Below, piece by piece: positions 1 to 33,742 of a stretch of 33,742 nt of DNA. The translations under genes were made by a program, and so were the position numbers. This DNA is from Bacteroidota bacterium (lineage in GTDB: Bacteria > Bacteroidota > Bacteroidia > Bacteroidales > JAIFNL01): positions 1 through 33,742 of the forward strand of contig JAIFNL010000119.1 in assembly GCA_020047755.1 (NCBI GenBank), given 5' to 3'. The notes under the pieces are model-generated. The model had not been told where the DNA came from, ran no database searches, and was given only the letters and a program-made list of their open reading frames with translations. Position 1 is the first letter of the stretch. Each line of letters starts with the position of its first letter.

Positions 1-26
1 TCTGTCCGATGATTTACTAACAGCCT

Positions 27-58
27 AACCGACAGACCGACAAGTCGGTCGAACGGTT
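27..58. terminator. Long hairpin (AACCG-aca-GACCGAC-aa-GTCGGTC-gaa-CGGTT) followed on + by CTTATTTTTT; terminator-like
   Basis: Perfect 7-bp inner and 5-bp outer stems with a symmetric internal loop, followed by a T-rich tract on +. Confidence 0.5.
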
Positions 59-80
59 CTTATTTTTTAAATTTTCAAAA

Positions 81-105
81 AAAAGATGCGTTTTCTTTCA
101 AACAC
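81..105. repeat. 25-bp repeat, copy 1 (AAAAGATGCGTTTTCTTTCAAACAC); inverted copy at 8296-8320
   Basis: 24/25 identity to the reverse complement of 8296-8320. Confidence 0.8.
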
Positions 106-158
106 TAAATAACTTTTTTAGAAAAAACATCTGTTTGTTACTCTATATAAAATAGAAA

Positions 159-178
159 TTGCAGCCTCTCGGCTGCAA
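159..178. other. Perfect hairpin TTGCAGCC-tctc-GGCTGCAA; possible weak terminator
   Basis: 8-bp perfect stem, 4-nt loop; U-rich side lies on the minus strand. Confidence 0.4.
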
Positions 179-572
179 CACTTTCAAATTAATTACTCAA
201 AATTTTGTTGACTATTAAAAGAAAAAAGTGTATTTAGGTAATAAAAATATGTTTAAGTTTAGATTCAGTCTGATTCGACATATAATACAACCTAATATAC
301 TATAAACTAAAATATGTTATATTTACGTATGAGACAAATCAAGTATTAAATTTAAACTTTATAAAGGTGTGAAGACAACTTTACGAATGCCTAAATTTAT
401 ACACAAATATAAAGGCTCTGAAAAAAAAATCAACTTTTTTTTTTGAAAAAAAGTTGAAACTGCCTCCAACGGGGTTGAAACTCATTTTTTATGTAAAATT
501 TAACATTTCCTTTTTTGGCTATTTTGCCAAAAATATCAAAAAAAGGAGATTTGTGTTCTTGTTGTAAAAAAA

Positions 573-605
573 AATAGCCTCAAAAAATACTTTTTTGAGG
601 CTATT
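573..605 (-). terminator. Intrinsic terminator of the minus-strand LytTR gene
   Basis: Perfect 15-bp stem AATAGCCTCAAAAAA-tac-TTTTTTGAGGCTATT, followed on - by a T run (A run at about 566-574 on +). Confidence 0.8.
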
Positions 606-685
606 AAATCGAAGAAATTCGTTTTTTTTACAAAAAAAATCCTTTTATTTCAGTTCGTTTTCTTATTTAAAAGAAAAAAAAAACG

Positions 686-1399
686 TCAACCTACTTTTAT
701 TTTTAAATTTTTTATTCCTAGTGGAGAAAATTTCACTTCAAACAACTCTCTCTCTTTTTGCAAAATGCCAAAAGAATGATCGTTTCGGCGTTCTATTTTC
801 CTCAAATAATCTAAATTTATTAAATACGAACGATGACATTTAAAAAAATTATAGGATTGAAAACGCTCAGCCAAAACACCAATAGGAAAAGAAACAGAGT
901 AAATATTATTTTTTGACACATAAATGCTTGTTGTTGAGTTTTCTGCCTTGCAATACAAAATATCTTTAATTTTGATAAACACATCATTTTCGCGAGTATT
1001 TATTATAAATTGCTCATCTTCAGCAGGATTAACATTGCCAATAATTCGGTAAACGGCAGCTCTTAATATTTTCTCATCAAATGGACGTAAAAGATAAGCA
1101 TAAGGTCGGTATTTTATAGAACGTAAAGCATAAGTATCGGTTCTTGACACAAAAATAATAGCCGGATAAAAATTTATAGAACGCAAAGAATCAATTATTT
1201 CAAATGCTTTACGCGAGCCTAACTCTATTTCGCAAAAAATAATATCGGGCTTTTTAAGCAACGAAATATCAATTGCCTCTTCGATAGAAGTGGTCTTATG
1301 AATAATTTTTAACTGTTTAAAAGTTTGCAAATTAGCCAGTAAATATTCTAAATCATCTTGGTTTTCATCAACTACCAAAATTTTGTATTTTAAACTCAT
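686..1399 (-). CDS. LytTR-family response regulator with atypical receiver (phosphosite Glu)
   Basis: N-terminal receiver fold (ILVVDENQDD...PDIIFCEIELG...YLLRPF) and C-terminal LytTR domain (FFKCHRSYLINLDYLRKIER). Confidence 0.85.
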   Translation of the reverse strand: MSLKYKILVVDENQDDLEYLLANLQTFKQLKIIHKTTSIEEAIDISLLKKPDIIFCEIELGSRKAFEIIDSLRSINFYPAIIFVSRTDTYALRSIKYRPYAYLLRPFDEKILRAAVYRIIGNVNPAEDEQFIINTRENDVFIKIKDILYCKAENSTTSIYVSKNNIYSVSFPIGVLAERFQSYNFFKCHRSYLINLDYLRKIERRNDHSFGILQKERELFEVKFSPLGIKNLKIKVG

Positions 1400-1507
1400 C
1401 TGTCTTATTTTACTTAATTCAAAAAGAATATTTTGACCTAATGTGTCAAAATAATCTACTAATAAACAACGTACTACGCTTATTAACTTTAAATTATTAT
1501 GATAAAT

Positions 1508-2290
1508 TTAATCGAAGGAAACTCTTTTTTTACTTTTTTCTAAAATCCTTCTTTTCAAATATGCCAACTGATTTTCGCTTCCATTCAAAGTAAACAATTT
1601 TCCGTTATAATTTAATGTACATTTGTGATTTTTTTGAGAAATTTTAGAAAGGTATTTCAAATTAATAAATACCCTCCTAGTTATTTGATAGAAAATTAAA
1701 ATTGGTATTTTTTTGCGCAAAGTAGTAACTGTTTCGGGAACAATGATTGGCTCATCTTGCCAAAAAACATGAAGCTCTATGTGCCTTAAATCAACAACTT
1801 TGTAATAAAGAATTTCATCTGCCTTTATAAAATAAGTTGTAAGTGCATCAGATTCAATGCTTATTTTTTCAAAGAACAAAGAAAACAAAATCGCTCGCTC
1901 GCGATTAAGGCTTACCAATAAATTTTCCGCTTTTACTTTTGCAAGTATTCGAGAAATATCCTTTGGTTTGTAAGGCTTTAGGATATAATCAAAAACAGAA
2001 ACTTTTATTGCATCGAGTGCGTACTCGGCTTTTCCCGAAATTATCACAATCTTGACACTTATCCTATCTTCCCGAAGCCTGCGTGCGAAGTCAATACCAT
2101 TGCCATTGGGCATTTCCACATCTAAAAACACCAAATCGGGGCGAAAAGCAAGTATAGCTGCATACGCATCGTCGATATTCTCGGCTTTGGCAACTACTTT
2201 TACATCTGGATGATTGCACTTTAAAAGCTCTTCGAGCATTTCAATCTGCTCTTCATCGTCATCTACAATTAATACTTTGAGTAATTTCAC
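1508..2290 (-). CDS. LytTR-family response regulator, canonical receiver
   Basis: VLIVDDDEEQ...PDLVFLDVEMPNGNG...DYILKPY, followed by a LytTR-like C-terminus (ITRRVFINLKYLSKI). Confidence 0.85.
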   Translation of the reverse strand: MKLLKVLIVDDDEEQIEMLEELLKCNHPDVKVVAKAENIDDAYAAILAFRPDLVFLDVEMPNGNGIDFARRLREDRISVKIVIISGKAEYALDAIKVSVFDYILKPYKPKDISRILAKVKAENLLVSLNRERAILFSLFFEKISIESDALTTYFIKADEILYYKVVDLRHIELHVFWQDEPIIVPETVTTLRKKIPILIFYQITRRVFINLKYLSKISQKNHKCTLNYNGKLFTLNGSENQLAYLKRRILEKSKKRVSFD

Positions 2291-2386
2291 ACTATATCAC
2301 TTTTTTTTTAATACCAAGTTAGAATACGAAAAAAAGAAAAAATGGTTTCTAAAACACGAAAAAAAATGGAATTTTTCTAAATTTTC

Positions 2387-3556
2387 TTAGCAATGGCACG
2401 TTTTTATTGAAGTCATTCGTTTAAAAAGTCTTGCCGATTCGGAATTATCAGCAAAAAAATGCTTAAATGCAGCAATAGATTTGTAAATTTCGGGCAAATT
2501 TCGAGCAATATTTATGCGAATATGCGCTTTGCCTTGTGACGAAAAATGTTCGCCCGGAACTACTGCAACTTGCTCTTTATCATAAAGTTCCATTGCAAAA
2601 TCGTAACCATTGGTATAAGTTTGGGGCAATTTTGCCCAAATAAAATAACCACCTTCGACACGCGGAGCGGTGAAACCAAATTCGAGCAGCGATTCATATA
2701 ATAAATTATACGAATTTGCTATTTTTTCCCGCATCTTTTCAACATAATTTCGTCCAAAATCACTCATATTAACATATTCATAAACAGCCTGTTGCATAAC
2801 AGAGTTGGCACACAACCCAATATAGTCGTGAATACTCCTAATTTGATGACTGTGAGAAGTATGCATAAAAAAATAGCCCAAACGCCAACCCGTTATAGAA
2901 AATAGCTTTGAAAAACTATTTACGTAAAATATGTTTTCAGAAAAATATTCAAAAGGAATATATGCCTCACTTTTGAAGTAAATTTCGCGATAAACCGCAT
3001 CAATTATTAAATATACATTGTATTTATGAATAATATTCAACAATTTTTCAAACTCTTGCTTTGTCCAAATTTTACCTAAAGGATTTCCAGGCGTATTTAT
3101 AAAAATTAGATTTACCTTTTGGGCTATAACTATTTTTTCCAACTGCTCAAAATCTACTACTAAATTATCATTTAACGCAAAAGCAATAAACTCATCGCCA
3201 AAAATTTTTGGCAAATTGCTATATGTTTCATATACAGGATCAAAGCCTAAAACGGTCAGTTTTTTGTGCTTTCTATTTAAGTATGTGTAAATTAAACTAA
3301 TAGCCTCAGTAGCACCATTCGTAATCAAAAGGTTTTCGGGCTGAAAAGTAGCGAAAGTCGAATATTTTTCTAAAATACTTTTAACGAGCTGCAAATTGCC
3401 AGAGGCAGGAGCGTATTGATGTATTTCATTGTGAACCAATTTACTAAGTATATCTAAAAGTTGAATAGGCGGTTCAAAACCCGGAATACCTTGTGCTAAA
3501 TTAATACCACCATGCTCCTTCACTTTGCTCGACATAATGCTAATTAATGATGCCAT
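2387..3556 (-). CDS. PLP-dependent aminotransferase class I/II
   Basis: INLAQGIPGFEPP, YAPASGNLQL, NTPGNPLGKIW, NSFSKLFSITGWRLGY (PLP Lys region). Confidence 0.9.
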   Translation of the reverse strand: MASLISIMSSKVKEHGGINLAQGIPGFEPPIQLLDILSKLVHNEIHQYAPASGNLQLVKSILEKYSTFATFQPENLLITNGATEAISLIYTYLNRKHKKLTVLGFDPVYETYSNLPKIFGDEFIAFALNDNLVVDFEQLEKIVIAQKVNLIFINTPGNPLGKIWTKQEFEKLLNIIHKYNVYLIIDAVYREIYFKSEAYIPFEYFSENIFYVNSFSKLFSITGWRLGYFFMHTSHSHQIRSIHDYIGLCANSVMQQAVYEYVNMSDFGRNYVEKMREKIANSYNLLYESLLEFGFTAPRVEGGYFIWAKLPQTYTNGYDFAMELYDKEQVAVVPGEHFSSQGKAHIRINIARNLPEIYKSIAAFKHFFADNSESARLFKRMTSIKTCHC

Positions 3557-3741
3557 TGTTTATTTTTAATTGATAGCGTAGTTAATAATGATTAAAATTC
3601 TCTAAAAAAAAATTAAAATTGCGCACCTTTTACTAAATTTTACTAAAAAATTGTTCTATTGCTTAATTATCATTTATTATTTTTGCAAAAAAATAATAAT
3701 AGTACTAATTTTAAATAACTAAAAACTTTTTTGAAGTACAA

Positions 3742-5076
3742 TCAGAAAGTAGATAAAATTTCCAAAAATGCTTGATTTGGAATTGTTGGCGAGCCGTTTA
3801 ATGAAAACTCTGGTTTTAAGCCATTTACAAAATACATATCAATAATTCCTTTGTTCTTTGCTTCTATTTTTCCACGATAAGTGCAATCGAAAAAACGCTT
3901 TATGTATTTGTACGTGCTACCCGAAACATTCACTTTTCCTTGCATTCCTGAGCTTTCCATGCGGCTGGCAGTATTTACAGTGTCGCCCCAAACGTCGTAA
4001 GCAAATTTTTTCTTTCCTATAACGCCTGCCATCACTTCGCCTGTATGTATTCCCAAACGCAAATCCCACTCTGGCTGCCCCAGTGAGCGTTTCAATTTAT
4101 TATATGAAACCATAAATTCTTGCATCTTTAAACCTGCCAAAGTTACATCTATTGGATTACTTTTGTTGCGTAAAGGCAAGCCACCCACGCACATATAGGA
4201 ATCGCCAATCGTCTTAATTTTTTCAATGTAATGTTGGTCAATAATTTCATCAAATTTTTCAAAACAAATGTCTAATTCCTTTATTATTTCTCGCGAGCTT
4301 AACTGTTCCGCAATCGTTGTAAATCCCTTAAAATCAGTAAATAACACCGAAACTTTATTGTAATGCTTAGGTTCTACGTATCCTTTATTTTTGAGCTGCT
4401 CGGCTACCTCATAAGGCAAAATATTGAGTAACAATTCATCTGACCGCGAATTGGCATCACCCAGCTTTTGGTTTTGAATTTCGAGTTCTAATGTTTTGAA
4501 ATGCAGGCGCCGTTGCTGTTGTTCCAAACCTTTTTTCTGCTGCTCCAGAACATTTGTTTGCTCAAGCAACAAAACTTGTTGCGATTCTAACATATCTCGC
4601 TGTTCTTCAAGCTCTTCCTTTTGAGCTTCGAGTGTAAATTTTTGGGCTTCGATTTTTGCCGCTTGCAGCTCAAGTTGCTCAGCCTGAGCTGTTACATCAT
4701 TCAACAGCTTAAATAGCGAAAGGGTAGATTTTACCCTTGCTTGCAATTCTAATTTATCTATGGGCTTGTGTATAAAGTCGATAGCTCCTGCCGAAAAAGC
4801 ATCGGCAAGGGTACGTGTGGCGGTAATCATAATTACCGGAATATCTTTTGTAATAAAATTAGATTTAAGTTCAATAAGTGCCTCAATACCATTCATTACT
4901 GGCATTTCAAAATCCATCAAAATAATGTCTGGTATTAATTCTTTTGCCATTTCAATAGCTTCATGTCCATTCAAAGCAGTAAATATCTCAATCTGAGATT
5001 CCTCTTTAAAAGCAATCCGTATAATTGAAAGTATCATTTTATTATCATCAACGGCTAAAACCTTGTACTTCATCAA
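3742..5076 (-). CDS. Response regulator receiver - coiled coil - class III adenylate/guanylate cyclase
   Basis: Receiver VLAVDDNKMI...PDIILMDFEMPVMNG...FIHKP; long Gln/Glu-rich coiled coil; cyclase VLFTDFKGFTTIAEQ, KIKTIGDSYMCVGG, YDVWGDTVNTASRMES. Confidence 0.92.
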   Translation of the reverse strand: MMKYKVLAVDDNKMILSIIRIAFKEESQIEIFTALNGHEAIEMAKELIPDIILMDFEMPVMNGIEALIELKSNFITKDIPVIMITATRTLADAFSAGAIDFIHKPIDKLELQARVKSTLSLFKLLNDVTAQAEQLELQAAKIEAQKFTLEAQKEELEEQRDMLESQQVLLLEQTNVLEQQKKGLEQQQRRLHFKTLELEIQNQKLGDANSRSDELLLNILPYEVAEQLKNKGYVEPKHYNKVSVLFTDFKGFTTIAEQLSSREIIKELDICFEKFDEIIDQHYIEKIKTIGDSYMCVGGLPLRNKSNPIDVTLAGLKMQEFMVSYNKLKRSLGQPEWDLRLGIHTGEVMAGVIGKKKFAYDVWGDTVNTASRMESSGMQGKVNVSGSTYKYIKRFFDCTYRGKIEAKNKGIIDMYFVNGLKPEFSLNGSPTIPNQAFLEILSTF

Positions 5077-5340
5077 TTACAAATTGTAAGTTATTACTTT
5101 TAGTGCAAAATTATTTTTATTAACTCTAATAACAAATTGTCGTATTGTTAAATTGTTCTAGTGTTATTTTATTACAAAAAATTTGAAAATATTAAATTTC
5201 AAATAACTTTTAAATTACTACTGGCTTGTTATCAAGTGATTAAAACATAAGGCTCAAAAACCAGCCAATAAACCTTTTAATTATCATTTCTCTCATGCCT
5301 ATTTAGGAAAAAGAAAGTTGCACAAATTTACAAAATTTTA

Positions 5341-7425
5341 TTAAAAAATGTATCTTAATTGTAATTTTATTTGAGATTTCTTATTTGCATCAATTTCATC
5401 TTTTCCCGAACCAATTGTTTGCATATCGGAATAAAAAGTTTGCGAGTATTTAAACCAAAGGCTAATTTTATCAGAAATTTCATAGCTCAAGTTAAAATAA
5501 GTCCGCATTCCTTTTGAATAATACGCAGGTATAGAAAAACCATAAAGTATATCATTTTCATAAGCGTAAATACGTACATCGTAATCCTCTGTATCGAAAA
5601 TTGCATACCTGAAATTCAGTTTCAACGGAATTTTTTGAAACAAATAATTTATGTCTTGATAAATTAAAAAACCATATTTTTTATCGGAAAGCGACTTGTT
5701 ATAATGGCTCATTTCTATTCGGCTCTTAAAATTCAAAAATTTAGTAGCATTGTATGAAAGTTGGTAGCGTACCTGAAAACTTTCTACTGCTGCAATCTGT
5801 CTAATTGCATAAATATCGGAGCTCAAGTTTTCTTGTTTTTCTTCGTACTTGAATTTCAGATACATTAATAAATCACGCGAAGTTTGATAATCTAGTTGCA
5901 AAAAATATTCATTTCCGTGCGAAGGCGCGTAAATGCTAGAGCGCAACCACATGAAGCTGTAAGAATCGAAATAAGCCGAGATGGTAAATTTTTTGTACGG
6001 GTGAATTTCAGTACCAAAATATAAACCTGTTTCATTATAAGTTTTTCCGGTTTCGCCAAAAGCATTGCTATAATAAGCTTGGTAGCCTTTTTGAAAGTAG
6101 CGATGCAAAATAGAAAACGAAATTTGAGGAACTAAGTTCAAAACTGCACCATTTGTTGTAGCCAATTGACCGTTTTGGCTCACAGCTGTTTCGCCAAAAA
6201 TAAAGGTTTTATTTACTTGATACTGATAATTTAAACCAGCATTTGTATTTTCTTTACCCTGAAACTCAAACATATTGTAGGGTTTAGCTTCTTTAACCAA
6301 CTCTGTTTCAAATTGATATTTCAAAAGTGTAAGCCCTAACTTAAACTCTTTGTGCCGATACGTCAAATTACTCCCCCAAACGGTTTCGCCTATTACTTTA
6401 CGGTCTTCCAACTCAGAAAAAGTGCGATGAAATCCGGTATTTTGAAGCGAAGAAATCTCATAAATTTCATCGCTTATAGTGTCGGAAAGTGATAAATTTG
6501 CATCAATATTTTTGTGTGAAAAGAAAGCAGAAATATCAAAATTTCCAAAATTTATAGTTGTGGCAAAACCGCGCATAAAAAGGTTTTCGTCAACGGAACT
6601 ATATTTTTGCACGCCATTTTCTCTTCGCCTGATATTCATCACATAAGCCGATTTTTTGGTTGCCATTCCCGACCACAAAACCAAGCCTTGCCCAAATTTA
6701 AGTTGATAATCGCCCAAAGCTAAAACCTGAATTCGCCCAATTTTATTCACTTGTAAATGAGCCGAATAATAATCAAAACCTTGTTTGGCATGCTCTCCAA
6801 AGAAAGCTTCTCCTGCATCTTTTTCGGCAGTAATTCCCCACATCAACTTATTTTTGTAGTGGTATTTGTAGCGAGTGTAATATTTCAATCTATTTCCGAG
6901 GTAGCGAGCGTTAGGATTTTCTTGATATTCTGCCGAATCAATTTCCGAAAAGCCTAATGATTTTTCCAAATAAAATTCAGTGCGCAAAAAAATCTGGTTT
7001 TGTCCGTATTTTAACGACTTTAGCAACGAATAGTCCGATTTTTCATCTATTTTTTCGGCAGTAGCAAAGTACGACAAGCGCTCGATACTCGTAGAGCTCA
7101 GATTTTCAACAAGTTGCAATTCATAAATACTCGCCAACTGCCCATTGCGCTTTATGTATGAAATGATGTTATGAACCTCCAAATCGGAAAGAAACTGGAG
7201 TTCTTCGAGTTGCGAATAAGTAGCTTCGTTTATATTAAAAGGAGTTTCTAAATACAAGCTTAATTGTTCGGTAAGTTCAGTCAAATCAACATCTTCGGCA
7301 GATTCTTCGGCAATATTTTCCACCAAATTCTCAATCAATTCCGACGAATTAATCTCTTGTGCGCTCAAAATATTAATAACAAATAATAATAAAAACAGGC
7401 AAAAAAATAGTTTTTGCATACTCAT
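5341..7425 (-). CDS. Secreted/outer-membrane protein with N-terminal helix-hairpin-helix (ComEA-like) region and a large predicted beta-barrel
   Basis: Signal peptide MQKLFFCLFLLLFVINILSAQ; HhH-like FNINEATYSQLEELQFLSDLEVHNIISYIKRNG; long alternating aromatic strands ending in RYIF. Confidence 0.75.
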   Translation of the reverse strand: MSMQKLFFCLFLLLFVINILSAQEINSSELIENLVENIAEESAEDVDLTELTEQLSLYLETPFNINEATYSQLEELQFLSDLEVHNIISYIKRNGQLASIYELQLVENLSSTSIERLSYFATAEKIDEKSDYSLLKSLKYGQNQIFLRTEFYLEKSLGFSEIDSAEYQENPNARYLGNRLKYYTRYKYHYKNKLMWGITAEKDAGEAFFGEHAKQGFDYYSAHLQVNKIGRIQVLALGDYQLKFGQGLVLWSGMATKKSAYVMNIRRRENGVQKYSSVDENLFMRGFATTINFGNFDISAFFSHKNIDANLSLSDTISDEIYEISSLQNTGFHRTFSELEDRKVIGETVWGSNLTYRHKEFKLGLTLLKYQFETELVKEAKPYNMFEFQGKENTNAGLNYQYQVNKTFIFGETAVSQNGQLATTNGAVLNLVPQISFSILHRYFQKGYQAYYSNAFGETGKTYNETGLYFGTEIHPYKKFTISAYFDSYSFMWLRSSIYAPSHGNEYFLQLDYQTSRDLLMYLKFKYEEKQENLSSDIYAIRQIAAVESFQVRYQLSYNATKFLNFKSRIEMSHYNKSLSDKKYGFLIYQDINYLFQKIPLKLNFRYAIFDTEDYDVRIYAYENDILYGFSIPAYYSKGMRTYFNLSYEISDKISLWFKYSQTFYSDMQTIGSGKDEIDANKKSQIKLQLRYIF

Positions 7426-7431
7426 AAAATT

Positions 7432-8259
7432 TTATCGTGTTTTAAAAATATACCTAAACGAAATATTGGTTGAATACCCCAAAACTTGATGGTGTGTAAA
7501 AGCCAAATCAGCGACCAAAGTTTGAAATTGATAGCCTACTCCAAAATGATAAGTACTTGGATTTGTGTTAATTCCTGCACGAAGAAAAAACTTATCAACA
7601 GGTTGAAATTCAATTCCACTCTTAAAATTTGTACCTTGCTGAAAATTACTTTCTACTTCAATAGCAAAAAGTACTTTTTCGGAAAATAAATACGCCAAAC
7701 CAAGCTTCAACGCCGATGCCAAAGCCTCTTCATCGTAAGTATTATAGCTTATTCTCAACGGATTAAACGCATGTGCACCAATAAAAAAATTTTCGACAGG
7801 CTCGAATTGAAGCCCTATTTCGGCAGTAAATAAACCTCCAGAGCCATATTGTTCGTATATTTTGGTATTGAAATAATCGAGTTGGATTCCGGCAGAAACT
7901 TTTTCCCAAAGTTTTTTTCCATACGCCAAGCCTAATTTATTTTCGTGGTATTTTGGGTAGCCAAAATAAGAATAACTTAGCCCAAATGTACCGGATTTAG
8001 TGGGTAAAGCAAGAGCCAATGCACTGTAATTTAATTCTTTAATTCCGTATTTATTTTCAAAATTTACACCAACCGACAAGTTTTTTATTTCAGACAAACC
8101 CGCTTGGTTATGGAAAACGCTCCATAAGTCCGATTTTGTAACTCCTACATTGCCCATTGCCATATAATTTGCGCCAAGAGGTCTATTTTGTGTTTGCGCA
8201 TCAACAAAAATAGGCAAAAACAGCAAGAAAAATGAAAAAAAAGTAAAAATTTTAACCAT
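7432..8259 (-). CDS. PorV/PorQ-like outer-membrane beta-barrel protein
   Basis: Signal peptide MVKIFTFFSFFLLFLPIFVDAQ; GANYMAMGNVGVTKSDLWSVFHNQAGL motif; barrel strands; terminal ISFRYIF. ORF track starts at a TTG at 8280; the ATG at 8259 immediately precedes the signal peptide. Confidence 0.7.
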   Translation of the reverse strand: MVKIFTFFSFFLLFLPIFVDAQTQNRPLGANYMAMGNVGVTKSDLWSVFHNQAGLSEIKNLSVGVNFENKYGIKELNYSALALALPTKSGTFGLSYSYFGYPKYHENKLGLAYGKKLWEKVSAGIQLDYFNTKIYEQYGSGGLFTAEIGLQFEPVENFFIGAHAFNPLRISYNTYDEEALASALKLGLAYLFSEKVLFAIEVESNFQQGTNFKSGIEFQPVDKFFLRAGINTNPSTYHFGVGYQFQTLVADLAFTHHQVLGYSTNISFRYIFKTR

Positions 8260-8295
8260 AACAGTATGGAATTTAGTCAATATTATTATAAACTT

Positions 8296-8320
8296 GTGTC
8301 TGAAAGAAAACGCATCTTTT
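8296..8320. repeat. 25-bp repeat, copy 2 (inverted relative to 81-105)
   Basis: GTGTCTGAAAGAAAACGCATCTTTT; one mismatch to the reverse complement of copy 1. Confidence 0.8.
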
Positions 8321-8862
8321 GCGTTATTTTTTGATTGTAAAATACATCAAAACAGCTATTTTGTTCAAAACACGAACTTGTATTCAAAATATTCGTGTAC
8401 TTTATTTTTATAGAATATTAGCAATAATCGCTCAATTTCAGACCAAAAATAATTAAAAAACTATTTCTGTGTTTAAAAACAAAAATAAAATAGTACTTCA
8501 CTATTTCAAAACAACTTACAAATATAATTTTAAATCAAGAATTTAGAAAATTGTTGTATGCTTTTTTTCAAATCAATTAAAGTTTAATTTGTCAAAAGAT
8601 ATAGATAAAAAATTTATAATCAAATACATTCCAACCAATTTGGGAAAGAAAAAAAAGTATTTATATTACTAAAAACAACAAATAAAATTTCAAAACTATA
8701 ATTTTCAAAAAAATAAATTTACATTTGCATAATTTTAGATACTAAATTTACATAATTTTAGTTTAAAAGAATGATATATTACTTCCTATTTTTGAAATAA
8801 AATCTGAATAATATATAAAAAAACACAAATGAAATTACTAACTATTTGAAAATAACAAAATA

Positions 8863-9930
8863 ATGAAAAAAATAACCGTTTTTTTATTTATAACACTACT
8901 CGGAATTCAGAGCATCTTTGCGCAAGAAAAGGAAGCAAAATCTGATGCTAAAGACAACATTTCAATTAAGGGTAAATTACTGAATGCCAGCTCTTTCACT
9001 CATATTTATTTAGACAATATTATGAACGAAATAGAATTAGGAAGCTCGGAGCTAAAAAGTGATGGTTCGTTCAAAATTGAAGCAAGCATAGGCGTAACTG
9101 ATTTTTTCAAACTTCGCCTCGATGAGTATAACTACATCATTTTAATCATCGAGCCGGGTGAAAAAATTAAGCTTACTGCTTCGACCGATAGCATGTTTAA
9201 GCCCGAAATTCAAGGCTCGCCTGCAAGTATATTGCTTTACAAAACGCTTAACGATGTGGACAAATTTGACAAGAAACTTGCTGATATTCAAGCAAAAATA
9301 GAAGCCGAAAAAGTTGCCCTTATCGAAAATACATTTACTAAAAATAACAATTCGCTTGCTGGTTTGTTTTTTGTAAATCAAATAGAAAACATTGAGGTTA
9401 AAGATAAAATGTTAGCCAATTTGAAAGAAAAATATCCAGACAACACGCTTTTGAAAGAATTTTTGGCTGAATCGGAAGGTGGTGATGCTGAAGTAGAAAC
9501 CACTGAAAATGTTGCTATTGGAAGTGTAGCTCCTGAAATTGTTTTGCCTTCTACTGATGGTAAAGAAATAGCACTCAGCTCGTTGAAAGGAAAAGTTGTT
9601 CTTATCGACTTTTGGGCTTCGTGGTGCGGTCCGTGCATTAGAGAAATTCCAAACGTAATAGCAGCTTATGAAAAATACAAAGAAAAAGGCTTTGAAATTT
9701 ACGGAGTTTCGCTCGATGCAGAAAAAGATGCGTGGCTTGGTGCTATTGAAAAATACAAAATGAATTGGGTGCATGTAAGCGACCTAAAATACTGGGATTC
9801 AATGGTTGTAGGCTTGTATGGCATTGAGGGAATTCCTCACACTGTGCTTATCGACAAAGATGGAACTGTGATAGCCAAAGACTTACGAGGCGATGAACTA
9901 GATGCAAAGCTAAAAGAAATTCTAAAATAA
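8863..9930 (+). CDS. TlpA/AhpC-type thioredoxin-fold protein with DUF4369-like N-terminal domain
   Basis: Signal peptide; NISIKGKLLNASSFTHIYLDN (DUF4369-like); VLIDFWASWCGPCIREIP active site CGPC. Confidence 0.9.
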   Translation: MKKITVFLFITLLGIQSIFAQEKEAKSDAKDNISIKGKLLNASSFTHIYLDNIMNEIELGSSELKSDGSFKIEASIGVTDFFKLRLDEYNYIILIIEPGEKIKLTASTDSMFKPEIQGSPASILLYKTLNDVDKFDKKLADIQAKIEAEKVALIENTFTKNNNSLAGLFFVNQIENIEVKDKMLANLKEKYPDNTLLKEFLAESEGGDAEVETTENVAIGSVAPEIVLPSTDGKEIALSSLKGKVVLIDFWASWCGPCIREIPNVIAAYEKYKEKGFEIYGVSLDAEKDAWLGAIEKYKMNWVHVSDLKYWDSMVVGLYGIEGIPHTVLIDKDGTVIAKDLRGDELDAKLKEILK

Positions 9931-9951
9931 TTTTTTTTTTTACAAAAAAAG

Positions 9952-9990
9952 CAGATTATAGGTAAGCGAACTTATAGTCTGTTTTTTTTT
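9952..9990 (+). terminator. Intrinsic terminator after the thioredoxin-fold gene
   Basis: CAGATTATAGG / CTTATAGTCTG stem (two wobbles), then TTTTTTTTT. Confidence 0.7.
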
Positions 9991-10168
9991 GTAGAACCCC
10001 TAAAAAAAAATACATTTTGATATTTTTAAAATTTAAAATCTTCATTTACTAGCAAAAAACTGCAATTTCGTAACTTCAAAATGCCTTAAATCTGCAACTT
10101 TCCTTCAAGTAATATACTAGTGCCTGAAACAAAATTCAAGTAAAATTGCTACGAAAACGTATTTCTTT

Positions 10169-10199
10169 TTGGTTTTCACAAAACTTATACTTAACTTTG
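10169..10199 (+). promoter_or_regulatory. Bacteroidota-type promoter upstream of plsY
   Basis: TTG (10169-10171), 20-nt spacer, TAACTTTG (10192-10199). Confidence 0.5.
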
Positions 10200-10353
10200 C
10201 TCCATAAAACTACAATTATACGCTAAAAAATGATGTTATATATTCTTAAAAAAATAGCCGTTTTTAGAAAAAAGGTATAATAATTGCGCAATTATCACAA
10301 AACAAAGCAATGCATCGTTTACAAAATAAAATCAAAACTTAAAACAACAATTT

Positions 10354-11004
10354 ATGCCATTATTTTTTTACACAATTGCAATTTTTTCTGCGTATTTGCT
10401 AGGTTCTATTGCTACTTCTGTATGGATAGGTCGATTTTTTTACGGAATTGATATTCGTGATTATGGAAGCGGAAATGCAGGTGCTACCAACGTATTTAGA
10501 GTTTTAGGCAAAAAAGCAGGAATTCCAACAATGATTATCGATATGGCAAAAGGCTGGGCGGCAGTTAAATTAGCCCTTTTCTTTTCCGAGTCGTTAATAA
10601 TCGGAAGCAATGGATATATTAATTTGCAATTAGCACTTGGTGCTGGAGCGGTTTTAGGACACTTATTCCCTATTTTCGCACAGTTTAGAGGCGGAAAAGG
10701 TGTTGCTACGCTCTTTGGTATTGGCTTGGCTATTCACCCGCTTGCCACACTCCTTGCTTTTTCGGTTTTTGTAGTTGTACTTATCACAACTCGCTTTGTA
10801 TCACTAGGTTCAATGCTCGCTGGAGTTACATTTCCAGTTCTTATTATTTATGTTTTCAAAGAATCTGCTCCTTCGCTCATTATTTTTTCGTTTTTTGTTG
10901 CTGCCGGTTTAATTTATACTCACAGAAAAAATATCATTAGGCTGCTCAAAAAAGAAGAATCGAAAGCAAATATTTTTGGAAAAAGAAGAAAACACTTAGA
11001 ATAA
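10354..11004 (+). CDS. plsY: Glycerol-3-phosphate 1-O-acyltransferase PlsY
   Basis: YLLGSIATSVWIGRFFYGIDIRDYGSGNAGATNVFRVLGKKAG, GHLFPIFAQFRGGKGVAT motifs. Confidence 0.95.
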   Translation: MPLFFYTIAIFSAYLLGSIATSVWIGRFFYGIDIRDYGSGNAGATNVFRVLGKKAGIPTMIIDMAKGWAAVKLALFFSESLIIGSNGYINLQLALGAGAVLGHLFPIFAQFRGGKGVATLFGIGLAIHPLATLLAFSVFVVVLITTRFVSLGSMLAGVTFPVLIIYVFKESAPSLIIFSFFVAAGLIYTHRKNIIRLLKKEESKANIFGKRRKHLE

Positions 11005-11052
11005 CAATCTTTTTTTGAATTTTAAATGCAATGAATTAGCCGAAAACCAAAC

Positions 11053-11097
11053 AAAGGAACGCAAAGTTTTTTCATACTTTGCGTTCCTTTTTAGTTT
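11053..11097 (+). terminator. Intrinsic terminator after plsY
   Basis: Perfect 15-bp stem AAAGGAACGCAAAGT / ACTTTGCGTTCCTTT followed by TTAGTTT. Confidence 0.75.
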
Positions 11098-11203
11098 AAG
11101 TTGTTTATTTTTGTGTAAAATAAAATATTGGTATTCCAATTACAACAAGTAAAATATAAAGCACTAAAAAAAAGAATTAATTTTGCTCTATGCACAATAA
11201 AAT

Positions 11204-13138
11204 ATGAAAGTAAAATATAAACTCCTTATTTTTTTATTACTATTTTCAGCAATGCTTGTTGGAATTTTAGCTACAAATTTTTATATAAATGACTTAAACA
11301 TAGAGTTGTATGTAGAAAATCAAATAGAAAAATTGAATCAATCTGCAAATAATTCTATTGAAATTAAAAACGAACTAATAGAAGCCATTGCAAATGATTA
11401 TACCTATTGGGATGACGTTTTTAATTTTGTAACGTCGCACGATGCAAATTTTGCAGCCACCAATTTAGAGCCACTCACTGGTTATCAATACATTGACTAC
11501 ATTTGGGTATATAACACCGAAGCAGAAAATATTTATAACAAAGAAAAAGAAAATTTTACAAGAATAGAAAATCCTTTAAAACCAGAATACTTATTTAAAA
11601 TTTTTGATACAATCCCAAACTCGAAGAAACGGCTGACCAATTTCTATTTCAAAGCCGACTCTGCTTTTTATGTGGTTTACGGTGCCACTATTCACAGAAC
11701 TCAAGACCAGCAAAGGCTCAAAAAACCTAATGGGTTCTTCCTTCTAGGAAAAAAAGTTGATGACGAATTTCTCGATAAATTAGGAATAATAACCAATTCA
11801 AAAGTTTCTCTTTTTTTTGATTCTACTGCCTATAAAAATAAAAATAAACAAGCTATTTTTTCAATAAATAAACTCTATAATTTTGAACATAAATATATTG
11901 CCTCATTAGTTTTTGAAAAAAACGACAATTACATTTCCAAAAACAAAGCCAGCCAAAAAAATATACTGCTAATTATTTCAATAGTTATCCTTTTATCGAT
12001 ACTACTAATCGGCTTTCTATTCAATTTAATTGTCACAAAACCCTTTAATTCAATCATCAAAAGCTTAAATACTAATTCGCTTTTGTACATAAAAAACTAT
12101 ATTGACAGCAACAACGAATTTGGGCAGATTTCTAAACTTATTGAAGCTTTTTTCAAGCAAAAAGTACTTTTAGAAGACGAAATAGAAGAGCGCAAGCAAA
12201 TAATGGCTCAAATAGAAGAGAAAAATGAAGAATTGCAATTGCAAAACGAGCAAATTAAAGAACTATACGACCAAAATTCGGCTGCAAACGAAGAATTGAT
12301 GCAGCAAAATGAAGAAATTCAAACAATTTTGGACGAAATAAACTTTAAAAAAGAAATTATCGAAAAAGCACACCGAAATATAACTGCCAGTATTAATTAT
12401 GCAAAATCAATACAAGAAGCCCTTTTGACTAGAAAAGAGCTTATTAATACTTTTTTGCATGAGTATTTTTTGCTTTTCAAACCCAAAGAGGGAGTTAGTG
12501 GCGATTTTTATTATATCAACAAAAAAGAAGATAATTTAATTTTTGCAGTTGCCGATTGCACAGGGCACGGAGTGCCTGGTGGATTCATTTCAATGCTGGC
12601 TATCACTTACTTACACGAAGCAGTGCGCCACGAAACCGAGTTTAACTCAGCGCATGTTCTGGAGGTTTTGCGAGAAAGATTCAAACGAACATTTGTAGCT
12701 TTTGGTTCAAAAAACAACAACGGATTAGATATTGCTTTTTGCACTGTAAACCTAAAAACCAATATATTACAATATTCTGGAGCCAACAATCCTATCTTTA
12801 TTATTCGCAACAATAAGCTTATAGAATACGAAGCTACCAAAAGCCCAATAGGAACTTATCCTAAGGAAAGACCTTTTGAAAATATAGAAATTCAACTCCT
12901 CGAAAATGATTTAATTTATTTATTTTCAGATGGTTACCCAGACCAATTTGGAGGCGAAAAATACCGAAAATACACAAAACTCAAATTCAAAGAAAAATTA
13001 ATAGAGATAGAACAAAAAGCACTTTCGGAGCAAAAAGAAATACTTGAAGAAACATTGCAAAACTGGAAGGGCGATAAAGAACAAACAGACGATATAACGG
13101 TAATGGCTGTAAGATGGAATCCGATTAAAAAGAAATAA
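11204..13138 (+). CDS. CHASE4-like sensor - TM - coiled coil - SpoIIE/PP2C-type protein phosphatase
   Basis: Two TM segments flanking a periplasmic region with YTYWDDVFNFVTSHDANFAATNL (CHASE4-like); SpoIIE motifs GVSGDFYYI, VADCTGHGVPGGFISML, LFSDGYPDQFGG, DDITVMAVRW. Confidence 0.88.
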   Translation: MKVKYKLLIFLLLFSAMLVGILATNFYINDLNIELYVENQIEKLNQSANNSIEIKNELIEAIANDYTYWDDVFNFVTSHDANFAATNLEPLTGYQYIDYIWVYNTEAENIYNKEKENFTRIENPLKPEYLFKIFDTIPNSKKRLTNFYFKADSAFYVVYGATIHRTQDQQRLKKPNGFFLLGKKVDDEFLDKLGIITNSKVSLFFDSTAYKNKNKQAIFSINKLYNFEHKYIASLVFEKNDNYISKNKASQKNILLIISIVILLSILLIGFLFNLIVTKPFNSIIKSLNTNSLLYIKNYIDSNNEFGQISKLIEAFFKQKVLLEDEIEERKQIMAQIEEKNEELQLQNEQIKELYDQNSAANEELMQQNEEIQTILDEINFKKEIIEKAHRNITASINYAKSIQEALLTRKELINTFLHEYFLLFKPKEGVSGDFYYINKKEDNLIFAVADCTGHGVPGGFISMLAITYLHEAVRHETEFNSAHVLEVLRERFKRTFVAFGSKNNNGLDIAFCTVNLKTNILQYSGANNPIFIIRNNKLIEYEATKSPIGTYPKERPFENIEIQLLENDLIYLFSDGYPDQFGGEKYRKYTKLKFKEKLIEIEQKALSEQKEILEETLQNWKGDKEQTDDITVMAVRWNPIKKK

Positions 13139-13163
13139 GGTAAAACTAAAAAATATTCAGAAT

Positions 13164-13198
13164 AAAAAAAAGCTACCCCAAAAAGGTAGCTTTTTTTT
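13164..13198. terminator. Bidirectional intrinsic terminator between convergent genes
   Basis: A-run + AGCTACC-ccaaaaa-GGTAGCT + T-run. Confidence 0.85.
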
Positions 13199-13222
13199 GT
13201 ATATCAATAAATTAAACTAAAA

Positions 13223-14668
13223 TTAGTAGCTAAATTCATCTAAAGCATCTGCATTCACTTCTTTTTCTTCTTTTCCACCAAATGGCATGCGGAAACCTAC
13301 GTAAGGAGTTATGTAATTGCTAGTTTCAAAAACATCATCGGCATTGCGTGCCCACGACCATTTGTAATCAAATCCAGTAGTTAAAAACTTGTTTACTTTA
13401 TAAGCAACACGTGTGGTAGCAATAGAACGCTCGTCGAAATTAAAAATTTCTTTGATTCCAAAATGGCTCAATCCACCTTTGAAATATTGACCAGAAATAA
13501 TGAACGGACCAATTTCTTTGCTGTGCAAAATCAATTGAATAGAACCTGGGTTCATTTCATTGGTACCATCGGGAATTAAAAGGCTTGCGCTAAACATAAG
13601 CATATCCAAAACCGAAATAGAAGCCGAACCGTAAATGCCCGCTTTCTTTTCAATACCCGCCAACGAAATTAATTTAGCATCTTTGTTGATTGTGTAACCT
13701 GCATCGAAGAATTGAGGCATGAAATAGTCTGTGTACCAAAGTCTTTCGAGTCGAGCATCGGCTCTAAGTACATTACCCAAAAAGTTCAAACGTGCACGTA
13801 CACCAAACGAAAAACCAGAACCTTTTCCGTAATTAACGGTAAGCGTACTATCAGCTTCATTCATTTGAGTAGCAGCAGCATTAAGGTAGGAATTTAATTC
13901 AGGACTCTCATTTTTAAGCAATGTTCCGTAAGAAATAAAAGGAGAAACTTGCAAAAATTTGCGATTAATCAAGTAAGTTCCTGCATCAATTGCCCAAGCA
14001 CTCATGCCTTCTTTAATAAATTGATTTTGATAAGTAACGCCGTCTAATTCAATAGCCGTTTCGTCGTGGTCGGTTACATACGAAAATCCTATATCGAACT
14101 GGCTCAAGGCTTTAATTGGCGACTTTCCGAACGGGCGCACATAAGGGCGCACAGCCATTAAGTTATTAGACGCCGAAAAATCGCTGTACATAAACTCGAA
14201 ACCGACCATGTTTTTAATCAAAATATCGGCACTCAAACCGGTACGACGTTTATCAAAGCTAGCCGAGTTATCATAATTGTTAATCAACATTCCATAGCCC
14301 AAAAATTCGTTGGTAAGCATACCTACTTTAGCATAAATTGGATTGTGCTTTTTCACGCCATAGCGCACATACATAATCATACGCCAAAGAGCACCAGCAT
14401 CTTGATACTCGTCTTTTCTAAATTCGCCATTTTCAATGTTGAAATAAATAGGAATATTCAAACCAATTCCCCATTTTCCGAAAGCCAATTCCGGTTGCAA
14501 ACGCATGCTAATGTAGTTTTCGCCACCAATATTCGAATAGCCTAATTTTCCGGCAAGCTCAGAGCTTGGAGCAAAACTATCAAACTCATCAATCGAAATT
14601 TGAGCGCTTAGTTGTGTACCACTGGCTAGCAATAACGCAACAGTAAGTAATAAAAATAGTTTTTTCAT
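13223..14668 (-). CDS. Predicted outer-membrane beta-barrel protein
   Basis: Signal peptide MKKLFLLLTVALLLASGTQLSAQ; strand-rich sequence (FGIGLNIPIYFNIENG..., YVGFRMPF). The ORF Met at 14701 precedes a more likely start at 14668. Confidence 0.65.
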   Translation of the reverse strand: MKKLFLLLTVALLLASGTQLSAQISIDEFDSFAPSSELAGKLGYSNIGGENYISMRLQPELAFGKWGIGLNIPIYFNIENGEFRKDEYQDAGALWRMIMYVRYGVKKHNPIYAKVGMLTNEFLGYGMLINNYDNSASFDKRRTGLSADILIKNMVGFEFMYSDFSASNNLMAVRPYVRPFGKSPIKALSQFDIGFSYVTDHDETAIELDGVTYQNQFIKEGMSAWAIDAGTYLINRKFLQVSPFISYGTLLKNESPELNSYLNAAATQMNEADSTLTVNYGKGSGFSFGVRARLNFLGNVLRADARLERLWYTDYFMPQFFDAGYTINKDAKLISLAGIEKKAGIYGSASISVLDMLMFSASLLIPDGTNEMNPGSIQLILHSKEIGPFIISGQYFKGGLSHFGIKEIFNFDERSIATTRVAYKVNKFLTTGFDYKWSWARNADDVFETSNYITPYVGFRMPFGGKEEKEVNADALDEFSY

Positions 14669-14966
14669 TTGTCTAATGTTTTGTGAATCTGAAATTTGCA
14701 TTTTCCCAAACGTTCGTTTTCAAAAAAAAGAAATTTATAGATTCATTGTTTTACTAATTCTAGTTTGTGTTAATCTTATTTAATGACTAATTTATAATAA
14801 AAAAATTATTAGTGCAAATATAACGTTTTATCGCCATTTATATTTTAATTTTTTACATAAAAATAGAAATTCTAATAAAATAGAAAACACAAAAACACAA
14901 AAGTGCTCAAAATCAACAAACAGCTTAGTGCCAAATTATGCTATTTTTCATTTATCTGTCAAAATA

Positions 14967-15350
14967 TTACCAAATTTGTTCAATTTTATAATGCTTGAAA
15001 TTGCCGTCTTTACTTATTATTGGCATTTTTTCAACAATTGCTTGAGAAATAATCATTCGGTCAAAAGGGTCTTTGTGATAAAAAGGCAATTTTATCAACC
15101 CTTTTGAATGTTCAAATTTAATAGGAAGTAATTCAAACGAATTTTCCCAAATTAAACTATTTAATTTATCAAATGGAATTTTCATTTCCATTTTTTCAAG
15201 ACTCAATTTTATAGCTATTTCCCATAACGATATAATGCTAATAAAACAAGTATTTTCTTCATTTTCAATACTTTGAATTGCCATTTTGCTTAATTCATCA
15301 GAACCTTCAAAAAACCAAATCATCGTATGCGTATCTAATCATAAATTCAT
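14967..15350 (-). pseudogene. VapC-like PIN-domain toxin with in-frame TGA at codon 4
   Basis: Reading from ATG 15350: M N L * L D T H T M I W F F E G S D E L S...; ATG overlaps the antitoxin stop (ATGA). The intact remainder is ORF 14967..15323. Confidence 0.8.
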
Positions 15351-15580
15351 GGCATATATTCGTTAAAATCATCTAAAGGCTCGTCAAAATCAGGTGCCAA
15401 AACAAAACTTCCTTTTGCACAACCGAATTGAGGTTTTTGTCTTTTTTTTGTAGAAGAAAATTGTTTAACAAGCAAATAATCAATATAATACATTAATTCT
15501 TGCCGCAGTTGTTCTGAATATAACATACTCACTTTTGAGTATATTAAATTATCAGTGTTATATTGTAATTGTGTCAGCAT
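15347..15580 (-). CDS. DUF2281-like antitoxin
   Basis: Ends KRQKPQFGCAKGSFVLAPDFDEPLDDFNEYMP, typical of DUF2281 antitoxins paired with PIN toxins; 4-bp overlap with the downstream PIN gene. Confidence 0.75.
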   Translation of the reverse strand: MLTQLQYNTDNLIYSKVSMLYSEQLRQELMYYIDYLLVKQFSSTKKRQKPQFGCAKGSFVLAPDFDEPLDDFNEYMP

Positions 15581-15679
15581 AATTCAAATTTTTCTACAAA
15601 TGTACAGAATTTTTAATTCATTAAAAAGTTATTTTAACTGCATTTTTAAAACAAACCCACTTAATTTCTTTTTTCAATT

Positions 15680-15781
15680 AAGCATCATTGCCGTTTTATT
15701 TTTGAGAGAAATATTTGTTACTTATTTATTTTTAAATACTTGGCAAAACAAAATATGTAATTAATTCTGGTTTACTACTTA
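15680..15781. repeat. Dispersed ~100-bp degenerate repeat, copy A
   Basis: Aligns with 26158-26257 (e.g. TTTATTTTTGAG, ACTTGGCAAAA, AATTAATTnTGGTTTACTACTTA). Confidence 0.75.
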
Positions 15782-16069
15782 TCTAATCGAATTTTAAGAG
15801 TAAAAAGTGGCTATTTAAGAAATTGAAAATAAAAATCTTAAATCCAATAAAAAACGATTAATTTTTCAATATTTTAAAATCTACATTTCTTTCTAAACAA
15901 ACAAAAACACATTCCATTTGAACAAAAAAATCAAAATCAAACAGCAAAAATATCTTTTTTTCGCTACAAATTTCTAAAAAAAACAATACTAAAAAAGGAC
16001 TTAAAAGTATTTATTTAAGCAGTTTATTTATTTTTAGAATAAAAAAAATAAAAAAAATCCTAAAAAAAT

Positions 16070-16099
16070 TTGTATGTTTAAAAATAGCAAATATATTTG
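16070..16099 (+). promoter_or_regulatory. Bacteroidota-type promoter of the met leader
   Basis: TTG (16070-16072), 19-nt spacer, TATATTTG (16092-16099), about 85 nt upstream of the riboswitch. Confidence 0.5.
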
Positions 16100-16182
16100 T
16101 GCCAGAAATAAAATTGAAATACATTCAATCAATTTTTTTTCAAACAAAACCTCAAATATTCTTTCCCTTCAAAAGAAAGTTT

Positions 16183-16294
16183 GTTTGATTTATAAAGATG
16201 AGTGGAGAGATTAGGCTCTATGAAACTCAAGCAACCTTCTTCTAAAAGAAAGGTGCTAATACCTAACCCAATTTTGGGAAATTATAATTTAAAC
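16183..16294 (+). ncRNA. SAM-I (S-box) riboswitch
   Basis: Core AAAGATGAGTGGAGAGATTAGGCTCTATGAAACTCAAGCAACC...AAGGTGCTAATACC; P4 CCCAattttGGG; P1 GTTTGATTTATAA / TTATAATTTAAAC (13 positions, one U-U mismatch, one G-U). Confidence 0.93.
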
Positions 16295-16502
16295 GACAAA
16301 TTATCATGCAAACAGTAAATTTTTCAAAGGCACTTTGTGCTTGCTTTTTTGTACGTGTGTATTTCAACTCTTTGAAATTGCATTTGTACCACGTATATAT
16401 GCGCAGCTTGCGCTAAAAAAATAATCCAAGAAAATTTCAAATTTTAACTTGCGAAAAAAAAATACAACAAAACTACTTGGGCTAAAAATACCCATTTGTT
16501 AA

Positions 16503-17864
<1,362 letters not shown>

Positions 17865-17901
17865 TTATTCATTTTGCAAAAAAAATACTTCTTTTTTATT
17901 T

Positions 17902-17932
17902 GATTTGGCAACTCTAAAAAAGTTGCCAAATC
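17902..17932. repeat. Hairpin GATTTGGCAACT-ctaaaaa-AGTTGCCAAATC between metY and metX
   Basis: Perfect 12-bp stem; related to the hairpin at 20263-20299. Confidence 0.75.
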
Positions 17933-17955
17933 GTAACTCAAAAAAATTTGAAAAT

Positions 17956-19008
17956 ATGAACTTTTTCAGATACAATAAAGAATTTCAATTGGAAAATGGA
18001 AGCAGTTTGCCCGAAATTCAAATAGCTTATCATACTTACGGACAACTAAATACAAAGAAAACAAATGTAATTTGGATTTGCCACGCATTTACCGCCAACT
18101 CTGATGCACTTGATTGGTGGGACGGCTTAGTAGGTGAAAATAAACTCTTCGATGTTGAAAAATATTTCATTGTTTGCGCCAATATTTTAGGCTCGTGCTA
18201 CGGAAGTACTGGTCCTTTGTCAATCAACCCATTAACCGGAAAAGGCTATTATCGCGATTTTCCACAAATAAGCACGCGCGACCTGGTAAATGCTCATGAG
18301 CTTTTGCGCAAAGAATTACAAATAACTAAAATTCATACAGTTATAGGTGGTTCGGTTGGAGGGCATCAATCCATCGAATGGGCAATTATGAAACCCGAAG
18401 TAATTGAAAATTTGATACTTGTAGCAACTAATGCCAAATTTTCGCCTTGGGGAGTTGCCATTAGCGAATCACAACGCTTGGCAATAGAAGCCGATGCTAC
18501 TTTTTTTGAAGACCGACCAGATGGCGGACAAAAAGGATTGAAAGCTGCTCGCTCTATCGCACTTTTAAGTTACAGAAATTCAAAAGCTTACAATACAACT
18601 CAAGCTGAAAAAGACGACAACAAAACGAGCAACTACCGAGCTAGCTCGTACCAACAATATCAAGGCGAAAAATTAGTAAATCGCTTCAATGCTTATTCGT
18701 ACTATACAATATCAAAAGCACTTGATAGTCATAATGTTGGACGAAATAGAGGAGGAATAGAAAACGCTCTTTCGCTCATTACTGCACGAACTCTCATAAT
18801 TGGCATCGACAGCGATATTTTGTTTTTGCCCGACGAACAAAAAACAATGCACAAATACATAAAAGGCTCTGAATTACACATGATTGAATCCGATTTTGGT
18901 CATGATGGTTTTTTAATTGAATACGAAAAAATTCAAACTATTATCTCAAATTTTTATGCAACAAAAAAAAAGCATAGAAATTTAATTTTTTCTGAATTTG
19001 TAAATTAA
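17956..19008 (+). CDS. metX: Homoserine O-acetyltransferase
   Basis: IAYHTYGQLN, NVIWICHAFTANSDALDWWDGLVG, GSCYGSTGP, VIGGSVGGHQSIEW nucleophile elbow; true start likely ATG 17956, because the ORF start at 17905 lies inside a hairpin. Confidence 0.93.
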   Translation: MNFFRYNKEFQLENGSSLPEIQIAYHTYGQLNTKKTNVIWICHAFTANSDALDWWDGLVGENKLFDVEKYFIVCANILGSCYGSTGPLSINPLTGKGYYRDFPQISTRDLVNAHELLRKELQITKIHTVIGGSVGGHQSIEWAIMKPEVIENLILVATNAKFSPWGVAISESQRLAIEADATFFEDRPDGGQKGLKAARSIALLSYRNSKAYNTTQAEKDDNKTSNYRASSYQQYQGEKLVNRFNAYSYYTISKALDSHNVGRNRGGIENALSLITARTLIIGIDSDILFLPDEQKTMHKYIKGSELHMIESDFGHDGFLIEYEKIQTIISNFYATKKKHRNLIFSEFVN

Positions 19009-19059
19009 TTTTTAGAATCTTAAACATAAAATACTAAAAAAATAATAATAAATCTAAGC

Positions 19060-20241
19060 ATGAAAAACAAACAAACTATTGGACTTTTTGGTTTTGGAGT
19101 TGTAGGTGAAGGGCTTTTTCAAGTATTAAAAGAAACTCAATTCGAAAATGCCGAAATTGTAAAAATCTGCATCAAACAAAAAGACAAAAAAAGAACTATT
19201 TCGCCGGAATATTTCACGACCAATTCTAATGAAATACTTGATAATGAAGAAATAAACTTAGTAGTAGAATTAATAGATAATGCCGAAGATGCCTACGAAA
19301 TAGTAACAACTGCCTTAAAAAAAGGGAAAAGTGTAGTTTCTGGTAATAAAAATATGATAGCCAAACACTTACCGGAATTAATAGAGCTGCAAAAGAAACA
19401 CAACGTAGCTTTGCTTTACGATGCTTCTGCTTGCGGTAGTATTCCTATAATCAGAAACTTAGAAGAATATTACGACAATGATTTACTTCAAGCCATAACC
19501 GGAATATTAAATGGCTCATCAAATTATATTTTGTCCAAAATTTTCAACGAAAATATGGATTACCACGTTGCTCTCAAACAAGCACAAGATTTAGGTTTTG
19601 CAGAAAGTAATCCGGTGTTTGATGTGGAAGGCTATGACTCTCTTTATAAATTGTGCATCATTACGGCACACGGTTTTGGTACTATTATCAAACCCGAAGA
19701 GGTTTTAAACTACGGAATATCAAACATTTCGGCAAGCGACATAAAATACGCTCGCGAAAAAGGGTTCAAAATCAAACTTGTAGCACAAACTTTAAAGCTT
19801 GATAATAAACATGTTACCCTTTTTGTACTTCCCAAGCTTGTTAGCCCTGAAGAATATATTTATAACGTTGAAAATGAGTTCAATGGCGTTGTAATAGAAG
19901 GAAAATATTATGACAAACAATTTATGTTTGGCAGAGGAGCCGGTGCATTTCCTACAAGTTCAGCCGTTTTGTCGGATATTACAGCTCGAACGCACAATTA
20001 CAAATACGAATATAAAAAAATAAACAGAGATTCGAACTTGCAATTCACAACAAACACCGAAATTAAAATCTATTTAAGGTATGCTAATGTTGTAGATTTC
20101 AGCCACTTTGAGTTTGAAAGCATTTCTGAAAGATATTCGAGCAAAGAATTTAACTACGTGGTGGGCAAAATAAAGCTAACTAACTTAATGAGTTTAAGAG
20201 CATTGTTGCCTAAGATTGATGTTTTTCTGGCTGTATTATAA
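19060..20241 (+). CDS. hom: Homoserine dehydrogenase
   Basis: IGLFGFGVVGEGLFQVL Rossmann motif, SGNKNMIAKHLPEL, ITGILNGSSNYILSKI, AESNPVFDVEGYDSLYKL. Confidence 0.93.
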   Translation: MKNKQTIGLFGFGVVGEGLFQVLKETQFENAEIVKICIKQKDKKRTISPEYFTTNSNEILDNEEINLVVELIDNAEDAYEIVTTALKKGKSVVSGNKNMIAKHLPELIELQKKHNVALLYDASACGSIPIIRNLEEYYDNDLLQAITGILNGSSNYILSKIFNENMDYHVALKQAQDLGFAESNPVFDVEGYDSLYKLCIITAHGFGTIIKPEEVLNYGISNISASDIKYAREKGFKIKLVAQTLKLDNKHVTLFVLPKLVSPEEYIYNVENEFNGVVIEGKYYDKQFMFGRGAGAFPTSSAVLSDITARTHNYKYEYKKINRDSNLQFTTNTEIKIYLRYANVVDFSHFEFESISERYSSKEFNYVVGKIKLTNLMSLRALLPKIDVFLAVL

Positions 20242-20262
20242 AAGCTAATTTATTAAAAATCA

Positions 20263-20299
20263 ATAGGTTTGACAACTTCATAAAAGTTGCCAAACCTAT
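20263..20299. terminator. Terminator-like hairpin at the end of the met operon
   Basis: ATAGGTTTG-a-CAACTT-cataa-AAGTTG-c-CAAACCTAT; convergent gene boundary. Confidence 0.7.
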
Positions 20300-20310
20300 A
20301 TATTTAAAAT

Positions 20311-21789
20311 CTAAAGTTTAAACCATTCTTTAAAATCTTCGCATGTTTTCTTTGCATAAGTTTTATGAAAAAATTCACCCAAATTCTTGTCAAAATAATA
20401 ATCTTCTTTCCAAACATCAACATTATCAATCACTTGCTTGATAGCATCGAGAATAAAATAAAGTTCGTCATTGGTCATTGTTGGGTGCAACGAAAGGCGT
20501 ACCCAACCCGGTTTTAAGGTCAAATCTCCGCTTTCTATTTTACTCGAAATACTTTTGGATTTGAACAAATCTACATTGAGCAAAAAATGACCGTAAGTGC
20601 CTGCACAAGAGCAACCTCCACGTACCTGAATGCCAAAATAATCGTTGAGCAATTTCACTACCAAATTATGATGAATACCTTCGATAAAAAACGAAAAAAC
20701 ACCAATTCTATTTGTATGTTCCTCTGCTAAAATATGCAGTTTTTTAAATTTTTTAAGTTCGGTAAAAGCTATTTCAATAAGCTCATTTTCACGCTTGTGT
20801 ATATTTTCACAACCCATTTGTTCTTTCAATTCTATCGCCAAAGCAATTCTAATGGCTTGTAAAAAACCCGGTGTTCCGCCATCTTCACGCGTTTCTATGT
20901 CGTCAATGTACGAGCGTTCGTTCCAGCGATTTGTCCAACGCACAGTTCCGCCTCCAGGGTGGTCGGGTATTTTGTTCTTATACAGCGATTTATTAAAAAT
21001 CAAAACGCCCGAACTTCCCGGACCTCCTAAAAATTTATGAGGTGAAAAGAAAATAGCATCGAGGCTTTCCATTGGGTCGGCAGGGTGCATATTTATTGGT
21101 ACATAAGGCGCAGAAGCAGCAAAATCGACAAAACAATAGCCTCCATGCTCGTGCACAATTCGCGCCAATTGATGATAATCGGGCTGAATGCCTGTAACAT
21201 TTGAACATGCCGAAAAAGCACCTATAATTAGCTTTCTATCAGCATATTGCTTAATAGTTTCTCTGAATTTGGTATAACAAACCTGCATGTTGTCGTCAGG
21301 CTCCAAAATAACCACATCGGCTATGGTTTCATTCCACGAAGTATGGTTAGAATGGTGCTCCATGTGGGTTACAAACACCACAGGACGGTCTTTCTCCTCC
21401 AAATTGATGCTTGGATAGTAATCGAAGATGCGTTCGGGCACTTTCAAACCAATAATTCGTTGAAATTTGCTCACTGCACCCGTCATTCCGTTGCCAGTAG
21501 CAATCAAAACATCATTGCAAGAAGCATTTACGTGTTTTTTAATGATTTTTTGCGATAAATGATACGCGTGAGTCATAATTGTACCCGTTTCGCTTGCTTC
21601 GGAATGCGTATTTGCCACATAAGGACCAAATACATTTTTAATTTTATCCTCAATCGGAGCATAAAGTCTGCCGCTTGCAATCCAATCGGCATAAATTATT
21701 TGTTTCTCGCCAAAAGGTGATAAAAAAGTAGCATCAATTCCAATAATATTCTCTCTGAATTTTTGAAAATAAGTTTCTAACTGTGTCAT
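20311..21789 (-). CDS. Aminotransferase class V-fold PLP enzyme (cysteine desulfurase-like)
   Basis: YADWIASGRLYAPIE, GNGMTGAVSKFQRI, THMEHHSNHTSWNE, FFSPHKFLGGPGSSGVLIF (PLP Lys), RGGCSCAGTYGH. Confidence 0.9.
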   Translation of the reverse strand: MTQLETYFQKFRENIIGIDATFLSPFGEKQIIYADWIASGRLYAPIEDKIKNVFGPYVANTHSEASETGTIMTHAYHLSQKIIKKHVNASCNDVLIATGNGMTGAVSKFQRIIGLKVPERIFDYYPSINLEEKDRPVVFVTHMEHHSNHTSWNETIADVVILEPDDNMQVCYTKFRETIKQYADRKLIIGAFSACSNVTGIQPDYHQLARIVHEHGGYCFVDFAASAPYVPINMHPADPMESLDAIFFSPHKFLGGPGSSGVLIFNKSLYKNKIPDHPGGGTVRWTNRWNERSYIDDIETREDGGTPGFLQAIRIALAIELKEQMGCENIHKRENELIEIAFTELKKFKKLHILAEEHTNRIGVFSFFIEGIHHNLVVKLLNDYFGIQVRGGCSCAGTYGHFLLNVDLFKSKSISSKIESGDLTLKPGWVRLSLHPTMTNDELYFILDAIKQVIDNVDVWKEDYYFDKNLGEFFHKTYAKKTCEDFKEWFKL

Positions 21790-21991
21790 TTGTTGATAAT
21801 TGTAAATAATGCAATTTATAAATAAATTTGAATTGCGTTTGTTTTTAATTTCCTTTTTTATGAAAACTAAAAGTTTAGAAAACGCCTCAAAATTAAATAT
21901 TCTAACGGATTTTTAACAACAAGTAAAAAAATAAGTTTCAAAAATTGGTGTTAATTAATTGATTTTCAGAAATTAATATTTCAAAAAAATA

Positions 21992-23056
21992 TCAAAACCA
22001 TTTGTTCTTTCTAAAAAAATAAACCATAACGGCTGAAATTAAAAGCATCACGCCCCATAAAAAAAAGTAACCATATTCAAAATTTGTTTCGGGAATATAC
22101 TTAAAATTAGTTCCATAAACACCCACAATAAAGGTAAGCGGGATAAAAAAAACAGAAAAAACAGTTAGCAATTTCATGGTGTCATTTAGCTTACTGCTCA
22201 CATTGGTATGATACACATTAAGTTGGTCAGAAAGAATGGCTCTATAACTTTCAAGCGACTCGTTGGCATGTTGAATGCTCTCTTTCAGGTCTTTAATATG
22301 TACCCATAAGTTATTGTTTATCAAATCGGAATCGAGTTTTTCTAAATTCAAAACAACCTCAAAGCAGGGCTTTATAATTTTTTGCAAGAAAATAATTTCA
22401 CGTTTGAAATAGTTAATTTCTTCAATTATAGACGATTGCATATTATCAATCAATTTTTCGTCGAGTGCTTCTATTTTTTCGCCTACACGACTTATAATAT
22501 AATTGTAATTTTCAAACACAGCATCAATAATTGCTACCGCCAAATAATCGGTGCCGGAAGAGCTGATTTTTTTTCTTCGCCGGCGAATTCTATCTCTAAT
22601 AGGCTCAAAAACAGAGCCTTGTGTTTCTTGAAAAGATAATAAAATGTTCTTTTTAATAATAAACGCTAAAAATTCGGAATGGTTCAATTCAGTCAACTCG
22701 TTGTAATGCAACATTCTAATGGAGATATAAATACAGTTATCGTATTCATAAATTTTAGGTCTGTTGTGAGGATTCATTACATCGGAAAGAATTAAAGGGC
22801 TGAGAGAAAACTGTTCCGAAATGTTTTTCATCAATTCAGAATCGTGCAAGCCATCAACATTGAGCCACGAAGTAGTAGAAGTTTTGTCGTATTTAACCGC
22901 CTGTTTTATATTATCTATTTTGCCTTCAAATAGGTTAATTTCATCATAATCCATTATTTTGAGGCTAATTTTATCGGTTTTTTTTGTGCCTCTAAAAATA
23001 AAGGCATCGGGCGACATTCCTACTTCTTCTTTATTGGCTTTTATAAAACGAGGCAT
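21992..23056 (-). CDS. corA: CorA-family divalent cation transporter with variant GTN motif
   Basis: CorA-like N-domain; two C-terminal TMs; signature region VYGTNFKYIPE in place of YGMNF. Confidence 0.9.
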   Translation of the reverse strand: MPRFIKANKEEVGMSPDAFIFRGTKKTDKISLKIMDYDEINLFEGKIDNIKQAVKYDKTSTTSWLNVDGLHDSELMKNISEQFSLSPLILSDVMNPHNRPKIYEYDNCIYISIRMLHYNELTELNHSEFLAFIIKKNILLSFQETQGSVFEPIRDRIRRRRKKISSSGTDYLAVAIIDAVFENYNYIISRVGEKIEALDEKLIDNMQSSIIEEINYFKREIIFLQKIIKPCFEVVLNLEKLDSDLINNNLWVHIKDLKESIQHANESLESYRAILSDQLNVYHTNVSSKLNDTMKLLTVFSVFFIPLTFIVGVYGTNFKYIPETNFEYGYFFLWGVMLLISAVMVYFFRKNKWF

Positions 23057-23072
23057 ATTTTATTCTATTTTT

Positions 23073-23846
23073 TTATACTAATTTTTCAAAAAACATATTT
23101 ATAATCTCCACCAAAATAAGCAAAATTATGATAATTTCGAGCAAATTGCTGCGCTTGTGTTGCATCAAATCCTTAAATAAATCTAAGTTTTCGTTTATAA
23201 TTCTCAAATTATAATCTACACTTCTGAAGCGGTTTTTGATGTCGAAAATTTGAGACAATCCATTATCTACTTTGCTCAAATACTCATCATTCCAAGCGGC
23301 TTCGGGCTGCTCAAATACATAAAGCTGCTCCACGATATTGTTTTTTACAATTAAGGTTTTGCCAATAAACTTCAGCAAAGTTTGATTTGTAATCATCAAA
23401 CGACCTTTTCTTTCCAACATTTTGGTGTAATTATTTGTTTCATCGAGCATTTGAATAGCTTGATTCAAAAAATAATCGAGTGCTACGGACTGACCAATAT
23501 TGAGCAAAATTATTTTAATTACCTCATCGTTAATTATCGACAAATGCGCCTCATTGTGCTCAAATTTATCCTTTTCGCTGGTTTTTTGTATAATAAAATC
23601 TTCTGAAAGCTTTTCTTTTAATGGATTGTTGCAATAAGACAATAAAAACTCGATGTGTTCCGAAATTTTTAACTCATCGTAACCGCAAAAAACAACTACG
23701 CCATAAGATAAAACATATAAATAACGGTCATTTTCATTGGTATAGTAAGCATCGGAAGTAGAATAAGAGTGCAATTTACCCTCATAATTACTTTTAAATT
23801 GCTTTAAGTCAATTCCATCTGCTATTTGATATGCTTTTATTACCAT
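23073..23846 (-). CDS. RMD1/DUF155 family membrane protein
   Basis: C-terminus DNGLSQIFDIKNRFRSVDYNLRIINENLDLFKDLMQHKRSNLLEIIIILLILVEIINMF resembles the DUF155 C-terminal coiled helices plus TM; 16 nt upstream of corA. Confidence 0.8.
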   Translation of the reverse strand: MVIKAYQIADGIDLKQFKSNYEGKLHSYSTSDAYYTNENDRYLYVLSYGVVVFCGYDELKISEHIEFLLSYCNNPLKEKLSEDFIIQKTSEKDKFEHNEAHLSIINDEVIKIILLNIGQSVALDYFLNQAIQMLDETNNYTKMLERKGRLMITNQTLLKFIGKTLIVKNNIVEQLYVFEQPEAAWNDEYLSKVDNGLSQIFDIKNRFRSVDYNLRIINENLDLFKDLMQHKRSNLLEIIIILLILVEIINMFFEKLV

Positions 23847-23917
23847 AAATCTGTTTTGATTTAATTTAATGTAAGAAATTCTTTGAATTTAGTTTATATT
23901 AATCAAAATAAAATTTT

Positions 23918-23968
23918 CTCCCCGAGTTTCGCTGAGTAAAACGCAGAGTTCCGCAGAGTTTTTTTTAC
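23918..23968. repeat. Short tandem 'CTCTGCG' intergenic repeat (reverse strand: AACTCTGCGG AACTCTGCGT TTTACTCAGCGA AACTCGGGGA)
   Basis: Four imperfect 10-12 bp units in the intergenic region, GC-richer than surroundings. Confidence 0.7.
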
Positions 23969-24011
23969 AAAAATAAATATAACTAATTAAGTATGAATTA
24001 TACTAAAACTA

Positions 24012-26084
24012 TTATTTTTTTAACATAAGACTAATAGCCAAACCACCGCCTTCGGCTAATTCGAAACGTTTTTCCATATCGCTTGTGATTTCCATTTTCT
24101 CAATATTAATTGCGGTAGGATTTTCTTTCCATTGCGAATCTTTAGCATCGGAATAAATAATAGCTTCGTATTTTTTACCTTTTTCCAAAAAGTCAAAATT
24201 GATAGTAATATACCGACTTTCTTCATCGGTTACGCAACCTAAAAACCAGTTTTTCGTTTCTCGCTCTTGACGTGCAATGCACACAAAATCACCTACTTCG
24301 CCATCTAAAACTTTTGTTTGCTCCCAATCAACTCCTACATCGCGAATGAACTGAAAAGCCGGTTTTCCTTCGTAATTTTCAGGCAAATCGCACGCCATTT
24401 GTATTGGGCTATAAATGACTACATACAACGCCAACTGTTGAGCTAAAGTGGTGTTAATCTGATTTTTATCGCTCACTTTGAATTTGAAAACGCCGGGTGT
24501 AAAATCAATTGGACCACCAAGCATGGTAGTGAATGCAATAATCGAAATATGCTCGGGCGGATTTCCACCGTCGGCAGCCCATGCGTTAAATTCCTGCCCA
24601 CGCAAGGCTTCGCGCGAAATGGCATTTGGATACGTGCGGCGCAAACCAGTTTCTTTTATTGGTTCGTGCACATCTACTGCTATTTTGTAGTTTGCTGCTG
24701 TTTCAAAAACTTTTTGGTAGTGATTTATCATCCATTGTCCGTGATGAAATTCACCTTTCGGAATTATTTTACCTACATATCCTGTTTTAACAGAATGTAT
24801 ATCAAGACTTTGCATGAATTTATAGGCAGTATCGAGCTGTTTTTCGTAAGTACGAGGTGCAGCAGAAGTTTCGTGGTGCATAATTATTTCTATTCCCTTT
24901 TCTTTTGCATACCGAACTACTTCTTTTATATCGTAATCGGGATAGGGAGTTACAAAGTCAAAAACGCCTTCGCGGTCTTCTCTGCCCCAAACTTCCCAGC
25001 CAGTATTCCAACCTTCTACTAATAAACCTTTTATATTGTTTTTGGCTGCAAAGTCGATGTAGTATTTTGCATTTTTAGTAGTTGCACCATGTTTTTTGCT
25101 TGCCATATCCCACGAAGATTTACCAACGTGCATTTCCCACCAAATTCCTACGTATTTCATTGGTTTAAAATAGCTTACATCTCCCAGTTTGTTCGGTTCG
25201 TTCAAATTAAGAATTAAATTTGATGCAATTAAATCTTTTGCCTTTTCGGTTATTTGAATGCTTCGCCATGGTGTTTTGAAAGGCAAAGCTCGCTTAACTG
25301 CATATCCTAAACGTTCTGAACCAACAAGTTGGCTTGTCATAGAAAGGTTCTTGGGGTCTATTTTAAGAGTCATAGAAGCATAGTTTAAAAGTGCCGCCTC
25401 GTGAAAACTCAAATGCAAGCCATCGGCATTGCGCATCGTAAAGGGCGTATGTACCGCATTATAAGGAATTTGTGAATGTCCCAAGCCGTGTCCTTCTTTT
25501 TTGGAAAGCGCATCAATTTCAGAAAATTTTGTGGTATTGTATAGATGCTCGTAACTTTGCCAATTTGCAGGAATCCACCAGCAAGTCGGGTCTTCGGTTA
25601 GTTTAAATTGTGTGTTTTCATTTAAAATAATCAATGAATCAACGCCTTTTTGTTCATGAATTTCGTAGCGAAAAGCAATTCCATCATCGTAAGCTTTGAA
25701 ATAAATAGACATTGTGCGTTTTCTTTTTCTTTCTTTTAATTTCACAACCACTTCATTGTAATTATTTTTCACAATTCGCTGTTCGCCCCAAGGCAATTCC
25801 CATTGCTCATTCACCGAATTTTTGTCGGCTCTAATTATTCTAAAACTGTCATTTAAAGCAGGTTGGTCTTTTAGTTCAAACCCCAAAGCCGAAGTATCAA
25901 TTACAAGTTTGTCTTTATACTTTACAAGATAATTGGGCGAACCATCACTTTTTAAAAAAAACTCGACCGAAATGTTGTTTGAAGGCGATTTTACCTCAAT
26001 AAACGTTTGTTCGGCTGTGGTACATGCACCTAAAAATACCAAAAAGAAAGCAAAAACGATTAATTTATTTAATTGCTTATTCAT
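24012..26084 (-). CDS. Glycoside hydrolase family 97 (SusB-like, predicted inverting type)
   Basis: Lipoprotein signal FLVFLGACTT; GIWWEMH, GWNTGWE, IIMHHETSAAPRTYE, VDVHEPIKETGLRRTYPN, GGPIDFTPG. Confidence 0.93.
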   Translation of the reverse strand: MNKQLNKLIVFAFFLVFLGACTTAEQTFIEVKSPSNNISVEFFLKSDGSPNYLVKYKDKLVIDTSALGFELKDQPALNDSFRIIRADKNSVNEQWELPWGEQRIVKNNYNEVVVKLKERKRKRTMSIYFKAYDDGIAFRYEIHEQKGVDSLIILNENTQFKLTEDPTCWWIPANWQSYEHLYNTTKFSEIDALSKKEGHGLGHSQIPYNAVHTPFTMRNADGLHLSFHEAALLNYASMTLKIDPKNLSMTSQLVGSERLGYAVKRALPFKTPWRSIQITEKAKDLIASNLILNLNEPNKLGDVSYFKPMKYVGIWWEMHVGKSSWDMASKKHGATTKNAKYYIDFAAKNNIKGLLVEGWNTGWEVWGREDREGVFDFVTPYPDYDIKEVVRYAKEKGIEIIMHHETSAAPRTYEKQLDTAYKFMQSLDIHSVKTGYVGKIIPKGEFHHGQWMINHYQKVFETAANYKIAVDVHEPIKETGLRRTYPNAISREALRGQEFNAWAADGGNPPEHISIIAFTTMLGGPIDFTPGVFKFKVSDKNQINTTLAQQLALYVVIYSPIQMACDLPENYEGKPAFQFIRDVGVDWEQTKVLDGEVGDFVCIARQERETKNWFLGCVTDEESRYITINFDFLEKGKKYEAIIYSDAKDSQWKENPTAINIEKMEITSDMEKRFELAEGGGLAISLMLKK

Positions 26085-26157
26085 AAAAAAATTCTGTTTT
26101 ATATTTAGTTATAAAATCCCTGATTAGGAACTTTTATTATAGTTTCAAAAATCAAAT

Positions 26158-26257
26158 AAGCACCAGTGCTTTTTTATTTTTGAGCAAAAGTTTTGCTATT
26201 TACTTATTTCTAAGCACTTGGCAAAAAAATATACAATTAATTTTGGTTTACTACTTA
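26158..26257. repeat. Dispersed ~100-bp degenerate repeat, copy B
   Basis: See copy A at 15680-15781; same orientation. Confidence 0.75.
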
Positions 26258-26345
26258 AATGCAAAGTTAGGCATAAATTTTAATTTATCGGATAATTTAA
26301 GTATTTATTTTTCCTTAAAATTTCAAACCAAATAGCTAAAAACTA

Positions 26346-26389
26346 AAAATGTTGGCACGAAAATTAAAGAATCCTCACGCCAACATTTT
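26346..26389 (-). terminator. Hairpin downstream of the S9 peptidase (AAAATGTTGGC / GCCAACATTTT)
   Basis: Perfect 11-bp stem followed by a T-rich tract on the minus strand. Confidence 0.6.
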
Positions 26390-26423
26390 AACAAACTGAT
26401 TTTATTAGATTTAACTCCGAAAA

Positions 26424-28844
26424 TTATTTATTTTTCACATACTTTTCAAGCCATTGGTCTTGTTCCCAAAGTAAATGCAAAATAGACTCTTTTGCTACGT
26501 AGCCGTGGCTTTCTTTTGGCAAAAGCACCAAGCGAGTGGTTGCACCAAGTCCCTTCAAAGCATTGAAATATCGCTCGCTTTGCATGGTGTAAGTTCCGGC
26601 ATTGTTGTCATCTTGCCCATGAATAAGCAGCAAAGGCGTTTTCATTTTGTCGGCATTCATAAAAGGCGACATGGAATTGTAAATCTGCGGAACGTCCCAG
26701 TATGAACGCTCTTCGGACTGGAAACCAAAAGGCGTTAGCGTGCGATTGTAAGCACCGCTTCGGGCAATTCCGGCAGCAAATAAATTACTGTGAGTAAGCA
26801 AGTTAGCTGTCATAAAAGCACCATAAGAGTGTCCACCAACGGCAACACGATTTTTGTCCACGTAACCCATTTTATCAACCGCATTGATGGCGGCTTCGGC
26901 GTTGGCAACAAGCTGCTCCATGAAAGAGTCGTTGGGTTCGTTTTCGCCTTCACCTACAATAGGAAACGCGGCATCGTCGAGGATTGCGTAACCCTTTGTA
27001 ACCCAGAAAACAAACGAGCCATAATAAGGATAAGTAAATTCGAGCGGCGAAGCTGTTACTTGTGCCGCGCTGTTTTTGTCTTTAAACTCTTGAGGATAAG
27101 CCCAAATGAGCAAAGGAAGCTTGTCTTTTTTGTTGTATCCGGCAGGCAAATATAAAGTTGCCGAAAGTTCTAAACCGTCGGTACGTTTGTATTTAATTAC
27201 TTCTTTATGAACACCTTGCAGACTCGAAAATGGATTTTCGATAAAAGTAATTTGCTGAGGAGCTTTTTTGGTTTTGATGTTGCGAATGTAATAGTTTGGA
27301 AAACGTGTAGGAGCTTCAATTACAGTCAAAATAGTTCCTTCTTTCAAATTAATTGTGAAAGAAATTTGTTCGAGTTCGGTAAGGTTTTCGGCTTGCCAAA
27401 GTCTTGTTTTCTTTCCTGTTTTGAGGTTCACTTTGTCAATAAACGGATTCATGCCTTTTTCGGAATAGCCATCTCCTTCTAAGTAAGCAAAATCGCCATC
27501 GAGTTCTAAAACGTAACGTCCGTATTCATTTTTTGTAGTTACAAAATTTCCAGGGTCGCTGTATCGGTCTTGGTAATTGCGCTCATTAATTAAAACAGGT
27601 ACTTCTTTGTTGTTCAATGGATTGAATGATTCGGCGCGTTGCATGCGTGTATTCCACCAGTAAGAGTTGGCGATAGCGTAATTATCTTTTGCCCAAGTAA
27701 TTCCGCTAAAACGGTATTTCGTTTTAATCAAACTTTTGGCTTCGCCAGTGAAAGGCGCTTCGAGTTGAAAAACCTCATCGCGATATTCCACCTCTATTGC
27801 AGGGTCGCCTTTGTCGAGTGCTTCTGTCCAAATAATGGTTGCGGGCTTGTCGGCACGCCACTGCAAGTTGCGTTTGCCCTCGCGTGTAGCCATAAAACCT
27901 TTTGGCATAACCTCATTTAGAGGCACTTCCAATACTTTTTTAACTTCACGAGCGTCTTTGTCGTAAATAATGGTCGAAAATGGAAAACGGTCATATTCAA
28001 CTATGTATGAGTAAGGTCGATTAATGGTAGAAACCATCACAAAATTGCCATCGGGCGAAAAATAAACTCCATCGTAAATGGCAGCCTCTTTCCAAAGTGT
28101 TTTTTCGCCGTTAAGGTTTACTTTGTAAAGTTCTGAACGTGTAAGTTGCTCAAAATTAAATTCATCGGCTTTGTCTTTTAGCAAATCTTGGTACGTTCGG
28201 TTTTGAGCTTTCTCGCCAGTGTTTTCTGAAATAACAGGTCCATCGGGAATTGCTTCGCGCTTGTTAATCAATTCTTTGCGGTCGGTTGGTAATACTTGAA
28301 CCAGCAGTTCGTTGCTGTTTCTGAACCAAGTAAAAGGCGTGCCCATGTTGGCATTCAAATTGTCGGCAGTTAATTTTTTGGCAGAAGCATTTTTGATGTC
28401 CAAAACCCAAAGTTCTACTCCATTTTGGGTTGTATTTGTAAAAGCTACAAATTCTTCGCTTGGCGAAAAGCTAATGTTAGCAAGCTTAGCATTTTCGGGC
28501 AATCCCGAAACTTTTACGGACTTTTTATCACCTACTTTTTGAACTGAAATAGAAGTATTGTAGTTTACTCTGCTTCCAATATTTGTTACCGGATTAATTC
28601 TCAAACCGCCCAATTTAAGTTCGGTTTCAGAAAGCTCGGCAAGGGTTTTGAACCGTTCTCGGTCGAGCAGAATAATGTACGTTCCTGCGCTATTGATTCG
28701 CACGGTAGGAGTCATGGGCGCATCGGCTAACTCCAAGATACTTTTGTCGGGTTTTTGATATTTTACATCGAGCTGTGCCCAAAGGCTTTGCGATAAAAAG
28801 AGTAGCATAAGCATACTCAGTGTAATGTTTTTTTTCATTTTCAT
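26424..28844 (-). CDS. Prolyl oligopeptidase family (S9) serine peptidase
   Basis: Signal peptide MKMKKNITLSMLMLLFLSQSLWAQ (start 28844 rather than 28940); beta-propeller region; VAVGGHSYGAFMTANLLTHSNLFAAGIARSGAYNR; LLLIHGQDDNNAG; ESHGY. Confidence 0.92.
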   Translation of the reverse strand: MKMKKNITLSMLMLLFLSQSLWAQLDVKYQKPDKSILELADAPMTPTVRINSAGTYIILLDRERFKTLAELSETELKLGGLRINPVTNIGSRVNYNTSISVQKVGDKKSVKVSGLPENAKLANISFSPSEEFVAFTNTTQNGVELWVLDIKNASAKKLTADNLNANMGTPFTWFRNSNELLVQVLPTDRKELINKREAIPDGPVISENTGEKAQNRTYQDLLKDKADEFNFEQLTRSELYKVNLNGEKTLWKEAAIYDGVYFSPDGNFVMVSTINRPYSYIVEYDRFPFSTIIYDKDAREVKKVLEVPLNEVMPKGFMATREGKRNLQWRADKPATIIWTEALDKGDPAIEVEYRDEVFQLEAPFTGEAKSLIKTKYRFSGITWAKDNYAIANSYWWNTRMQRAESFNPLNNKEVPVLINERNYQDRYSDPGNFVTTKNEYGRYVLELDGDFAYLEGDGYSEKGMNPFIDKVNLKTGKKTRLWQAENLTELEQISFTINLKEGTILTVIEAPTRFPNYYIRNIKTKKAPQQITFIENPFSSLQGVHKEVIKYKRTDGLELSATLYLPAGYNKKDKLPLLIWAYPQEFKDKNSAAQVTASPLEFTYPYYGSFVFWVTKGYAILDDAAFPIVGEGENEPNDSFMEQLVANAEAAINAVDKMGYVDKNRVAVGGHSYGAFMTANLLTHSNLFAAGIARSGAYNRTLTPFGFQSEERSYWDVPQIYNSMSPFMNADKMKTPLLLIHGQDDNNAGTYTMQSERYFNALKGLGATTRLVLLPKESHGYVAKESILHLLWEQDQWLEKYVKNK

Positions 28845-29342
28845 ATACGTTTTATTTTTGAAAAAGGAGCAACATTTACTTTTTTCAAAAAAAATGAATA
28901 AATTACGCTTAAGTATGATTCTTTTAGAGTAAAAATTCAATACAAAAGCTTTTTTATTTCATAAAAATAATGCTAAAAATGGTTCTGGTTTTACCGAATT
29001 TCAAGTTAAAATATTTCATTTTTAGCTCAAAGTAAGTTTTTGGTTTGGTTTTTTATTTAAAAATTTAGTTGCGTAAAGATATAGTTTTTTTAAGAAAAAA
29101 CACTTTCAATCGAAACAAAATCTATTACAATCTAAAAAAAAATAAAAGCGAGTGCTATTTTATCATTTAATTCAACGAAAATGATTTTTTCAAAAAAAAA
29201 AACGAATAGAATCGATACTTTTGGAAATGTTAAAATTCTAATTTTTCTTTTTTTTTAGAAATAAATACTTATCTTTGTAGATATTTCGATATTTACTTTT
29301 ATTTAGGTTCCAAACTAAAAATTACAAGAAAAATTTAAATAA

Positions 29343-29564
29343 CATCTAAGTTTGATTTCATCTAACTATAAGGCTCTAAACGATTGGAGATATCGTTTCA
29401 GCATTAGCCAATTGCTTGATTTAAACGGAAATAATTATGCCGAAGATGGTGTACCCGCCGATATTGAAGCGGCTTTTGATTGAAACAACCTTACAGAAGA
29501 TGAAATTCTTGAAAGAGCAATTTTGGAACTTCAAGAAAATAGAAAACCCATTATTATGGTATAA
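29343..29564 (+). pseudogene. C-terminal relic of an S41 (C-terminal processing) peptidase-like gene, with in-frame TGA
   Basis: Frame reads SLISSNYKALNDWRYRFSISQLLDLNGNNYAEDGVPADIEAAFD*NNLTEDEILERAILELQENRKPIIMV*, with TGA at 29481-29483. Confidence 0.65.
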
Positions 29565-29602
29565 GTTTTTGATTATCTGATTCTAATTTTCAAAATTTAA
29601 CT

Positions 29603-29642
29603 AAAACGATAAGAGAAAAGCATTTCTTACCGTTTTTTTTAT
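29603..29642 (+). terminator. Terminator-like hairpin following the S41 relic
   Basis: AAAACG-a-TAAGA ... TCTTA-c-CGTTTT, then T run. Confidence 0.55.
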
Positions 29643-29784
29643 TAAAAAAAGTGAAAACAAAATTAAAAATTTGTTTTCGTTCAAAAAAAAACATATTTTT
29701 GAAAAATCTAAAAAAAATGAATACATTCATTAATTTTTAGAATAACATGAAAATAATTAAATCAAAATAAAAAAGGAGAAAATT

Positions 29785-30516
29785 ATGAAAATAGGACAAT
29801 CATCGAACCCAGTTTTGGGCGAAAGAATTTTTAAAAATGCTACTTATACGCACACTGAAGAAGGCACAATGTCGGTAAGCGGTGCAATTAACAAAATAGG
29901 AATTTTAACCATAATCTTATTAATTTCAGGAGCTTATGCCTGGTCAGCAGCTTCGGCTACTTTTATGTGGATTGGTTTAGGCGGTGGATTTATTTTTGCG
30001 TTGGTTACCATTTTCAAACCCGATTGGTCGGCTTGGTCGGCACCGCTTTACGCTACATTTGAAGGCTTGTTTTTAGGCACATTTTCAGGCATTTACGCTA
30101 ATCTTTTTGAAGGAATTGTTCCGAAAGCTATACTTTTAACTTTTTCTATTTTGTTTGTGATGCTTTTTTCGTATCGCTCTGGTTTAGTTAAAGTTACAGA
30201 AAAATTCAAATCGGGTGTAATCGCTGCAACCGGCGGAATAGCAGTATTTTACCTCATTACTATGGTTATGGGTTTGTTTGGAGCCGACACTTCAGCATTT
30301 TTTGGCGGTGGACTTTTGAGTATTGGTATTAGTTTGGTAATCATAGTAGTAGCAGCATTGAACTTAGTGTTAGATTTCGATTTTATCGAAAAAGGTTCGG
30401 CACAAGGCTTGCCAAAACACTACGAATGGTACGGCGCATTTGGCTTAATGGTTACTTTGGTGTGGCTTTATTTAGAAATTTTACGCTTATTATCATACTT
30501 TACAGGAAGAGATTAA
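29785..30516 (+). CDS. Bax inhibitor-1/YccA family membrane protein
   Basis: Seven hydrophobic segments; APLYATFEGLFLGTFSGIYA; LNLVLDFDFIEKGSAQGLPKHYEWYGAFGLMVTLVWLYLEILRLL; upstream AAGGAG. Confidence 0.9.
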   Translation: MKIGQSSNPVLGERIFKNATYTHTEEGTMSVSGAINKIGILTIILLISGAYAWSAASATFMWIGLGGGFIFALVTIFKPDWSAWSAPLYATFEGLFLGTFSGIYANLFEGIVPKAILLTFSILFVMLFSYRSGLVKVTEKFKSGVIAATGGIAVFYLITMVMGLFGADTSAFFGGGLLSIGISLVIIVVAALNLVLDFDFIEKGSAQGLPKHYEWYGAFGLMVTLVWLYLEILRLLSYFTGRD

Positions 30517-30565
30517 CAATTGAATTTCAATGAGTTATATAAATTCATTGTCGTAAATAAAAAAT

Positions 30566-30606
30566 AAAGGCTATTCAAACAATAAAAAAATTGAATAGCC
30601 TTTTTC
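30566..30606 (+). terminator. Intrinsic terminator after the Bax-inhibitor gene
   Basis: AAAGGCTATTCAA / TTGAATAGCCTTT perfect 13-bp stem, T-run. Confidence 0.8.
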
Positions 30607-30637
30607 TTTTGAATCAAAAATCCGTTTTAGTTGGAAA

Positions 30638-31666
30638 ATGATAGAAAAACAGAACAATCCGCACGATAAATTTTTTAAGGAAATATTTTCGAGAAAACAA
30701 GAAGCTCAATCTTTTATCAATGATTTTTTACCAAAACAACTAGTTGATAAACTGGTTTTTGATGATTTTGAAATTGACTCAAATTCATACATTGATGAAA
30801 CACTGCAAGAAAGTTTTGCCGATATTGTTTATAATTGTACCTATTCGAAGCAAAAAATCAAAATAGCATTCCTTTTCGAGCACAAAACCTTTCAAGACAA
30901 AAATATTTATTTACAGCTATTGCGCTATATGCTAAATATTTGGGAAACAGAGAGAAAGGACAAAAAAAGACAACTAACTGTTGTTTTGCCCATTGTAATT
31001 TACCACGGCAGAAAGCAGTGGAAACTAAACTCTTTTTATGCTAATTTTGGTAAAATAGATAGCGAATTGCACGAATTTATTCCCCATTTCAGCTATTTAT
31101 TGCAAGATTTACACGCAGCAACTCAAACCGAAATACTCGAAAAATACCATTCGATAATTTTGCAGACAAGTTTCTTGCTTATGAAAAATATTTTTGATAA
31201 ATTTGCATTGATTGAAAATATAGATAAAATTTTTGAGAAAGTATATCTTTCGGAACAAATAACAGACAATCAAGTAATTCAATCTTTATATTATTATCTG
31301 TTTCATACTAATTCAGCCGAACAATACGTTGAATTAACAGAAAAAATCAGAAAACTCCCAAATTCAGAAAAAGATATGAAAACAATAGCAGATGTTCTAA
31401 TTGACAAAGGAAGACAAGAAGGAAGACAAGAAGGATGGCAAGAAGGAAGACAAGAAGGATGGCAAGAAGGACGACAAGAAGGACGACAAGAAGGTATCCA
31501 AATTGGACATGAAAAAACGGCTTTTCGTTCGGCGTGTATTATGTTGTTGGAAAATTTTGATATTCAAATGATTGCACGAGTTATGAATTTAAAAATAGAA
31601 CGTGTTTTGGAATTGAAAAAGCTCGTGGAAAAATATGGTGCCAATGTTTTGGAAATGGAACTTTAA
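30638..31666 (+). CDS. Rpn family (recombination-promoting nuclease / PD-(D/E)XK, Transposase_31-like) protein
   Basis: NPHDKFFKEIFSRKQEAQSFINDFLP; ESFADIVYNCTY...FLFEHKTFQDKNIYLQLLRYMLNIWE (D...ExK core); LPIVIYHG; C-terminal GRQEGxQEG repeats. Confidence 0.9.
   Translation: MIEKQNNPHDKFFKEIFSRKQEAQSFINDFLPKQLVDKLVFDDFEIDSNSYIDETLQESFADIVYNCTYSKQKIKIAFLFEHKTFQDKNIYLQLLRYMLNIWETERKDKKRQLTVVLPIVIYHGRKQWKLNSFYANFGKIDSELHEFIPHFSYLLQDLHAATQTEILEKYHSIILQTSFLLMKNIFDKFALIENIDKIFEKVYLSEQITDNQVIQSLYYYLFHTNSAEQYVELTEKIRKLPNSEKDMKTIADVLIDKGRQEGRQEGWQEGRQEGWQEGRQEGRQEGIQIGHEKTAFRSACIMLLENFDIQMIARVMNLKIERVLELKKLVEKYGANVLEMEL
31409..31492 (+). repeat. 12-bp in-frame tandem repeat, 7 units (GRQE/GWQE)
   Basis: GGAAGACAAGAA, GGATGGCAAGAA and GGACGACAAGAA units. 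Confidence 0.95.
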
Positions 31667-31701
31667 TACTTAAAAAAGTTCTGAATTTAGAAAAAAAAGA
31701 T

Positions 31702-31953
31702 ATGAAAACAATAGCAGATTTTCTAATTGATAAGGGACGACAAGAAGGAATTCAAATGGCTTCGGCTCGTATTGGTTGTGTAATGTTATTGGAAGGATTT
31801 GATATTGAAATTACTGCACGAGTTGCAAATTTGAAAATAGAACGTGTTTTGGAATTGAAAACGCTTGTGGAAAGTTATGGTGCAGATGTTTTAAAAATTC
31901 CAAATTTAACTTTTATCTTAGATTTTGGTAAAAAGCGGACAAGCAAATTATAG
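31702..31953 (+). CDS. Freestanding paralogue of the Rpn C-terminal domain (short Rpn-like protein or gene remnant)
   Basis: MKTIADFLIDKGRQEGIQ...IGCVMLLEGFDIEITARVANLKIERVLELKTLVESYGADVL aligns to residues 247-342 of the preceding Rpn protein. Confidence 0.75.
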   Translation: MKTIADFLIDKGRQEGIQMASARIGCVMLLEGFDIEITARVANLKIERVLELKTLVESYGADVLKIPNLTFILDFGKKRTSKL

Positions 31954-31990
31954 ATTTAAAAGCAATTAAAATAATAAGGTATTTTGAAAT

Positions 31991-32027
31991 AAAAGCTATT
32001 TCGTAAAAAAAAGAAATAGCTTTTTTT
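31991..32027 (+). terminator. Intrinsic terminator after the Rpn C-terminal copy
   Basis: AAAAGCTATTTC / GAAATAGCTTTT perfect 12-bp stem, T run. Confidence 0.8.
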
Positions 32028-32054
32028 GTTAGATTTGAAAAAAATAAAACCCAA

Positions 32055-32759
32055 ATGGAAAATTACATTAATAAACTCGAACTAGAATACAAAAAGTTTC
32101 AAAATACAGAATATGCCCTTTCGCAATCGGCGTATATGCGCAATATGTTTGCTTATTTTGGACTAAAATCAGAAAAAAGGCGCGAAATTTCAAAAACTTT
32201 TTTGAAAGAAAACGGAAAACCAAAACAAGAAAATTTATTAGAATTAATAAAATTACTTTGGCAAAAACCACAACGCGACTTTCAATATTTTGCACTCGAT
32301 TTGCTCGAAAAGCAAGCAACAAAATTTAGAGAAGAAGACTTACAAGTAATTGAATACATGATAGTTGAGAAATCGTGGTGGGATACTGTCGATTTAATAG
32401 CTGCAAAGCTGGCAGGAGAATATTTTAAGAAATTTCCCGAAAAAACAATTCCTACAACCCATAAATGGATGGCTTCGGGAAATATTTGGCTTCAACGTTC
32501 GGCACTTTTATTTCAGCTCAAATACAAAAAAAACACCGATACTGCCTTGCTTTTCAGTTATATAACTGCTTTAAAAGATTCAAAAGAGTTTTTTATTCGC
32601 AAAGCAATTGGTTGGATTCTTCGGGAGTATTCAAAAACAAATGCACAGCAAGTTATTGATTTTGTGAACCAAACAAAGCTTTCGGTTTTAAGCGAAAAAG
32701 AAGCCTTAAAATGGCTCAATAATAACAAAATGAAAGCGAATTACCTAAATTCTAAATAG
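32055..32759 (+). CDS. DNA alkylation repair protein (AlkD-like HEAT repeat)
   Basis: YFGLKSEKRREISKTFLKENGKP, LWQKPQRDFQYFALDLL, EKSWWDTVDLIAAKLAGEYF, IRKAIGWILREYSKTN. Confidence 0.9.
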   Translation: MENYINKLELEYKKFQNTEYALSQSAYMRNMFAYFGLKSEKRREISKTFLKENGKPKQENLLELIKLLWQKPQRDFQYFALDLLEKQATKFREEDLQVIEYMIVEKSWWDTVDLIAAKLAGEYFKKFPEKTIPTTHKWMASGNIWLQRSALLFQLKYKKNTDTALLFSYITALKDSKEFFIRKAIGWILREYSKTNAQQVIDFVNQTKLSVLSEKEALKWLNNNKMKANYLNSK

Positions 32760-32785
32760 TTGCTACCTGAAAAATAGTTCAGAAA

Positions 32786-33742
32786 ATGAAAAATCTAATT
32801 CACAATACAATCGAAACAAGTTTGAGTTTTATCCGGTTTCCGTTTTTGCAAAAAATATCGAAAATAGAACTAACCATACCATTTTATCACATAGTAAGCG
32901 ACAATAGAAATGAACTTATTGCAAATTTGTATCGCTATCGAACTGTAAATGAATTTAAAAGAGATTTGGATTTTTTTCAAAAACATTACAATATTATAAC
33001 ATTAGCCGATTTATTAAAAAACAAAAAAGAACAAAAAAAACTGCCGCAAAATGCACTTTTGCTCACTTTTGACGATGGAATGAAAGAAATGTACGAAATT
33101 GTAGCACCCATTTTGCAACAAAAAGGAATTCCGGCAACTTTTTTCTTAACAACTGATTTTTTGAACAATAAAACGCTCTTTTTTAGAAACAAAGTAAGTT
33201 TATTGATTGAATTTTGCTGCCAAAATACCAAAAATATTAACTTCCAAGAAATAAAAAAATTGTTTGAAAAATACGGAATCTCTTTTTTTGAAATAGAACA
33301 AAACTTACGTTCGCTTAAATTTGAGCATACTCCATTAATTGACGAGCTAGCTAATTATGTAGGATTAAATTTCTCGGAATATTTAGAAAAGAACAAACCA
33401 TATTTAGAAGATAATCAGGTAATTGAATTAATCGACAAAGGATTTTCGATTGGTGCACACAGTATAAACCATCAACTCTATAAAGAAATATCAAAAACCG
33501 AACAAATACGGCAAACCATTGAAAGTGTGAACATTATACGCAATAAATACAAGCTAAATTATGGTGTTTTTGCATTTCCGTTTAGCGACATGGGAGTTTC
33601 GGCAAATTTTTTCGCCGAAATTTCAAAATCTGGCTTCATTGATGTCGTTTTCAGTGCCGACGGTTTTTATTCCGATGAATGCAAGTTCAATTACCATCGT
33701 TTTTGGATGGAAAACACCACTCAATCAGCCAAACAAATTGTT
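32786..33742 (+). CDS. Polysaccharide deacetylase family protein (3' truncated by window end)
   Basis: Uninterrupted frame from ATG 32786 to the window end: IPFYHIVSDN...ALLLTFDDGMKEMYEIVAPILQQKGIPATFFLTTDFL...GFSIGAHSINH; absent from the ORF track because it has no stop. Confidence 0.88.
   Translation, partial: MKNLIHNTIETSLSFIRFPFLQKISKIELTIPFYHIVSDNRNELIANLYRYRTVNEFKRDLDFFQKHYNIITLADLLKNKKEQKKLPQNALLLTFDDGMKEMYEIVAPILQQKGIPATFFLTTDFLNNKTLFFRNKVSLLIEFCCQNTKNINFQEIKKLFEKYGISFFEIEQNLRSLKFEHTPLIDELANYVGLNFSEYLEKNKPYLEDNQVIELIDKGFSIGAHSINHQLYKEISKTEQIRQTIESVNIIRNKYKLNYGVFAFPFSDMGVSANFFAEISKSGFIDVVFSADGFYSDECKFNYHRFWMENTTQSAKQIV

What the first reader, a model, noticed from the sequence alone, without database searches (positions are those of the whole stretch)
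30638..31953. Rpn nuclease with candidate intragenic start plus a freestanding tandem copy of the same C-terminal domain
The Rpn protein has an internal ATG at 31376 (Met247) in the context GAAAAAGATATGAAAACAATAGCAGATnTTCTAATTGA. The separate downstream ORF at 31702 begins with almost exactly the same sequence (GAAAAAAAAGATATGAAAACAATAGCAGATTTTCTAATTGA), encodes a homologue of residues 247-342, and has its own terminator at 31991-32027. In characterised E. coli Rpn systems, a short C-terminal protein made from an internal start acts as antitoxin to the full-length nuclease (established knowledge). Here that short protein seems to exist both as a potential intragenic product and as a physically separate gene. 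That would be an unusual toxin + dedicated-antitoxin configuration of a putative anti-phage or recombination nuclease.
Basis: partly seen in the sequence, partly recalled or inferred. Interest (0 to 1): 0.75.

Follow-up and report, generated by a model that had tools for sequence, protein, structure and literature searches.

The report
Rpn nuclease with detached RpnS copy
A DNA-cutting bacterial toxin gene is followed by a small separate copy of its own tail, the part that in E. coli acts as the built-in antidote; this layout is already known from E. coli (rpnE–ypaA) and recurs in about one in five related genes surveyed here, but the separate copy usually has a tail length that should not fit its neighbour.

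Summary
ORF 30638-31666 is a PF04754 Rpn nuclease with an intact PD-(D/E)XK site. Its Met247 aligns, one residue off, with the experimentally proven internal start of E. coli RpnA (Met244). ORF 31702-31953 is a tandem copy of the tail beginning at that Met; its predicted fold matches the RpnA-S crystal structure. The layout is not new: Zhong et al. 2023 describe it in E. coli (rpnE followed by ypaA/rpnES, protein detected). Here I show that it recurs: 16 of 82 distinct complete Rpn loci carry a downstream tail copy, none a partial copy upstream, none a nuclease-only copy. A second locus in the same genome has it. Several copies are clearly under purifying selection (sister locus dN/dS 0.03); the window copy only weakly (0.39-0.43), and it has lost its ancestral stop. 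The 'dedicated antitoxin' reading is weakened: copies differ from their neighbour in number of 4-residue repeats in 10 of 12 measurable loci (window: 28 residues) and in 12 of 12 E. coli strains, although a one-repeat mismatch is published to abolish inhibition. Best reading: a stand-alone RpnS paralogue with its own, probably non-cognate, specificity. New member of a known kind.

The parts
30566..30602 (+). intrinsic-terminator-like hairpin that isolates the pair from the upstream BaxI-like gene
   Evidence: -15.0 kcal/mol, z -5.3, followed by T-run
30638..31666 (+). Rpn nuclease (RpnL), 342 aa; PF04754 residues 7-208; invariant D62, E81-H82-K83, Q93, Y97
   Evidence: PF04754 E 1.3e-42, TIGR01784 above cut-off; invariant residues in 54-sequence alignment; AF2 pLDDT 92; dN/dS 0.09 against the congeneric orthologue
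31376..31663 (+). predicted intragenic RpnS: tail from internal ATG (Met247), 96 aa
   Evidence: aligns within one residue with RpnA Met244, the proven internal start; a Met at this junction in 35 of 56 aligned Rpn proteins
31407..31494 (+). 12-nt (4-residue, GxQE) tandem repeats, 7.3 copies, in the long tail helix
   Evidence: helix 243-304 in the model
31669..31701 (+). 5' part of the duplicated block, homologous to the codons just before Met247, A-rich, no start codon
31702..31953 (+). stand-alone RpnS paralogue, 83 aa, one GRQE repeat; residues ~68-83 are a new C-terminal extension after loss of the ancestral stop
   Evidence: three-helix model pLDDT 78; Foldseek hit 7TH0 RpnA-S, TM 0.78 on the target, 33% identity
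31991..32024 (+). intrinsic-terminator-like hairpin ending the pair
   Evidence: -12.7 kcal/mol, z -4.9, T-run after

Best explanation
This is an rpnL/rpnS toxin-antitoxin gene-within-gene followed by a tandem-duplicated, stand-alone rpnS gene, the arrangement known as rpnE-ypaA in E. coli. The long protein is a PD-(D/E)XK DNA nuclease that dimerises through its helical tail. The same tail made alone from Met247 is the cognate antitoxin. The downstream gene, co-transcribed and with its own start, makes a second RpnS-type dimerising helical protein. Because its repeat helix is seven 4-residue units shorter than its neighbour's, its most likely target is not the neighbouring nuclease but Rpn forms with a matching short helix (an earlier allele, paralogues, or incoming Rpn nucleases), so it adds a second inhibitor specificity. 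Shown here: homology, start site, fold, recurrence, selection on sister loci, repeat mismatch. Inferred: expression, inhibition, and target.
For: Rpn family and active site. Internal start conserved and aligned with RpnA Met244. Same layout at C57 in the same genome (25 nt gap, copy starts at the same internal Met) and in 16 of 82 complete Rpn loci, downstream only. In the intact loci examined the copy's ATG coincides with the parent's internal Met, mostly 5-38 nt after the parent stop. E. coli rpnE/ypaA positive control shows the same. Copies constrained: C57 14 synonymous against 2 nonsynonymous changes; L126, L104, L026, L138 also reject a neutral copy. Fold match to RpnA-S 7TH0. Repeat mismatch in 10 of 12 loci, always whole 4-residue units, and in 12 of 12 E. 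coli strains.
Against: Constraint on the window copy itself is weak (dN/dS 0.39-0.43; neutral-copy simulation P 0.02-0.05; 0.08-0.16 given no stop) and it has a novel, low-confidence C-terminus. The matching rule was shown for one protein, E. coli RpnC. The E. coli mismatch (0 of 12) is no lower than independent repeat numbers predict (expected 1, P(0) 0.27), so it shows absence of matching, not avoidance. No expression data.
Confidence: 0.5

Rival explanations
1. Dedicated cognate antitoxin: ORF2 supplies extra RpnS that dimerises with and blocks the neighbouring nuclease, decoupling antitoxin dose from toxin translation.
For: Same operon-like layout, same start site, RpnS fold; E. coli RpnES from ypaA is made in cells; no repeat mismatch at L036 and L136.
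Against: Seven-unit repeat mismatch here and mismatches in 10 of 12 loci and 12 of 12 E. coli strains, while one extra repeat abolished RpnC inhibition.
Confidence: 0.25
2. Decaying duplicate: a tandem-duplication by-product without function.
For: Window copy has weak constraint, lost its stop and gained a disordered tail; broken copies exist at L131 (frameshift), L088 (truncated) and L019 (8-nt insertion).
Against: No stop or frameshift in the aligned region; strong constraint at C57, L126, L104, L026; copies are only downstream tails, never upstream or nuclease-only, and begin at the internal start.
Confidence: 0.25
3. Repeat-length cassette: the copy is kept (or keeps arising) as a recombination donor that lets the toxin/antitoxin tail switch repeat number.
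For: Three sampled E. coli strains lack ypaA but carry a copy-type tail on rpnE; the L026 copy is a mosaic that looks recombined with paralogue L036; parent-copy dS (0.34-0.47) is below orthologue dS (0.89), so the copy is younger or was converted.
Against: Observed switches are deletions that lose the copy; no case of back-conversion was demonstrated; does not by itself explain protein-level constraint.
Confidence: 0.12

Closest known systems
E. coli rpnE-ypaA (rpnES) and rpnC-rpnCS (Zhong et al. 2023, PMC10327210)
   Same: Full-length Rpn followed within tens of nt by a separate gene for its tail starting at the internal start; separate copy derives from its own neighbour; in rpnE/ypaA the repeat number differs between the two.
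   Different: Bacteroidota host; longer GxQE repeat array; copy has an extra ~16-residue C-terminus; no expression data.
RpnA/RpnAS intragenic toxin-antitoxin (PDB 7TH0)
   Same: Nuclease plus internal start at the aligned position; three-helix tail.
   Different: K-12 RpnA has no tandem repeat array in its tail and no separate copy next to it.
DUF4351 (PF14261) stand-alone proteins
   Same: Described as separate RpnS genes in some species.
   Different: ORF2 does not match PF14261.

Membership tests
Rpn family (PF04754/COG5464) | Transposase_31/YhgA-like nuclease domain | tested here: met
   E 1.3e-42, 146 bits against a cut-off of 21; TIGR01784 above cut-off
Rpn family (PF04754/COG5464) | PD-(D/E)XK catalytic residues | tested here: met
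   D62, E81, K83, Q93 invariant in 54 sequences
RpnLS gene-within-gene toxin-antitoxin | internal start at the nuclease/tail junction | tested here: met
   Met247 aligns within one residue with RpnA Met244; translation itself not testable here
RpnLS gene-within-gene toxin-antitoxin | 4-residue repeats in the first tail helix | tested here: met
   12-nt repeat array 31407-31494, helix 243-304
RpnLS gene-within-gene toxin-antitoxin | RpnL toxic, RpnS blocks it | not testable with these tools
   needs expression experiments
stand-alone RpnS (ypaA type) | separate downstream ORF starting at the internal-start residue | tested here: met
   same in the E. coli control
stand-alone RpnS (ypaA type) | RpnS three-helix fold | tested here: met
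   AF2 pLDDT 78; 7TH0 is Foldseek rank 2 of the PDB, TM 0.78 on target, but E 1.3 (short protein)
cognate antitoxin of the neighbouring RpnL | same number of 4-residue repeats as RpnL (rule from RpnC) | tested here: not met
   28 residues shorter
DUF4351 (PF14261) | match to the Pfam model | tested here: not met
   no PF14261 match at E<=1

The most novel reading that the evidence does not exclude
Stand-alone RpnS genes are selected to be non-cognate to the nuclease beside them: they are inhibitors of Rpn nucleases with other repeat lengths (immunity to rival or incoming Rpn alleles) and double as donors for switching the repeat length of the toxin.
Probability: 0.25. Interest if true: 0.65.

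Novelty: new member of a known kind. Interest (0 to 1): 0.4.

Why it matters
It extends the rpnE-ypaA arrangement to Bacteroidota with a quantified recurrence and selection evidence, and it raises a directly testable puzzle: if RpnS only blocks an RpnL with the same repeat number, what are the constrained but mismatched separate copies for?

Tried and rejected
Chance similarity: rejected (E 1e-24). Read-through or frameshift of one gene: rejected, different frame plus an intact parent stop and a complete second tail. Orthologue-based dN/dS of ORF2: not possible, the congeneric orthologue contig (86% identical, syntenic with the BaxI-like gene) stops inside the repeat and the downstream gene is not in that assembly. 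Sequence search of PDB: uninformative. PADLOC: only a weak 'putative invertase' hit on the repeat tail. Foldseek of full-length ORF1: no significant match. Class-wide PF04754 search: only 5 of 395 genomes positive, so useful for rarity only. PF12784 paralogues in the same genome (18 matches): none with a downstream copy in this test. Defence-island context: neighbours look metabolic/housekeeping.

Full report
Observation. Both ORFs and both start contexts are as described. ORF1 is a PF04754 Rpn nuclease (E 1.3e-42; TIGR01784) with D62, E81, K83 and Q93 invariant among 54 homologues. Its full-length model has pLDDT 92, with one continuous helix 243-304 that begins just before Met247 and contains the GxQE repeats. 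ORF2 starts at the codon that corresponds to Met247, but the DNA homology begins about ten codons earlier, so the duplicated block carries the start context with it. The copy lacks 28 residues of repeat helix, and its ancestral stop is lost. Hairpins with T-runs bound the pair at 30566-30602 and 31991-32024, and none separates the two ORFs.

Internal start. Aligning the window with 53 surveyed Rpn proteins and E. coli RpnA and RpnE puts Met247 one residue from RpnA Met244 (KES-L-MTIAERL), the start proven by mutation in Zhong et al.. A Met occurs at this junction, within a residue, in 35 of 56 aligned proteins (counted by eye). The congeneric orthologue (86% identity, dN/dS 0.09, dS 0.89) keeps SEKDMKTIADVLIDKGRQEGRQE unchanged.

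Recurrence. In the same genome, contig C57 has a second Rpn gene followed after 25 nt by an 87-residue tail copy starting at the same internal Met. For 82 distinct complete Rpn ORFs from the genome collection and relatives (and genome-search loci) I searched up to 3 kb on either side with the tail and with the nuclease domain separately (tally). Eighteen gave a downstream tail match; two of these (L067, L080) are short and I discount them, leaving 16. The only upstream tail match (L112) is a whole tandem gene. The nuclease-domain matches downstream (L026, L036, L069, L088) are 5' extensions of the tail copy, plus a short one at L069. Ten copies are intact ORFs (window, C57, L036, L026, L104, L084, L138, L136, L116, L126). 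L044, L069 (N gaps), L039 (contig end) and L089 cannot be fully judged; L131 is frameshifted and L088 truncated. Intact copies start at the parent's internal Met, mostly 5-38 nt after the parent stop (L026, L036 and L126 lie further, 83-138 nt). Most are from Bacteroidota MAGs; L089 is Desulfocicer. The survey was seeded with Bacteroidota sequences, so the one-in-five rate applies to these relatives, not to all Rpn genes.

Selection. Parent tail against copy gives dN/dS 0.03 at C57 (14 synonymous, 2 nonsynonymous), 0.10 at L126, 0.21 at L104, 0.25 at L026, 0.28 at L138, 0.36 at L084 and 0.43 at the window; pooled pN/pS 0.34. A simulation with the copy neutral and the parent constrained is rejected for C57 (none of 2000), L126 (0.0015-0.004), L104 (0-0.001), L026 (0.0025) and L138 (0.003-0.0075), and only marginally for the window (0.02-0.05 jointly with no stop). 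These copies are therefore genes in general; the window copy is likely but not proven to be one.

Fold. ORF2 is predicted as a three-helix protein (pLDDT 78; residues beyond ~70 poor). Foldseek against the PDB puts 7TH0, E. coli RpnA-S, second (TM 0.78 on the target, 33% identity over 48 columns; E 1.3, not significant by itself for so short a chain).

Known precedent. Zhong et al. state that RpnS can be made from within rpn or from a separate gene, cite ypaA downstream of rpnE (tagged protein detected) and rpnCS downstream of rpnC, and conclude that each arose from its own neighbour. I recovered the MG1655 locus as a control: rpnE stop, 12 nt, then ypaA ATG at the internal-start residue, though RefSeq calls ypaA a pseudogene. 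The layout is therefore known. I could not check the paper's supplement for Bacteroidota examples.

Repeat mismatch. Zhong et al. found that adding one 4-residue repeat to RpnCS or to RpnCL abolishes inhibition and that matching restores it. In the 12 loci here where it can be measured, the copy differs from its neighbour in 10, always by whole 4-residue units: window 7 fewer, C57 6 fewer, L126 10 fewer, L069 6 fewer, L039 7 fewer, L104 1 fewer, L026 1 fewer, L084 3 more, L138 2 more, L116 1 more; L036 and L136 are equal. In 12 sampled E. coli strains with both genes (chosen in part for unusual length), rpnE and ypaA never match: (0,1) x2, (5,1) x3, (5,2) x2, (1,4) x2, (8,4), (5,0), (6,2). Chance predicts about one match (P of none 0.27), so the data show no selection for matching rather than avoidance. 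I found no comment on this in the parts of the paper's main text I read. By the published rule these copies should not neutralise their neighbours, which is the main reason I prefer a second-specificity reading over the dedicated-antitoxin one. Three sampled strains with a single gene carry a copy-type tail on rpnE, so parent and copy do recombine, a fusion state the paper also notes.

Verdict. The sequence observation is right and its family assignment is right. The arrangement is known in E. coli and common among these relatives. The mismatch between conserved copies and that rule is the part worth a specialist's attention.

Noticed in passing
L013 1172-2537 (G000 C57): Second Rpn + stand-alone tail copy in the same genome, with much stronger purifying selection (14 synonymous, 2 nonsynonymous) than the window pair; a better experimental subject than the window locus.
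   Followed up: yes
L014 1-843 and L016 2-286 (G000 C114, C307): A further Rpn gene runs off its contig in the repeat, and another contig starts with the same 91 nt at the internal Met; probably another locus, perhaps also with a duplicated tail that broke the assembly.
   Followed up: partly
L019 3-1285 (G000 C100): An Rpn-like protein without a Pfam hit is followed by a near-identical copy of its tail; an 8-nt insertion breaks the frame but a 66-aa tail ORF remains; the copy has ATG where the parent has TTG.
   Followed up: partly
L018 (G000 C30): A PDDEXK-like ORF has a tail-like match upstream of it rather than downstream.
   Followed up: no
L150-L167: The genome carries 18 PF12784 (PDDEXK_2) matches, a large expansion, none with a downstream tail copy in this test.
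   Followed up: partly
L026 1046-1291: The stand-alone copy is a mosaic: its middle matches the tail of paralogue L036, its end matches its own parent, suggesting recombination between Rpn loci.
   Followed up: no
L173, L174, L181 (E. coli): Strains without ypaA carry a ypaA-type tail (ADLAANNH) on rpnE, i.e. the parent tail was replaced by deletion/fusion.
   Followed up: partly
window 32055-32759: DNA alkylation repair (AlkD-like, PF08713) gene directly downstream of the pair; 63% identical homologue in a congener, where ORF2 itself has no match.
   Followed up: no
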